Of a stretch of DNA of 64,000 bases, positions 1 through 64,000 are shown piece after piece. Within the stretch, counting starts at the first letter, position 1. The number at the start of each line of letters is the position of its first letter. This DNA is from Tistrella mobilis (GTDB lineage: Bacteria > Pseudomonadota > Alphaproteobacteria > Tistrellales > Tistrellaceae). The DNA lies in contig NZ_CP121017.1 in assembly GCF_041468085.1 (NCBI RefSeq), positions 2,607,676 to 2,671,675 on the forward strand, in the 5' to 3' direction. Made by a program: the position numbers and the translations under genes. Below the pieces are notes generated by a model. The model saw only the letters and a program-made list of their open reading frames with translations, did no database searches and had not been told where the DNA came from.

Positions 1-1
1 C

Positions 2-835
2 ATCGTCGATCATCCGGCCACCCTGCTCACGCTGGGTGATATCGGCCAGCCGACCGTGCTGCTCGCCGCCCTGGGCTTTTTCGTGATCTGCGCCCTGCAC
101 TATCGCAACATCACCGGCAGCATCATCATCGGCATCCTGCTAGTGACGATCCTGTCGATCCTGCTCGGCCTGAACCAGGCCCAGGGCATCGTCAGCGCTC
201 CGCCCTCGATCGCACCGACCTTCTTCCAGCTGGATATCGCCGGCGCCCTTGAAGCCGGCATGTTCGGGGTGATTTTCGCCTTCCTGTTCGTCGACATGTT
301 CGACACCGCGGGCACGCTGGTCGGCGTCGCCCACCGCGGCGGTCTGCTCGACAAGGACGGCAAGCTCCCGCGCATCGGCAAGGCCCTGCTCGCCGACAGC
401 AGCGCCACCATGGTCGGCGCCGTCTTCGGCACCTCCACCGTCACCAGCTATATCGAAAGCGCCTCGGGCATCAATGCCGGCGGCCGCAGCGGCCTGACCG
501 CAGTGGTCGTTGCGATCCTGTTCCTGGTCGCTCTGTTCTTCTCGCCGCTGGCAGGCTCGGTGCCGGCCTATGCCACCGCACCGGCCCTGCTCTTCGTGGC
601 CCTGCTGATGGCACGCGGCCTGGCCGAACTCGACTGGGACGACATGACCGAGGTGGCGCCGGGCGTGCTGGCAGCCATCAGCATGCCGCTCACCTACTCG
701 ATCGCCAACGGCATCGCCCTCGGCTTCATCTCCTATGCCGCGATCAAGCTGCTGGCCGGCCGGGCCCGCGAAGTTTCGATCGCCGTCTGGGTGCTGGCCG
801 TGGTCTTCGTCCTCAAGTTTGCCTTTATCGGCTGA
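2..835 (+). CDS. NCS2-family (AzgA-type) purine permease, 3' part
   Basis: Inner-membrane nucleobase:cation symporter of the NCS2/AzgA branch (adenine, guanine or hypoxanthine uptake in known members). The reading frame is open from base 2, so the N-terminal half lies outside the window; 277 residues are visible. The visible part has several hydrophobic helices and the AzgA-type segment FDTAGTLVGVAHRGGLLD followed by GTSTVTSYIESASGI, which in this family lines the substrate site. It ends with a strong intrinsic terminator just downstream, so it is the last gene of its transcript. The exact purine cannot be told from sequence. Confidence 0.85.
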   Translation: MVDHPATLLTLGDIGQPTVLLAALGFFVICALHYRNITGSIIIGILLVTILSILLGLNQAQGIVSAPPSIAPTFFQLDIAGALEAGMFGVIFAFLFVDMFDTAGTLVGVAHRGGLLDKDGKLPRIGKALLADSSATMVGAVFGTSTVTSYIESASGINAGGRSGLTAVVVAILFLVALFFSPLAGSVPAYATAPALLFVALLMARGLAELDWDDMTEVAPGVLAAISMPLTYSIANGIALGFISYAAIKLLAGRAREVSIAVWVLAVVFVLKFAFIG

Positions 836-857
836 GGCACTGATATCCCTTGAAAGA

Positions 858-892
858 AGCGGCGACACAGCGTGATGTGTCGCCGCTTTTTT
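858..892 (+). terminator. Intrinsic terminator of the purine permease
   Basis: A perfect 12-bp stem (858-869 with 876-887), six-base loop and a T run to 892, placed 22 bases after the permease stop codon. Confidence 0.9.
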
Positions 893-982
893 CGTCGCAC
901 CCGCCCCTGTGCACCGCACCATCGCACGAGCGAGCCCTGTTCGAAGCTTACCGGAATTCCGCCCTTTTTGTAATGACCTGAC

Positions 983-1036
983 GATTTTTGCATTTTTTGC
1001 ACCGCACACATGCAAAAATCTGGTGACGATCGTCAC
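983..1036. promoter_or_regulatory. Inverted repeat and palindrome, possible operator region
   Basis: GATTTTTGCAT (983-993) is repeated inverted as ATGCAAAAATC (1010-1020), an 11-bp perfect match around a 16-base centre. It is followed at once by the 14-bp perfect palindrome GTGACGATCGTCAC (1023-1036). No gene overlaps. The position, just upstream of a candidate RNA, suggests a control region; the binding protein is unknown. Confidence 0.45.
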
Positions 1037-1049
1037 ATTCCTGCGTACT

Positions 1050-1378
1050 CTCCCCTTGCCGACGTGAAGGGCACCGGCAATCAGAACCGGCCCAACGTCT
1101 AGGGAGGGTGTAACCGGCGAGAGCCGGAGGGATCGACCGCAAGAGCATCCGGTGGCCACGATGCCACCACGCCGGGTTCAGCACAGATCCGGCGCCAGGA
1201 GCCACGGCGGTCCCAGGAGAGTAAAGAGTTCCGACGTCCCGGCACAAACGATCGGGCCGTCCACAAAATAACAATGATAACAATCCACTGCGCCGATCGG
1301 TTGCCGTCGAATCGGACGTGGTGATCAGCACCAAGCGGAATCTTCGATCAAGGCCGTGCTCGCACGGTCTTTTTTTTT
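1050..1378 (+). ncRNA. Candidate structured non-coding RNA of unknown family
   Basis: No convincing protein is encoded here, yet the plus strand folds into consecutive hairpins: GACGT(1061-1065 region) closing with ACGTC near 1094-1098 around a CCGG/CCGG helix, then CCGGC-GAGA-GCCGG (a GNRA-type tetraloop) at about 1114-1127, then GGTGGC-CACGAT-GCCACC near 1151-1168. The stretch ends in a plus-strand intrinsic terminator, although no plus-strand protein gene precedes it after the permease's own terminator. This implies a separate short transcript. I looked for tmRNA tag, SRP, RNase P and common riboswitch signatures and found none. The 5' end is a guess. Confidence 0.4.
1351..1378 (+). terminator. 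Intrinsic terminator ending the candidate RNA
   Basis: An 8-bp stem with a CTCG loop (1351-1370) is followed by an unbroken run of T to 1378. It points along the plus strand, towards the end of the convergent AraC gene. Confidence 0.8.
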
Positions 1379-1397
1379 GCGCGGCGACCATAACCGC

Positions 1398-2186
1398 TCA
1401 CCCCCTGTCGGAGCGGTGATCACGGCCGGCATATCGCTGGGGGGTGGTGCCGAGCATCCGCCGGAACATGGCCGTGAAGGCGCTCGGGCTGTCATAGCCA
1501 AGACGGGCGGCAACCGTGGCCACGGCCGTGCCCTGCGACAGCAGCGACACCGCCTCGACCAGCCGGGCCTGCTGGCGCCAGCGCAGGAAACCCATGCCGG
1601 TCTCACGCGCGAAGGCGCGGGCAAGCGTCCGGGTGCTGGCCCCGGCGCTTTCGGCCAACCGCTCAAAACCTGCATCCTCTCCGGGATCGTCCAGAACCCG
1701 CCGGCACAGACGCTGAAGCCGCGGATCGCGCGGCCAGGGCAAGTGGAGCGGCAGGGTCCGCGGCGCCTGGAGTTCATGAAGGATCAGCGCGGCCACCGCC
1801 TCGCCTCGGCTGCCGTCGGCGTAATCCACGGGCTCTGCCACCGCCGCCAGAATCAGCTCGCGCAGCAGGGTCGTGATCTCGATCACCGTACAGGCAGCAG
1901 GCAATCGCCTGGCCGGTTCGGGCGCCACATAGACCGTGCGCATGGACACGGGCCCGATCATCCGCACCGAATGCTCCACCCCGGGCGGCACCCACAGCCC
2001 GCGCATCGGCGGCACCAGCCAGATGCCGTCGGCGGCGGTGATCTCCATGACCCCGGCGGCAGCATGGAGCAGCTGGCCGCGCGGATGGACATGCGGCGGA
2101 ATGATGGTGCCGGCTGTCAGTTCCTTGGCCATCGCCGCCACCGGCCTGGAGACGTGCTGATAGTCGGCTGCATCGGTGCTGCGCAT
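1398..2186 (-). CDS. AraC-family transcriptional regulator with N-terminal cupin
   Basis: A 262-residue DNA-binding regulator. Residues about 10-105 form a cupin-like sensor (HVHPRGQLLHAAAGVMEI), and about 165-255 carry the two AraC helix-turn-helix units, including ASTRTLARAFARETGM and YDSPSAFTAMFRRMLGTTP. The layout matches the NimR/YdeC-like group of short AraC regulators, which usually control a neighbouring exporter. Here an MFS transporter is divergently transcribed 152 bases away, so regulation of that gene is the obvious inference. The effector cannot be deduced. Confidence 0.88.
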   Translation of the reverse strand: MRSTDAADYQHVSRPVAAMAKELTAGTIIPPHVHPRGQLLHAAAGVMEITAADGIWLVPPMRGLWVPPGVEHSVRMIGPVSMRTVYVAPEPARRLPAACTVIEITTLLRELILAAVAEPVDYADGSRGEAVAALILHELQAPRTLPLHLPWPRDPRLQRLCRRVLDDPGEDAGFERLAESAGASTRTLARAFARETGMGFLRWRQQARLVEAVSLLSQGTAVATVAARLGYDSPSAFTAMFRRMLGTTPQRYAGRDHRSDRG

Positions 2187-2338
2187 GCCCCTGCCCTCCG
2201 GATCAGCCGATGGCCGCTCTGTCGGATTCCCGACGATCTTCGACCAGACATCGCCAATCGGTCGACTTTAGACTGAGACCAGATCGCCGGGAAGCCCGGC
2301 ATCGCCCCCTCGTCAACCCGCCCCCCGGACCAGCCGCC

Positions 2339-3526
2339 ATGACCCATGCCCGCCGTGTCATCAGTTTCATCAACATCGCCCATGTGGTCGACCACATGTT
2401 CATGCTGATCTTCCCGACCGCGGTGATCGGCATGACCGCCAGTTTCGACATGTCCTATGGTGAGCTGCTCACCCTGTCGCTCGGCGGCTTCATCGCCTTC
2501 GGCGCCGGTTCGCTGCCCGCCGGCTGGCTGGGCGATGTCTGGAGCCGACGGAACATGATGGCGGTGTTCTTCTTCGGCATCGGGACCGCAGCAATCCTGA
2601 CCGGCTTCGCCTCGGGCCCCACGGGCATCGCCGCCGGGCTGACCCTGATCGGCCTGTTCGCCGCCATCTACCACCCGGTGGGGACAGCGATGCTCACCGC
2701 TCATGCCGACCGGCTAGGCCATGAAATCGGCGTCAACGGCGTGTTCGGCAATCTGGGGGTCGCTTTTGCGGCGCTGATCACCGGCGGCATCACCCAGTAT
2801 CTGGGATGGCGTGCGGCATTCATCATTCCAGGCGTGCTGGTGATGGCGGTGGGTGTCGCCTTCCTGCTGCTGGTGCCAGACCGGCCGGCCCCGGCCCCCA
2901 GGGCCAAGGCCTCCGCCGGGCCGATTCCGCGCCGTGTGATGGTCCGCGCCTTCGCCATTCTGGCCGTGGTCACCATCGCTGGCGGGCTGGTGTTCAACGC
3001 CACCACCATCGTCATGCCGCAGCTCTTCACCGAACGGCTCGTCAATCTGGTCTCAACACCGCTGGGCGTGGGTGCCCTCACCTGTCTGGTTTTCGTGCTC
3101 GGCGCCACTTCGCAGCTGATCGTCGGCCGGCTGATCGACCGCTACAGCCTGCGGGCGGTCTTCATACCGCTTGCCGCCCTGCAGGCGCCGTGCCTGCTGC
3201 TGGCCGCCACCACCGGCGGCTGGGTGCTGCTGCCGCTGGCGGTGGTAATGATGTTCGCCATTTTCGGCCAGGTGACCATCAATGACGGCATGGTCGCCCA
3301 TTACACCGCCGATCGCTGGCGCGCGCGGGCCTATGCCATACGCTATCTGGTCTCGTTCGGGGCCAGCGCCTGCGCGGTGCCGCTGGTCGCCTTCATGCAT
3401 GACCACGGTACGGGCTTCGCCGGGCTGTTCCCGGTTCTTGCCGCCTTTGGCGGTGCAGTTTTTGCCGGCGCCCTGGTCTTCCCGGGGCGCCCGCGGCGGC
3501 AACCGGCACTGGCGGCCGCGGAGTGA
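2339..3526 (+). CDS. MFS transporter (drug/metabolite efflux type)
   Basis: A 395-residue inner-membrane transporter with about 12 hydrophobic helices. The MFS loop motif after helix 2 appears as AGWLGDVWSRRNMM, and a second-half counterpart as VGRLIDRYSLRAVF. The architecture resembles fosmidomycin-resistance-like efflux proteins. I place the start at 2339 (MTHARRVISF) because an upstream in-frame ATG at 2210 would add an arginine-rich, non-membrane tail. It is divergent from the AraC regulator, its likely controller. Substrate unknown. Confidence 0.85.
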   Translation: MTHARRVISFINIAHVVDHMFMLIFPTAVIGMTASFDMSYGELLTLSLGGFIAFGAGSLPAGWLGDVWSRRNMMAVFFFGIGTAAILTGFASGPTGIAAGLTLIGLFAAIYHPVGTAMLTAHADRLGHEIGVNGVFGNLGVAFAALITGGITQYLGWRAAFIIPGVLVMAVGVAFLLLVPDRPAPAPRAKASAGPIPRRVMVRAFAILAVVTIAGGLVFNATTIVMPQLFTERLVNLVSTPLGVGALTCLVFVLGATSQLIVGRLIDRYSLRAVFIPLAALQAPCLLLAATTGGWVLLPLAVVMMFAIFGQVTINDGMVAHYTADRWRARAYAIRYLVSFGASACAVPLVAFMHDHGTGFAGLFPVLAAFGGAVFAGALVFPGRPRRQPALAAAE

Positions 3527-3555
3527 TCCGTGCCCGTCGATCAGGCCGCTGCTGC

Positions 3556-4569
3556 TCAGCCGGCCACGTCGATCACGACCTTGCCCGTTGCCCGGCCCTG
3601 CTCCAGATGGGCCTGGGCGTCGGCGGCATGGGCCAGATCGAAGCGCGCCGGATCGAGAAGCGGTTTCATCCGCCCGCTGTCCACCAGTGCCGCGATCCGG
3701 CGCATGATCTCGCCATGATGTTCGCGCCCCACATCGTGCAGCACCGGGATGATCATGAACACCACATGCAGATCCAGCCCCTTCAGATGCATCAGGGTCA
3801 GATCCGCCGGGAACTGGGACACGATCGTCACCACGCGGCCGTTCAGCCGGGCACCGGCGAACGAGGTGACGAGATCCTTACCGCCGGTCGCGTCCATGAC
3901 CACATCGAAGCCACGGCCACCGGTCAGCCGTGCGACATAGGTCTCAACACTCTCCTCGCGGTAGTTCACCGCCTCGTCGGCACCAAGATCCCGGGCGATT
4001 GCCGCCTTCTCTGGCGACGAGACGGTGGTGGTGACATGGGCGCCGGCGGCCTTGGCGATCTGGATCGCGACATGGCCGACACCACCGGCGCCACCATGGA
4101 TCAGCACCCGTTCACCCGGCTGTACCCGTGCCCGGTCGATCAGCCCTTCCCAGGCGGTGATCGAGACCAGCGGCAGGGCGGCCGCCTCGCGGAAGCCCAG
4201 CTCCGCCGGCATGCGGGCAATCAGCCGGGCATCGGCCCGCATATATTCGGCATAGGTGCCGTCGACGGTCTTCACCCCGCCGGGTGAGCCGAACACCCGA
4301 TCGCCGACCGCGAAGCCGGTGACACCCTCCCCCAGCGCCACGATCTCTCCAGCCATGTCGCAACCCTGGATGCCGGGCAGGGCCGGCGCCATCGGCGGAC
4401 CGTTGCGGCGGATTTTCCAGTCCACCGGGTTGACGCTGGCGGCATGGATCTTCACCAGCACCTCGCCGCGGCGCGGCGGCTGCACCGGCACCCGTCCGGG
4501 CCTGAGGTTCTCGGGATCGCCGAAGCCGTGCAGCACGGCGGCGGACATTTCGCTCGGAATCGTGGTCAT
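3556..4569 (-). CDS. NADPH:quinone oxidoreductase-like, zinc-independent MDR enzyme
   Basis: A 337-residue medium-chain dehydrogenase/reductase. The N-terminal GroES-like fold (SAAVLHGFGDPENLRPGRV) is followed by a Rossmann domain with the nucleotide motif HGGAGGVGHVAIQIAKAAGA. The zinc ligands of alcohol dehydrogenases are missing, as in the quinone oxidoreductase branch. I use the start at 4569 (MTTIPSEM); upstream in-frame codons would add a poorly conserved tail. It converges on the MFS gene (29-base gap) and is divergent from a LysR gene, which probably controls it. Confidence 0.85.
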   Translation of the reverse strand: MTTIPSEMSAAVLHGFGDPENLRPGRVPVQPPRRGEVLVKIHAASVNPVDWKIRRNGPPMAPALPGIQGCDMAGEIVALGEGVTGFAVGDRVFGSPGGVKTVDGTYAEYMRADARLIARMPAELGFREAAALPLVSITAWEGLIDRARVQPGERVLIHGGAGGVGHVAIQIAKAAGAHVTTTVSSPEKAAIARDLGADEAVNYREESVETYVARLTGGRGFDVVMDATGGKDLVTSFAGARLNGRVVTIVSQFPADLTLMHLKGLDLHVVFMIIPVLHDVGREHHGEIMRRIAALVDSGRMKPLLDPARFDLAHAADAQAHLEQGRATGKVVIDVAG

Positions 4570-4625
4570 CCTGTCGGTCTCCGGGGTGAGAGGCATTCCG
4601 TAGAACCGTATTGAAGCGCGGCCTG

Positions 4626-4671
4626 ATTCATGATGGAAATGAATAGTCTCAATCCCAAGAAACACGTTTCT
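4626..4671. promoter_or_regulatory. Two inverted repeats between LysR gene and oxidoreductase gene
   Basis: ATTCAT-N7-ATGAAT (4626-4644) contains the T-N11-A pattern of LysR boxes. Fourteen bases on lies AGAAAC-AC-GTTTCT (4658-4671), a perfect 6-bp repeat. Both sit in the 118-base divergent intergenic region, where a LysR protein would normally bind its own and its target promoter. Confidence 0.5.
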
Positions 4672-4687
4672 TCATGGATGGTGGGTG

Positions 4688-5569
4688 ATGAGCCAGCCCG
4701 ATCTGGATATCGATCTGCTGCGCAGCTTCCTGGCGGTGGCCGAGACCGGTGGTTTCACCACGGCGGGGGAACGGCTTGGCCGCACGCAGTCGGCTGTCAG
4801 CGTCAAGATCCGCCGGCTGGAAGAGATTCTGGGGCGGCGGGTCTTCGCCCGTACCAGCCGCTCGCTGGCCCTGACTGCCGATGGCGAGCTGCTGCTCGGC
4901 TATGCACGGCGGATGCTGGCGCTCCACGATGAAACCCTGCACCGCTTCTCGGAACCCGAGGCCGAGGGGGAGCTGCGCATCGGCGTCGCGGAGTATTTTG
5001 TCCCGCGCCATCTGCCGGCGGTGCTGTCGGCCTTCGCCCGCGCTCATCCGCGGGTGCGGGTAGAGGTTCGCGCCGCCATGGGCTCAAGCCTCATGGAGGC
5101 ACTCGATCGGGGGACGGTCGATCTGGTCATCGCCAACCGCGATGCCGGGGTCGACCGGGGCCGGGTGCTGATGACCGAGCCGCTGCGCTGGGTCGCTGCT
5201 CCCGATTTCCAGATCGATGTCCAGGCACCACTGCCGCTCTGCACCCTGCCCGCCCCCTGCATCTTCCGCGCGCGGGCGATCGAGGCACTGGACCAGCGTC
5301 TGCGGCGCTGGCGGGTGGTCTATACCTCGGAAAGCGTCTCCGGCGTCTCGGCGGCGGTGACCGCCGGCCTCGGCATCGGGGTACTCTGCGATTCGACCGT
5401 GCCCGCCGGGCTCAGGCTGCTGACCGACGAACACGGTTTCCCGCCCCTGGGCGAAGTGGAACTGGCCGTCTTCGGTGAGGCCAGGGCGCCGCAGGCCCTC
5501 GCCCAATCCTTCACGGGCTTCGTCGCCGAACGGCTGCGTGCCCTGCTCCCCGGACGCTGCGCGGCTTAG
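4688..5569 (+). CDS. LysR-family transcriptional regulator
   Basis: A 293-residue regulator. Residues about 6-65 form the winged helix-turn-helix (LLRSFLAVAETGGFTTAGER, then RTQSAVSVKIRRLEEILG); the remainder is a periplasmic-binding-like effector domain beginning near ELRIGVAEYF. It is divergent from the quinone oxidoreductase gene with two inverted repeats between them, the classic arrangement of a LysR protein and its target. A GTG at 4685 is an alternative start but the ATG at 4688 is preferred. Confidence 0.9.
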   Translation: MSQPDLDIDLLRSFLAVAETGGFTTAGERLGRTQSAVSVKIRRLEEILGRRVFARTSRSLALTADGELLLGYARRMLALHDETLHRFSEPEAEGELRIGVAEYFVPRHLPAVLSAFARAHPRVRVEVRAAMGSSLMEALDRGTVDLVIANRDAGVDRGRVLMTEPLRWVAAPDFQIDVQAPLPLCTLPAPCIFRARAIEALDQRLRRWRVVYTSESVSGVSAAVTAGLGIGVLCDSTVPAGLRLLTDEHGFPPLGEVELAVFGEARAPQALAQSFTGFVAERLRALLPGRCAA

Positions 5570-5638
5570 GCCGACGCTTGCACCAGCGACCATGCTGCCC
5601 GATCATGACCAGCGGTTTCCTCGACGGATGAGCGTCCC

Positions 5639-6298
5639 ATGGTCAGCAACACACTGCCCGACGGCCTGTTCCTGGCCTGGGCTGCGATCTTTGGCATCGG
5701 CATGCTTGGGGCGATGTCGCCCGGCCCCAATCTGATCATCACCATGCGCACCACCCTCAGCCGCGGTCGTGCCCATGGCTTCGCGGTGGCAGCCGGCCTT
5801 GCCTGCGGCAACGCCGTGCACGCCACATTCGGCCTTGTCGGCATCACGGTGCTGATCGCCAACACGCCCTGGGCCTATGATGTGCTGCGTTGGGCGGGGG
5901 CCGCCTTTCTGATCTGGATCGGCGGCAAGGCCCTGTTCTCGCGCCACTCCCCGATCGTGGCTGCCGGGATGGCCGCCGATACGGCCATCGAACCGCGCAG
6001 CTACCGAGCCTCGATGATGGCCGGCTTCGCAACCAACCTGCTGAACCCCAAGGTGTCGATCTTCTTCCTGGCGCTGTTCACCCAGATCATCGACCCGGCA
6101 ACGCCCGAGCCGGTGAAGATCCTCTACGGCGTTACGATGGTCGCCGTCGAACTGCTCTGGTTCGGCAGTGTCGCCTGCTTCATCGGCAGCCCCGGGATCC
6201 GCCATCGCCTGCTGCGGATCGGCCCCTGGATCGATCGCCTGACCGGCGGGGTGCTGATGACTCTGGGGCTGCGGCTGGCACTGGTGCGGGGCGTCTGA
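5639..6298 (+). CDS. LysE/RhtB-family amino-acid exporter
   Basis: A 219-residue inner-membrane protein with about six hydrophobic helices. The family signature near the N-terminus reads GAMSPGPNLIITMRTTLSRG, followed by the second conserved patch GFATNLLNPKVSIFFLALF at about 128-146. Family members export amino acids, homoserine lactone or related compounds. It lies 69 bases after the LysR gene on the same strand and may share its transcript. The substrate is not deducible. Confidence 0.88.
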   Translation: MVSNTLPDGLFLAWAAIFGIGMLGAMSPGPNLIITMRTTLSRGRAHGFAVAAGLACGNAVHATFGLVGITVLIANTPWAYDVLRWAGAAFLIWIGGKALFSRHSPIVAAGMAADTAIEPRSYRASMMAGFATNLLNPKVSIFFLALFTQIIDPATPEPVKILYGVTMVAVELLWFGSVACFIGSPGIRHRLLRIGPWIDRLTGGVLMTLGLRLALVRGV

Positions 6299-6306
6299 GC
6301 CCGCCT

Positions 6307-6546
6307 CTACTGCACCAGGCCGGCCAGCATGCCTGAACGGATCAGTTGATCAATGCCGTAGGTAACGGCAACGGCCACCAGGCTGGTGATCCCCGCCTTG
6401 ATCAACATGCGCGGGTTGCGTGGCGCGCCCGAAGCTTCGGCGTGCTCGTCCTTCCGGTCGTGTCGCACCCCGATCGGCAGGACCATGAAGAACAACAGCC
6501 ACCAGACGATGACATAGACCAGGGCGGCGGTGAACCAGCTCTGCAT
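6307..6546 (-). CDS. DUF1467 family small membrane protein
   Basis: A 79-residue protein with two predicted membrane helices (WFTAALVYVIVWWLLFFMVL and the C-terminal ITSLVAVAVTYGIDQLI). I start it at 6546 (MQSWFTAAL); an upstream in-frame start would add a non-conserved tail. DUF1467 genes conventionally follow methylmalonyl-CoA epimerase in alphaproteobacteria and usually precede proS. Here proS is absent from this position and a LysE exporter faces it instead. Function unknown. Confidence 0.8.
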   Translation of the reverse strand: MQSWFTAALVYVIVWWLLFFMVLPIGVRHDRKDEHAEASGAPRNPRMLIKAGITSLVAVAVTYGIDQLIRSGMLAGLVQ

Positions 6547-6650
6547 CGGGCGAGGGCTCCCGTATGTGCAAGGACCATGACGCACGACGCCCGCCGGGCG
6601 CATCTGACCGGCGGGCGTCGCAAAAGACCCGGATCTGACCGGACGACCGC

Positions 6651-7055
6651 TCAGACCTGCTCCAGCTCGACCAGCGTGCCGTTGGTGTCCTTGGGATGGA
6701 GGAACAGGATCGGCTTGTCATGGGCCCCGATCTTCGGCTCGCCATCACCCAGCACCCGCATGCCGTCGGCTTTCAGCTTGTCGCGCGCGGCATAGATGTC
6801 CTCGACCTCGTAGCAGACATGGTGCACGCCACCGGTGGGGTTGCGCTCCAGAAACTTGGCCACCGGGCTGTTCTCGCCCAGCGGATGCAGCAATTCGATC
6901 GCGGTGTTGTCGAGACGCACGAAGACCGTGGTCACGCCATGGGCCGGCTGGTCCTTGGCGGCCGAGACGGTGGCGCCGAAGGTGTTCCGGTACAGGTTCG
7001 CCGCTGCCTCGATGTCGGGGACGACGATGGCCACGTGGTTGAGGCGTCCGATCAT
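6651..7055 (-). CDS. mce: Methylmalonyl-CoA epimerase
   Basis: A 134-residue vicinal-oxygen-chelate enzyme that interconverts (R)- and (S)-methylmalonyl-CoA in propionyl-CoA breakdown. Putative metal ligands are visible: His in NHVAIVVPDI (residue 7), Glu in AIELLHPLGE, His in GGVHHVCYEV and Glu in TLVELEQV near the C-terminus. Length is typical. It lies between RNase J and DUF1467 on the same strand, the usual order in this class, and is probably co-transcribed with them, although a 153-base gap with a long hairpin separates it from RNase J. Confidence 0.9.
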   Translation of the reverse strand: MIGRLNHVAIVVPDIEAAANLYRNTFGATVSAAKDQPAHGVTTVFVRLDNTAIELLHPLGENSPVAKFLERNPTGGVHHVCYEVEDIYAARDKLKADGMRVLGDGEPKIGAHDKPILFLHPKDTNGTLVELEQV

Positions 7056-7150
7056 CGGCTCTTTGTCTCCTCACGATGGGGCCGGACCCGCATGCCGGCA
7101 CCCGTTCTTGCTGTTGATTGTACCCGGTGGTCTCCCGCACCGTCGGGGCG

Positions 7151-7203
7151 GATGTTGCGTTGCGGTGGCCGCATTGCGTCCTGTCGGCTCGCAACGCAAC
7201 ATC
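7151..7203. repeat. 14-bp perfect inverted repeat after RNase J gene
   Basis: GATGTTGCGTTGCG (7151-7164) pairs perfectly with CGCAACGCAACATC (7190-7203), and the 26-base interior can itself pair GCCG with CGGC. There is no T run, so it is not a standard intrinsic terminator. It lies just after the RNase J stop on the transcript and may stabilise or process the mRNA between rnj and mce. Confidence 0.6.
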
Positions 7204-7208
7204 ATGAC

Positions 7209-8909
7209 CTAGATTCTCACGACATGCACGTCGATCAAGGGCTTCTTACCCCGTCGGGTCCGAAGCCGGCGGCGCAGCGCCAGGCGGGCGACTTCGTGGA
7301 TGCGCTCGTCCTTCAGCACCTCATCGTCGTCCAGCCCGTCGATCGCCTCGGCCAGATCCTCCACCAGATCGGCGGCAAGGCTGTCCTCGGCATCATCGGG
7401 GTCAACCAGGCCGGGCAGCGCCACTCTGGGGTCAACCTTCAACTCGCCATACTGATCGACGACCACGGTGGCGAAGGCGGCCCCTTCGTAGAGCATGCGT
7501 TTGCGGGCACGGATCACCTCGCCATCTGCCGGCAGTATCTCCGTGCCGTCCGCGACGAGATAACCACTCGCGATCCTGGCGACGCGCCCCGGCGTCCCCG
7601 GTGCCAGGCGGATCAACGCACCGTTCTCCACCGTCACCGCCTCAGGGACCTGAAGGCTGCGGGCCAGGGCGACGTGCTCGATCAGATGGCGCGGCTCGCC
7701 ATGCACGGGCACGGCGATACGTGGTTTCACCCAACGATACATCCGTGCCAGCTCGTCGCGGCCGCCATGGCCCGAGACGTGGATGTCGGCATCCTTCTCG
7801 GTGATCACCTCGGCGCCCTGACGGGCCAGCTGGTTCAGCAGCCGGCCGATCTTGCGTTCATTGCCGGGGATCTGGCGTGACGAGAGCAGAACCGTATCGC
7901 CCTCGCGCAGATCCGCAGCCGGATGCTCCCCGCGGGCAATGCGGGCCAGTGCCGCATTGGGCTCGCCCTGGCAGCCGGTCACCAGATAAAGCAGACGCTC
8001 CGCCGGCAGCCGGCCGGCCTCGCGATCGCTGGCCAGAAGATCGGCAATGTCGAGATAGCCGGTCTCGGTCGCGGCCCGAATCATACGGTCGAGCCCGCGG
8101 CCCAGCACCACGACCTTGCGCCCGGCATCGGCCGCGGCTTTGACCACCGTCTCGACCCGGGCGATGTTGGAGGCAAACGTCGCCACGAAGACCTGGCCCT
8201 TACGGCCCTTGACCAGATCTCCGAGCTTCGCGCGCACATCGGCTTCCGACCCCGCATCCGCTTCACGGAACACGTTGGTCGAGTCGCAGACCATGGCGAG
8301 GACGCCTTCCTCGCCGATCTCACGCAGCCGGTCCTCGTCGGTCACGTCGCCGACCAGGGGTTCAGGATCGATCTTCCAGTCGCCGGTATGCATCACCGTG
8401 CCGAAGGGCGTGCGGATCGCGATCGCGTTCGGTTCGGGGATGGAATGGGTCAGCGACACGAATTCCATGTCGAACGGCCCCAGTTGCAGGCGGCCGCCGA
8501 GTGGAATCTCGGTAATGTCGATCTCGCGCTCCGAAACGCCGGATTCCTTCAGCTTGGCACGCACCACGGCGGCGGCGAAAGGCGTGGCGTAGATCGGCAG
8601 CCGGAGCCGCCGCCAGAGATATGGAACCGCGCCCAGATGATCCTCGTGGGCGTGGGTCAGCACGATCGCCGCGATCGCGTCGCGCCGGGCCTCAAGGAAT
8701 GCAATGTCGGGCAGGACGACATCGACACCGGGCAGCCGGTCATCGGCGAAGCCCAGGCCGAAATCGACCACCACCCAGGTGCCGCGGCAGCCATAGAGAT
8801 TGAGATTCATCCCGATCTCGTTGGCCCCACCCAGCGGCAGAAACAGCAATTCCTCGCCCGGCTCGATCCTCACGGTCGGGGGTAGCGCGTCATCCTTCTG
8901 TCGTGTCAT
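7209..8909 (-). CDS. rnj: Ribonuclease J (metallo-beta-lactamase RNase)
   Basis: A 566-residue endo/5'-exoribonuclease for RNA maturation and decay. The metal-binding motif THAHEDH lies at residues 85-91, followed by the beta-CASP domain and the C-terminal RMMBL motif region around [15 protein letters not shown] and PVHGEPRHL. Length and domain order are standard for the alphaproteobacterial enzyme. Its ATG overlaps the coaX stop codon (ATGA, 8906-8909), so translation is likely coupled. Confidence 0.93.
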
Positions 8910-9685
8910 GCCTTCTCGGAAATGTTGAGCCGGTGGATTTCCAGCAGGCCGACCAGGGTGATATCCGGGTCGGCATGCTGGATCGCATCGGTCGCGTTGA
9001 AGAAGATGGGGGCGAGACCGCCAGTGGCGATCACCGTCATCGGCTTGCCGTATTCATCGACGATCCGGCGCACCAGACCCTCGATCAGCCCGACATACCC
9101 CCAGAAGACGCCGGCCTGCATTGCCGGCACGGTATCCTTGCCGATGACCTTCTCCGTGCGTTCCACGGCGATCCTCGGCAGTTTCGCGGCGGCGCGGTGC
9201 AGCGCCTCCATTGACAGGTTGATGCCCGGCGCGATCACGCCACCCTGATAGGAGCCGTCGGCACCAACCACGTCGAACGTCGTGGCGGTGCCGAAGTCGA
9301 TCACGATCAGGTCGCCACCATAGATCTTGTGGGCGGCGATGGCATTCACCAGGCGGTCCGCGCCCACTTCGCGCGGACGATCCATATCGATCCGAAGCCC
9401 GAGATTGACCTCAGGATCGCCGATCATCATCGGCTCGGACCGGAAATACTTCAGACACAGCTGCCGGAGCGAAAACTTGGTCTGCGGCACCACCGACGAG
9501 ATGATCACCGCATGGATGTCGTCGACGGTCAGCCCTTCCAGCGCAAACAGCTGCAGCAGCCAGACAGCATATTCATCCGCCGTGCGCCGGCCATCGGTGC
9601 TCGCCCGCCATTGCCCGCGCCAGCCATCGCCGTCATGAACCGCAAACACCGTGTTGGTGTTGCCGACATCGATGGTGAGCAGCAT
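8906..9685 (-). CDS. coaX: Type III pantothenate kinase
   Basis: A 259-residue enzyme that phosphorylates pantothenate in the first committed step of coenzyme A synthesis. The N-terminal phosphate-binding motif is [11 protein letters not shown] (residues 6-16), and the central signature [11 protein letters not shown] plus [10 protein letters not shown] are typical of CoaX rather than CoaA. It sits between birA and rnj, the usual alphaproteobacterial order, overlapping rnj by four bases. Confidence 0.94.
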
Positions 9686-9713
9686 GGGCGTCGTCCTTCC
9701 CGTGTCATATCGT

Positions 9714-10526
9714 TCATGCGCCGCCCGTTACCGGCGGTTTCGCAAATACCACCTCGCCGGCTGCCAGCCGGCGGATGCTGCCATCCGGCTGTGTGAGCAA
9801 CAGCGATCCGTCTTCATCGATGCCGTCAAACCGACCGGTCACCGGCGTTGTGCCATAGCGCACGGTCGCCGTCTGTCCGATGCCATAGGCTGCCGCCAGC
9901 CAATCTTCCCTGATGGCCGCCAGGCCGCCCCGCATCCAGGCCGCACGACGGTTGAGGAAGGCGGGGCCGAACGCCTCCACAAGATCCCGAACCATGAGAT
10001 GGTGTGCGCCGGGCTGTTCTGCCAGCACGATCGGCGGAAACACACCATCGGTCGGCCCGGGATGCACCCGGATATTGGCGCCGATGCCCGCGATCACATA
10101 AAGGCCGCGGGCGTCCTCGCCACTCTCCAGCAGGGTGCCGCTCAGCTTGCCGACGGTCCCCTCGCCCGCCAGCAGCAGGTCGTTCGGCCATTTGACCGCC
10201 GGGCGCAGGGCGGCACCGGCGGGCAGGATCGCCCCGACGGCATCCGCCATCGCCAGTCCCGAGACGAGAGAAAGCTGCGCCGCAAGTCCGATCGGAACCT
10301 GCGGGCGCAGCAGAAGGCTCATATACAGATTGCCGGTCGGTGACAGCCATTGGCGGCCCTGGCGACCGCGCCCCGACGTCTGTCGGGACGCGATGACCAG
10401 GGTGCCATCCGGCGCGCCGGCCTCGGCCAGGCGGCGCGCTTCGAGGTTGGTGCTTTCCACCTCGTCCAACGCCACCACCGTGAAGGCCGGCGGCAGTTCC
10501 GGCACGCCGTCTGCAACCGCGGTCAC
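9714..10526 (-). CDS. birA: Biotin--[acetyl-CoA-carboxylase] ligase
   Basis: A 270-residue monofunctional biotin protein ligase that adenylates biotin and attaches it to carboxylase carrier proteins. The adenylate-binding loop reads GRGRQGRQW (about residues 52-60) and the catalytic region [10 protein letters not shown] is present. It lacks the N-terminal DNA-binding domain of E. coli BirA, so it is not expected to repress biotin genes. The GTG start overlaps the nuoN stop (GTGA, 10523-10526), indicating translational coupling to the complex I operon. Confidence 0.92.
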
Positions 10527-11968
10527 GGCATCAGCGCCGCTGCGGCCTGCCCGGCATAGTCGAGCAGCAGGCCCGGCCAGATGAAGTAGAGCATCGTAAA
10601 GGCAAAGCTGACACCCAGCGTCACCGTCAGGCCGGGGCTGACACCCCGGTCCAGCGCCTCGGCCGGCTCGTCGAAATACATGACCTTCACGACGCGCAGA
10701 TAGTAGAAGGCGCTCACCACGCTGGATGCCACGCCGATCACCGCGAGGACGATGAAGCCGGCATCCACCGCCGCACGGAAGACGAACAGCTTACCGATGA
10801 AGCCTGCCAGCGGCGGAATGCCCGCCAGAGAGAACATCATCGCACCCATGACGAAGGCGAGCACCGGCCGCGAGCGCGACAGGCCGGCCAGATCAGCGAT
10901 CTCTTCAACCATGCGGCCCTGGCGGCGCATGACCAGCACGATCGAGAAAGTGCCGAGCGTCATGAACAGGTAGATCGCCATATAGGCGGCAACGCCACGG
11001 AAGCCGTCCGCCGTGCCGGCGGTAAGGCCGACCAGGGCATAGCCGACATGGCCGATGGAGCTGTAGGCGAGCAGCCGCTTGACATTGGTCTGACCGATGG
11101 CCGCGAAGGCCGCCAGCACCATCGAGGCCACAGAGATGAACCAGGTGATCTGCTGCCAGCTCTGGACCAGGCCGCCGAACGGCTCGGCCAGCACACGGAT
11201 CAGCAGGCCCATCGCCGCAATCTTAGGCGCCATGGCGAAGAAGGCCGACACGCTGGTCGGCGCGCCTTCATAGACGTCGGGCGTCCACATGTGGAACGGC
11301 ACCGCCGAGATCTTAAAGGCGAGACCGACCAGGATGAAGACCAGGCCCACCAGCACGCCCAGCGAGGGCTGGCCCTGCAGGCTCTGCGCCAGGGCTTCGA
11401 AGCTGGTCGAACCGGCGAAGCCGTAGATCAGGCTGCAGCCATAGAGCAGCATGCCCGAGGACAGCGCCCCCAGAACGAAATACTTCAGACCCGCCTCGGT
11501 CGAGCGCACGCTGTCACGCTTGAAGGCGGCGAGCACGTAGAGCGACAGGCTCTGCAGCTCCAGGCCCATATAGAGCGCGATCAGGTCATTCGACGAGATC
11601 ATCATCATCATGCCGACCGTAGCGAGCACGATCAGCAGCGGATATTCGAAGCGCACCACGCCTTCGCGGACGAGGTAGTCGCGGGCCATGATCAGCGAGA
11701 AGATCGACGCGATCAGCACCAGCACCTTCATGAAGGCCCCGAAGCTGTCGGTCACGAACATGCCGTTGAAGGTCACCGCCCGCCCCTCGGGGCCGGTGAC
11801 GATCAGCACGGCAGCAATGGCGAAGCCGATGCCGGCCAGCCAGGACAGCAGGCCGGTGGCCTTGTCCTTGCCCGAAAAGACGCCGACGACGACGAGGGCA
11901 AGGGCCAGCGCTGCGAGCCAGAGCTCGGGCAGCGCCGGGGCGAGATCGGGAAGAGGATAGGACGTCAT
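10523..11968 (-). CDS. nuoN: NADH-quinone oxidoreductase subunit N
   Basis: A 481-residue, multi-helix antiporter-like subunit of the proton-pumping arm of complex I. The proton-translocation segment is recognisable around FKISAVPFHMWTPDVYEGAP (conserved Lys), with an upstream conserved Glu in ALYMGLELQSLSLYVL. It is the last of the fourteen nuo genes and overlaps birA by four bases. Confidence 0.95.
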   Translation of the reverse strand: MTSYPLPDLAPALPELWLAALALALVVVGVFSGKDKATGLLSWLAGIGFAIAAVLIVTGPEGRAVTFNGMFVTDSFGAFMKVLVLIASIFSLIMARDYLVREGVVRFEYPLLIVLATVGMMMMISSNDLIALYMGLELQSLSLYVLAAFKRDSVRSTEAGLKYFVLGALSSGMLLYGCSLIYGFAGSTSFEALAQSLQGQPSLGVLVGLVFILVGLAFKISAVPFHMWTPDVYEGAPTSVSAFFAMAPKIAAMGLLIRVLAEPFGGLVQSWQQITWFISVASMVLAAFAAIGQTNVKRLLAYSSIGHVGYALVGLTAGTADGFRGVAAYMAIYLFMTLGTFSIVLVMRRQGRMVEEIADLAGLSRSRPVLAFVMGAMMFSLAGIPPLAGFIGKLFVFRAAVDAGFIVLAVIGVASSVVSAFYYLRVVKVMYFDEPAEALDRGVSPGLTVTLGVSFAFTMLYFIWPGLLLDYAGQAAAALMP

Positions 11969-11989
11969 CTTGTGCCTCGATGCCTCTCG

Positions 11990-13513
11990 TCAGCGCTGTG
12001 CGAGCTGGTTCACGGTGTCGAGCACCATGGCGGCCTTCTCGACCTGAACCTGGGTGAGCAGGTTGGCGACCGAGGCGCGGATCGGCTCGAGGAAGGTCTC
12101 GGGATAGATGCCCATCCAGAGGGTGAGCACCACCAGCGGCGCAAAGGCCAGGACTTCACGACGGTTCATGTCGAGAATGCCCTTCAGATCCTCGCGGACC
12201 AGCTCGCCGAACACCACCCGACGGTAGAGCCACAGCATGTAGCAGGCGCCCAGGATCACGCCGGAGGCGGCAACGAAGGCAACCCAGGTATTGGCCTGGA
12301 AGGCGCCGACCAGAACCAGGAACTCGCCCACGAAACCCGAGGTGCCGGGCAGGCCGATCGAGGCCATGGTGAAAAACAGGAAGATCAGCGCATAGCCGGG
12401 CATCCGGTTCACCAGGCCGCCATACCGGTCGATATCGCGGGTGTGCATGCGGTCGTAGACAACGCCCACGCAGAGGAACAGCGCGCCGGAAACAAGCCCG
12501 TGGCTGAGCATCTGAATGATCGAGCCTTCGATGCCCTGGGTGTTGAAGGTGTAGATGCCGATGGTCACGAAGCCCATATGGGCTACCGAGCTGTAGGCGA
12601 TCAGCTTCTTCATGTCGCCCTGCACCAGCGCCACCAGCGAGGTGTAGACCACGGCCACCATCGAGAGGCCGAAGATCAGCGGTGCGAAATACTGGCTCGC
12701 ATCGGGCAGCATCGGCAGGCTGAACCGCAGGAAGCCGTAGCCGCCGACCTTCAGCAGGATGCCCGCCAGCAGCACCGAACCGGCGGTCGGCGCCTCGACA
12801 TGGGCGTCCGGCAGCCAGGTGTGCACCGGCCACATCGGCATCTTCACCGCAAACGAGGCGAACATCGCCAGCCACAGGAAGATCTGCGCCTCACGGCCGA
12901 AGGGCGTCGCCATCAGGGTCGGGATGTCGGTGGTGCCGGCCTGGAAGTACATGTAGAGCAGCGCCACCAGCATCAGCACCGAGCCGAGCATGGTGTAGAG
13001 GAAGAACTTGAAGGACGCGTAGATCCGCCGCTTGCCGCCCCAGATACCAATGATCAGGAACAGCGGGATCAGCATCGCCTCAAAGAAGAAGTAGAAGAGG
13101 ACGAAGTCGAGGGCAACGAAGGAGCCGATGATCAGCGTTTCCATGGCGAGGAACGCGATCATGTATTCCTTCACCCGCCTGGTGATCGATTCCCAGCTCG
13201 CCAGCACGCAGATCGGGATCAGCAGGGTGGTGAGCAGAACGAACCAGAGAGAGATGCCGTCGATGCCGAGATGGTAGTCGATCCCGTAGCCCGGGAACCA
13301 CTCCGCCTTCTCGACGAACTGGAAGGCAGCGGTCGAGCTGTCGAAGCCCGTCCACAGCAGCAGGGAGATCAGGAAGGTGATGACGCTCGTCCACAGCGCG
13401 ACGCTGCGGGCGTTGCGGGCCACGGTCGCCTCGTCCCCACGGATCAGCAGGATGAAACCCGCGCCGATCAGCGGCAGGAAGACGACCGTTGAGAGAAGCG
13501 GCCAATCCGTCAT
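11990..13513 (-). CDS. nuoM: NADH-quinone oxidoreductase subunit M
   Basis: A 507-residue antiporter-like membrane subunit of complex I. Conserved residues appear in [10 protein letters not shown] (Glu) and [19 protein letters not shown] (Lys). I start it at the ATG at 13513, which overlaps the nuoL stop by one base (TGATG); an in-frame GTG lies one codon upstream. It lies 21 bases before nuoN. Confidence 0.95.
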
Positions 13514-15444
13514 CACCAGCCGGCCTCCAGACCGAAGAAGAAGTAGGACACGATCAGCGCGAGACCGATGAGCATGGCAAAGGCGTAGTGGTAGACGTAG
13601 CCGGACTGCAGGCGCCCGGCACGCCGCGCCAGATCGACCGACACCGCGGCGATGCCGTCGGGGCCGAGGCCGTCGATGATCTTGCGATCACCGGTCTGCC
13701 AGAACAGGCGACCGATCCAGAGCGAAGGCCGCACGAAGATCGCGTCGTAGAGTTCGTCGAAATACCACTTGTTGAGCAGGAACTTGTGCAGCCCCGAGAA
13801 GTCGCGGGCAATCTTGCCCGGCAGATCGGGCCGGCGGATGTAGAGGAACCAGGCCAGCGCAATGCCACCCACGCTCATCACCAGCGGCAGCAGCTTCACC
13901 CAGAGCGGCACGTGATGTGCCTCTTCCAGGATGTTGTGCTCACCCAGCATGGTGATCGCGCCGTTCCAGAAGTGCAGCTCCGGATCGACCATCGGCAGGC
14001 CGATATAGCCGGCGACGATCGCGCCCACCGCCAGCGGGAAGAGCGGCGCGGTCATGACCAGCGGGCTTTCGTGGACATGGTCCATGGTGTGCTTGTCGGC
14101 GCGCGGCTTGCCATGGAAGGTCATGAACAGCAGGCGCCAGCTGTAGAAGGCGGTCATGAACGCCGCCGCGATACCGAGCCAGAAGGCATAGGCGCCGACA
14201 CCGGTATGGGCCGCATAGGCGGTCTCGAGGATCATGTCCTTCGAGAAGAAGCCGGCGAAGGGCGGCAGACCGGCAAGCGCCAGAGAGCCGATCCACATGA
14301 AGGTGTAGGTGACCGGGATCAGCTTCCAGATGCCGCCCATCCGGCGCATGTCCTGCTCGTCGGACATGGCATGGATGACCGAACCCGCGCCCAGGAAGAG
14401 CAGCGCCTTGAAGAAGGCGTGGGTCATCAGATGGAAGATCGCCGCCGGATAGGCGCCGACACCCGCCGCAAAGAACATGTAGCCGAGCTGCGAGCAGGTC
14501 GAATAGGCGATGACCCGCTTGATGTCGGTCTGGGTGAGGCCGACCGTCGCCGCGAAGAAGGCGGTCGAGGCGCCGATCACCGTGATCATGTCGCTGGTGA
14601 AGCTGGTGAGCTCGAAGACCGGCGACAGGCGCGCGACCATGAACACACCCGCCGTCACCATGGTGGCGGCATGGATGAGGGCCGAAACCGGGGTCGGGCC
14701 TTCCATCGCATCCGGCAGCCAGGTGTGCAGGCCAAGCTGCGCCGACTTGCCCATCGCGCCGATGAACAGCAGCACCGCGATGACCTCGATCGTCGGCAGG
14801 GTCATGCCGAGAAAGTCGATGCTGGTGCCAGCCACCGAGCCCAGATCGGCGAAGATCGCGTCGAAACCGACCGAACCGGTCACCAGGAACAGCGCGAAGA
14901 TGCCCAGCGAGAAGCCGAAGTCGCCAACGCGGTTGACCACGAAGGCCTTCATCGCCGCCTTGTTCGCCGAGGGCCGCTTGTACCAGAAGCCGATCAGCAG
15001 ATACGAGGCCAGACCGACGCCTTCCCAGCCGAAGAACATCTGAACCAGATTGTCGGCCGTCACCAGCGTCAGCATCGCGAAGGTGAACAGCGACAGATAG
15101 GCCATGAAGCGCGGCTTGTGGGGGTCATGGCTCATATACCCGATCGAGTAGATATGAACCATGAACGAGACGCCGTTGACCACGATCAGCATGACGGCGG
15201 TCAGCGAGTCGATCCGGAGCGCCCAGGAGAAGGCGAGTTCGCCCGAGCGGATCCAGGTGAAGAGGTTGACGGTGGTCGCGTTGCCGCCGACGGCGACATC
15301 GAAGAAGGCGACGACGGAGAGCAGCGCGGCCAGGCCGACGGCGCCGGTGGTCACGAGCTGCGACCCCCGATCGCCGATCACACGGCCGAAGAAGCCGGCG
15401 ACGATCGCCGCCGCGAGCGGAAGCAGGATCAGTGCGACGTACAT
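13513..15444 (-). CDS. nuoL: NADH-quinone oxidoreductase subunit L
   Basis: A 643-residue distal antiporter-like subunit of complex I with about 16 membrane helices and the long lateral helix at its C-terminus. The conserved channel segment [21 protein letters not shown] and [19 protein letters not shown] are present. It follows nuoK by seven bases and overlaps nuoM by one base. Confidence 0.95.
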
Positions 15445-15451
15445 CGCGGCC

Positions 15452-15760
15452 TCAGCCCTTCATCAGGTTGATGTCCTCGACCTCGATCGAGCCGCGGTTC
15501 CGGAAGTAGACCACGAGCACGGCGAGGCCGATCGCTGCTTCGGCCGCAGCGACGGTAAGGACGAACATCGCGAAAACCTGCCCCACCAGATCCTGGAGCT
15601 GGGTCGAGAAAGCGACGAAGTTGATGTTCACCGCAAGCAGCATCAGTTCGATCGACATCAGGATCGTGATGACGTTCTTGCGGTTCAGGAAGATCCCGAA
15701 GATCCCGAGGGTGAACAGGATCGCGGCCAGGACCAGATAATGCTCGACGCCGATGCTCAT
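15452..15760 (-). CDS. nuoK: NADH-quinone oxidoreductase subunit K
   Basis: A 102-residue, three-helix membrane subunit of complex I. Conserved acidic residues for proton transfer are seen in [17 protein letters not shown] and [14 protein letters not shown]. Its ATG overlaps the nuoJ stop codon by one base (15760), so the two are translationally coupled. Confidence 0.95.
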
Positions 15761-16374
15761 CAGATGCCCTTACCCGTTGGGACCTTCTTGATCTCGACCG
15801 ACTCTTCGATCGTCCGCGCACTCTGCTTGGCAGGGTCCTGACGGACGACGCCGGGGCGGGTGCGCAGGGTCAGGACGATCGCACCGATCATCGCGACCAG
15901 CAGCACAAGACCGGCAGCCTGGAAGAGATAGACATACTTGGTGTAGACAAGCTGGCCCAGCGCCTCGACGTTCGAGACGCCCTCGGGCACGCCGACCGGT
16001 GCAGCGAACAGCGGCTGGGATGCATCGGACAGCCCGTAGCTGCCGCCGATGAGCACCAGTTCCGCTGCCAGCACCAGCCCGATCAGCGCGCCGACCGGCA
16101 GATATCGCTGAAAGCCTTCGCGGAGCTGGACGAAGTTGATGTCCAGCATCATCACCACGAAGAGGAAGAGCACCGCCACGGCGCCGACATAGACGACGAC
16201 CAGGATCATCGCCAGGAATTCGGCACCCAGCAGCACGAACAGGCCGGCCGAGTTGAAGAAGGCCAGAATGAGGAACAACACCGAGTGAACCGGGTTTCGG
16301 GCGGTGATCACCATCACGCCCGATGCCACCGTCACCGCGGCGAAGAGGTAGAAGGCCAGCGCCTGAAGAACCAT
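15760..16374 (-). CDS. nuoJ: NADH-quinone oxidoreductase subunit J
   Basis: A 204-residue membrane subunit of complex I with five hydrophobic helices. The conserved third helix reads [20 protein letters not shown], containing the pi-bulge region that moves during turnover. It is separated from nuoI by 107 bases that contain a stable hairpin, and overlaps nuoK by one base. Confidence 0.95.
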
Positions 16375-16446
16375 TCTCCGCCCTCGTCCGATCTCGTTTC
16401 TTGTCGCATGGCACCCGCTGCGGCGGCGGGTCCCTTCAAACCGTCC

Positions 16447-16469
16447 GCCGGCCCCTCATCGGGGCCGGC
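16447..16469 (-). repeat. Stable hairpin between nuoI and nuoJ
   Basis: A 9-bp perfect stem GCCGGCCCC/GGGGCCGGC around a five-base loop lies in the 107-base gap. No T run follows on the coding strand, so it is more likely an mRNA-stabilising or processing hairpin inside the operon than a terminator. Confidence 0.5.
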
Positions 16470-16481
16470 GATCTCTTACCG

Positions 16482-16970
16482 TCAACGGTAGGGGGCAACG
16501 TCGGCCAGATTGGCCGCGATTTCCCGTTCCCACCGGTCGCCGTTCGCGAGGAGCCTGGCCTTGTCGTAGAACAGTTCCTCACGCGTCTCGGTCGCGAACT
16601 CGAAGTTCGGGCCTTCGACGATCGCATCCACCGGGCACGCCTCCTGGCAGAACCCGCAATAGATGCACTTGGTCATGTCGATATCGTAGCGGGTGGTCCG
16701 CCGGCTGCCATCGGCACGCGGCTCCGCCTCGATGGTGATTGCCAGAGCCGGGCAGATCGCCTCGCACAGCTTGCATGCGATGCAGCGCTCTTCGCCGTTG
16801 GGATACCGGCGCAGCGCATGTTCACCGCGGAAGCGGGGGCTGATCGGGCCCTTCTCATAGGGGTAGTTCAGCGTCACCTTCGGCTTGAAGAAGTAGCGCA
16901 ACGTCAGCGCCATGCCCTTCACGATCTCGGTGAGCAGGAATGCGCGTGCGGTCTGGCCGATGGATGCCAT
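16482..16970 (-). CDS. nuoI: NADH-quinone oxidoreductase subunit I
   Basis: A 162-residue ferredoxin-like subunit that holds clusters N6a and N6b in the hydrophilic arm of complex I. Both tetra-cysteine motifs are intact: [12 protein letters not shown] and [12 protein letters not shown]. It is 151 bases downstream of nuoH. Confidence 0.96.
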
Positions 16971-17122
16971 CTCAACCTCTCCTCCCCCGTCCGGGACGGC
17001 CCGGCATGGACCGGCCCGGATGGCGGGCTTACCTTACTCCGGGAAGCGCGCTTGGCAAGCACGCGTCCCCGCATTCTGGGTCCCCTGCCCGGCCGCCGGC
17101 CGGACAGGCTGCATCAGGGGCC

Positions 17123-18136
17123 TTACTGCCCGGGCAGCCAGCCGAAACCGACCAGCACACCGGCGGTGAGCACCACCCACAGCAGCGAGAACGGCAGGAA
17201 GACCTTCCAGCCCAGGCGCATCAGCTGGTCGTAGCGGTAGCGCGGGAACGTGCCACGGATCCAGATGAAGGTGAACAGCAGCAGGAAGATCTTGATCGCG
17301 AACCACACCACGCCCGGAATCCAGTTCAGCGGCGCGATGTCGAGCGGGGGCAGCCAGCCGCCGAGGAACAGGATGGTGGTCATCCCGCTCATCAGGATCA
17401 TGTTGGCGTACTCGCCCAGGAAAAAGAGCGCGAAGGGCATCGACGAGTATTCGACGTTATAGCCCGCGACGAGCTCCGCTTCCGCTTCCGGAAGGTCGAA
17501 GGGCAGACGATTGGTCTCGGCCAGTGCCGAGATGAAGAACACGACGAACATCGGGAAGAGCGGGATGGCGAACCACACCGTCTCCTGCGCCCGCACGATC
17601 TCCGACAGGTTCAGCGATCCGACGCACAGCAGCACCGTGATGATCACGAGGCCGATCGAGACCTCGTAGGACACCATCTGTGCCGCCGAGCGCAGGGCAC
17701 CCAGGAAGGCATAGCGCGAGTTCGAGGCCCAGCCGGCGACGATGATGCCGTAGACGCCGAGCGACGAGATCGCAAACAGATAGAGCACGCCGACATTGAT
17801 GTCGGAAAGCACCCAGCCGTCATCGAAGGGGATCACCGCCCAGGCAACCAGGCTGAGGATAAGGGTCAGCATGGGCGCGAACAGGAACAGGAACCGGTTC
17901 GCGCGCGAGGGAATGATGGTTTCCTTGGTCAGCAGCTTCAGCGCGTCAGCGAAGGGCTGAAGCATGCCGAAAGGACCGACGACGTTCGGGCCGCGACGCA
18001 GCTGGATATAGCCGATCACGCGGCGCTCCATCAGCGTCAGATAGGCGACCGCGATCAGCAGCGGCAGCACGATGGCCAGAATCTGGGCGACGATGATCAC
18101 CCCGGGCCAGACATATCCGGAAAAGAACTCAGCCAT
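17123..18136 (-). CDS. nuoH: NADH-quinone oxidoreductase subunit H
   Basis: A 337-residue, eight-helix membrane subunit that forms the quinone entry chamber of complex I. The first-helix signature [17 protein letters not shown] and the loop [20 protein letters not shown] are diagnostic. Its start overlaps the end of nuoG by eight bases. Confidence 0.96.
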
Positions 18137-20207
18137 TGGTGCCGGTCACCTTGTCCTGCTGGAGCGGGTTGCCCGCATAGATCGCGGTGCAGGTCGCCAT
18201 GGTCTTCGACGCTCGCGAGATCGGGTCGGTCATGTAGTAGTTGGTGACCGACGAGGCGAGCGGCGCCTTGTCCGGAGCGCCGGTCTGGCCAAAGGCACCG
18301 CCCAGACCCGCGGGCTCGATACGGTCGATCTTCGCCAGCCGCGGCGCGATCGCCGCCATCCGGGCACGCACGCCAGAGAGGTCGTCATAAGGCAGCGCCT
18401 TGCCGAGCACGCCCGAGAGCGCCCGGAGGATCTTCCAGTCCTCGCGCGCCTCGCCCACCGGGAACACTGCCAGATGCGCCCGCTGCGGACGGCCTTCGAG
18501 GTTCACGTAGGTCGCGTTCTTTTCGGTATAGGCGGCACCCGGCAGCACCACATCGGCGCGATGCGCGCCGGCGTCGCCGTGATGGCCCTGATAGATCACG
18601 AAGGCATCGCCCAGCGCGTCGGTCTGGATCTCGTCGGCACCCAGCAGGAACACCGTGTCGATCTCACCACGGCCGGCCGCAGCCACGATCTCGCGGGTCG
18701 AAAGACCGCCCTCGCCCGGCACCAGGCCCAGCTCCATGCCGCCGACGCGGGCAGCCGCGGTCTGCAGGACGTTGAAGCCGTTCCAGCCGTCGCGGACCAT
18801 GCCGCAACGCTCGGCAACCTTGCGGGCGGCCCCCAGGATCCGGGCGCCATCGGCACGGGTCAACGCCCCCATGCCGACCACGATCATCGGCCGCTCGGCA
18901 TTGCGCAGCACTTCGGCAAGCGGATCGGCGCCGGACGCGATCGCCTCAAGGCGGGTTGCGTCGTCGCCCAGATCTTCGACCGGCCAGGTCAGCTCAAGCT
19001 TCGGCCCGATCGACCAGCCGCGGAAGCCGCCCTTGCGCCAGCGCTTGCGGAAGCGGGCATTGACGAGCGGCGCCTCGCGGCGCGGATCGGTACCGACCAG
19101 CAGCACCGCATCGGCCTGTTCGATGCCGGCGATGGTGCTGTTGAACAGCCAGCTGGAACGCTGGGTCGGGTCCAGAGCGGCGCCGTCCTGGCGGCAATCG
19201 ACATGGACCGTCCCGATCACATCGCGCATCAGATCGCGGAAGGCGGTCATCGCCTCGCAATCGACCAGATCGCCGACGAGACCCGCGACCTTCTTCGGAT
19301 CACGGCCCGCCAGGCGGGCACGGATCGCCTCGAAGGCCTCATCCCAGCCGGCGGGACGCAGGCGGCCGTTCTCGCGGATATAGGGGCGGTCCAGGCGCTG
19401 GCGCTTCAGCCCGTCATAGGCGAAGCGGCTCTTGTCGCCCAGCCACTCCTCGTTCACGTCCTCGTGCAGGCGCGGCAGAATGCGCAGCACCTCGCGGCCG
19501 CGGACATCGACGCGGATATTGGCGCCGACCGCGTCGAGCACGTCGATCGATTCGGTCTTCTTCAGCTCCCAGGGGCGGGCGTTGAAGGCATAGGGCTTCG
19601 AGGTCAGCGCCCCCACCGGGCACAGGTCGATCATATTGCCCGACAGCTCGGAGCTGAGGGCCTTCTCGACATAGGTGCCGATCTCCATGTGCTCGCCACG
19701 ACCGGTCGCGCCCATCTCGGGCACACCGGCGATCTCGGTGGCGAAACGCACGCAGCGGGTGCAGTGGATGCAGCGGGTCATCCAGGTCTGGATCAGCGGA
19801 CCCAGATCCTTGTCCTTCACCGCGCGCTTTTCGTCGTCGTAACGGCTCTGGCCGCGGCCATAGGCCATGGCCTGATCCTGCAGATCGCACTCGCCGCCCT
19901 GATCGCAGATCGGGCAGTCGAGCGGATGGTTGATCAGCAGGAACTCCATCACGCCCTCGCGGGCCTTCTTCACCCGCTCGGTGTTGGTGTGGATCACCAT
20001 CCCGTCGGCGGCCGGCATGGCGCAGGACGCGATCGGCTTGGGCGCCCGCTCCTGCTCGACCAGACACATGCGGCAGTTGCCGGCGATGGACAGGCGCTCG
20101 TGATAGCAGAAGCGGGGGATCTCGGCGCCGGCCGCTTCGCAGGCCTGAAGCACGGTCGCCCCGGCGGGCACCTCGACTTCGAGGCCGTCGATGGTCAGTT
20201 TAGGCAT
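18129..20207 (-). CDS. nuoG: NADH-quinone oxidoreductase subunit G
   Basis: A 692-residue peripheral-arm subunit. The N-terminal ferredoxin-type [2Fe-2S] domain shows CRMCLVEQE, the next cluster uses [13 protein letters not shown] with a nearby His ligand, and [12 protein letters not shown] begins the [4Fe-4S] region. The rest is a degenerate molybdopterin-oxidoreductase fold, as in mitochondrial and alphaproteobacterial forms. It starts 10 bases after the nuoF stop. Confidence 0.95.
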
Positions 20208-20217
20208 CGGATCCTCC

Positions 20218-21498
20218 TCAGGCCGCGCGGGCCGCGTCCCGGGCGGCGCCGAGGCGCCGCTCGAGTTCCGGACGGAAGTGACGGATCAGGCCCTGCACCG
20301 GCCACGCCGCGGCATCGCCCAGCGCGCAGATGGTGTGGCCCTCGATCTGGTAGGTCACCTGTTCCAGCCGGTCGATCTCGGCGACGGTCGCCTGGCCCTT
20401 GACCATGCGGTCCATGGTCCGCCAGAGCCAGCCGGTGCCTTCACGGCAGGGCGTGCACTGGCCGCAGCTCTCATGCATGTAGAACTTCGACAGCCGGGCG
20501 ATGGCGCGGACCACATCGGTCGACTTGTCCATCACGATCACCGCAGCAGTGCCAAGGCCGGACCTGACCGCACGCAGGCTGTCGAAGTCCATCAGCACAT
20601 CGTCGCAGATCGACTTCGGCAGCAGCGGCACCGAAGAACCGCCGGGGATAATGGCCAGCAGGTTGTCCCAGCCGCCGCGCACGCCACCGGCATGACGTTC
20701 GATGAGCTCCTTCAGCGGGATGCCCATCTCTTCCTCGATGTTGCACGGCTTGTTCACATGGCCGGAAATCGAGAAGATCTTGGTGCCGGTGTTGTTCTCG
20801 CGGCCGAGGCCGGCGAACCAGGCGGCACTGCGGCGCAGGATGGTCGGCGCCACCGCGATGCTCTCGACGTTGTTCACCGTGGTCGGGCAGCCGTAGAGGC
20901 CGGCCATGGCCGGGAACGGCGGCTTCAGGCGCGGCTGGCCCTTCTTGCCTTCCAGGCTCTCGATCAGCGCGGTTTCTTCGCCGCAGATATAGGCGCCGGC
21001 ACCCAGATGGATGTAGACGTCGAAGTCATAGCCGGTGCCGCAGGCGTTCTTGCCGATCAGCCCGGCCTCGTAGGCTTCGTCGATCGCGGTCTGCAGCGCC
21101 TGGGCCTCGCGGAGGAACTCGCCGCGAATATAGATGTAGGCGGCGACGGCCTTCATCGCGAAACCGGCGATCAGGCAGCCCTCGACCAGCTTGTGCGGGT
21201 CGTGGCGCATGATCTCGCGATCCTTGCAGGTGCCGGGCTCGCCTTCATCGGCGTTCACGACCAGATAGGACGGACGCGGATCGTTCTTCGGCATGAAGGA
21301 CCACTTCACACCGGTCGGAAAGCCCGCGCCACCGCGGCCGCGCAGGCCGCTCGCCTTCATCTCCTGGACGATCCAGTCGGCACCCTTGGCAATGATGTCC
21401 TTGGTGCCGTCCCAATCGCCCCGACGGCGCGCGCCGGCCAGACGGAAATCGTCATAGCCGTGGAGATTGGTGAAGATGCGATCCTGATCACGCAGCAT
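20218..21498 (-). CDS. nuoF: NADH-quinone oxidoreductase subunit F
   Basis: A 426-residue NADH- and FMN-binding subunit, the electron entry point of complex I. The NADH loop is [16 protein letters not shown], the FMN-site region is [16 protein letters not shown], and the N3 cluster motif is [12 protein letters not shown] with the fourth Cys in [10 protein letters not shown] start at 21498 ([10 protein letters not shown]); a longer in-frame start adds an Arg/Pro-rich tail and lies deeper in nuoE. It overlaps the nuoE 3' end by 11 bases. Confidence 0.95.
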
Positions 21499-22114
21499 CG
21501 TTGCCTCCTGCGGTCCCGGGTACGGCCTGGGTCGCCGACGGCTGCCAGCCCTCGGGCTCAGAGCCCCTGCGGCGGCCGGTCTGCGGACCGGGCTTCGGCG
21601 TCTCGCCACGCTTCAGCGCTTCGAGCACCCGCACGGTCAGCTCCGCGTCCAGGTCCTCGTAATAGTCGTCGCCGATCTGCATCATCGGGGCGTTGGCGCA
21701 GGCGCCGAGGCATTCCACCTCTGCAAGCGTGAACAGCCCGTCTTCGGTGGTCTCGCCCACCTCGATGCCGAGATGCTTCTTACACGCGCCCAGCACCTCG
21801 TCGGAGCCACGCAGCCAGCACGGCGTCGTGGTGCAGACCTGGACGTGGTGCCGGCCGATCGGCTTCAGATTGTACATAGTGTAGAAGGTCGCGACCTCGT
21901 ACACGCGGATCGGCGGCATGCCCAGAAGGTCGGCGACGTAATCCATGGCCACCCGCGGCAGCCAGCCGCCACCCTGGCGCTGAGCCAGATCGAGCAGCGG
22001 CATCACCGCGCTCTGCTGGCGGCCTTCGGGATACTTCGCGATGATCTTCGCGGCTTGGGCGAGATTCTCTTCCGTGAAGGCGAAGCTCGCAGGCTCGACG
22101 TTGGTGTCGCTCAC
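21488..22114 (-). CDS. nuoE: NADH-quinone oxidoreductase subunit E
   Basis: A 208-residue thioredoxin-fold subunit with [2Fe-2S] cluster N1a. The ligands are in [11 protein letters not shown] and [12 protein letters not shown] choose the GTG at 22114 because GAGGGG lies about 10 bases before it; a TTG at 22132 would give six more residues. The C-terminal extension after [11 protein letters not shown] is rich in Gly, Pro and Arg, common in alphaproteobacterial NuoE. Confidence 0.93.
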
Positions 22115-22128
22115 TGGTCCCGGTCCCC

Positions 22129-23313
22129 TCAACGATCGATCTCGCCGAACACGATGTCCATATTCGCCAGGATGGCGACGGCATCGGCCAGCAGATGGCC
22201 CTTCGACATGAAATCCATGGCCGCGATATGGGCAAATCCAGGCGCACGGATCTTGCAGCGATAGGGCTTGTTGGTGCCATCCGACACCAGGTACACGCCG
22301 AATTCACCCTTCGGTGCCTCGGTCCCGACATAGACCTCGCCAGCAGGCACCTTGAAGCCCTCGGTGTAGAGCTTGAAGTGATGAATGAGCGCTTCCATGG
22401 AGCGCTTCATATCGGCACGGGCCGGCGGCGCCACCTTGCGGTCTTCGGTCCGGTAAGGGCCGTCGGGCATCTGCTGGACGCACTGCCGCACGATCTTGAG
22501 CGACTCGCGCACTTCCTTCATGCGGACGTTGTAGCGGTCGTACACATCGCCGTTGCGGCCGACCGGAATGTCGAAGTCCATGCGGTCATAGACGTCGTAA
22601 GGCTGCGCCTTGCGCAGGTCCCATGCAACACCCGACCCGCGCAGCATCGGGCCGGTCAGGCCCCAGTCCAGCGCATCTTCGGCCGACAGCACGCCGACAT
22701 CGACGGTCCGCTGCTTCCAGATGCGGCTGTGGCTCATCAGGTTTTCAAGGTCGTCGAAGCGCTTCGGGAACTCTTCGGTGAACTTCCAGATCTCATCCAG
22801 AAGCCCGGCCGGCAGTTCCATCGACACACCGCCGGGACGGAAGTAGTTCGCGTGCAGGCGCGCGCCACAGACCTTGTCGTAGAAGCCCATGATGATCTCG
22901 CGATCCTCGAAGCCCCACAGCAGCGGTGTGGTGGCGCCGAGGTCCATGGCGAAGGTCGTCATGTTCAGCAGGTGGTTGGCGATGCGGGTCAGCTCCGCGA
23001 ACATCACGCGGATATACTGGCCGCGCAGCGGAACCTCAATGCCCGCCAGCTTCTCGACCGCGAGCACATAAGCGTGCTCCTGGTTCATGATCGAGACGTA
23101 GTCCAGACGGTCGAAATACGGCAGCGCCTGAAGATAGGTCTTGTACTCGATGAGCTTCTCGGTGCCGCGATGCAGCAGGCCGACATGCGGGTCGGCGCGG
23201 GTCACCACCTCGCCGTCCATTTCGAGCACCAGCCGGAGCACACCATGGGCCGCGGGATGCTGCGGCCCGAAGTTGAGCATCATCGGCTTGATGGAAGTTT
23301 CGGTCGCCGACAT
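22129..23313 (-). CDS. nuoD: NADH-quinone oxidoreductase subunit D
   Basis: A 394-residue, hydrogenase-large-subunit-like protein that lines the quinone site of complex I. The conserved start [18 protein letters not shown] (quinone-site His) and the C-terminal [20 protein letters not shown] are clear. I start at the ATG at 23313, which overlaps the nuoC stop by one base (TGATG), indicating coupling. Confidence 0.95.
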
Positions 23314-23936
23314 CACTTCGCCCCCTGCTGCGCCTTCTCGTCCCCGGGCAGGACGTATTTCGCACCGTCCCATGGGCTCAGGAAGTCGAACCGGCGGAAT
23401 TCCTGGGTCAGCTGCACCGGCTCATAAACCACACGCTTCTCGGCCTGGTCATAGCGCACTTCGACATACCCGGTGAGCGGGAAGTCCTTGCGCAGCGGAT
23501 GTCCCTCGAAGCCGTAATCGGTGAGGATGCGGCGGAGATCCGGATGGTCGGCAAAGAACACGCCATAGAGATCCCAGGTCTCGCGCTCAAACCACAGTGC
23601 TGAATTGAACACCGGCACGGCCGACGGGACCGGCGTGTCTTCCGAGGCCGACACGGTCACGCGGATGCGTTGATTGTGCTTGAGGCTGAGCAGGTGATAG
23701 ACGACGTCGAAGCGCTCTTCACGCTCCGGCCAGTCGACACCGCAGACGTCGATCAGCTGCTTGAACAGGCAGTTGCTGTCGTCGCGCAGGAATGTGAGCG
23801 TCCGGATGAGCGATGTCCGGTAGACGCGGACCGTCAGTTCACCCAATGCGACTTTCCAGCCGTCCACTCCGTCGCCGAGTGCTGATGCGACATATGCGCC
23901 CAGCTCCCGGAGTGCGTCTTCGTTGACGTTACTCAC
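23313..23936 (-). CDS. nuoC: NADH-quinone oxidoreductase subunit C
   Basis: A 207-residue peripheral subunit of complex I with the 30-kDa subunit signature [20 protein letters not shown] and [19 protein letters not shown]. It is a stand-alone NuoC, not fused to NuoD as in E. coli. I prefer the GTG at 23936 ([12 protein letters not shown]), with AGAAGG upstream; a GTG at 23963 is possible. Confidence 0.94.
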
Positions 23937-24035
23937 GGCATCCGCCTTCTCGTGCCTCGACACAAAACCTTGAGCACCGTCCGGTTTTCCGGTCCGATGC
24001 CCGCCGCCGCTGTTTTTCGGCCGCGAACGCTGGGA

Positions 24036-24599
24036 TCAGCGCTCGAGCGTACCGGTGCGACGAATCTTCTTCTGAAGCTGCAGCACGCCGTAGACCAGCG
24101 CCTCAGCCGTGGGCGGGCAGCCCGGCACGTAGATGTCGACCGGAACGATCCGGTCGCAGCCGCGGACCACCGAGTAGGAATAGTGATAGTAGCCGCCGCC
24201 ATTGGCGCAGCTGCCCATCGAGATGACGTATTTCGGCTCCGGCATCTGGTCATAGACCTTGCGGAGAGCGGGCGCCATCTTGTTGGTCAGCGTGCCGGCG
24301 ACGATCATCACGTCGGACTGGCGCGGGCTCGGCCGGAACAGGAAGCCGAACCGGTCGAGGTCGTAGCGCGCTGCCGCGGCGTGCATCATCTCTACCGCGC
24401 AGCAGGCCAGACCGAAGGTCATCGGCCAGAGCGAGCCAGTGCGCGCCCAGGTAACGAGTTCGTTCAGGCGCGCCGTGATGAAGCCGTTTTCCTTCAGCTC
24501 ATCGGTCGCGGCGGCAACCACGCGCTCGGCATCGGCACCGGCGAGGGGGCCATGCCCCATGGCCCCGGCCGAGGCGGTGCGAGGATCGGTCACTCCCAT
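24036..24599 (-). CDS. nuoB: NADH-quinone oxidoreductase subunit B
   Basis: A 187-residue subunit carrying the terminal cluster N2, which passes electrons to quinone. The unusual tandem Cys ligands are in [14 protein letters not shown], with the others in [16 protein letters not shown] and [12 protein letters not shown]. The start at 24599 overlaps the nuoA stop by 10 bases; longer in-frame starts add an Arg-rich non-conserved stretch. Confidence 0.95.
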
Positions 24600-24955
24600 T
24601 CCAGCGCCCCCTTCTTCCATTCGTAGATGAAGCCGATGGTCAGCACGCCCAGGAACAGCATCATGGACCAGAAGCCGAACATGCCGATGTCGCCGAGCGA
24701 CACCGCCCACGGGAACAGGAAGGCGACTTCAAGGTCGAAGATGATGAACAGGATCGCGACCAGATAGAACCGCACGTCGAACTGACCGCGGCTGTCGTCG
24801 AACGCGTCGAAGCCGCATTCGTAGGCCGAAAGCTTCTCGGCTTCCGGCCGCTGGGGCGCGATGAAGTAGGAGGCGATCACGATCACCGCGGAGAGACCGG
24901 TCGCGATGCCGAGGAAGATTAGGATCGGCAGGTACTCGGCCAGCAAGGTCTGCAT
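24590..24955 (-). CDS. nuoA: NADH-quinone oxidoreductase subunit A
   Basis: A 121-residue, three-helix membrane subunit and the first gene of the complex I operon. The conserved loop reads [20 protein letters not shown], in which the Cys is part of the quinone-site region, followed by [21 protein letters not shown] 482-base upstream region carries the likely promoter. Confidence 0.95.
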
Positions 24956-25144
24956 GGGCTAGGCTTCCCTCCTGAGGCGGATGCCGGCCGGTGCGGTCTG
25001 ACCGTCACGGTCGGAACATCGCCGGCGACGCTGCGGGGCAGACCGGCAGACCGTTCCGGCGGGTGCCATGCTGCATGCGCGAAGAGCGCCATACCGCCGG
25101 CCACGCCCGATGGTCCGCCACGGGCACCCCCGCGCGGCGGCCTC

Positions 25145-25171
25145 ACTATAGGCGAACGTGCTCGCCAACAA
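25145..25171 (-). promoter_or_regulatory. Candidate nuo operon promoter with embedded inverted repeat
   Basis: On the minus strand TTGTTG (25171-25166) and TATAGT (25150-25145) are separated by 15 bases, and that spacer holds the inverted repeat GGCGA-N6-TCGCC. It lies about 190 bases before nuoA. The -10 element matches well but the spacing is short, so this is a suggestion only. The rest of 24956-25255 shows no gene. Confidence 0.3.
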
Positions 25172-25255
25172 AATCCCCATTTTCAGCCACGAATATGCCC
25201 CGGCATCGCAGTGCGGCAAGGCTTGACATCTACGTTGTCACAGGGACTTCGGGCC

Positions 25256-25295
25256 AAAAACGAACAGGCCCGCACCGACGAAGATCGGGCGGGCC
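25256..25295 (-). terminator. Intrinsic terminator downstream of tRNA-Asp
   Basis: On the minus strand an 11-bp stem with one bulged base (25267-25278 with 25285-25295), a six-base loop and then TGTTCGTTTTT. It lies about 140 bases after the tRNA-Asp 3' end and separates it from the nuo promoter. Confidence 0.75.
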
Positions 25296-25437
25296 CACAG
25301 AGTGCGCATTGACATGCGCGGGTCTTGATGAGGCGGTCCGGCGGTGAGGCCTGACCGTCCGAAGACGTTTCTGCATGCGTGAGCACGCGGATCATACTCT
25401 CGACCGATGACGACCTCAGCCGTTTCCGGAAGATCGC

Positions 25438-25514
<77 letters not shown>

Positions 25515-25583
25515 TCAGGCGATGCGCGGTGTTTATCCGGTCCGCCCCCCTCTGTCAACGCCTTTCCGCAAGGGGCTCCGATT

Positions 25584-27137
25584 TCATGTCACGGCATGCT
25601 CACGCCGGTCGATGATGGCACCCGCGATGCCTGGCCCCGTCGCCTCCCCGGCATCGGCAAAAAGATACTCGTCCAGGGGGGCGCCGCGCATGTCCCACCA
25701 GTAGCGGCTCGCGAAGCTGGACCACTGTGCGGTGATGCGCCCCTCCCCCGTCTTGTACCAGCTGTTGCATCCGGCAGCCCAGACGGTGCGGTCCAGCGCT
25801 GCCCTGAGCTTCCGATTATAGCCGCCCATGGCCTCGGGCCGGACATCCATCACCGGACGGCTGCGTCCCTCGCCGGCAAGGCGCTGCAGGCAGCGGACCA
25901 CATAATCGGCCTGCACCTCGTGCATGAAGATGATCGAATTGTGCCCGAGACTGGTGTTCGGGCCGAACAGCATGAAGAAATTGGGGAAGCCGGCCACCGC
26001 CACGCCCCGATGCGCCTCGGCACCGCCGGTCCATGCTTCGTGGAGATCAATGCCGCCCCGGCCGGAGATGCGCATCGGCATCAGGAACTCGGTCGTCCGG
26101 AAGCCGGTTGCCCAGATCAGGACGTCCAGCGCATGACGCCCGCCATCCGCCGTCTCCACGCCTTCGGGCGTGATCCGGGTGATGCGGCGGGCAACCACCT
26201 CAACGCCTGGCCGCACCAGCGTGTCGTACCAGTCGTTGGACAGAACAATCCGCTTGCAGCCTGCGGGATAATCCGGCGTCAGACGCCGGCGCAGCATCGG
26301 ATCGGCCACCCTGTCGGCCAGACTGGCCAGAGCCTGGCGTTCAAAGCGACGGCGGGCGAAGCCGTTGCGACCGAAAACCAGAAAGTTCTTCTCCAGAGAC
26401 AGGAAGATGCCCAGCCGATGCAGACGCAACGCCGCCGGGTACCGGCGGAAACGCATGATCTCAGCCTCGGTATAGGCACGATCCGGCTTGGGAGCGATCC
26501 AGGCGGGGCTGCGCTGGAACAGGGTCAGATGTCCCGCCGCCGGCGCTATCTCGGGGATGAACTGAACGGCACTGGATCCATTGCCCACCACGCCGACACG
26601 CCGGCCCCCGAGATCGAGACCAGCCGGCCAGCGCGCTGAATGAAACTGCAGACCGGCAAAGCTGTCGCGCCCTGGAATCTCCGGCACGGCGGGCCGATCG
26701 AGCTGCCCCACGGCCGAAATCAGCACCTCGGCTTCCAGCCGGCCGCCGCCCGTCAGGTCGATGGTCCAGAGCCCCTGCTGATCGTCGAAGGCCGCAGCCT
26801 CAACCTTTGTTCCGAAGCGGATCAGGGGTCGGAGGCCGAAGCGATCGGCAGTCTCTTCCATGTAGGCCAGAATCTCGGGCTGGCGCGCATAGGTACGGCT
26901 CCAGTCCGGTTTCAGCGCAAAGGAGAAGGAATAGAGGTGGGAAGGCACGTCACAGCCGGCCCCGGGATAGGTGTTCCGGCGCCAGGTTCCGCCCAGCGCC
27001 TCACCTTTTTCCAGGATCGTGACGGCCTTGAAACCCGCCTGACGCAGGCGAATGGCCATACACAATCCCCCGAAGCCCGCGCCGACGATGATGACACGCA
27101 TGTCGCGCGCCCGCGGCGTTACCGTCCGGTCGTTCAT
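25584..27137 (-). CDS. Flavin-containing monooxygenase, Baeyer-Villiger type
   Basis: A 517-residue FAD- and NADPH-dependent monooxygenase. The FAD motif VIIVGAGFGGLCMAIRL is near residues 15-31, and the Baeyer-Villiger fingerprint FxGxxxHxxxW is present as FAGLQFHSARW at about 163-173; a second dinucleotide motif GVVGNGSSAVQ follows. Such enzymes insert oxygen next to ketones or act on related substrates; which one cannot be told. It stands alone between tRNA-Asp and tRNA-Val on the same strand, with no regulator or pathway genes nearby, which may indicate acquisition at a tRNA locus. Confidence 0.9.
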   Translation of the reverse strand: MNDRTVTPRARDMRVIIVGAGFGGLCMAIRLRQAGFKAVTILEKGEALGGTWRRNTYPGAGCDVPSHLYSFSFALKPDWSRTYARQPEILAYMEETADRFGLRPLIRFGTKVEAAAFDDQQGLWTIDLTGGGRLEAEVLISAVGQLDRPAVPEIPGRDSFAGLQFHSARWPAGLDLGGRRVGVVGNGSSAVQFIPEIAPAAGHLTLFQRSPAWIAPKPDRAYTEAEIMRFRRYPAALRLHRLGIFLSLEKNFLVFGRNGFARRRFERQALASLADRVADPMLRRRLTPDYPAGCKRIVLSNDWYDTLVRPGVEVVARRITRITPEGVETADGGRHALDVLIWATGFRTTEFLMPMRISGRGGIDLHEAWTGGAEAHRGVAVAGFPNFFMLFGPNTSLGHNSIIFMHEVQADYVVRCLQRLAGEGRSRPVMDVRPEAMGGYNRKLRAALDRTVWAAGCNSWYKTGEGRITAQWSSFASRYWWDMRGAPLDEYLFADAGEATGPGIAGAIIDRREHAVT

Positions 27138-27308
27138 CTCCGCTCTCCCCGTCAGCGGCGGGAACGGCCGGTCTGGCGATCATAATGCGCCGCCATATGT
27201 GATCGGGCCGCTCTTTGCCGATTATATGAAATTCGGGATGCGGATTAAACGTTTTAGTTGATGAACCAAACAGCGGTCTGCCGGAGGTTGTGGTTGCCTG
27301 GCAGATGA

Positions 27309-27385
27309 TGGTGGGCGATGAGGGGCTCGAACCCCCGACCTTCTCGGTGTAAGCGAGACGCTCTGACCAACTGAGCTAATCGCCC
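27309..27385 (-). tRNA. tRNA-Val (anticodon UAC)
   Basis: Acceptor GGGCGAT pairs with ATCGCCC, the anticodon loop CTTACAC lies between TCTCG and CGAGA, the T loop reads GGTTCGAGCCC, and CCA is encoded at 27309-27311. Confidence 0.95.
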
Positions 27386-27695
27386 GGCCTAATGCACGGC
27401 AGAAGCTTCATCGGCGAACAACGGCCGCCCGCCCCGTCGGGAGGAGCGAACGGCCGCGTCTGATGATCTGCGGTGCCACGAACCGCATCGCGGCGCCATA
27501 TGGTCGATCCGATCCGCCGGACCCGATGGCGCCGCCGGCATCCGGCGCCTTGAGGGGCGGCGCCCGATGCACAGAAATTCGATGAGGTGCCAGCCTTCTA
27601 TGCGGCCCGGGTCTGCGAGACCCTGAACGGCACATGCGTGTATTTTTGGGCGGCTGCGGCCGCCTGGGCAGGCTACCGGCGTGATCCAGGCAGGA
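27386..27695. other. Intergenic stretch without a recognised gene
   Basis: These 310 bases between tRNA-Val and the HU gene contain only GC-rich imperfect repeats (for example GGCGCC copies near 27530-27570) and short hairpins, such as TGATCC-N5-GGATCA just after the HU stop. I see no supported coding sequence. Confidence 0.5.
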
Positions 27696-27971
27696 TCAGC
27701 CGTTCACGGCGTCCTTCAGGCCCTTGCCGGCGCGGAACTTCGGCTGCTTCGAAGCCGGGATGGTGATGGCTTCGCCGGTCCGCGGATTGCGGCCTTCGCT
27801 GGCAGCACGGGTCGCGACATTGAACGTACCGAAGCCGACCAGACGCACCTCGTCATCCGCAGCCAGAGCCGCGGTGATGGCATCGAACACGCCGTCGACG
27901 GCCCGGGCCGCGTCGGTCTTGGACAGCCCGGTGCTGTCGGCCACGCGTGCAACGAGATCGTTCTTGTTCAC
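27696..27971 (-). CDS. hup: DNA-binding protein HU
   Basis: A 91-residue nucleoid protein that bends DNA as a dimer. It starts at a GTG (27971) preceded by GGGGAG at good spacing; the longer upstream frame is not conserved sequence. The family pattern is complete: NKNDLVARVADSTGLSK, VRLVGFGTFNV, and the DNA-binding arm GRNPRTGEAITIPASKQPKF. It follows lon on the same strand, as in many proteobacteria, behind lon's terminator. Confidence 0.95.
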   Translation of the reverse strand: MNKNDLVARVADSTGLSKTDAARAVDGVFDAITAALAADDEVRLVGFGTFNVATRAASEGRNPRTGEAITIPASKQPKFRAGKGLKDAVNG

Positions 27972-28104
27972 TTCTGAGGCTCCCCTTCTTGGAGTGGCGG
28001 TTCGAAAAATCACATCTCGGTGATACGTCGACCAGGGGGGAGTGTAAATCCCCCGGCAGAAGCGCGTCAATCGGCCAGCCCGTCGAAAACCGCACAAATC
28101 CGCC

Positions 28105-28144
28105 AAAAAACAGCCCTCGCACCGCCGAAGGCGCGAGGGCTGTT
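28105..28144 (-). terminator. Intrinsic terminator of lon
   Basis: AACAGCCCTCGC pairs perfectly with GCGAGGGCTGTT (12 bp) around a 12-base loop and is followed on the minus strand by six T (28110-28105). It lies 43 bases after the lon stop. Confidence 0.9.
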
Positions 28145-28186
28145 CATTCTTTTCAACCGAAGGTGCGCAGCCCCTCGGACGGGTGC

Positions 28187-30607
28187 TCAATGTGCCCGTG
28201 CGCCGGGCGCCTCGCCCTGTTCGGTCGTCTCGTCGCGGCTGCTGTCTGCCGCCTTGTCATCGGTCCGCTCCGGCCACTCGATCGGCGTCAGGGGCTTCAG
28301 AAGGGCATGGGCCAGAACATCATCGACATGCGAGACGGGGATGATGGTCAGCCCCTTCTTCACATTGGCCGGGATGTCCGCCAGGTCCTTCTCGTTGTCC
28401 CGCGGGATCAGGACTGTCTTGATGCCGCCATGCAGGGCGGCCAGCAGCTTCTCCTTCAGACCGCCGATCGGCAGGACGCGGCCGCGCAGCGTGACCTCGC
28501 CGGTCATGGCGACACTGCGGTTGACCGGGATGCCGGTCAGAACCGACACGATCGAGGTCACCATCGCGATACCGGCGGACGGGCCGTCCTTCGGCGTCGC
28601 GCCCTCCGGCACGTGGATATGGATGTCGGCCTGCTCGAACACCGTCGGCCGGATCCCGTAATCCACCGCCCGCGAGCGGACATAGGATCGCGCCGCCTGG
28701 ATGCTCTCCTGCATGACTTCGCCGAGCTTGCCGGTGATGGTGACCTTGCCCTTGCCGGGCATCTTCACCGCCTCAATCGTCAGCAGGTCGCCACCCACTT
28801 CGGTCCAGGCGAGGCCGGTAACGGCGCCCACCATGTCCTCAAGTTCCGCCTCGCCGAACTTGAACCGCCGCACGCCCGCATATTTGTCGAGGTTGGCCGA
28901 GGTGATCGACACCTGCTTACGGGTGCCCATCACAAGTTCCTTGACCGCCTTGCGCGCCAGACCGGCGATCTCCCGCTCCAGGCTGCGCACACCGGCTTCC
29001 CGGGTGTAGCAGCGGATCAGGTCGCGAATCGCGCCGTCGGAGATCGAAAACTCGCCCTCTTTCAGCCCCTGCGCCTTAACCTGCTTGGAGATCAGGTGGC
29101 GCCTGGTGATCTCGACCTTCTCATCCTCGGTGTAACCGGAGATGCGGATGATCTCCATACGGTCGAGCAGCGGCTGCGGCATGCGCAGGCTGTTGGCCGT
29201 GCAGATGAACATCACATCCGACAGGTCGTAATCGACCTCCAGATAGTGGTCGGCGAAGGTGCCGTTCTGCTCGGGGTCCAGCACTTCCAGAAGCGCCGAG
29301 GACGGATCGCCGCGGAAGTCGGCGCCGAGCTTGTCGATCTCGTCGAGCATGAACAGCGGGTTGGTCTTGCCGGCCTTCTTCATCGACTGGATGATCTTGC
29401 CCGGCAACGAGCCGATATAGGTCCGGCGATGACCACGGATCTCAGCCTCATCGCGCACGCCCCCCAGGCTCACGCGCACGAATTCCCGGCCGGTCGCCCG
29501 GGCGATCGACTTGCCGAGCGAGGTCTTGCCGACACCCGGAGGGCCGACGAAGCACAGGATCGGACCCTTGAGCTTGGCCACGCGCATCTGCACGGCCAGG
29601 TGTTCGATGATCCGCTCCTTGACCTTCTCCAGGCCGTAATGATCCTGATTCAGGACTTCTTCGGCCCATTTCAGGTCCTTCTTGACCTTCGAACGGGTCT
29701 TCCAGGGCAGGCCGGTCAGCCAGTCGAGATAGTTGCGCACCACCGTCGCCTCGGCCGACATCGGGCTCATGGTCTTGAGCTTCTTCAGCTCGGCCATGGC
29801 CTTGTCATGGGCTTCCTTGGGCATGCGGGCCTTGCGGATGCGCTCCTCGATTTCAGCGCTCTCGTCACGGCCGTCTTCGCCCTCACCCAGTTCCTTCTGA
29901 ATCGCCTTCAGCTGCTCGTTCAGATAGTACTCGCGCTGGGTCTTCTCCATCTGGCGCTTGACGCGCGAGCGGATGCGCTTTTCCACCTGCAGAACTTCGA
30001 TCTCGCCCTCGATATGGGCGTAAATCCGTTCCAGACGCTCGACGACAGTCGGAGTCTCAAGCAGTTCCTGCTTCTCCGCCACCTTGAGCGACAGATGCGA
30101 GGCGATGGTGTCGGCAAGCTTCGCCGGCTCCTCGATCTGGTTCAGGGTGACCAGAACCTCCGGCGGGATCTTCTTGTTGAGCTTCACATACTGCTCAAAC
30201 TCGGCCACGACCGAGCGCGACAGGGCCTCGACCTCGCGGCCGGCATCCTCGCCCTCGGCGATCGCCTGGGCTTCCGCCTGAAAATAGTCGCCGTCGGAGA
30301 TGAGGCGCTCGACGCGTGCGCGGCTGGCGCCCTCGATCAGCACCTTCACGGTGCCGTCGGGCAGCTTCAGCAGCTGGAGCACGGTGCCGATCGTGCCGAC
30401 CATGTAGATGTCGTCAGCACCCGGGTCCTCCTGGGCGGCATCCTTCTGCGCCAGCAGCAGGATCTGCTTGTCGCTGCGCATCACCTCTTCAAGCGCGCGC
30501 ACCGATTTCTCGCGACCGACGAAGAGCGGCACGATCATATGCGGGAAGACGACGATGTCGCGCAGCGGCAGGACCGGGTAGGTGTGCGTGCGATGAGTTT
30601 CGGTCAT
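28187..30607 (-). CDS. lon: ATP-dependent protease Lon
   Basis: An 806-residue cytoplasmic protease for misfolded and regulatory proteins. The N-terminal substrate domain begins [15 protein letters not shown], the AAA+ Walker A motif is [13 protein letters not shown], and the Ser-Lys dyad lies in [11 protein letters not shown] (Ser677) and [10 protein letters not shown] (Lys720), 43 residues apart as in E. coli. I start at 30607 ([10 protein letters not shown]); an earlier in-frame ATG adds a non-conserved tail. It lies downstream of clpX on the same strand. Confidence 0.96.
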
Positions 30608-30823
30608 GGCCAGTCTCGCATTTATCGGAATCGGCACGGCGTCGGACACGCGGCCCCGGAAGGCCGACATGGCGCCTCGACGTCACATCGGCCCGATTCC
30701 TGTTGAGGCCGCGCACACGCGCCCACCGGATGCCGGCCATCCCGCCTCCGAAGAGGCCGGCGATGGCCGGGGCATCACAGCCGGCACGGGTCAGACCGTG
30801 CCGCGGCCGAATTGTCGCAGGGA

Positions 30824-32092
30824 TCAGGAAGCGTTGCCGCCCACGTCGCCCCGCCGGTCCGCATAGATATGGAGAGGCTTGGCCCGGCCTTCAACGACCT
30901 CCCGATTGACGACGATCTCTTCGACCCCATCGAGGTCGGGCAGATCGAACATCGTGTCGAGCAGGATCTCTTCCATGATGGCGCGAAGGCCCCGCGCACC
31001 GGTCTTGCGCTCGATGGCCCGCTCGGCGATCGCGCCCAGCGCATCGTCCGAGAAGGTCAGATGCACGTTCTCCAACTCGAACAGGCGCTGATACTGCTTC
31101 AGCAGCGCGTTCTTCGGCTTGGTGAGGATCTGAACCAGAGCGTCGCGGTCCAGATCGTGCAGCGTGGCGATCACCGGCAGGCGCCCGACAAATTCCGGGA
31201 TCAGGCCGAACTTCAGCAGATCCTCAGGCTCGACCTGACGCAGCACATCACCCGAACGACGGGTTTCCACCGGCTCCACATTCGCACCAAAGCCGATCGA
31301 GGTCTTGCGGCCACGGTCGTTGATGATCCGGTCGAGACCGACGAACGCGCCGCCCACGATGAACAGGATGTTGGTCGTATCCACCTGCAGGAACTCCTGC
31401 TGGGGATGCTTGCGCCCGCCCTGCGGCGGCACCGAGGCGACGGTGCCCTCCATGATCTTCAGCAGGGCCTGCTGGACGCCCTCGCCCGACACGTCGCGAG
31501 TGATCGAGGGGTTGTCGGATTTGCGGCTGATCTTGTCGACCTCGTCGATATAGACGATGCCGCGCTGCGCCCGCTCGACATTGTAGTCGGCGGCCTGAAG
31601 CAGCTTCAGGATGATGTTCTCGACATCCTCGCCGACATAGCCGGCTTCGGTCAGCGTGGTCGCGTCCGACATGGTGAACGGCACGTCGAGGATGCGGGCC
31701 AGGGTCTGGGCCAGCAGCGTCTTGCCGCAACCGGTCGGGCCGATCAGCAGGATGTTGGACTTGGCGAGTTCGACCTCGGCACCCTTGCCGCCCTGGTTCA
31801 GACGCTTGTAGTGATTGTACACCGCAACCGACAGGATCCGCTTCGCCTGATCCTGTCCGATCACATAATCGTCCAGGACGTTGAAGATGTCCTTCGGGGT
31901 CGGTCCGCGATCACGCGTCTTGACCAGCGAGGTCTTGCTCTCCTCGCGGATGATGTCCATGCAGAGCTCTACACACTCGTCGCAGATGAACACCGTTGGC
32001 CCGGCGATCAGCTTCCGCACCTCGTGCTGGCTCTTGCCGCAGAACGAGCAATAAAGTGTGTTCTTGCCGTCGCCGCCGCTGGACTTGGTCAT
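30824..32092 (-). CDS. clpX: ClpX ATPase subunit of ClpXP protease
   Basis: A 422-residue AAA+ unfoldase that feeds substrates to ClpP. The N-terminal zinc finger shows [12 protein letters not shown] and [10 protein letters not shown], Walker A is [12 protein letters not shown], and Walker B is [12 protein letters not shown] pore-loop GYVGEDVE is also visible. It sits between clpP and lon, with a 381-base leader after clpP that suggests its own promoter. Confidence 0.96.
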
Positions 32093-32473
32093 CGTGTCTC
32101 CACTCGTTGGCTCTGCCCGGCGCCCATGTTAGCCGCCGGTCGCGCCCGGGCACAAACCCTAAAAAGCGGCAGACCGACGATGAACCGTCCTGGCTTCGGG
32201 AACGCGCCCCAGGTCGTCTGCCGGTGCGGGGGTCCGGACCGGGAGACCGCAGCATCTTCACCGTGCCGCGGTCAATGGAAATGTAATGCGCAGTTCGCGC
32301 TTGCCAAAGGGGGAAAAATCATCGGGCGACGCTTCCCGCTTCCACCCCGGACATGAAGAACCCGCCACCGCGTGCGCGCGATGGCGGGTTGCATGTAGCG
32401 GAACGCCCCATCGGCCGCCATTCCGGACGATGTCGTGCGGACCGACGATCGCGCACGACGACCGGCCGGACGG
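32093..32473. other. clpP-clpX spacer with a terminator-like hairpin
   Basis: No gene is seen in these 381 bases. AACCCGCCA (32359-32367) pairs perfectly with TGGCGGGTT (32382-32390); on the minus strand it is followed by TTCTTC, a weak terminator for clpP. The remaining 250 bases before clpX probably hold its promoter and leader. Confidence 0.5.
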
Positions 32474-33106
32474 TCAGGACGCTGCGTCCTCGGCCTTCGG
32501 CCGCTGAGCCACGACCGTGTCGATCAGGCCGAAGGCCTTGGCCTCTTCGGGCGACATGAAGTTGTCGCGCTCCATGGCCCGCTCAACTTCCTCCAGCGGG
32601 CGGCCGGTGTGCTGAACGTAGATCTCGTTCAGCCGGGCACGCAGCTTCAGGATTTCACGGGCATGGATCTCGATGTCGGTCGCCTGGCCACGGAACCCGC
32701 CCGAAGGCTGATGGACCATGATCCGGGCGTTGGGCAGCGCGTAGCGCTTGCCCGGCGCACCACCAGCCAGCAGCAGCGAGCCCATCGATGCCGCCTGTCC
32801 GATGCAGAGGGTCTGCACGTCGCAGCGGATGTACTGCATCGTGTCGTAGATCGCGAGGCCCGAGGTCACCACGCCACCCGGCGAGTTGATGTAGAAGGAA
32901 ATGTCCTTCTTCGGATTCTCGCTCTCCAGGAAGAGCAGCTGGGCGGTGATGAGGCTCGAAACATTGTCCTCGACCGGCCCGGTCAGGAAGATGATGCGCT
33001 CTTTCAGAAGACGCGAATAGATGTCATAGGCGCGCTCGCCCCGGTTGGTCTGCTCGACCACCATCGGCACCAGCGAATTCATGTAGGTATCGAGCATGTC
33101 GCTCAT
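32474..33106 (-). CDS. clpP: ATP-dependent Clp protease proteolytic subunit
   Basis: A 210-residue serine peptidase that assembles into the ClpP barrel. The catalytic triad is visible as Ser107 (GQAASMGS), His132 (MVHQPSGG) and Asp181 ([10 protein letters not shown]). I start at 33106 ([10 protein letters not shown]), which has GGGGAGCGGAAAG just upstream; longer starts run into it. It lies between tig and clpX, the standard order. Confidence 0.95.
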
Positions 33107-33231
33107 GCGCTTTCCGCTCCCCTCGACTGACATCACCGATCTTCATAAGGCCTCTGCCGGGCGCTTGAGACGTCACGACCGCCCTCGGGATACGGGGGCG
33201 GTCGCGGACGGTCTCTCGGCAGGGCGGCGGA

Positions 33232-34590
33232 TCAGGCCTCGGACTTGTCCGACGCCTCTCCGGCCTCGCCGTCCTCGTCGGGATCCTTCATCAGATCCTC
33301 GGCGCTGACGACCTTCTCTTCGACCTTCGCCTGGGCGAGGATGTGGTCGACGACCTTGTCCTCGAAGATCGGCGCCCGGAGCGCACGCAGCGCATCCGGA
33401 TTCTTCTGGTAATACTCGATCACCCGCGCTTCCTGACCGGGGAAGCGGCGCGCCTGCTCGATCAGGGCGCGGTTGACCTCTTCGTCCGCCACCTGAACAT
33501 CGTTCACGCGACCGACTTCTGCAAGGACCAGACCCAGACGAACCCGACGCAGGGCGATCGCGCGATACTCCTCGCGGACCTCGTCCTCGGTCTTTTCCAT
33601 GCTTTCGAAGGTCTGGCCGGTGCGGGCCATCTCGTCGGTCAGCTGCTTCCAGATGCCGTCGAACTCGGCTTCAAGCATGCCCGCCGGCACGTCGAACGCA
33701 TAGCGGCCCGCAAGCGCATCCAGCAGCGCACGCTTCAGCTTCTGGCGCGAGATCTGGTCGTAACGGCCGCGGAAGTCATCGCGGATCGCCGCCTTCAGCG
33801 CATCCAGGTTGTCGAGGCCCAGCTTCTCGGCCAGGGCATCGTCGATGCCGGCGGTCTTCGGCGCCTTGACTTCCTTGACGGTGGTCTCGAACACGGCGGC
33901 CTTGCCCGCCAGGTGTTCTGCACCGTAATCCTCGGGGAAGGAGACCTCGACCTTGCGCTCCTCACCGGCCTTGGCGCCGATCAGCTGGTCCTCGAAGCCG
34001 GGGATGAAGGTGCCCGAACCCAGCGCCAGCGCGTAGCCTTCGGCCTCGCCACCCTGGAAGGCCTCGCCGTCGACAAAGCCCTTGAAATCGATGACCACCT
34101 GGTCGCCGGTCTCGGCGGCGCGGTCCTCGACGGTCTCGAACTCGCGATTGGCGGCGGCGATGCGCTCCAGCGCCTCGTCGACTTCCTTCTCGTCAACCTC
34201 GGCCGCCTCGCGGACCAGTTCGACATCCGAGAAATCGCCCAGCTCGAATTCCGGCATGATCTCGACGACCATGCTGTATTCAAGATCCTGGCCCTCGTCG
34301 AAAGCCGTGATCTCGATCTTCGGCTGGGTGGCCGGGCGCAGATTGTTCTGGTCCAGCACGTTGCGCGAGGTCTCGTTCACCGCCTCTTCCAGCACCTCGC
34401 CCATCACCGAGGAGCCGTAGCGCTGCTTCACGACCTTGGCCGGGATCTTGCCGGGACGGAAGCCGGGCATCTTGATCGTGGCCGCGATCTGGGCGATGCG
34501 GGCGTCGATCTTCTCGTCGATCGAAGCGGCCGGCACGACGACCTTGTATTCGCGCTTGAGCCCTTCGGCGTTGGTCTCGGTGATCTGCAT
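33232..34590 (-). CDS. tig: Trigger factor, ribosome-associated chaperone
   Basis: A 452-residue peptidyl-prolyl isomerase that meets nascent chains at the ribosome exit. The ribosome-binding motif GFRPGKIPAKVV is at about residues 43-54, the FKBP domain includes DQVVIDFKGFVDGEAFQGG, and an acidic C-terminal tail (MKDPDEDGEAGEAS) follows the chaperone domain. I start at 34590 (MQITETNAEG); upstream in-frame sequence is not family-like. It leads the tig-clpP-clpX-lon block. Confidence 0.95.
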   Translation of the reverse strand: MQITETNAEGLKREYKVVVPAASIDEKIDARIAQIAATIKMPGFRPGKIPAKVVKQRYGSSVMGEVLEEAVNETSRNVLDQNNLRPATQPKIEITAFDEGQDLEYSMVVEIMPEFELGDFSDVELVREAAEVDEKEVDEALERIAAANREFETVEDRAAETGDQVVIDFKGFVDGEAFQGGEAEGYALALGSGTFIPGFEDQLIGAKAGEERKVEVSFPEDYGAEHLAGKAAVFETTVKEVKAPKTAGIDDALAEKLGLDNLDALKAAIRDDFRGRYDQISRQKLKRALLDALAGRYAFDVPAGMLEAEFDGIWKQLTDEMARTGQTFESMEKTEDEVREEYRAIALRRVRLGLVLAEVGRVNDVQVADEEVNRALIEQARRFPGQEARVIEYYQKNPDALRALRAPIFEDKVVDHILAQAKVEEKVVSAEDLMKDPDEDGEAGEASDKSEA

Positions 34591-34792
34591 CAAAACGGTC
34601 TCACAGGGTCGGTTGACTGCGGCAGCACCCGGTGCGTCGCGGGGAAGGAGACGCATCCCGGGCCGGCCGGGACCGCCTCCGGACGAAACGCCGGGTGCGC
34701 GAAGAGACGTGATCGCGGGCAGCACTGCACCACGACACGGGCGGCAGCCATGTGGCACGAAATCACCCGGTTACGCAAGTCCAATACGTTGC

Positions 34793-34830
34793 GAAAACCG
34801 GCTCTCCGGCGGGATCCCCCGCCGGAGAGC
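34793..34830 (-). terminator. Intrinsic terminator of beta-helix gene copy 1
   Basis: A perfect 13-bp stem GCTCTCCGGCGGG/CCCGCCGGAGAGC (34801-34813, 34818-34830) with an ATCC loop; on the minus strand it is followed by CGGTTTT. It lies 45 bases after the stop of the gene at 34876. Confidence 0.75.
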
Positions 34831-34875
34831 CGGGCCTGCATCGCAGCCGCAGCCCGCCCGCATCGGCACGCGGGT

Positions 34876-36516
34876 TCAGGTGAGGGCATGCAGGGTATAG
34901 GTCGTGCCTGACGCATTCCACGCATCACGGACGATGACATCCCGCCCCGAAATCTGCACCAGATCCGCCGCGGCGGAGGAGTGGACCGACACGGCCATCG
35001 ACCGGCCCCGCCCCGGACCGGTGGCAATCGTCACCGAGACGAACACCAGTGCGAAACGCAGGGTCAGAACCTTGGACGCACCGCCGTCGCCATCATAAGA
35101 CGTCACGTCCCGGCTGGTGTCGGCGACCGCCTGACGCCAGGCGGCCGGCAGATTGTGCGACTCCATATGAGCGGGCAGAAGATTGTCGCGCACCACAAGG
35201 TTCGTGACGGCCGCGGTGCCCGTGGGAAGGCCGATGAGCATGCCCTCCCGCAGCATGACGGGAATGTCCACGACGTTGTCGGTAACGATGACACCGTCCA
35301 CCGGCTGGTTGATCCGCACGATGTGGCGCACGGCGCCGACATACGGATCGGTGGTCTCGACGTCGTTGTCGGTGCAGACATCCTTCATCACATTGCCGCG
35401 GAAGACAATGTTCCGGCAATTTTCATGGCAGGTGAGGATGTCACGACGGACGTATTTGAAGTGGTTGCCGTCCACCGAGACGTTGCTGACGTTCTTCATG
35501 ACGATGCCGGACATGATCTGGCGCGTGTCGCCCGGGGTCGATCCGCCGGTCCCGGCCGCATTGTCCGTCATGCCGTAGAAGACGTTGCCGCCGATGCGGA
35601 TGCTGTCGCCGCCATTGATGGAGAACAGCTGGAAGGTTGCGCCGGAATGGATCAGCAGATTGTCAGTGAACAGGGATTCGTTGGCATAACCTTCGAAAAC
35701 CCGGCAGTTGGTGTCGATATAGTTGCCGGAAAACTGGATGCCGTGGATGCGCGAGGCATTCCAGCCGATGTTGCGCAGCAGGAAGCCGCCCGATCCGGCG
35801 TGAAAACGGTTGTCACGGATCATATAGGCGCGCATGCCGCTGCCAAGCGCCTGATCGACGTTCTTGCCGGGATTGAACTGCGCCGGGTTGAGCGGATCAG
35901 CATAAGGGTCGTCCTGCGGATCCGGCCAGTCGAGGACGACCGCGTCGATGAACAGGACCATGTTGCATTGGGTGATGTTGAGCCCGCGCCCCTTGATGTG
36001 CACCAGGGTCTGGGCCTTGGCCAGCGTGCAGCCTGTGATGCGCAGATCAACGTCGGCGTTGTTTGTCCCGTCCGGCGTAACAAGATAGTCCTCCTCCGCG
36101 AAAATCAGCACGCTGTCGGCTTCAGCTTCAGCCCGGCCGATGATGACCAGGTTCTCGAGGCAGACGGAATCCGAATGGACGTGGACCACCGGGCTCACAC
36201 CGGTCGAGGTCGCCGCCATGGTGATGGCCGGGCGGGCAGTGACGCTGGGGCCCATGGTGACGAAGATGCGCTGACATCGCGTGCGGAGATGCAGCGTGGC
36301 GCTGACGAGATATTTGCCGCTCAGGGCCACGTCGCGCCCGCTTGCCAATGCGGCTTGCAGGGCGACGGTGTCGTCGGTGACGCCGTCACCTGCGGCCCCG
36401 AAGTCTTCGGGTGTCACGTACTCGGCCAGCCTGGCCGTCAACGTCCGCGCGACCGCACCGGGATAGGGCGCCGTATACAGCACGTCGTCTGAAGATATAG
36501 ACATATCAAATTCCAT
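34876..36516 (-). CDS. Tail-spike-like parallel beta-helix protein, copy 1
   Basis: A 546-residue protein of the pectate-lyase/GH28-like right-handed beta-helix group. The N-terminal part, GAVARTLTARLAEYVTPEDF then GAAGDGVTDDTVALQAAL, is the motif that starts many phage tail-spike depolymerases. The middle is rich in short Asn/Gly/Val repeats such as VSVDGNHFKYV and NIVFRGNVMKDV, typical of helix coils. The last 75 residues (from about SYDGDGG to WNASGTTYTLHALT) recur in the two paralogues. No signal peptide is seen. An ATG at 36504 is an alternative start. Substrate and role are unknown; no other phage genes are nearby. Confidence 0.75.
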   Translation of the reverse strand: MEFDMSISSDDVLYTAPYPGAVARTLTARLAEYVTPEDFGAAGDGVTDDTVALQAALASGRDVALSGKYLVSATLHLRTRCQRIFVTMGPSVTARPAITMAATSTGVSPVVHVHSDSVCLENLVIIGRAEAEADSVLIFAEEDYLVTPDGTNNADVDLRITGCTLAKAQTLVHIKGRGLNITQCNMVLFIDAVVLDWPDPQDDPYADPLNPAQFNPGKNVDQALGSGMRAYMIRDNRFHAGSGGFLLRNIGWNASRIHGIQFSGNYIDTNCRVFEGYANESLFTDNLLIHSGATFQLFSINGGDSIRIGGNVFYGMTDNAAGTGGSTPGDTRQIMSGIVMKNVSNVSVDGNHFKYVRRDILTCHENCRNIVFRGNVMKDVCTDNDVETTDPYVGAVRHIVRINQPVDGVIVTDNVVDIPVMLREGMLIGLPTGTAAVTNLVVRDNLLPAHMESHNLPAAWRQAVADTSRDVTSYDGDGGASKVLTLRFALVFVSVTIATGPGRGRSMAVSVHSSAAADLVQISGRDVIVRDAWNASGTTYTLHALT

Positions 36517-36660
36517 TTTTTACCGCCAGATTTAGCGGCTATTTTCATTTTAAAACTTCGGACGATATTTTTTTGTTTTATGTGTTGCGTATTGCCGCAA
36601 CACAATTCGGTATACTTTAATATTCAGACACGAGAGACAAGAGCACGAATACGGCACTCC
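36517..36660 (-). promoter_or_regulatory. AT-rich upstream region of beta-helix copy 1 with inverted repeat
   Basis: This stretch is strikingly AT-rich against its GC-rich surroundings and carries TGTGTTGCG (36581-36589) and its inverted match CGCAACACA (36596-36604) around six bases. It probably holds the promoter of copy 1 and marks foreign DNA. No precise -10/-35 pair is claimed. Confidence 0.4.
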
Positions 36661-36671
36661 AGGCCCTGTCC

Positions 36672-36717
36672 TGACAAACAATGCAACCCGGCAGATGGCA
36701 GCCATCCGCCGGGTTGC
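36672..36717 (-). terminator. Hairpin and T-rich tract after beta-helix copy 2
   Basis: GCAACCCGGC (36683-36692) pairs perfectly with GCCGGGTTGC (36708-36717); the interior also pairs GATGG with CCATC. On the minus strand ATTGTTTGTC follows, so this is a plausible terminator of the decayed copy. Confidence 0.6.
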
Positions 36718-36777
36718 GGCCGTCGCGGTCGTCCAGGTGGTGCCGTCCCTCTCCGTCGGGCACCGCTTCATTCATGG

Positions 36778-38111
36778 TCAGGTGAAGGCAGGCAGCGTGT
36801 AGGAAATCCCGCTGGCGTTCCAGGCATCCTTCACCTTCACCGTCCGTCCCGAGATCTCCACCTGATCCGAGCCGGCGGTCGCAGTGACCGACACCGCCAT
36901 GCTACGCCCGCGATCAGGGCCGCTCACGATCGTCGCCAGGACGAAGACGGGGGTGAAGCGAAACGTGAATTCCTGCGACGTCTGTCCGTCGCCGGTGTAG
37001 GCAACGACGCGGCGGCTGGTGTCGGCCGATGCCCCGGAGACGGGAGACGCGAAGGCGTGGGCGCCGATCTCGATCGTCTGCGTTCCATCGGTCAGGGTCG
37101 GCAGAATGTTATCGTCGATGATCCAGTTCGTCAGGCTTCCGCCCACGACGACACCCACCAGAGGCGGGTTAGCGACGGTGCGCAACGGATTGTCGAGCAC
37201 ATTGCCCCGCACCAGAAAGCCATCCAGCGGTGCTGCGACACGCACCCCGTAGCGCGTGGTCGGCGGACTGATCGTCGTATCGTCGTTGTCCATCCCGACA
37301 TTCTTCATCACGTTGTCGCAGATGCTGACATTCGGCACGCCCGAGGCGATGAGAACGACATCGCGCAGCACGCGCTTGAAGTTGTTCCCCACGATAGCGA
37401 CGTTCGACGCGTTGGAAACGTAGATCCCCGAGACAAGTTCACGGTGCCTCTCGACATTGGGCTCGATATTCCCGGTGTCTTCCATGCCGTGGAAGGTATT
37501 GTCGGCAATTCTGATGCAATCGCCACCTTCGATCGTGAAGACATAGCCGGCCGACTTGCCGTGAATCATCACATTGTCCGAGAAGAGCGATTCGTTCGCC
37601 ACGCCCCTGAATAGGCTGCCCCCTGAACGAAATCCGAGGGCCACTCGATCTCCAGAACATGCACGGCCAGCACGAGGTTGCAGCCCGACAGCCGAAGCCC
37701 ACGCCCGACCACCTTCACCAGCGTCTTCGCATTACCGAGCGAGCAATTGGTGATGGTGAGGTCGACATCCGCCCTGTTCTGCCCAAGCGGGGTGTAGGCA
37801 GCCGCCTGGTTGGCGAAGACGATCATGGAACCCGTGGTTTCCAGTGTCGTGTCCCACTCCAGCTTGTCCTGCGGATTACCCTGCATCACCAGGCCATCGA
37901 TGACGACACCCGAAGTGAGAACATTCAGGCCGGCCGTACCGCTTGCGAGATCCGCGAAATACAGGCCCGCCACGGCCATATAACCCGGCCCGGTGCTTCC
38001 CTGGATCTTCTGACCGATGGTCTTGACCAGCAGCGGCTGGGTGATGCGATGACGACCGGTGATCAACACGTTGCGGCCGGTATCCAGGGCAGCCTGAACG
38101 GCAAGCGTACG
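36778..38111 (-). pseudogene. Tail-spike-like beta-helix protein, copy 2 (decayed)
   Basis: Two out-of-frame pieces together resemble copies 1 and 3. The 5' piece (38111 down to about 37630) begins directly at TLAVQAALDTGRNVLITG, so the first 50 or so residues are missing, and ends at HVLEIEWPSDF. The 3' piece (37644 to 36778) resumes at SLFRGVANESLFSDNVMIH and runs to the conserved end WNASGISYTLPAFT. In copy 3 about 60 residues lie between those points, so an internal deletion has also shifted the frame near 37611-37635. Whether the 3' piece is expressed is unknown. Confidence 0.8.
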
Positions 38112-38227
38112 TCATAGCCGCCCATCCTTCGCCCCGGTCCGGCACCCAGCCGGCCGGATGCCCGCAGGAAGGTTAGGCGAGCAGGCCGCAGCCGGTGCCG
38201 CCGGAGACGTTGCCGCATTGCGGCGCA

Positions 38228-39314
38228 TTACGATTCTGGACGAAGGGACTGCTTTTTGATCTGCATGCGGGGCGCCAGGTCGAAGGAACGGCGCACCAGA
38301 CGAACCGCCGGCTTTTCGACAAAAAAATGAAACATACAGGATCCGGCAAGCGCCATAGTTGCGGCGACAGCCAGGAATGCGATGCCGCCGGCGCGGCCAT
38401 CGGCAAGTGCCAGAGGCCAGATCGCCCGCACTGCACCGATCGCAAAATAATGACAGAGATAAAGGGCATAGGAGGCGTCCCCCCAGAAGGCGGAGCCATC
38501 CGATCCGCCGGACATGCCCGCCCTTCTCCAGAATCACCGCCGCCAGCAGGATGACCGCTGCGGGAACCCCGGCGGTCAACCACCGCCAGAGGTCATAGGT
38601 CGTCTGCGGGGCCGGTGTCATGAAAAGAGCAACCGATCCGGCCGTCAGCAGGATCAGACCCGCCGGACGCGACAGCCGCATCCGGCCGAGGAAGGCGACC
38701 GCGACCGCCATCCCCAGCACGAAGTCGAACAGGATCGGCGAGGTCCAGACCCGAAATGCCGCCACGCCGGGACGAAAGATCAGACCCGCCGCCACCAACC
38801 CGGCCACGATGGTGACCATCGCCGCGACGCGGCGGGCGGGTAGCACGGCCAGCACCAGAGCGAACAGTAGATAGAATTCAAGCTCGAGGTTCAGCGACCA
38901 GCCGAGCTGGAACAGCGGCAAGGCCGTGCCCGTCTCAGGATGCGTCCAGGGCAGGAATGCGAAGGATGCCGCCACATGGGCCGCGTCCAGTCCCATCGTG
39001 TGGAAGATCGACGGTGCCAGGATCGCGAGCGCCAGCACTGCCGCGGTCACGATCCAGTAAGGCGGGGCGACCCGCGTCAGCCGCCGCAGGAAGAAGTCAC
39101 CCGGCCGCGCGCCTTCCCGCGCCGTCATGCAGGTCATGATGAAGCCGCTGATCACGAAGAACAGGTCGACGCCCTTCTGCCCGTCCGAAAAGACGGACAA
39201 ACCACGCCCCTGCAGGTGCACGGCATAGCTGTGACTGGCATGGAGCAGCACGACCATCATGGCTGCCAAGATACGCAGATACTGGACATGAAAGATGGTC
39301 GGCAGGCTGGTCAT
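38228..39314 (-). pseudogene. Acyltransferase family 3 membrane protein, frameshifted
   Basis: An OafA/ExoZ-type integral-membrane O-acyltransferase, which in known cases acylates surface polysaccharide. It starts MTSLPTIFHVQYLRILAAMM at 39314; the family motif region GVDLFFVISGFIMTCM and about eight helices follow. After GHVRRIGWLRLL the frame is lost at a run of six C on the plus strand (38479-38484); with five, the protein continues LGDASYALYLCHYFAIG to the stop at 38228, about 361 residues. Without that correction the frame reads a non-family tail to 38112. It could be a true pseudogene, a phase-variable gene or a sequencing error. Confidence 0.8.
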
Positions 39315-39360
39315 ATCCGGATGCCCGCGGCGCGCCCGAAGAATGAAGTCTGGGAAACGA

Positions 39361-39445
39361 TGGTGCGGGCGGTGGGACTCGAACCCACACACCTTTCGGC
39401 ACGAGAACCTAAATCTCGCGCGTCTGCCAATTCCGCCACGCCCGC
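39361..39445 (-). tRNA. tRNA-Leu (anticodon UAG)
   Basis: A class II tRNA with a long variable arm. Acceptor GCGGGCG pairs with CGCCCGC, the anticodon loop TTTAGGT lies between CGAGA and TCTCG, the T loop is GGTTCGAGTCC, and CCA is encoded at 39361-39363. It sits between the broken acyltransferase and beta-helix copy 3. Confidence 0.95.
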
Positions 39446-39493
39446 GAACCGGCGGTGGATATAGCAGATCGGCTGCGGCGCCGCCAGAATGTC

Positions 39494-39529
39494 GAAAGGC
39501 CCGTCCACCAGCGAACTGACGGACGGGCC
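39494..39529 (-). terminator. Hairpin after beta-helix copy 3
   Basis: GGCCCGTCC (39498-39506) pairs perfectly with GGACGGGCC (39521-39529); on the minus strand TTTCGAC follows. It lies 36 bases after the copy 3 stop. The T run is short. Confidence 0.5.
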
Positions 39530-39564
39530 CGGAACAGCCTGTAACTCTCTGACGACCCGTGCTG

Positions 39565-41175
39565 TCAGGCGACGGCGAAGAGGGTATAGGCAGTCGACGA
39601 CGTATTCCACGCGCCCTTGACCGTCACAACGCGGCCGGTGATTTCCACAAGCCCGGAGGCCGCCGCGCTGGCGGTGCCCACGGAGACGCTCTGGCCCTGA
39701 GCGGCACCGCTCACCTGCGTCACCGTCACATAGCTGGGCGTGAACTTCAGCGTGAAGGCCTGCGTCGCATTGCCGTCCCCTTCATACGGGATCACCTTCT
39801 GCGCCGTATCCAGCATCTCGGGCGCATTGGTCACGGCAGTCGAGCTGAAGTCGGAGATGTACATATCCGTCGGCACGACGTTCGCGCCGACCGACAGATT
39901 CTTGATGGTCGTCGAACCGGGATTGACGATCCCGATCAGCGAGCCACCGGTCGGGTTGGACTGGTCGACGATGTTGCCGTCGACCACCAGACCATCGACA
40001 TCTGCCGACTGGCCGTTCACGCGCACAGGAGCCCGATCGGCCGCCGGCGTGGCGATATTGGCGAGGCACACATCCTTCATGACGTTGTTGCGCACCAGGA
40101 TGTTGGCGCTGCCCGGTCCGATGTCGACCACCGCGTTGTTGACACGCTTGAAATGGTTGCCATCCACCGAGACGTTGCGTGCCGCCGCGATGAGGACGCC
40201 GGAATGGATCTCACGCGTGACGATCGGGTGTTCTGGCGTCGCCTCCAGGCGGTTCGGCTCCATCCCGTAGAAGATATTGCTGGCGATCCGCACGCTGTCG
40301 GAGCCGGCCTCGAGATGAACAAGATGTGCTGCCACCGTGCTGTGGATCACGACGTTGTCCGAGAAGAGCGCATCTTTCGCAACGCCCCGGAAGAGGCGGA
40401 TATTGGTGTCGATGAAATTGCCGATCACCATCAGACCACGCATGTTGGCCTTGTTTGCGCCAATGTTGGTCACGATGTAGCCGCCCGTGCAGCCATGGAT
40501 CCGATTGTCGCGGACGGTATAGCCCCTCATGCCGCTCAATGCCGTGTTGTCGTCGTTGGGACCATCCTCGAAGTCCGCCGGCCAGTCGATCTGCAGGACA
40601 TCACGGGCACGCACCAGGTTGCAGTTGGTCAGCCGGATGGTACGACCCGTCACCCGCACCAGTGTCTCGGCCTCGCCGAGCGAGCACTGACTGATGGTCA
40701 GATCCACATCGCCGTTGTTGGCCGTATCAGGCCCCACGGCCGCATCTTCATTTGCGAAGATGATCGACGAGCCGGCCGGAAAACCGTCGCTGTCGCGCCC
40801 CTTCACGATAAGGCTGTCGAGGACGACACCCGACGACTTGACGTTGATGACTGCCTGGTTTGCGCCGAGCGTCGGGAAATTGATCGACGCCTTCCCCATA
40901 TAGCCGGCGCCGGTGGACCCGAAGATCCGCTGACCATCAGTCGTCACGTTGAGCGGCGCCGTGATCAGATGCTTCACAAAACCGGACTGACCGTCCCGGT
41001 TGGACACAAGCATCACATGACGACCACTGTCGAGCGCCGCCTGAACCGCAACGGTATCGTCGGCGACACCATCGCCGACCGCCCCGAAATCCATCGGTGT
41101 CACAAAATCGGAGAGCTTCTCCGAGAGGTCGCGCGCCACAGCACCCGGGTAGTGGGCTGTATAAGTAACCGGCAT
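39565..41175 (-). CDS. Tail-spike-like parallel beta-helix protein, copy 3
   Basis: A 536-residue paralogue of copy 1. It begins MPVTYTAHYPGAVARDLSEK with AGGAAAAGAAC just upstream, then the tail-spike-type motif DFGAVGDGVADDTVAVQAAL at about 33-52. The body has beta-helix coils such as GLMVIGNFIDTNIRLFRG and NVSVDGNHFKRVNNAVVDIG; the end has the shared module YEGDG...FTPSYVTVT...WNTSSTAYTLFAVA. No signal peptide. By fold it may bind or cleave a polysaccharide; catalytic residues cannot be assigned from sequence. Not part of a visible prophage. Confidence 0.75.
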   Translation of the reverse strand: MPVTYTAHYPGAVARDLSEKLSDFVTPMDFGAVGDGVADDTVAVQAALDSGRHVMLVSNRDGQSGFVKHLITAPLNVTTDGQRIFGSTGAGYMGKASINFPTLGANQAVINVKSSGVVLDSLIVKGRDSDGFPAGSSIIFANEDAAVGPDTANNGDVDLTISQCSLGEAETLVRVTGRTIRLTNCNLVRARDVLQIDWPADFEDGPNDDNTALSGMRGYTVRDNRIHGCTGGYIVTNIGANKANMRGLMVIGNFIDTNIRLFRGVAKDALFSDNVVIHSTVAAHLVHLEAGSDSVRIASNIFYGMEPNRLEATPEHPIVTREIHSGVLIAAARNVSVDGNHFKRVNNAVVDIGPGSANILVRNNVMKDVCLANIATPAADRAPVRVNGQSADVDGLVVDGNIVDQSNPTGGSLIGIVNPGSTTIKNLSVGANVVPTDMYISDFSSTAVTNAPEMLDTAQKVIPYEGDGNATQAFTLKFTPSYVTVTQVSGAAQGQSVSVGTASAAASGLVEITGRVVTVKGAWNTSSTAYTLFAVA

Positions 41176-41274
41176 GTTCTTTTCCTCATATCGACGGCGA
41201 TCATTCGCCATTCAGAATATGAAGGAAGTATCCCGGATCTGGCGACCACCAGCTTGTTGCAACAGATCTCAGAT

Positions 41275-42771
41275 TCAGCGCAACAGCCCCCGTACGGCAG
41301 AGCCGGCCCGGACCTCATGCGCGCCCCCGGTATAGGCCTCATGATTATCCTCAATCTCGCCGCGCTTGTAGAGATAGTTGACCATCATGCCGGCTGACTG
41401 ACGAACCCCCTTGGCGCTGAGATCGGCGCGCCAGTTGATCCGCTCCACCCGCGCACCATTGGACAGGTGGAAATGCGCCACGCCGTCCCGGGCCCGGCCG
41501 CGGGTCTTCTCCTGGGTCAGATACCGGGCGGCCAGCCGCATCAGCGGTGCCTTCAGCGCCTCGGCGAGCTGCGGCTCGGCCGGCCAGTCGCGATCGAGCG
41601 CGAGCGCAAGCGGATGGCCGTCGGTGTCCCTGGGCAAGGCGGCCTTCAGCTTCGACCGCTCGGCCTCTGACAGCAGCCCCTCCCCACCGGCCGCCAGGCA
41701 CTCGTCCAGCCAGGCCCTGAAGCCGGGGATCGGCGACAGGGTCGCAAAGGTCTTCAGGTTGGGCAGGTCGTGGGACAGATCCTCGACCACCCGCTTGATC
41801 AGGAAATTACCGAAGCTGAAGCCTGCCAGGCCCTTCTGGGCATTGGAAATCGAATAGAAGATCGCCGTGTCGGCGGTTTCCGGATCCGCGGTTGGCGCTG
41901 TCTCGTCCAGCAGGGTGTGAACATCGCCCGCCAGCCCCTTGACCAGGGCCACTTCCACGAAGATCAGCGGCTCGCGGGGCATCTTGGGATGGAAGAAGGC
42001 ATAGCAGCGCCGGTCGCTTTCCAACCGGTTGCGCAGATCCGACCATGAACGGATCTCGTGCACCGCCTCGTATTCGATCAGCTTTTCGAGCAGGGCGGCG
42101 GGCGCATCCCAGGTGATCCGGGTCAGATCCAGCAGACCGATGTCGAACAGCCCCGAGAGCACCTCGCGCAGCTCGTGCTCCATGCCGCGCGCGGCCGGAT
42201 CGGTCCGGGTCAGCGGCAGCAGATCGGCGCGCAGATCAACGAGAAACTTCACGCCCTGCGGCAGGCTGCTGAACTGGCGCAGCAATCGCGCCCGCGGGCT
42301 CACCAGGGTCGCCCGCAGCCGTTCCAGCGCCCCCACCCGCGCCGCCTGATCGGTACCGGCGTCACGCACCGCCGCCATGGCCGCATCCAGATCAGCCGGC
42401 GGCACGTCGAACTCGGCGGCGAGCAGGGTCAGGAAAGCGGCCTTGCCTTTCGGCGCCAGGCCCAGATAGACCTGCCCCAGTTCCGCCGTGCGCGCCCGGG
42501 CCGAGACTTCCCCGCCCACGGCATCCAGCGACTGGCGGATCAGCCCGCGGATCCGGTCCAGATCCTCCGCCGGCAGTTCGGGTCGGATCGGCGCACCAAT
42601 GCGGGCCCGCGCCTGCTGCGACACCTCGCGCCACAGCCGGTTCAGCCGGTCCAGGGTCCGGTCGAAAAAGCCCGGACCTTCCGCCCCGGTATCGGTCGGG
42701 GGCGGCGGCGTGACGGCAACTCCGGCCGGAACGGGAAGCGTGGTCTGCGCGGGCGTCACGGTATCGGTCAC
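41275..42771 (-). CDS. Malonyl-CoA decarboxylase
   Basis: A 498-residue enzyme converting malonyl-CoA to acetyl-CoA and CO2. The family's C-terminal catalytic domain is clear: TFATLSPIPGFRAWLDE holds the conserved Ser, and VAHFHLSNGARVERINW the conserved His, with SAGMMVNYLY near the end. The first 30 residues are Pro/Thr-rich and low in conservation. It stands alone, with no malonate uptake or malonyl-CoA synthetase gene beside it in this window. Confidence 0.93.
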   Translation of the reverse strand: MTDTVTPAQTTLPVPAGVAVTPPPPTDTGAEGPGFFDRTLDRLNRLWREVSQQARARIGAPIRPELPAEDLDRIRGLIRQSLDAVGGEVSARARTAELGQVYLGLAPKGKAAFLTLLAAEFDVPPADLDAAMAAVRDAGTDQAARVGALERLRATLVSPRARLLRQFSSLPQGVKFLVDLRADLLPLTRTDPAARGMEHELREVLSGLFDIGLLDLTRITWDAPAALLEKLIEYEAVHEIRSWSDLRNRLESDRRCYAFFHPKMPREPLIFVEVALVKGLAGDVHTLLDETAPTADPETADTAIFYSISNAQKGLAGFSFGNFLIKRVVEDLSHDLPNLKTFATLSPIPGFRAWLDECLAAGGEGLLSEAERSKLKAALPRDTDGHPLALALDRDWPAEPQLAEALKAPLMRLAARYLTQEKTRGRARDGVAHFHLSNGARVERINWRADLSAKGVRQSAGMMVNYLYKRGEIEDNHEAYTGGAHEVRAGSAVRGLLR

Positions 42772-42875
42772 GGCGGTCCTCCTTCGGCTCTTGCGGCCCT
42801 TCAGAGGATCAGGGGATGCGGACCTTCGCGTTCAAGTCTTGACATGCCCAGGAGTGGTGAAGCTTTCGTGGCATC

Positions 42876-44441
42876 TCAGCCGTCGAGCCCGAAGCCCAGC
42901 GGATCGAGGGTCGGGTCGGTGCCCGGCGCCACCGCATCCAGCACCGCAGGCAGGGCATCGGGCAGGTCTTCGGCGATCAGCCCGCGCGGCAGCCGGCGGG
43001 CGGCGGCCCCATGCAGCCAGACCGCCGCCGCCGCCGCCTCGAAGGCCGGCAACCCCTGGGCCAGCAGGCCGCCGGCGATGCCGGCCAGAACATCCCCGGC
43101 CCCGGCGGTCGCCAGCCGCGCCGGGGCGTTACCGTTAATGGCGATGCGGGCTCCGGCCCCGCCGGGTGCCGCGATCACACTATCTGCCCCCTTCAGTACC
43201 ACCACCGCCCCGGTGTGGTCGGCGGCGATCCGGGCACGATCGAGCCGCCCCATATCGGACAGGTCGGGAAAGATCCGGGCAAATTCGCCGTCATGCGGCG
43301 TCAGCACCACCCGCGCACCATGACCGGTCACCTCGCGGATCTGATCAAACAGCAGGTCGGGTGTAGCAGCGAAGGCCGTCAGCGCATCGGCATCCAGCAC
43401 CGCAGCGGGCAGCCGGGCCAGCGCGCGACGCACCCAGTCACGGGTCAGCGCATCCACCCCCTGCCCCGGCCCGAGCACGGCGGCCGCCACCTTGCGGTCG
43501 TGGAGCAGTTGCTCGAAGGCCTCGGGCGTCGGCGCCACCCGGGTCATCACTGCCGGATCGGCACCGGCATAGATCGAGAGCGCGTCCGACAGGCAGGCGA
43601 TGGTCACCAGCCCCGCCCCTGCCCGAAGGCCCGCCCGGGCCGCAAGCCGCGCCGCCCCCGCCGTCTCGGGCGGACCGCCAGCCACCACCAGATGACCGCG
43701 CCGGTATTTATGGTCCGAGGCCATGGGTGCCCCCAGGGCACGGCGCCAGAGCGACGGACGGTTGAGCATAGTGGCAGGCGCAATCTCGCGCAGCACGCTG
43801 TCGGGGATGCCGATATCGGCGATCACCAGCCGGCCGCGCAGGGCACGGCCCGGCATCAGCCAATGGCCGGGCTTGGGCCTGAAAAACGACACGGTCAACA
43901 CGGCCGGGGCTGCCATGCCCATCACCGCGCCGTCGTCTCCCGATACGCCGCTCGGCACGTCCACCGCGACCACCCTTGCAGTCGAGGCGGCGAGCGAGGC
44001 CAGAAGATCGGCCAGCTCTCCCTCGATCGGTCGTGACAGGCCGGCACCGAACAGGGCGTCGATCACCACCGGCGGCACCGTCTCGTCGGGCATGGCTGCA
44101 AAACGAGCGGCTGCCTGTGAAATCGGCAGCACGCTGCCCATCCACTGATCAGCGGCCAGACGGGCATCGCCGCGAAGCGCCTCCCGATCCACCATTGAGG
44201 CCAGTTCGACCGGCCAACCGGCCGCCGCCAGATGCCGGGCGGCCACCCAGCCGTCGCCGCCGTTGTTGCCCGGGCCCGCCAGAACCATAACGCGCCTCGG
44301 TTGCGGCCCCATGGCCGCCATCACCTCTTGTGCCACGGCCGCGCCGGCGGCTTCCATCAGAACGATACCGGCGGTTCCGCCGGCAATCGTGGCCTGGTCG
44401 GCGCGACCCATCTCGGCACAGGTCAGCAGCTCGTGGCTCAT
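42876..44441 (-). CDS. nnr: Bifunctional NAD(P)H-hydrate epimerase/dehydratase
   Basis: A 521-residue repair enzyme for damaged (hydrated) NADH and NADPH. The N-terminal YjeF epimerase domain shows AGPGNNGGDGWVAARHL near residues 53-69, and the C-terminal ADP-dependent dehydratase shows LTPHDGEFARIFPDL and LATAGAGDVLAGIAGG. I start at 44441 (MSHELLTCAEM). The gene is close to glnB-glnA, a neighbourhood often seen in alphaproteobacteria, although here several genes intervene. Confidence 0.94.
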   Translation of the reverse strand: MSHELLTCAEMGRADQATIAGGTAGIVLMEAAGAAVAQEVMAAMGPQPRRVMVLAGPGNNGGDGWVAARHLAAAGWPVELASMVDREALRGDARLAADQWMGSVLPISQAAARFAAMPDETVPPVVIDALFGAGLSRPIEGELADLLASLAASTARVVAVDVPSGVSGDDGAVMGMAAPAVLTVSFFRPKPGHWLMPGRALRGRLVIADIGIPDSVLREIAPATMLNRPSLWRRALGAPMASDHKYRRGHLVVAGGPPETAGAARLAARAGLRAGAGLVTIACLSDALSIYAGADPAVMTRVAPTPEAFEQLLHDRKVAAAVLGPGQGVDALTRDWVRRALARLPAAVLDADALTAFAATPDLLFDQIREVTGHGARVVLTPHDGEFARIFPDLSDMGRLDRARIAADHTGAVVVLKGADSVIAAPGGAGARIAINGNAPARLATAGAGDVLAGIAGGLLAQGLPAFEAAAAAVWLHGAAARRLPRGLIAEDLPDALPAVLDAVAPGTDPTLDPLGFGLDG

Positions 44442-44614
44442 GGCTCGCAGGTCCTTCCAGCGATGGAGGTCGGCCGCAGGGGCGAGGCCCGCGCGACACG
44501 CTCCGCATCTTCGGCGTGCGGGCCGGCTTTGACAAGAATCCTGCCCCACACCTAAAGTTCGGGATGTCACCCTGCACGACACGGACCCCAATCACCCCGG
44601 AGGCCCTGGAGACG

Positions 44615-44983
44615 ATGGCGACCACACCGCCCTGGAGCGTGAAAGGCGTCGACCGAGATGCCCGCGACATCGCCAAACGTGCCGCCCAGGCGTCCGGGCA
44701 GACGCTCGGCATCTGGCTTGCCGAAGCGATCCGCGCCTTCGCCGAAGCCCAGGCCGTCCATGCCGCAGAGAGCAATCGCTGGGACGATCCCGCCACCCCG
44801 GCTCCGGCAGCCACAACGGCGGCGGCGGTGGATGACGGCCGCATCGCCGAGATCGAGGCGCGGCTCGCCCGGCTTGAAGCAACCCTCAACGAGCACCGCG
44901 AGCGGTCGGAACATGCCCTTGCCGATCTTGCCCGCGGATTCGTGGCGCTGGCCGAGAAGCGCAGCGCACCGCCCGCGGGCTGA
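44615..44983 (+). CDS. Small protein with PodJ-like N-terminal motif
   Basis: A 122-residue protein. Its N-terminal segment PPWSVKGVDRDARDIAKRAA and then GQTLGIWLAEAI resembles the short motif found at the start of alphaproteobacterial polar organiser PodJ and related proteins. The C-terminal part (IAEIEARLARLEATLNEHRE) is a predicted coiled coil. The start at 44615 has GGAG close upstream; 44564 is an alternative. It ends 10 bases before the next gene, so both probably form one transcript, divergent from nnr. Function unknown. Confidence 0.65.
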   Translation: MATTPPWSVKGVDRDARDIAKRAAQASGQTLGIWLAEAIRAFAEAQAVHAAESNRWDDPATPAPAATTAAAVDDGRIAEIEARLARLEATLNEHRERSEHALADLARGFVALAEKRSAPPAG

Positions 44984-44993
44984 CCGGCACCGG

Positions 44994-45596
44994 ATGCGCC
45001 TCCTGTGCTGGAACCTGAAGCGCCCCGATGACCGCCGCCTTGCCGGCATCGCCGGGCAGCTGCGGGATCTGGAGGTGGATCTGCTGATGGCGCAGGAAAC
45101 CCGCCCGGGGGACGGACCGGCACTCGGCCGGCTGCTGGGAGGTGCATCGGCTTTCACCGCGGCCTTCCCGCTCCGCGGCAGCGCCGAGGGCCATCTCATC
45201 TGGCGGCGGCATGATCCGGTCGGCCCCGTTCAGCCGCTGATGCTCGGCGGCTGGCCCTGGCCGCGCATCGCGCAGCTCTTTCGCCTTACCCCCCGGGGAC
45301 CCGTTGCCGCCAATCTGCAGCTGTCCCACGGCCCTCTCGCCCATCGGCGGGAACTTGGGGTGGTGGCGGGCCATCGCCCCGCCCTGATCGCCGGCGATTT
45401 CAACTGGCCAGAGGCGCTGCGCCTGCGGGGCTGGCAGGACACCACACCTGCCGGCGGCAGCTTTCGCCTGGGACCACTCCGGCTGCGTCTCGACCGGGTG
45501 CTGATTGCCGGAGACCTGCCGCAGCCGTCGGTGCGGATCCTGCCGCATGGCGGGCTTTCGGACCACGACGCCCTGCTGATCGACCTGCCACTCTGA
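44994..45596 (+). CDS. Endonuclease/exonuclease/phosphatase-fold protein
   Basis: A compact 200-residue protein with the DNase I-like fold motifs in order: LLCWNLK (Asn), LLMAQETRPG (catalytic Glu), LIAGDFNWPE (Asp/Asn), LDRVLI, and GLSDHDALLIDL (His). It is shorter than most family members but retains each metal and catalytic patch. It follows the PodJ-motif gene by 10 bases. Substrate (DNA, inositol phosphate or other phosphoester) cannot be deduced. Confidence 0.8.
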   Translation: MRLLCWNLKRPDDRRLAGIAGQLRDLEVDLLMAQETRPGDGPALGRLLGGASAFTAAFPLRGSAEGHLIWRRHDPVGPVQPLMLGGWPWPRIAQLFRLTPRGPVAANLQLSHGPLAHRRELGVVAGHRPALIAGDFNWPEALRLRGWQDTTPAGGSFRLGPLRLRLDRVLIAGDLPQPSVRILPHGGLSDHDALLIDLPL

Positions 45597-45613
45597 ACCC
45601 GGTGCCGAAAATA

Positions 45614-45650
45614 CGAAAGGCGCGGAACCAGATGGCATCCGCGCCTTTCG
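45614..45650. terminator. 13-bp hairpin between the EEP gene and tRNA-His
   Basis: CGAAAGGCGCGGA pairs perfectly with TCCGCGCCTTTCG around 11 bases. It lies 18 bases after the plus-strand stop and downstream of minus-strand tRNA-His, so it could serve both; flanking T runs are short. Confidence 0.55.
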
Positions 45651-45725
45651 CCGATCGCTAGAACCGGCTTAAATCTCTATCCGGGTCTCTGACCCTCATA
45701 CTGTCACATGCGACAGGAGGGGGAG

Positions 45726-45803
<78 letters not shown>

Positions 45804-45896
45804 ACCGGAGTGCCGTTTCTCTAATACGCCGGCCCGTGGCGGGTCAAGCGGTTTGTGAAGCGGCCCGGCGAGTTTTTCCGCTCAGGCGCTGCGGGC

Positions 45897-47069
45897 CTAC
45901 TGGAAGCCGCCGGCGGCAAAGAAACGTTCCAGCCGGGCAACCGCTTCTTCCAGAACGCTTTCCCGCTTGCAGAAGCAGAAGCGGACGAAGTTGCGGATAT
46001 CGCCCGCCTGATAGAAGGCGCTGAACGGCAGGCAGGTCACCCCCGCCTCCACCGTCAGACGGCGGCTGAACTCCACGTCGTCCATGTCGCCGACCAGCGG
46101 CCGGATGTCGGCGCCGATGAAATACGTCCCCTCGGCAGCCAGCACGTCGAAGCCCACCCGGCGCAGCCCGGCAGACAACAGATCCCGCTTGGCTGCGAGG
46201 TCCGCCGCCAGGCCGTCGAAATAGCTGCGGTCCATGGTCAAGCCATGGGCAACCGCCCGCTGAAGATTGGGGGCGGTGGTGAAGGTCAGAAACTGATGGG
46301 CCCGGCCAAGTGCCGCGGCGATCGGCGCATCCGCCACCAGATAGCCGACCTTCCAGCCGGTCAGCGAGAAAGTCTTGCCGGCGGAGCCGACCCGGACGGT
46401 CCGCTCGCGCATGCCCGGAAGGGTGATCATCGGCCGGTGGGCGCGGCCGTCGAAGACCAGATGCTCATGCACCTCGTCGCAGACCACCACGGCGTTGTGC
46501 GCCTTGACCAGATCGGCCAGGAAGGTGAGATCGTCGTCGCTGAACACCTTGCCGGTGGGGTTCATCGGCGAGTTCATCAGCAGCATGCGGGTCTTCGGCC
46601 CGAAGGCGGCCGCCAGCGCCTCGCGCGGCAGCTCCCAATGCGGCGGCTCGACCCGCACCAGTTTCGGAACGGCACCCGCCAGCTGCACGATCGGCAGATA
46701 GCTGTCGTAAAGCGGTTCGATCAGCACGACCTCATCGCCGGGATTGAGCAGGCCCAGCAGGGCCGCCGCCAGCGCTTCGGTCGCGCCCGAGGTCACGATG
46801 ACCTCGCGCATCGGATCGACCTCGATGCCATAGAATCGGCGGTCATGCTCGGCCACCGCGCGGCGCAGTTCGGGGATCCCCGCCATCGGCGGATACTGGT
46901 TGCCGCCGGCCATGAGGGCGTCGGCGGCGACACGCCGCACCTCCTCGGGCCCCTCCCAGTCGGGGAAGCCCTGGCCGAGATTGACGGCCCCGTGCTCCTG
47001 CGCAAGCGCGCTCATCACGGTAAAGATGGTGGTGCCATAGCCGGAGAGGATCTGATTGGCGAACTGCAC
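45897..47069 (-). CDS. Class I/II pyridoxal-phosphate aminotransferase
   Basis: A 390-residue fold-type I aminotransferase. The start is a GTG at 47069 with AGGAAC upstream; earlier in-frame starts extend into non-conserved sequence that overlaps the glnB control region. Visible motifs are AVNLGQGFPDWEGPEEV, NSPMNPTGKVFSD, VVCDEVHEHLVFDG and the PLP lysine in SAGKTFSLTGWKVGYL. It resembles the kynurenine/methionine-type (YbdL-like) aminotransferases. The substrate is not certain. It is divergent from glnB. Confidence 0.88.
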   Translation of the reverse strand: MQFANQILSGYGTTIFTVMSALAQEHGAVNLGQGFPDWEGPEEVRRVAADALMAGGNQYPPMAGIPELRRAVAEHDRRFYGIEVDPMREVIVTSGATEALAAALLGLLNPGDEVVLIEPLYDSYLPIVQLAGAVPKLVRVEPPHWELPREALAAAFGPKTRMLLMNSPMNPTGKVFSDDDLTFLADLVKAHNAVVVCDEVHEHLVFDGRAHRPMITLPGMRERTVRVGSAGKTFSLTGWKVGYLVADAPIAAALGRAHQFLTFTTAPNLQRAVAHGLTMDRSYFDGLAADLAAKRDLLSAGLRRVGFDVLAAEGTYFIGADIRPLVGDMDDVEFSRRLTVEAGVTCLPFSAFYQAGDIRNFVRFCFCKRESVLEEAVARLERFFAAGGFQ

Positions 47070-47250
47070 GGCCCGTTCCTGCTGATGCGCCGCCCCGGAT
47101 TTCTCAATCTCGGGTTGGGTTGAGTGAAGACGAGGGCCCGAGGATCGCAGAAGCGGAGCCATCCGACAAGGCAGCCGCACAGATGCTGGCCCATCTGCCT
47201 TCGTTTTGGGCAGCACCTGCCCGTGTTTTAGCCAAAGCCCGTGGACCCTC

Positions 47251-47265
47251 GCACCGTCGCGGCGC
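47251..47265 (+). promoter_or_regulatory. NtrC-like enhancer site upstream of glnB
   Basis: GCACC-GTCGC-GGCGC matches the NtrC pattern GCACC-N5-GGTGC at nine of ten fixed bases. It lies 46 bases before the sigma-54 element, closer than the usual 80-140, so the assignment is tentative. Confidence 0.45.
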
Positions 47266-47298
47266 CTCCGGGCGGGCTGGTCCGTGATGTACCAGTGA

Positions 47299-47844
<546 letters not shown>

Positions 47845-48056
47845 ACGGTTCCGCAGGGCACCGGGCAGCAGGCCGGAGACGACCGGCCCGGACGGATCTG
47901 CCCTGCAACCAGATCGCCATTGATCCGCACCGCCGCCGGTGGTGCACTCACGAGACTGAAAAAAGCTCGGCCCCGCCCCCGCAGACGCCTGACGGCGGGC
48001 CGACCGGTCGGTATGACGGATCATCCGGGGACACGGTGGTCCGGATGCCGCAGTCC

Positions 48057-48095
48057 AGGCAGGCCCGTCAACAGGCAGGCCAATCAACAGGCAGG
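48057..48095 (+). repeat. 16-bp tandem repeat forming the glnA ribosome-binding region
   Basis: The unit AGGCAGGCCnnTCAAC occurs at 48057-48072 and 48073-48088, and a partial third AGGCAGG at 48089-48095 acts as the glnA ribosome-binding site, eight bases or so before the ATG. A change in copy number would alter the leader. Confidence 0.7.
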
Positions 48096-48102
48096 ATAGA
48101 AA

Positions 48103-49512
<1,410 letters not shown>

Positions 49513-49667
49513 TCTCCAAGCGTTTGATCGCGCCGGACTGGGTCGCGGATCGAGGAGCGGGGGCCTTCGTTTCGTGAACCGCCGGTGACGGTCGACCGAC
49601 GGGGCCGTCGTTTCCGCTTTCGGGTGGGAACGGCGGCCTCGGCGTTTTCGGGCCATCTGTTCTTCGT

Positions 49668-50600
49668 TCAGCGGGCTGCGACACCCGTCCTGGCAAGCCA
49701 GATACCACCGGCCAGAATGACCGCCCCGCCCGCCAGCGCCGCCGGCCCCGGCACTTCGGCAAACAGCAGCCAGCCCAGGGCGGCGCTGAACACGATCCAG
49801 ACATAACGCACCGGGCCGAGCGTGGCGGCATCCGCCAGGCGGTAGGCCTGAATGTTGCAGGTCTGCCCCAGGATCGCCGCCGGCCCCAGGCACAAGAAGG
49901 CGGTCAGCATCCAGCCCGACATCGGCTGCCAGACCAGCAGTGCCGGCAGGGCCAGCAGCAGGCTGCCGAACAGATTCACATAGAACAGCACCACCAGCCG
50001 GGTTTCCGAGCGCGCCAGCGTCTTGATCATGATCGCCTCGATCGCGATCAGCGCGGCACCGCCCAGCGCCACCAGGGCCGGCGCCCACATGGCCGGCGTA
50101 AAGCGCACCCCCTGCCCGCCCGCGAAGACGACGATCGCGGCACCGGCAAGACACAGGGCTGCGGCGGCCCAGCGTGCCGGCCGCACCCGCTCGCCAAGCA
50201 GCGTCACCCCCAGCACCACCGTGAACAGCCCCTCCAGCAGGCCGATCGCGGCGGCATTGGCGACGGGCATCGCGGTTGCGGCGTGAATGGCTGCCATGCC
50301 CCCCAACCCGCCGCATCCGGCGCGGACGGCATGCAATCCCGGCTGGCGCGTCGCCATCGACCGCCAGCGCCCGAGGCTGGTGACCGTGGCCATAACCGTC
50401 ACCAGCCCGCCCAGATACCGCAACCACATGATCTGGAGCGCGGGGATCAGCCCACCGGCGATCTTGCCCGACATGAAGATCAGGGCGAAAACCCCCACTG
50501 CCGTCACGGCCCACAGAATGCCCTGCGCCTCGGCCCCGACCACAGGGGCACGGGGGGCAATCCGCCGCAGGGCCGCGCCGTCGTCACCATCGATGGACAT
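49668..50600 (-). CDS. EamA/DMT-family membrane transporter
   Basis: A 310-residue inner-membrane protein with ten hydrophobic helices arranged as two EamA repeats (about 30-160 and 175-305), for example GILWAVTAVGVFALIFMSGK and ALIAIEAIMIKTLARSE. Such proteins usually export metabolites. I start at 50600 (MSIDGDDGAA); a longer in-frame start is possible. It is divergent from a LysR gene, a typical exporter/regulator pair. Substrate unknown. Confidence 0.86.
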   Translation of the reverse strand: MSIDGDDGAALRRIAPRAPVVGAEAQGILWAVTAVGVFALIFMSGKIAGGLIPALQIMWLRYLGGLVTVMATVTSLGRWRSMATRQPGLHAVRAGCGGLGGMAAIHAATAMPVANAAAIGLLEGLFTVVLGVTLLGERVRPARWAAAALCLAGAAIVVFAGGQGVRFTPAMWAPALVALGGAALIAIEAIMIKTLARSETRLVVLFYVNLFGSLLLALPALLVWQPMSGWMLTAFLCLGPAAILGQTCNIQAYRLADAATLGPVRYVWIVFSAALGWLLFAEVPGPAALAGGAVILAGGIWLARTGVAAR

Positions 50601-50736
50601 GATGCCGCTCCATTCCGCATACGCCGCAACAGGCGGCTCGCCTCGGAGCATCGGTCAGGGATACCATATCCGTCCAATGCCACTTTGGCGGTACTTCATG
50701 CGTTTCTGATATGGATAACGGAGGAGCGCGCCCATC

Positions 50737-51699
50737 ATGAAACTCGGCATGCGCCAGCTCGATGCCTTTCAGGCGGTGATGACGCTGGGTACCGTCACCG
50801 CAGCCGCAAATGTGCTCGCCACCTCACAGCCGGCGGTCACCCGGTCGATCCGGCAGTTGGAAGATGCAACCGGTCTTCAGCTGTTCCGCCGCGTCCGTGG
50901 CCGGCTGGAGCCGACGGCGGATGCGCGCGAGTTGATGGAGACGGTCCGGCAAAGCTATGCCGGCATCGACCGCATCGCCCAGGTCGCGAGCCAGCTACGG
51001 CGGCGCCATACCGGCCATCTTCGCGTCGGTTGCCTGCCCGCCTTCGCCCAGGGCTTCATCGCCCGGACCATCGCCGACTTCCTGGCCGACCATCCCGCAG
51101 CCAGCCTGTCGGTCACGCCGCTGATGTCGTCCGACGTGGTTCGCGCCACCCGCAGTCGCGAGGTCGATATCGGCATCGCCGCCTATGACATCGACGTCAC
51201 CGGGCTCGACACCCGCCCGTTCACCGACTGCCCCGAGATCGCGGTGGTTCCGGCCGGCCACCCTCTCGCCGACCGGCAGAGCGTCACCCCCGCAGATCTG
51301 GCCGGGCAGCCCCTGGTGATGCTGGGGGCAAGCGACCCCTACCGCCAGCGGCTCGATCGTCTTCTGGCTGGTGAGGGGGTGACACCGGCACGGCTGGTCG
51401 AAACGCCGACCAGTTCAGCGCTCTGCGCCATGGTCGTCGAAGGGGTCGGCATCGGCGTGGTCAACCCGATCACCGCCCTGGACTTCCTGGGGCAGGGTCT
51501 GGTCATGATGCGCTTTGCGGCAGATCTGCCTTTCGTCACCACCCGGCTGCAGGTCACGACCGGCCGCGCCGACGCCCTGGCCGCGGCCTTCATTTCGGCC
51601 CTGGAACTGCGACGGGACCGGGATCTCGCGGCGGTGTCGGCAGCGCTCACCCCGGAAAAGGCCGCGGCCGCCCCTCGGCATCGACCGCCACGAAGGTGA
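50737..51699 (+). CDS. LysR-family transcriptional regulator
   Basis: A 320-residue regulator with an N-terminal helix-turn-helix (LDAFQAVMTLGTVTAAANVL, then TSQPAVTRSIRQLEDATGLQ) and an effector domain starting HLRVGCLPAFAQGF. It is divergent from the EamA transporter with 136 bases between them, so it probably controls that gene. The last 53 bases overlap the converging thioesterase gene; the Arg/Pro-rich end (RHRPPRR) may be a fortuitous extension. Confidence 0.88.
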   Translation: MKLGMRQLDAFQAVMTLGTVTAAANVLATSQPAVTRSIRQLEDATGLQLFRRVRGRLEPTADARELMETVRQSYAGIDRIAQVASQLRRRHTGHLRVGCLPAFAQGFIARTIADFLADHPAASLSVTPLMSSDVVRATRSREVDIGIAAYDIDVTGLDTRPFTDCPEIAVVPAGHPLADRQSVTPADLAGQPLVMLGASDPYRQRLDRLLAGEGVTPARLVETPTSSALCAMVVEGVGIGVVNPITALDFLGQGLVMMRFAADLPFVTTRLQVTTGRADALAAAFISALELRRDRDLAAVSAALTPEKAAAAPRHRPPRR

Positions 51700-52063
51700 A
51701 CACCGCCTCGGTCACCAGTTCCTCGATCGGATCTTCAAGGCTGGTACGTCGGCGGGTCACCCAGGTCTCCAGATGCAGACGGAGCGAGCTGCGCCCCCTG
51801 CTGGTGAGGCTGCAATAGACGCTGACCACATCGCCGATGCGAACCGGCTTCAGGAAGCTCATCGCATCCACCGCCGCCGTGACCACACGGCCGCGGGTAT
51901 ACTGGCCGGCTGCGATGCCGCCGGCGATGTCCATCTGCGACATCACCCAGCCGCCGAAAATGTCACCCGCCGGATTGGCGTCGGCAGGCATGGCAACGGT
52001 GCGCAGCTCCGCCGCACCTTCCGGACGGCGCCGTGCGGTACCGGGTTCGTGGGTCTGGGTCAT
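51647..52063 (-). CDS. Acyl-CoA thioesterase, hotdog fold (YciA-like)
   Basis: A 138-residue single-hotdog thioesterase hydrolysing acyl-CoA. The active-site region reads PADANPAGDIFGGWVMSQMD, in which the Asn-Pro-x-Gly-Asp-x-Phe-Gly-Gly-Trp block is typical of YciA/BFIT-type enzymes, and VTAAVDAMSFLKPVRIGDVV follows. I start at 52063 (MTQTHEPGT). Its 3' end overlaps the LysR gene by 53 bases on the opposite strand. Confidence 0.9.
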   Translation of the reverse strand: MTQTHEPGTARRRPEGAAELRTVAMPADANPAGDIFGGWVMSQMDIAGGIAAGQYTRGRVVTAAVDAMSFLKPVRIGDVVSVYCSLTSRGRSSLRLHLETWVTRRRTSLEDPIEELVTEAVFTFVAVDAEGRPRPFPG

Positions 52064-52206
52064 GCGCAGGCCTCCCCTCATCGATGGCTGCGGGGCCGGA
52101 CGGATTGCAGTGCAACAGCCCGGTCATCCCGGCTTCTGCCCGACCCGCGACGTGACATCGACTGTAGCCCTTGCCGCTGATCCGCGCGATTCCTATAATC
52201 CGCGCC

Positions 52207-54186
52207 ATGTCAGATCTCTTCGAAAGCGACGCAGCCGGAACCGGCGGCACTGGGTACTCGGCGGCGGACATCGAGGTTCTCGAGGGTCTGGAGCCGGTGC
52301 GCCGCCGTCCCGGCATGTATATCGGCGGCACCGACGATCGTGCACTGCACCATCTCGCGGCCGAAATCCTCGACAATTCCATGGACGAGGCCGTTGCCGG
52401 CCATGCGACCAGGATCGAGGTCGGGCTCGCCGCCGACAATACGCTGATGATCCGCGACAATGGCCGCGGCATCCCGGTCGACCCGCACCCGAAATACAAG
52501 GACAAGTCAGCGCTGGAGGTGGTGCTGACCACCCTTCATGCCGGCGGCAAGTTCAACGGCAAGGTCTATGCGACCTCGGGCGGCCTGCACGGCGTTGGCA
52601 TTTCGGTGGTGAACGCCCTGTCCGACCGCATGGTGATCGAGGTCGCGCGCGACCGGAAACTCTGGGCCCAGGATTATTCCCGCGGTCGGCCCCAGGGGCC
52701 GCTGGTGCTGAAGGGCGCCGCGCCCAATCGCCGGGGCACGACGGTCTGGTTCCATCCGGATGCCGAGATCTTTGGCGATCTCCGCTTCAAGCCCGTGACC
52801 CTTTACCGGCTGGTGCGCTCGAAGGCCTATCTGCACCGGGGTGTCGAAATCCGCTGGGCCTGCGATCCGGCCCTGCTCGGCGCCGATAGCGACGTGCCGG
52901 CGGAAGAGACCCTGCATTTCCCGGGCGGCCTCGCCGATTTCATGGCGACGCTGGTCGATGGTCCGACGGTCACGCCCGAGGCATTCACCGGCCTTGTGGA
53001 GAGCGAGGGCCAGTCCAAGATCGACTGGGCGATCACCTGGCCGCTCGAAGGCCAGGGCTTCACCTCCTGGTACTGCAACACCGTGCCGACCCCCCTTGGC
53101 GGCACGCATGAACTCGGCCTGCGCTCGGCCCTCACCAAGGCGCTGCGCAACTTCGCCGAACTGTCGCAGAAGCAGGCGCGGGCGGCCAAGCGCGCCCAGC
53201 AGATCACCGCCGACGACATCCTGGGCGGCGCGGTGGTGCTGCTCTCGATCTTCATTCCCGATCCGCAGTTCCAGGGTCAGACCAAGGACCGTCTGACCTC
53301 GCCTCAGGCCTCGCGGCTGGTGGAGAACGCGATCCGCGACCGGTTCGAGCACTGGCTGACCGCCAACCCGGCCGCCGCCAGCGATCTGCTCGCCTTCGTG
53401 CTCGACCGGGCCGAGGAGCGTCTGCGCCGCAAGGAAGAAAAGACCGTCGGCCGCAAGACCGCCACCCGGCGGTTGCGCCTGCCCGGCAAGCTTGCCGACT
53501 GCACGCGCGACGAGGCCGATGGCACAGAGCTTTTCCTGGTCGAGGGCGATTCCGCCGGCGGCTCGGCCAAGCAGGCCCGCAACCGCGACACTCAGGCGGT
53601 TCTGGCGCTGCGCGGCAAGATCCTGAACGTCGCCTCGGCCTCGCTCGACAAGCTGAAGGGCAATCAGGAAATCAACGACATCATCCTGGCGCTGGGCTGC
53701 GGCACCGGCCGGGAGTTCAAGCTGGCGGATCTGCGCTACGAACGCATCGTCATCATGACCGATGCCGATGTCGACGGCGCGCATATCGCCTCGCTGCTGA
53801 TGACCTTCTTCTTCCGCCAGATGCCCGGGCTGATCGATTCCGGCCGGCTCTATCTGGCCGTGCCGCCGCTCTACCGGGTGGCGCGCGGCGGTGATACCGC
53901 CTATGCCCGTGATGACGCCGATCTGAAGCATATCCTCGCGACCCGTTTCAAGGGTGCGAAGACCGAGATCAGCCGCTTCAAGGGCCTGGGCGAAATGCCG
54001 GCGCGGCAGCTGAAAGAGACCACCATGGCGCCCGAGACCCGCACCCTGCTCCGGGTCAGCATCGACCAGGGCAGCCGGATGCTCGTGGCGGAACGGGTCG
54101 AGACCCTGATGGGCAAGCGGCCTGAAAAGCGCTTCCAGTTCATCCAGGAAAACGCCCGCTTCGTCACCGAAGCTCTCGACGTCTGA
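52207..54186 (+). CDS. parE: DNA topoisomerase IV subunit B
   Basis: A 659-residue type IIA topoisomerase ATPase subunit that decatenates daughter chromosomes with ParC. GHKL ATPase motifs are EILDNSMDEAVAGHA, DNGRGIPVD and GGLHGVGISVVNALS; the Toprim motifs are EGDSAGGSAKQARN and TDADVDGAHI. The compact size and the start MSDLFESD favour ParE over GyrB. I start at 52207; an earlier ATG at 52171 adds 12 residues. Confidence 0.93.
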   Translation: MSDLFESDAAGTGGTGYSAADIEVLEGLEPVRRRPGMYIGGTDDRALHHLAAEILDNSMDEAVAGHATRIEVGLAADNTLMIRDNGRGIPVDPHPKYKDKSALEVVLTTLHAGGKFNGKVYATSGGLHGVGISVVNALSDRMVIEVARDRKLWAQDYSRGRPQGPLVLKGAAPNRRGTTVWFHPDAEIFGDLRFKPVTLYRLVRSKAYLHRGVEIRWACDPALLGADSDVPAEETLHFPGGLADFMATLVDGPTVTPEAFTGLVESEGQSKIDWAITWPLEGQGFTSWYCNTVPTPLGGTHELGLRSALTKALRNFAELSQKQARAAKRAQQITADDILGGAVVLLSIFIPDPQFQGQTKDRLTSPQASRLVENAIRDRFEHWLTANPAAASDLLAFVLDRAEERLRRKEEKTVGRKTATRRLRLPGKLADCTRDEADGTELFLVEGDSAGGSAKQARNRDTQAVLALRGKILNVASASLDKLKGNQEINDIILALGCGTGREFKLADLRYERIVIMTDADVDGAHIASLLMTFFFRQMPGLIDSGRLYLAVPPLYRVARGGDTAYARDDADLKHILATRFKGAKTEISRFKGLGEMPARQLKETTMAPETRTLLRVSIDQGSRMLVAERVETLMGKRPEKRFQFIQENARFVTEALDV

Positions 54187-54246
54187 TCGCGAAGGGGCGA
54201 TGCTGGCAGCTCACACTCCGGCATCGCCAGATCGCGAGCGTCATTC

Positions 54247-54867
54247 ATGCCCCCTGGACGCCCCCTTCGTCGCTCTCGGGCGCGATGTTCCTCCCGCCTG
54301 CGGGCATTGGCCGCAGCGCTCTGCCTTGTCGCCATCGCCGGTTGCGATGCCGAAGATGTGGTGGTCGTCAGCAATGTCCGCCATGCCGGCTGGGTGTCCG
54401 ACACCGACATCCGGATGATGCTCGCCTATCAGCCGCTGATGGTGGTGGTGCGCGGCGACCTGCCCGGCCTTTCTCGCATTGCGACCGAAGCCGCGGTCAT
54501 CGACGGGATCGCGAAAGCGGTGTCCCGCAGCCGCAACTCGCTCGAAATCCTGGCGGACGCCGGCACCAGGCCGCACATCCTCGTGCGGTTCGATCCGCCC
54601 GTCGCCAACACCGACGAGGTCTGTACCGCCGATCTCGGGGGCGGCGATCATGATCCGGGTGGAGAAAATGATGGCGATGCCGATGACGCGGTGACACCCG
54701 TCATCAGCTGGCGGATCAGCCTGTGCAATTCTCGATCCATGGTGGCAACGGTGACGGCGCGCGGCCCACTCGACCTTCATGCGGTTTCTCCGCTTGAAGA
54801 CATCGCCGCCCAGAGCCTGGTTCTCCTGCGCGACCCGCGCGAGAACATTCAACGCAGAGGCAGCTGA
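54247..54867 (+). CDS. Predicted lipoprotein of unknown function, tandem member 1
   Basis: A 206-residue protein with an Arg-rich start, a hydrophobic stretch and the lipobox VAIAGC (Cys33), so it is probably a membrane-anchored lipoprotein. After the Cys come NVRHAGWVSDTDIRMMLAYQ and PLMVVVRGDLPGL, patterns shared weakly with the next two genes. A Gly/Asp-rich linker follows residue 128. It begins 60 bases after parE and leads a cluster of three. No known family recognised. Confidence 0.7.
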   Translation: MPPGRPLRRSRARCSSRLRALAAALCLVAIAGCDAEDVVVVSNVRHAGWVSDTDIRMMLAYQPLMVVVRGDLPGLSRIATEAAVIDGIAKAVSRSRNSLEILADAGTRPHILVRFDPPVANTDEVCTADLGGGDHDPGGENDGDADDAVTPVISWRISLCNSRSMVATVTARGPLDLHAVSPLEDIAAQSLVLLRDPRENIQRRGS

Positions 54868-54896
54868 CCGGGCCGCGGCCGGCTTCCCTGCCGGTC

Positions 54897-55445
54897 ATGG
54901 GAGCCTGGATCAAGATGGATCGGATCAGGACCGCACGCCCCGCAAGCGCACGCCGCCGCCCCCTGATTTTTGGGACGATCGCCCTGTTTGCGGCACTCGC
55001 CGGCTGTGCCGGCGCCGGTACGACGGTCGAAAATGCCCGCCGCGTCGGCTGGGCAACCAGCCAGGACGTCACCATGTTCCTGTCCGACAGCCCGCCGGTG
55101 GTGGTCGCTGCCGGAACCCCCGACCAGGCACGGCCATTGGCAGATGCCGTCGGGCGGGCGGTCGGTCATCCCCTGCCGGTTGCCGCTACGCCGCCCGACG
55201 GGCCGCATATCCTGCTGCGGGCCGATACGCAGCCGATCGTCCTCAACGCCTGCGACCCTGTGGCCGCCGGCCGGCCGACCGGTACGGAGCGTCTGCAGCT
55301 TGCCCTCTGCGCCGATACGGGTGATCCGCTCGGCGCCGCCACGGTCCGTGCCACGGACCCGGCCGCCCTTGATCAGGCGCTGGGTCAGGCCGTCATTCTT
55401 CTCAAGCAGCCCGGCGATTCCGGCACGCGCCGCGGCGGCAACTGA
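54897..55445 (+). CDS. Predicted lipoprotein of unknown function, tandem member 2
   Basis: A 182-residue protein with signal peptide and lipobox LAGC near residue 37 (LFAALAGCAGAG). The mature part starts NARRVGWATSQDVTMFLSDS and PPVVVAAGTPDQARPLADAV, matching member 1 at the same relative place. An ATG at 54915 is an alternative start. It lies 29 bases after member 1, consistent with one transcript. Function not recognised. Confidence 0.7.
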   Translation: MGAWIKMDRIRTARPASARRRPLIFGTIALFAALAGCAGAGTTVENARRVGWATSQDVTMFLSDSPPVVVAAGTPDQARPLADAVGRAVGHPLPVAATPPDGPHILLRADTQPIVLNACDPVAAGRPTGTERLQLALCADTGDPLGAATVRATDPAALDQALGQAVILLKQPGDSGTRRGGN

Positions 55446-55470
55446 CGTCGTTCCAAGGGTATCGCCCGCC

Positions 55471-56112
55471 ATGTACGCCTCCCGCCTGCGCGCCCTGTCC
55501 CTCGTTGCCCTGCTGGCCGCCCCGACGCTCGCCGCCTGTGCCGGCATGGCCCTGACACGGATCGAACCACCCTTCGTCGGCACGTTCTACGACCGGGACG
55601 CCGTGGATCGTGCCTTCAGGGCGCAACCGATGCCGGTCGTGGTGCCGCGTTCCCTGGCAGGCCTGGACGCGGCCGCCAGCGACGCCGTGGTGGTCGATGC
55701 GCTGACACGTGGTTATCCGCGCGCCTCCGCGGGTTTCACCGTGGCAGATCCCGCCCCCGGAACCGTGCCCTCCGGCTACTATCTGGTTGTCCAGGCCGGT
55801 GGCAATGTCACGACCCGGCCCGAGGCCTGCACGGCAAAGGCGCTGCACATGACAGATCCTGCTTCGGCCCCGGGAACGGCCGCGACGGGGCCGCAGCAGC
55901 TCGGCCTCACCATCTGCTATGGCGATACCACGGTCAGCACCACTCAGGGCGGGCTGTCGGTGCCGACGGCAGACGGGGAAGGCTACGCGCCACTGTTTCG
56001 CGCCCTGCTGCTGGAGATCACGCCGCCGCGCAACCCGAATATGGACAACGACTGTCTGGGGTTCTGCAATGACGCCCGGGCGCCGATGACGCCCTGGTTT
56101 ATGGCAGGCTGA
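55471..56112 (+). CDS. Predicted lipoprotein of unknown function, tandem member 3
   Basis: A 213-residue protein with a clear signal peptide and lipobox LAAC (SLVALLAAPTLAACAG). The mature region contains YDRDAVDRAFRAQPMPVVV and SDAVVVDALTRGYP, the same pattern as members 1 and 2, and the C-terminus has a Cys pair in NDCLGFCNDARAP. It starts 25 bases after member 2. No known family recognised. Confidence 0.7.
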   Translation: MYASRLRALSLVALLAAPTLAACAGMALTRIEPPFVGTFYDRDAVDRAFRAQPMPVVVPRSLAGLDAAASDAVVVDALTRGYPRASAGFTVADPAPGTVPSGYYLVVQAGGNVTTRPEACTAKALHMTDPASAPGTAATGPQQLGLTICYGDTTVSTTQGGLSVPTADGEGYAPLFRALLLEITPPRNPNMDNDCLGFCNDARAPMTPWFMAG

Positions 56113-56131
56113 GGCGACGCGGACGGCCAAC

Positions 56132-56161
56132 AAAAAAGGGGGGGGAGATATCATCTCCCCC
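56132..56161 (-). terminator. Intrinsic terminator on the minus strand
   Basis: GGGGGAGAT (56141-56149) pairs with ATCTCCCCC (56153-56161) and is followed on the minus strand by CCC and six T (56137-56132). It lies 30 bases after the stop of the small minus-strand gene at 56191 and shows that this gene is a real transcription unit. Confidence 0.85.
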
Positions 56162-56190
56162 TATTCCTTGTGCAGTGCAAGACCAGGTGG

Positions 56191-56343
56191 TTACAACAGC
56201 CTGTTGCGGCTCGACGCCTCCTGGAATTTCTGTGCAGCGACCGTCAGATGCTCACGGCTTGTTTTCATGCGTTGGGCCAGTGAGCGAAGGGCGTCGGTGA
56301 TGACGTCGCATTCACGCGACAGCCGGGAGACATGATCCACCAT
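56191..56343 (-). CDS. Small protein of about 50 residues, unknown function
   Basis: A 50-residue frame, MVDHVSRLSRECDVITDALR to the end QEASSRNRLL, with GAGG nine bases before the ATG; an upstream ATG at 56352 would give 53 residues. The composition (regular Leu/Val/Ile spacing, charged residues) suggests one or two amphipathic helices. A strong terminator follows. It is divergent from the globin-coupled chemoreceptor. No family recognised. Confidence 0.55.
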   Translation of the reverse strand: MVDHVSRLSRECDVITDALRSLAQRMKTSREHLTVAAQKFQEASSRNRLL

Positions 56344-56352
56344 GGTGGACAT

Positions 56353-56633
56353 CCTCGATACGGGTACCAACGTTACTGTTACGACGTCACTGAGCCCCCC
56401 GGATCACGGCACCGAAAAATTCAGCACGTCCGTTCCCGTCACATCCACTACAACAATCTTGTTGCTTAATAAAATACTAATATTCCGCAGATGAAACCCA
56501 TATCTCCCGAGCCGATTCATCTCTTATTTACCATGTGAATTGCGCTACGGCTTTACGTTTCGATAACCTCTGATCGGATAAATTGACGCATCAGCAAGAA
56601 TGACCTGCCGCGTCAAGAAGTGGGGGAATCGGA
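56353..56633. other. AT-rich divergent control region
   Basis: These 281 bases between the small gene and the chemoreceptor gene are more AT-rich than their surroundings and include the inverted repeat CAACAA-TC-TTGTTG (56451-56464). They probably contain both promoters. I looked for a flagellar sigma-28 promoter and found no convincing match. Confidence 0.4.
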
Positions 56634-57992
56634 ATGAATATGGCGGCCGCCTTGTCCCAGACGGATGAAACGTCGGAACGGCTCGCGTTTCTGCGTCTGG
56701 ACGACGCAGCGCGGACCGATCTCAGATCGATGAAGCCCTTCCTGGAGAAGCACCTCCCGGATGTGCTCGCCGCCTTTTATCAGCATCTGCGTCAGTATCC
56801 GGAGCTCGGCCGGATGTTCGGCGGATCGACCGGCCAGGACCGCGCCCGCAACGCACAGCTCAATCACTGGCTGGTCATCGCCGACGGCCGGTTCGACAAA
56901 ACCTATGTAGACTCCGTTCGCCGGATCGGTCAGACCCATGCGCGGCTGGGCCTTGAACCCGGCTGGTATATCGGCGGCTACGCCTTCATCCTCTCCGGGA
57001 TCATGGAGCGTCTGACCCGCGAGATGGAAAGCGGGCTGTTCGGTCGACGTTCGGAAAAGCTCTCGCGCTACGGCACCGTCCTGATCCGCGCGGCGATGCT
57101 GGACATGGACTTCGCCATCTCGGTCTATCTGGAACGCGGGCGGGCCGAGAAGGCCGAAGCCCTGCGTCATCTGGTCGATGCCTTCCGCTCCACGGTGGGA
57201 ACGATCGTGGAAAGCGTCGGCGATGCTGCGGGCGCCATGCGTGACAGTGCCGGCCGGATGGCCGTCAATGCCGAGGCCACGAGCACCAGCGCCGAAACGG
57301 TCGACATGGCCGCGGCCGATGCGACCCGCGCGGTCGGCTCTGCTGCCGCGGCGACCGAGGAGATGAGCCGGGCCGCGAGCGAGATCGCCCATCAGCTGGA
57401 GCGGATGAAGCAGCTGTCTTCGGATGCCGTCGGCCATGTCGATGCCGGGCGGGCCGCGATCAATGAACTGGTCGGTGCGGCCGAGAGCATCGGCAAGATC
57501 GTGACCCTGATCCGCACGATCGCCGAACAGACCAATCTCCTGGCGCTCAACGCCACCATCGAGGCAGCCCGTGCCGGCGAGGCCGGCCGCGGTTTCGCCG
57601 TGGTGGCGAACGAGGTGAAGACCCTCGCCGGCCAGACGCAGAAGGCGACCGAAGAGATCGGCGGGCAGATCGACCAGGTCCGCTCGATCATCTCGCGCGT
57701 CGCCAGCACCTCCGATGCCGTCGCCTCGGCCATCGCGGCGCTCGACGGCACCACCACCACCATTGCCGCCGCCACCGAGGAACAGACCGCCGCAACCCGT
57801 GAAGTGGCGCGCTCGACGGTGGATGCCGCCAATGCGACCCACAAGGTGTCCGACATCATCACCGGTGTCGGCAATGCCGCCCGTGAAACCGGTGTTGCCG
57901 CCCGCCGGGTTGTCGACGCGGCGTCGGAACTCGATCAGGAATCGCATCATCTGCGCAGCGAGGTCGACCGCTTCATCTCCAGTGTCGGCTGA
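56634..57992 (+). CDS. Globin-coupled methyl-accepting chemotaxis protein
   Basis: A 452-residue soluble oxygen or redox-gas sensor of the HemAT type. Residues about 15-165 form a protoglobin-like globin domain with the likely proximal His102 ([20 protein letters not shown]); residues 200-450 form the chemoreceptor signalling coiled coil with the CheA/CheW tip [20 protein letters not shown] then [15 protein letters not shown]. There is no membrane segment or HAMP domain, so it signals from the cytoplasm. It probably drives aerotaxis. It stands alone, with no che genes in the window. Confidence 0.92.
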
Positions 57993-58096
57993 CGACACCG
58001 GCGACAGACACGCTGTCACAAGAGTTTCACCCCCTCTCCCCCCGCCGCCGTCCTATCGTCCGCCTCCCTCCCCGATCCTGCACGCGGAACGGCATC

Positions 58097-59284
58097 ATGA
58101 CGGCGGCGCCCCTTCCTTCCTCCACTTCTCCGTTCACCCTGTCCGGCCGGCGCATGCTGCTGGCGGATGGCGATGTGGCACCCGGCCGGCTGACCCTCGC
58201 GGAGGGCCGCATCGTCGAGACGTCGCGACACACCGGTGGCGATGGCGTCGATCTGGGTGATCTGCTGGTCGCGCCCGGTCTGGTCGACCTCCATGGCGAT
58301 GCCTTCGAACGCCAGATCATGCCGCGCCCCGGCGTCCATTTCCCGATCGATCTGGGTCTCATCGACACCGATCGTCAGATGGCGGCACTGGGCATCACCA
58401 CGGCCGCCCATGGCATCACCGCGTCCTGGGAGCCCGGGTTGCGCAGCCTCGATGCGGCGGAAGCACTCATCCTGGCGATCCACGCCCTCCGGCCCCGGAT
58501 GATGGTCGACACCCGCATTCATCTGCGCCACGAGATCGCCAATGCCGCAGGTGCCGCCCGGGTCGAAGACTGGCTTTCCCGCGGTCTGGTCGATCTTCTC
58601 GCCCTGAACGACCATCTGCCCGACTTCATCGCCATGCGGGCGCGGCCGGCGAAGCTCGCCGTGGCCGCCGGCCGTTCCGGGCTTTCGACCGACGAGCTTC
58701 TGACGCGCATCGACGCGCTTGCGGCCGACCGGAGCGAACAATGGGCCTCGGCATGCCGGCTGGCTTCCGTCGCCCGTGCGGCAGGCATCCCGCTTCTCTC
58801 TCATGACGACGAAACGCCCGAGATGCGCGCGGCCGCCCGCGCAATGGGGGCCCGCATCGCCGAATTCCCCGTCGATATGGCAACCGCTCAGGCGGCGGTC
58901 GCTGCCGGCGACGAGGTGATGGTCGGCGCGCCGAACCTGCTGCGCGGCACCAGCCATGCCGGACGGCTGGGGGCGCGAGATGCCGTCGCGGCCGGTGCGG
59001 CGACCCTGGTCGCCAGCGACTACAGCCATGCCGCGATGCTGACGGCCCCCTTCGTCACCGCCGCCACGACCGGGCTCGACCTCGCACAGTCCTGGTCGCT
59101 GGTCTCCGCCCGCCCGGCGCGCGCCGCCGGTCTCGCCGATCGTGGCCGGCTTGCACCCGGCCTGCGCGCCGATCTGATCGTGGTCGACGACGCCGATCCG
59201 ATGGTGCCGCGCGTGGCCCTCACCATCGCCCGCGGGCGGCTGGTCCATGCCGATGCCACCGGCATCGCCCTGCTCGCCGGTTGA
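58097..59284 (+). CDS. phnM: PhnM-like amidohydrolase (phosphonate pathway type)
   Basis: A 395-residue amidohydrolase resembling alpha-D-ribose 1-methylphosphonate 5-triphosphate diphosphatase of the C-P lyase pathway. The metal-binding and family signature is GLVDLHGDAFERQIMPRPGV (His66), with later motifs HEIANAAGA, LLSHDDETPEM, GAPNLLRGTSHAG and ASDYSHAAML. It is solitary: no other phn genes lie in the window, so it may serve a pathway encoded elsewhere or a related hydrolysis. Confidence 0.82.
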   Translation: MTAAPLPSSTSPFTLSGRRMLLADGDVAPGRLTLAEGRIVETSRHTGGDGVDLGDLLVAPGLVDLHGDAFERQIMPRPGVHFPIDLGLIDTDRQMAALGITTAAHGITASWEPGLRSLDAAEALILAIHALRPRMMVDTRIHLRHEIANAAGAARVEDWLSRGLVDLLALNDHLPDFIAMRARPAKLAVAAGRSGLSTDELLTRIDALAADRSEQWASACRLASVARAAGIPLLSHDDETPEMRAAARAMGARIAEFPVDMATAQAAVAAGDEVMVGAPNLLRGTSHAGRLGARDAVAAGAATLVASDYSHAAMLTAPFVTAATTGLDLAQSWSLVSARPARAAGLADRGRLAPGLRADLIVVDDADPMVPRVALTIARGRLVHADATGIALLAG

Positions 59285-59290
59285 AGCGGA

Positions 59291-60004
59291 TCAGACCGTC
59301 AGGCGATCGAGCCATCCGGCCATCGCCGCGACCGCCTCGGCCGGACGCTCCATCGGCGGCAGATGGCCGCAATCCTCGATGACGTGCAGCATGGCCCCGG
59401 GGATGGCAGCCGCCATCTCTTCGGCCAACGGCAGCGGGGTCAGCACATCCTCGCGCCCGCAGACCACCAGCGTCGGGCAGGTGATCCGGGCGAGATCCGC
59501 CCGGCCATCCGGCCGGGCCATGATCGCCTCCTGCTGGCGCAGAAAGGCCGGATGGCCGACCCTCTCCGCCATCGCCATGATCCGGCCGGTCAATGTTTCA
59601 TCGGTCAGCCGGCGCTCGTGGATCAGCACCGGCAGCAGGCGCGGCGTCACGCCCTTGAAGCGGCCGCGGCTCGCGACATCGATCAGCGCGCGGCGCCGGG
59701 CCGTCTGCTCTTCGGTATCCGCCCGGGCAGAGGTGTCGAGCAGGGCAAGGCCGATCACCCGTTCGGGCGCCTGGCGCATGATCTCCTGGGCCACATAGCC
59801 GCCCATCGACAGCCCGGCCAGGGCGAAGCGCGGCGCCGTCACCTCGGCCAGCACCCGGGCAGCCATGGCCGCCACATTGTCGTCGCGGGTCAGGTCGGCC
59901 ACCGTCATCTCCGCCCGGTCGGCCAGCCCGTCCAGCACCGATGCCCAGAGGTCGTGATCGCAGAGCAGGCCCGGCAGCAGGACCAGGGGCAGACGGTCGG
60001 ACAT
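59291..60004 (-). CDS. Alpha/beta-fold hydrolase
   Basis: A 237-residue alpha/beta hydrolase. The oxyanion region is LPLVLLPGLLCDHDLW, the nucleophile elbow ALAGLSMGGYVAQEI contains the Ser, and the late segment TCPTLVVCGREDVLTP holds the acid, with the His in IEDCGHLPPMERP. I start at the ATG at 60004, with AAAGG upstream; a TTG three codons earlier is possible. The end converges on the PhnM-like gene (6-base gap). Substrate unknown. Confidence 0.88.
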   Translation of the reverse strand: MSDRLPLVLLPGLLCDHDLWASVLDGLADRAEMTVADLTRDDNVAAMAARVLAEVTAPRFALAGLSMGGYVAQEIMRQAPERVIGLALLDTSARADTEEQTARRRALIDVASRGRFKGVTPRLLPVLIHERRLTDETLTGRIMAMAERVGHPAFLRQQEAIMARPDGRADLARITCPTLVVCGREDVLTPLPLAEEMAAAIPGAMLHVIEDCGHLPPMERPAEAVAAMAGWLDRLTV

Positions 60005-60035
60005 CCGTAACAACCTTTCGGAACGTGCAAAGCGC

Positions 60036-60629
60036 TCAACGGATCAGCGGCAGCACCGCCTTGAAGCGGTCATCGCCCGCCCGGCCCAGCCACTCGAACA
60101 GCACCATCTCGGTCGAGACGATCTCGACACCGTGGCGCGCCATCCGGTCGAGCGCGAGCGCCTTGCTGGCGGGGGCGCGGCTCGCGACCGCGTCGGCAAC
60201 CACCGCAAGCTGAAAGCCGGCACGCGCCGCGTCAAGCACGGTCTGCAGCACGCAGACATGCGCCTCGGTTCCGCAGACCACCAGCCGGCGGCGGCCCGAG
60301 GCGATCACCCGATCGCGGAAAGCGTGCTCGTTCCAGGACGAGAAGGTGATCTTGGACACGATCTCCGACGGGTCGAGCCGGTCGCGGATCACATCGACCG
60401 TCGGGCCCAACCCCTGCGGATATTGTTCGGTCGCGAGCACCGGAATGCCCAGTGCCCGCGCGCCGTCGATCAGACGGCCGGCATCGGCCACCGCCGCCTC
60501 TCCGCCGGAAATGGCAGGCATCAGCCGGGCCTGAAGGTCGATCACAACCAGCAGGTCGGCATCTGCATCCATCAGCGCACCGGCCGGACGGGTGCGGTTT
60601 TCGGGGCGGCGGGGGGAAAAATCAGCCAA
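60036..60629 (-). CDS. Isochorismatase-like cysteine hydrolase
   Basis: A 197-residue cysteine hydrolase of the isochorismatase superfamily (YcaC-like). The triad is visible: Asp in LLVVIDLQARLMPAI, Lys in IVSKITFSSWNEHAF, and Cys in VCGTEAHVCVLQTVL. The start is a TTG at 60629 with a perfect AGGAGG seven bases upstream, which decides against later starts. It lies 31 bases before the alpha/beta hydrolase on the same strand and is probably co-transcribed. Substrate unknown. Confidence 0.88.
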   Translation of the reverse strand: MADFSPRRPENRTRPAGALMDADADLLVVIDLQARLMPAISGGEAAVADAGRLIDGARALGIPVLATEQYPQGLGPTVDVIRDRLDPSEIVSKITFSSWNEHAFRDRVIASGRRRLVVCGTEAHVCVLQTVLDAARAGFQLAVVADAVASRAPASKALALDRMARHGVEIVSTEMVLFEWLGRAGDDRFKAVLPLIR

Positions 60630-60744
60630 GTCCTTGCCTCCTGCGGGTTAAGGCCGGTCGCCGTGATTGACTTGCACGCCCCGGCGGTTATATATGGCCC
60701 ACACATCCGGATATCGACAAGCAGATCGGGCGTACCGTCTCGCA

Positions 60745-62337
60745 ATGACATTCGAAGATCTGGGCCTGAGCGCCGAAGTCCTGCGGGCGGTCACTGACGC
60801 CGGCTACAATCAGCCGACCCCCATCCAGGAAAAGGCCATCCCCTGGGTGCTCCAGGGGCGGGACGTGCTCGGCTGCGCGCAGACCGGCACTGGCAAGACA
60901 GCCTCCTTCACCCTGCCGATGATCGACATCCTGGCCCAGGGCCGGGTACGTGCGCGCATGCCGCGGTCGCTGATCATGACGCCGACCCGCGAGCTGGCGC
61001 AGCAGATCGCCGAGAATTTCAACACCTATGGCAAGTACACGCCGCTGTCGATGGCCCTGCTCATCGGCGGTGTGTCATTCTCCGACCAGGAGAAGGCGCT
61101 CGACAAGGGCGTCGACGTGCTGATCGCGACCCCCGGCCGCCTGCTCGATCATTTCGAGCGTGGCCGCGTGCTCCTGACCGACGTGCGCATCCTGGTGGTC
61201 GACGAAGCCGATCGCATGCTCGATATGGGCTTCATCCCCGATCTTGAGCGCATCGCCAGCCTGCTGCCGCAGATCCGCCAGACCCTGCTGTTCTCGGCGA
61301 CCATGCCGCCCGAAATCCGGCGGCTGGCCGACAAGTTCCTGATGAACCCCAGGGAAGTGTCGGTCGCGCCCCAGTCCACGGCCGCATCGACCGTGCGTCA
61401 GCTGGTGGTCCAGGTGCCGAACGAGCGCGCCAAGCGCCGCCCGCTCGAAACCCTGATGCGCAACGAGCCGATCGGCAACGGCATCATCTTCTGCAATCGC
61501 AAGCGCACGGTCGCGACGCTTTACGAAACGTTGAAGCGGGCCGGGCACGATGTCGGCGCGCTCCATGGCGACATGACCCAGGATGCGCGCAACGAGACGC
61601 TGGCCGCCTTCCGCGACAACCGGATCAAGTTCCTGATTGCGACCGACGTCGCCGGCCGCGGGCTCGATATCGAGCATGTCAGCCACGTCTTCAATTACGA
61701 CGTCCCGCTGGCTGCCGAAGACTATATCCACCGCATCGGCCGGACCGGCCGTGCCGGCCGCAGCGGCACCGCCATCATGCTGGTGACCCCCGATGACAAG
61801 AAGCTCTACGACCGCGTGGTCGCCCTGCTGGGAGGCAAGCCGTTGGAAGAGCTGAATGAGCTGTCGGCCAAGGTCACCGCAGAGGTCCCGGCGGACACCG
61901 AGACCGAAGCCGCCGCCGCCGGGGGCCGCCCGCCCCGTGGCCCGCGCGCCCGTCCGCGCCGCCGTCGCGAGGTCGAGACTGAGGTCGAGGTGACCGAAGT
62001 GCCGGCCGTCGAAGCTCAGGCCGAAGAGCTGCCGGCTGCCGAAGAGGCGCCGGCCCAGGCTGCGAAGCCCGAGCGTCGCAAGCGCCGTGCGCCCCGCTCC
62101 GCTGGAACCCGCTCCACCGACGCTCGGCCCACCGAGATCGAGCCGGTCGAGGCCGAGATTGAGGAGGCTGAGGTTGTCGAGGAGGTGCCCGCCCCGGCCC
62201 CGGCACCCCGCCCTGCGGCCGAGCGCAAGCCCGAACGGCCCCGTTCGTCCGAACGCCGCCCGCGCGAGGACGACACGCCGCTGGGTTTCGGCAAGGACAT
62301 CCCGGCCTTCATGCTGAAATCGGCGCGAACCGGCTGA
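60745..62337 (+). CDS. DEAD-box RNA helicase (RhlE-like)
   Basis: A 530-residue ATP-dependent RNA helicase. All core motifs are present in order: Q motif YNQPTPIQ, AQTGTGKT, PTRELA, TPGR, VDEADRML, SAT, TDVAGRGLDIE and HRIGRTGR. After residue 390 comes a 140-residue tail of alternating Glu/Ala and Arg/Pro-rich stretches (RPRRRREVETEVEVTEV), a low-complexity RNA-binding extension common in alphaproteobacterial RhlE. I start at 60745 (MTFEDLGLS). It ends with an intrinsic terminator. Confidence 0.93.
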   Translation: MTFEDLGLSAEVLRAVTDAGYNQPTPIQEKAIPWVLQGRDVLGCAQTGTGKTASFTLPMIDILAQGRVRARMPRSLIMTPTRELAQQIAENFNTYGKYTPLSMALLIGGVSFSDQEKALDKGVDVLIATPGRLLDHFERGRVLLTDVRILVVDEADRMLDMGFIPDLERIASLLPQIRQTLLFSATMPPEIRRLADKFLMNPREVSVAPQSTAASTVRQLVVQVPNERAKRRPLETLMRNEPIGNGIIFCNRKRTVATLYETLKRAGHDVGALHGDMTQDARNETLAAFRDNRIKFLIATDVAGRGLDIEHVSHVFNYDVPLAAEDYIHRIGRTGRAGRSGTAIMLVTPDDKKLYDRVVALLGGKPLEELNELSAKVTAEVPADTETEAAAAGGRPPRGPRARPRRRREVETEVEVTEVPAVEAQAEELPAAEEAPAQAAKPERRKRRAPRSAGTRSTDARPTEIEPVEAEIEEAEVVEEVPAPAPAPRPAAERKPERPRSSERRPREDDTPLGFGKDIPAFMLKSARTG

Positions 62338-62362
62338 TTGCCGGCCATCGCCAATCGATGCC

Positions 62363-62392
62363 GCCCCCGGAGCCCGTCTCCGGGGGCTTTTT
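62363..62392 (+). terminator. Intrinsic terminator of the helicase gene
   Basis: A perfect 10-bp stem GCCCCCGGAG/CTCCGGGGGC with a five-base loop, followed by five T, lies 25 bases after the helicase stop. Confidence 0.9.
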
Positions 62393-62422
62393 GTTGCCGC
62401 TCAGGCCCGTCCGCCACAGACG

Positions 62423-62459
62423 AAAAAACCGCCCCGGAGGCACTGCCTCCAGGGCGGTT
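62423..62459 (-). terminator. Intrinsic terminator of the hydrolase transcript
   Basis: On the minus strand AACCGCCC pairs with GGGCGGTT, with an inner GGAGGCA/TGCCTCC helix, and six T follow (62428-62423). It ends the transcript of the minus-strand hydrolase gene. Confidence 0.8.
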
Positions 62460-62504
62460 CAGTTTCGACCGGCGGGCTGTCTCCCGGCCCCGCCGATCGA
62501 GGCC

Positions 62505-62541
62505 CTCACCGCGGCCGGTTCCCGGAACCGGCCGCGGTGAG
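62505..62541. repeat. 17-bp perfect inverted repeat with 3-base loop
   Basis: CTCACCGCGGCCGGTTC (62505-62521) and GAACCGGCCGCGGTGAG (62525-62541) pair perfectly. It lies 16 bases after the hydrolase stop and before its terminator. It is too stable and lacks a T run to be a usual terminator; it may protect the mRNA 3' end. Confidence 0.7.
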
Positions 62542-62556
62542 GAAGGGCGTCAAAAA

Positions 62557-63405
62557 TCAGCTGGCAAGGAAGTCCTCGATCAGCTGCAACTGGTCGGGAA
62601 CGTTCAGAGCCGGAGCATGCCCGCAGCCGGGAATGACCGCAAGTCTCGCCTTGGGCCCGCGTCGGGTCATTTCTTCGGCCGTATCCTGGGTCAGCAGGTC
62701 GCTGGTCTCGCCGCGCATGACCAAGGTCTTGGCACGAATGGCATCCCAGGCATCCCACATCTCGAAATCGTCTGTCGTCTCTGCAAAAACGCGCATGACG
62801 GCAGGGTCATAATGCACGGTCACCTTGCCGTCATCGCGGCGGCGGGTGGAGGTTTCGGCCATCTGCCGCCACTGGGCATCGGTGATCGCGCCATAGGGGG
62901 CGTAGATGGTGCGCAGATAGGCCTCCAGCTCCAGCACCGTGTCGAAAACCGGCGGTTGGGTAACGTAAGACCGGATCCGGCCGACCGCCACCGGCGACAA
63001 TGCCGGGCCGATATCGTTCAGAACCAGATGGGTGATCCGGTCCCGCAGCGGGCCTGCGGCCAGCACCATACCGATGGCGCCGCCCATAGAGGTGCCGATC
63101 CAGCGCATCCGCTCGATGCCCAGCCGGTCGAGCAGTTCGACGGCGATATCGGCATAATGTTCCAGCCGGTACTCGGCGTCGGGCGTCTTCGACCACGACG
63201 ACAGGCCGCGGCCGATGGTGTCGGGGGCCACGATGCGGTAGCGATCGGCGAAATACGCCGCGCAGGGGTCGAAATCACGGCCGGTCCGGGCGAGGCCGTG
63301 CCACATCACCACCGGTTCCGACCGGTCCTTCGACCAGTGCATCAGGTGGATCTCGTGGCCGCAGGCGGTCAGGAATTCGGACGCGGGGGTGGTGGTCGGG
63401 GTCAT
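62557..63405 (-). CDS. Alpha/beta-fold hydrolase
   Basis: A 282-residue alpha/beta hydrolase. Motifs: PVVMWHGLARTGRDFDP (oxyanion His-Gly), WIGTSMGGAIGMVLA (nucleophile Ser), KTLVMRGETSDLLTQD (acid) and VIPGCGHAPALN (His). It starts three bases after the LivM-type permease stop, so it is co-translated with an ABC transporter for branched amino acids or related compounds and may act on an imported substrate. The exact reaction cannot be told. Confidence 0.88.
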   Translation of the reverse strand: MTPTTTPASEFLTACGHEIHLMHWSKDRSEPVVMWHGLARTGRDFDPCAAYFADRYRIVAPDTIGRGLSSWSKTPDAEYRLEHYADIAVELLDRLGIERMRWIGTSMGGAIGMVLAAGPLRDRITHLVLNDIGPALSPVAVGRIRSYVTQPPVFDTVLELEAYLRTIYAPYGAITDAQWRQMAETSTRRRDDGKVTVHYDPAVMRVFAETTDDFEMWDAWDAIRAKTLVMRGETSDLLTQDTAEEMTRRGPKARLAVIPGCGHAPALNVPDQLQLIEDFLAS

Positions 63406-63408
63406 GGA

Positions 63409-64000
63409 TCAGCGTTCCCTGAGTTTGCCGACGATGCCGGACGGGAAGAAGTAGACCGAAAGCACGAACAGGATGCCGAGCCACAGCATCCAGCGATCGG
63501 CGGCGATCAGTTCCGGCAGGATCGGGATGCCGGCCAGCGCTTCGGAGGCCGAGCCCATCAGGTCCTGAAGATAGAACTGCGCCAGGCTGAGGATCACCAC
63601 GCCGATCACCGCACCATAAAGCGTTCCCATGCCGCCGATCACCACCATCAGCAGCACATCGAGCATGATGGCGAAGGAAAGCGTGGCATCGGGCCCGGTA
63701 TAGCGCAGCCAGAGCGCGTTCAGCACACCGGCGAGCGCCGCCAGCGCCGCCACCAGGCAGGAGGCGGCGGTGCGATAGATCACCACCCGGTTGCCCAGGG
63801 CTTCGGCCCGGAAGTCGTTTTCGCGGATCGCCTGAAGCACCCGGCCGAAGGGCGAGTTGACCACGCGCAGCATGAACAGGAACAGGAAGAGCGAGACGAA
63901 GAAGACCAGATAATAGCCGATGATCCGGCCGTTGATCTTCTGGCCCAGCACCTCGCCGTCGACCAGCCTGTAAGCCGGGCTCAGCAGCCGCGGGATGCTG
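63409..64000 (-). CDS. Branched-chain amino acid ABC transporter permease (LivM type), partial
   Basis: The frame is open to the window edge, so about 196 C-terminal residues are seen. LivM features include SPFGRVLQAIRENDFRAEAL and the conserved VVIGGMGTLYGAVIGVVIL, with a C-terminal GIVGKLRER. It is an inner-membrane permease that works with LivH, LivG and LivF, which must lie upstream outside the window. The downstream hydrolase gene is separated by three bases. Confidence 0.9.
   Translation of the reverse strand, partial: SIPRLLSPAYRLVDGEVLGQKINGRIIGYYLVFFVSLFLFLFMLRVVNSPFGRVLQAIRENDFRAEALGNRVVIYRTAASCLVAALAALAGVLNALWLRYTGPDATLSFAIMLDVLLMVVIGGMGTLYGAVIGVVILSLAQFYLQDLMGSASEALAGIPILPELIAADRWMLWLGILFVLSVYFFPSGIVGKLRER

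Follow-up and report, generated by a model that had tools for sequence, protein, structure and literature searches.

A tRNA-Leu locus in Tistrella carries tailspike-like genes that lack an anchor and may belong to a dispersed, largely co-regulated family

Genes and features of the locus

The window, which is the whole 64,000-nucleotide stretch of DNA analysed, comes from a Tistrella genome that was compared with those of two sister species, one of them T. mobilis. The region contains two intact tailspike-like genes (copies 1 and 3), a decayed third copy, an acyltransferase frame and a tRNA gene, with the following features:

33232..34758, minus strand: tig, the usual alphaproteobacterial neighbour of tRNA-Leu(TAG)
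34876..36504, minus strand: copy 1, putative anchor-less tailspike body, 542 aa from the likely start MSISS (full ORF to 36516, 546 aa)
36583..36602, minus strand: 20-bp dyad TGTTGC-N8-GCAACA, candidate operator, its 5' end 98 bp before the copy 1 start codon
36683..36717, minus strand: terminator-like hairpin of 16 pairs, 3' of the copy 2 wreck
about 36778..38204, minus strand: copy 2, pseudogene with lost start, in-frame TGA and an internal deletion with frame change
38112..39392, minus strand: Acyl_transf_3 (OafA-like) acyltransferase frame, frameshifted in a G run and extending to copy 2
39361..39445, minus strand: tRNA-Leu(TAG), 3' side toward the acyltransferase and copy 1, 5' side toward copy 3
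39565..41175, minus strand: copy 3, putative anchor-less tailspike body, 536 aa from MPVTYT (full ORF to 41211, 548 aa)

The likely start of copy 1 is the residue at which the matching T. mobilis protein begins in sequence comparison. Copies 1 and 3 are 44–45% identical, and their full ORFs contain the PYPGAVAR/HYPGAVAR and VTPxDFGAxGDG blocks and the β-helix middle that a sequence-only reading of the region had described. The common C-terminal module of that reading, given there as about 75 residues, is borne out at about 80; the module of copy 1 is 62% identical to that of copy 2 and 44% to that of copy 3. The supposed trio is reduced to two intact genes, since copy 2, whose middle and end were said to be kept, is a pseudogene: the start has decayed and contains an in-frame TGA, the middle is about 55 residues short, and there is a frame change. 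The N part of copy 2 is nearest to copy 3 (52%), and its last 69 aligned residues are nearest to copy 1 (42 of 69 identical, versus 33 for copy 3). Terminator-like hairpins number five in the region, against 4.2 expected in shuffles.

The acyltransferase gene is intact in the two sister species, and the T. mobilis counterpart matches PF01757 (E-value 1.1e-25). Neither this gene nor the tRNA-Leu in the span appears in the sequence-only reading, which likewise overlooked the tRNA site, the common dyad, the lack of an anchor and the existence of a larger family. Copies 1 and 3 have no hydrophobic N-terminal core and, as that reading stated, no signal peptide (crude hydrophobicity and inspection by eye); an RTX-like tail was not found by eye, and no polysaccharide operon was seen around them. 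Likewise, no phage genes were recognised elsewhere in the window when ORFs of 150 aa or more, preselected by composition, were inspected by eye, in agreement with the earlier remark that prophage genes are not visible.

Predicted fold and the missing anchor

The PHROG matches of copies 1 and 3 are tailspikes (best E-values 3.6e-10 and 1.8e-11 respectively), and their matches to pectate-lyase-like helix families fall below Pfam's own cut-offs. AF2 predicts a β-helix for copy 1, with the helix mostly at pLDDT 70–89 (mean of the model 64, pTM 0.68). A Foldseek search of the PDB with this model ranks phage tailspikes highest, namely those of HK620, Dettilon and CBA120, and places Sf6 at rank 14. 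Residues 14–474 of the model overlay Sf6 156–548 with a Z of 28.6; the RbmB and AlgE enzymes match the fold at Z 29–30, as closely as Sf6. A structure other than a β-helix, which had been named as evidence against tailspike-like proteins outside a prophage, was not predicted, and that description is supported. For the C-terminal module, modelled at pLDDT 69, Foldseek gave no clear match (best E-value 0.12); the module matches PF24060 below its cut-off and has no phage match. A PDB profile search with the spike family gave matches in the neck region only.

Copy 1 has only about 30 residues before the helix. Its residue 29 aligns with about residue 207 of a Vibrio phage 120E34-1 protein of 706 aa, at 24.5% identity over 94% of copy 1, and L097, the sister orphan at tRNA-Glu, aligns at 42.5% over 609 columns to residues 195–783 of a T. 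mobilis prophage tailspike, whose residues 1–194 it lacks. These alignments and the model show that the head-binding (virion-anchoring) domain is absent from copy 1, which begins where the anchor of its relatives ends. Matching phage records number 200 for copy 1 and 12 for copy 3, with at least 80% query coverage in one record each, and no phage relative spanning most of either copy exceeds about 25–27% identity.

Insertion at tRNA-Leu(TAG) and divergence of copy 1

In 27 of 27 other alphaproteobacterial loci checked, tRNA-Leu(TAG) as called by ARAGORN lies 23–273 bp from tig, and the copy 1-type spike and the acyltransferase are therefore an insertion between these two neighbours, on the 3' side of the tRNA. 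Copy 3 is on the 5' side, where it separates tRNA-Leu from mcd in the window genome; neither of the two sisters has it at this place. A search of four tRNA loci (Leu, Glu, Val and Thr) for an att repeat in the form of a partial tRNA copy found none.

Within conserved surroundings, copy 1 stands out as a divergent allele: its dS against T. mobilis is 1.35, compared with 0.13–0.37 for the flanking lon, clpP, tig and mcd and 0.08–0.17 over 265 codons for the acyltransferase. This allele replacement and the polymorphic single-gene insertions fit the earlier suggestion of recombination cassettes. The Leu-locus spike gene is under purifying selection between the two sister species (G001 against G002, dN/dS 0.084), and orphans B and C give dN/dS of 0.18–0.39. 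Orthologues located in a secreted-enzyme operon, the second observation named as evidence against the sequence-only reading, did not turn up, the two sister-species orthologues lying outside any such operon.

A dispersed orphan family and a common dyad

Orphan spike-like genes occupy at least eight loci across the three Tistrella genomes, and tRNA genes adjoin four of eight; among 20 selected control loci, mostly frames below 700 aa, a tRNA occurs within the 7 kb inspected at one, roughly 745 bp away from the gene. For close relatives, one scan of genome contigs returned only T. mobilis and another nothing, and scans of viral contigs, one with L097 as query, returned none. By hydrophobicity, the orphan genes B, E, Thr and Val cannot be told apart from signal-bearing controls. 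No account of orphan spikes in Tistrella or of a spike regulon was found in the literature collection searched, outside which most subscription papers lie.

The dyad TGYTGC-N8-GCARCA or a close variant precedes genes at six of eight orphan loci, that of copy 1 included, at a distance of 98–154 bp. The strict dyad occurs five times in the 6.3 Mb window genome, three of them upstream of orphan spikes, and in the sister genome G001 two of seven strict sites are so placed. A wider form lies upstream of 10 of 17 genes with no mismatch and of 12 of 17 with at most one, compared with 0.025% and 0.33% of 4000 random 250-bp windows, although some of the genes so marked had served to define the dyad, so that only genes D and E are predictions. 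These two spike-like genes, overlooked by family searches, were uncovered by the dyad scan and match the neck profile of the other orphans (E-values 4e-5 and 1.4e-17). The Leu gene of G001 has the dyad with two mismatches, and three genes, namely copy 3 and those at the Glu and Thr loci, are without it (3–4 mismatches).

At one mismatch or fewer, the wider dyad has 37, 42 and 42 matches in G000, G002 and G001, against 13, 13 and 11 for a reversed control pattern, so that most such matches are not at spikes. Ten of 11 further sites inspected had no spike gene by the neck pattern, and none was seen by eye at a G001 site on C42. PhaR was considered as the regulator and set aside, as its palindrome is TGC-N3-GCA and the spacing in the present dyad is TGC-N8-GCA.

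Candidate carrier particles

A megatron-type gene (PF13550) is present in all three Tistrella genomes, and a GTA-like cluster, away from the spikes, was read in two. The cluster contains TIGR02217 and TIGR02218 proteins over their cut-offs, capsid, portal and terminase, and a partial megatron match of 391 bits, under the NF048004 cut-off of 800. The HK97 capsid family PF05065 was found in none of the three genomes; the absence of a GTA that was first inferred from this is overturned by PF13550, the capsid being of another family, phrog_247. A podoviral particle was rejected as carrier, with a tail tubular protein in one of three genomes, and a contractile particle as constant partner, with a sheath in two of three.

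The sequence-only reading had proposed tips of a particle encoded elsewhere. The megatron-type gene and GTA-like cluster make this possible, and the gene transfer agent RcGTA offers a precedent for an unlinked spike, but nothing found ties the Tistrella spikes to a particle. According to the available part of a 2026 preprint, RcGTA has an unlinked chromosomal detachable tailspike, TspA (Rcc02623), which is a biofilm-degrading enzyme (PMC13420450).

Interpretation and alternatives

The explanation that we favour, with about an even chance of being correct, is domestication of the tailspike bodies that copies 1 and 3 encode, copy 1 being part of a dispersed, largely co-regulated Tistrella family, copy 3 a further member and copy 2 dead. 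The missing anchor and the control-like site shared by most family genes together suggest that the host has taken over anchor-less spikes for its own use. One regulator would switch the set on together, and the proteins would form trimers in the cytoplasm, in which case no signal peptide is needed. Their release would be through lysis or aboard a particle of phage type, for instance the GTA-like one. Once outside, they would bind polysaccharide on cell surfaces or cleave it, and the acyltransferase next to copy 1 may determine how that polysaccharide is acylated. Each locus would supply a body for a polysaccharide of its own, and the gain, swap and loss of single spike genes would follow from this.

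More tentatively, and with somewhat less than an even chance, these genes can be regarded as a tailspike regulon, in which one regulator governs anchor-less, exchangeable bodies across the chromosome, retained either as soluble tools for particular polysaccharides or as interchangeable spikes of phage-like particles, with single genes gained at tRNA flanks and replaced in place by divergent alleles.

The foremost alternative is the remnant of a P22/Sf6-type prophage end, a tailspike and an O-acyltransferase left beside a tRNA with no present function. A tailspike paired with an acyltransferase, 3' of tRNA-Leu, is reminiscent of the serotype-converting phages of Shigella, which integrate in tRNA genes and have their conversion genes beside int-attP, as far as the available part of PMC3851460 describes; the decay of copy 2 and the tRNA adjacency of half of the loci point the same way. 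However, no partial tRNA copy was found at the four tRNA loci, no integrase or other phage gene was recognised by eye in the window, the Leu-locus gene is under purifying selection, and a dyad common to unrelated loci is not expected of independent phage remnants, which makes this origin unlikely.

A narrower form of the favoured explanation, in which the spikes are TspA-like detachable tailspikes of the GTA-like particle, draws on the megatron-type gene, the cluster and the RcGTA precedent, and appears less likely still, because the common dyad was not found at the cluster, copy 1 is too short N-terminally for the TspA β-sandwich, and TspA homologues were not found in megatron-encoding Alphaproteobacteria outside Rhodobacterales (PMC13420450, preprint, available part).

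It is improbable that the anchor-less bodies interfere with phages inside the cell by co-trimerising with an infecting tailspike to give virions with unattachable spikes: the lack of signal peptide and anchor, the body that L097 shares with a prophage spike and the divergent Leu allele would suit such a role, but 42% identity is probably too distant for mixed trimers, and the phage searches returned no full-length spike of close similarity. Equally improbable are polysaccharide enzymes secreted by a non-classical route: the RbmB and AlgE fold matches speak for them, and against them stand the lack of a signal or RTX-like tail in copies 1 and 3, by eye and crude hydrophobicity, and of a polysaccharide operon around these genes.

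If domestication is correct, a genus with many such genes, most of them under one operator, would offer a ready-made collection of soluble proteins specific for polysaccharides, and it becomes testable whether the spikes are spares for particles, serve biofilm release or act against phages. The dyad is a handle to the regulator, and once this is found the whole set could be induced at once.

Comparison with known systems

The secreted β-helix enzymes RbmB and the AlgE epimerases have the same predicted fold as copy 1 at similar Z, but copies 1 and 3 have no signal peptide or polysaccharide operon that could be seen; several relatives in other Alphaproteobacteria differ from them in having, by eye, a signal peptide or polysaccharide operon. 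Podoviral tailspikes of the Sf6, HK620 and P22 type resemble the model of copy 1 in the right-handed β-helix body and the DFGAxGDG neck, whereas the Tistrella spikes have no head-binding domain and are single dispersed genes outside virion genes.

In the Sf6 gene order, too, tailspike, O-acyltransferase and tRNA are grouped together. The Tistrella locus in this way resembles the serotype-conversion end of P22/Sf6-like prophages (PMC3851460, available part), but no att repeats, integrase or other phage genes were found at it, and its operator is common to distant loci.

TspA of RcGTA is the one well-studied host-encoded, non-prophage tailspike met in the literature searched, as presented in the available part of the preprint (PMC13420450). 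Copy 1 differs from the TspA described there in having no N-terminal β-sandwich, and Tistrella in having several different bodies versus one gene; co-regulation of the Tistrella spikes with the GTA-like cluster was not detected, in that no common dyad was found, and the literature available gave no GafA consensus. Compared by features, both are orphan chromosomal β-helix spikes, unlinked to particle genes, in genomes with GTA-type baseplate genes.

Organisation of the Leu locus

The minus-strand locus near tRNA-Leu(TAG) contains two intact tailspike-like β-helix genes, copies 1 and 3, and the remains of another, copy 2.

Features of the Leu locus
34876–36516, minus strand: copy 1, intact open reading frame, 546 aa
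38112–39392: Acyl_transf_3 gene, frameshifted in a G run, intact in two sister species
39565–41211, minus strand: copy 3, intact open reading frame, 548 aa

The sequence-only reading had proposed a trio of spike proteins, which holds for copies 1 and 3 but not for copy 2, a pseudogene. The N-terminal part of copy 2 corresponds to residues 22–218 of copy 3 and contains one TGA, and its C-terminal part (272–546) lies in another frame, with ~55 residues lost in between. Comparison with the protein of T. mobilis (G002) indicates likely starts at MSISS (36504) for copy 1 and MPVTYT (41175) for copy 3. The acyltransferase gene and tRNA-Leu(TAG) are placed between copies 2 and 3; the frameshift may be a sequencing error, given the intact gene in both sisters. 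The remainder of the window holds housekeeping-like genes (nuo, lon, clpX, clpP, tig, glutamine synthetase and parE, by eye among open reading frames of at least 150 aa).

A tailspike body without its anchor

The AlphaFold2 (AF2) model of copy 1 (input of four sequences; mean pLDDT 64, pTM 0.68) bears out the predicted β-helix, which spans residues ~35–455 mostly at pLDDT 70–89, with a low-scoring C-terminal module. The top solved structures in Foldseek were tailspikes (HK620, E 3.5e-6; Sf6 at rank 14), and VIA-align overlaid model residues 14–474 on Sf6 156–548 with a Z of 28.6. The enzymes RbmB and AlgE are equally close (Z 29–30), so structure by itself cannot tell a spike from an enzyme. 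Sequence profiles point to a spike: the N-terminal 80 residues align with central stretches of phage tailspike profiles, such as 24–79 on 285–341 of phrog_17312. In a 706-aa relative from Vibrio phage 120E34-1, residue ~207 aligns with copy 1 residue 29. The four class-wide matches whose surroundings were inspected (L021, L022, L025 and L026) carry the shared block at residues 187–282 of 675–771-aa proteins, and each adjoins a gene resembling a podoviral tail tubular protein (by eye). That copies 1 and 3 are anchor-less tailspike bodies retained as host genes is well supported.

Insertion and allelic divergence

G000, the window genome (6.30 Mb in 4 contigs), and sister species G001 belong to the same genus as T. 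mobilis, and a close relative of copy 1 is present in Tistrella mobilis KA081020-065 (NC_017956.1). Searches of 59 related genomes, and of 385 genomes of the class at three scored candidates each, recovered full-length relatives in G000, G001 and G002 only; the remaining class-wide matches are confined to the first ~126 residues of the query, and a 40–240 stretch among the related genomes is G001's own Thr-locus gene.

Both sister species have the order tig, spike, acyltransferase, tRNA-Leu, mcd with a single β-helix gene, to which the window genome adds copies 2 and 3. tig was found in 54 of 58 genomes; 30 loci were listed, and ARAGORN scans of 27 from other Alphaproteobacteria (two Tistrella loci and L076 left out) placed tRNA-Leu(TAG) 23–273 bp from tig in every case. 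The spike and acyltransferase are therefore an insertion into an old tRNA–tig gap, at whose ends neither a partial tRNA copy nor a direct repeat was found.

By Nei-Gojobori counts, copy 1 differs from the T. mobilis gene with dN 0.29 and dS 1.35 (near saturation), against dS of 0.13–0.37 for lon, clpP, tig and mcd and 0.17 for the acyltransferase (265 codons; 0.08 against G001). The window genome therefore carries a different allele between conserved neighbours, through replacement or sorting of old copies. Between G001 and G002 the spike has dS 0.168, alongside 0.185 for mcd and 0.05–0.10 for tig, clpP and lon, and its dN/dS of 0.084 shows that it is under purifying selection between these sisters; orphans B and C have dN/dS of 0.18–0.39.

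A dispersed family of orphan spikes

A PF12708 search of the three Tistrella genomes, with inspection of neighbourhoods, located further orphan spikes, that is, spike-like genes outside prophages.

Spike loci beyond the Leu locus
Glu: L097 in G000; L096 in G001, a different spike whose contig stops before the tRNA
Thr: G001, L020:6096–8742, spike between two identical tandem tRNA-Thr genes
Val: G001, L094, orphan spike
B: L018/L019, orphan spike
C: L092/L093/L095, orphan spike
D: L181:5066–6709, orthologues in both sisters, reached via the dyad
E: L205:2953–4485, spike-like gene, reached via the wider pattern
L091: T. mobilis, spike inside a podoviral prophage

Four of the eight non-prophage loci (D and E included) lie against a tRNA gene, within ~50–120 bp, in genomes with 47–58 tRNA matches each; in a comparison set of 20 other loci of the class, a tRNA fell within the 7-kb stretch once, and several had signal-like N-termini (by eye). 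The tRNA-Glu interval is ~70 bp in G002, an empty site, versus 2.05 kb in G000. The tRNA-Thr pair lies ~110 bp apart in G000 and G002 and encloses the spike in G001, where the tRNA-Val spike replaces two apparent small native genes. L097 shares 42.5% over 609 columns with the prophage spike L091, whose residues 1–194 it lacks. The T. mobilis podoviral prophage itself (L091/L135, G002:C1 ~41–62 kb) has an anchored tailspike, the body of which is common to the tRNA-Glu orphan of the window genome.

The neck profile of five other orphans also hits D and E (E-values 4e-5 and 1.4e-17, respectively, at a database size of 5700), and both align with these orphans; in PHROGs, D matches phrog_2234 (4.9e-6) and E is barely supported (0.16). 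In the window genome D ends differently and sooner (547 aa versus 584–585), possibly through a frameshift.

A shared dyad upstream

A 20-bp dyad, TGYTGC-N8-GCARCA, found by eye, is common to orphan upstream regions. The strict form occurs 5, 4 and 7 times in G000, G002 and G001 (reversed-pattern control 1, 0 and 0). Three of the five G000 sites precede orphan spikes (copy 1, C and the previously missed D) and the other two lie in apparent coding sequence (by eye); 2 of 4 sites in G002 and 2 of 7 in G001 precede spikes. In C of G000 the arms have changed jointly (TGCTGC/GCAGCA), keeping the symmetry. The PhaR palindrome was rejected as the dyad, as its spacing differs.

A wider pattern, TGYKGCNRCAWNNNGCMRCA, fitted after the strict sites had been seen, matches exactly at 7, 4 and 7 places (G000, G002, G001), with 4, 2 and 4 upstream of orphan spikes; allowing one mismatch raises the counts to 37, 42 and 42, where the control gives 13, 13 and 11. 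Among 17 upstream regions, 10 match exactly and 12 with at most one mismatch, compared with 0.025% and 0.33% of 4000 random 250-bp Tistrella windows, and the dyad lies 98–154 bp before the start codon. There are 3–4 mismatches upstream of copy 3, the two Glu genes and Thr, and 2 upstream of G001's Leu gene. Inspection of eleven further sites (five exact, six one-mismatch) led to one new spike-like gene, E. One exact site occurs in all three genomes (L210 site 2870 at G000:C2:326369, G001:C2:471782 and G002:C2:622845), and no spike-like gene was recognised beside it in G000.

The rarity of the dyad and two predictions that held (D and E) support co-regulation of most orphan spikes via a putative operator; the background of dyad sites marking no spike is a counterweight.

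A GTA-like particle and possible roles

All three Tistrella genomes have a PF13550 match, which in G000 and G002 falls within a cluster resembling a gene transfer agent (GTA).

GTA-like cluster
L161:7485–20447 (G000:C4 ~2.926–2.939 Mb); also L163 (G002:C1) and G001:C12:50391 (PF13550 only)

The G000 cluster has genes for a distal tail protein (TIGR02217) and a baseplate hub (TIGR02218), both above cut-off, a partial megatron (NF048004, 391 bits against a cut-off of 800), a head-tail adaptor, capsid (phrog_247), scaffold (phrog_206) and portal (phrog_145); the terminase (phrog_38) was assigned on the G002 gene, with a similar frame in G000. It adjoins tRNA-Val(CAC), and no integrase was recognised by eye. 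An apparent contractile P2-like prophage surrounds a tail sheath gene elsewhere (L029/L030, G000:C4 ~3.02–3.05 Mb); the sheath family is present in G000 and G002 and was not found in G001.

The proposal that the spikes are tips of a particle encoded elsewhere gains a candidate in this cluster, but the spike dyad was not found there; that orphan spikes ride the GTA-like particle is thus no more than a possibility. Other readings are that the orphans may be prophage remnants, may interfere with infecting phages, or may be exported despite lacking a signal. From the fold, the absent signal peptide and precedent, we infer that the retained spike bodies would act on polysaccharide following lysis, or while carried on a particle.

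That precedent is TspA of RcGTA, which, according to a preprint (PMC13420450), is a spike from an unlinked chromosomal gene that is loosely seated on the baseplate and degrades biofilm. Judged by gene content, the Tistrella cluster is GTA-like, sharing the baseplate gene type of RcGTA and differing from it in carrying a head module of another type.
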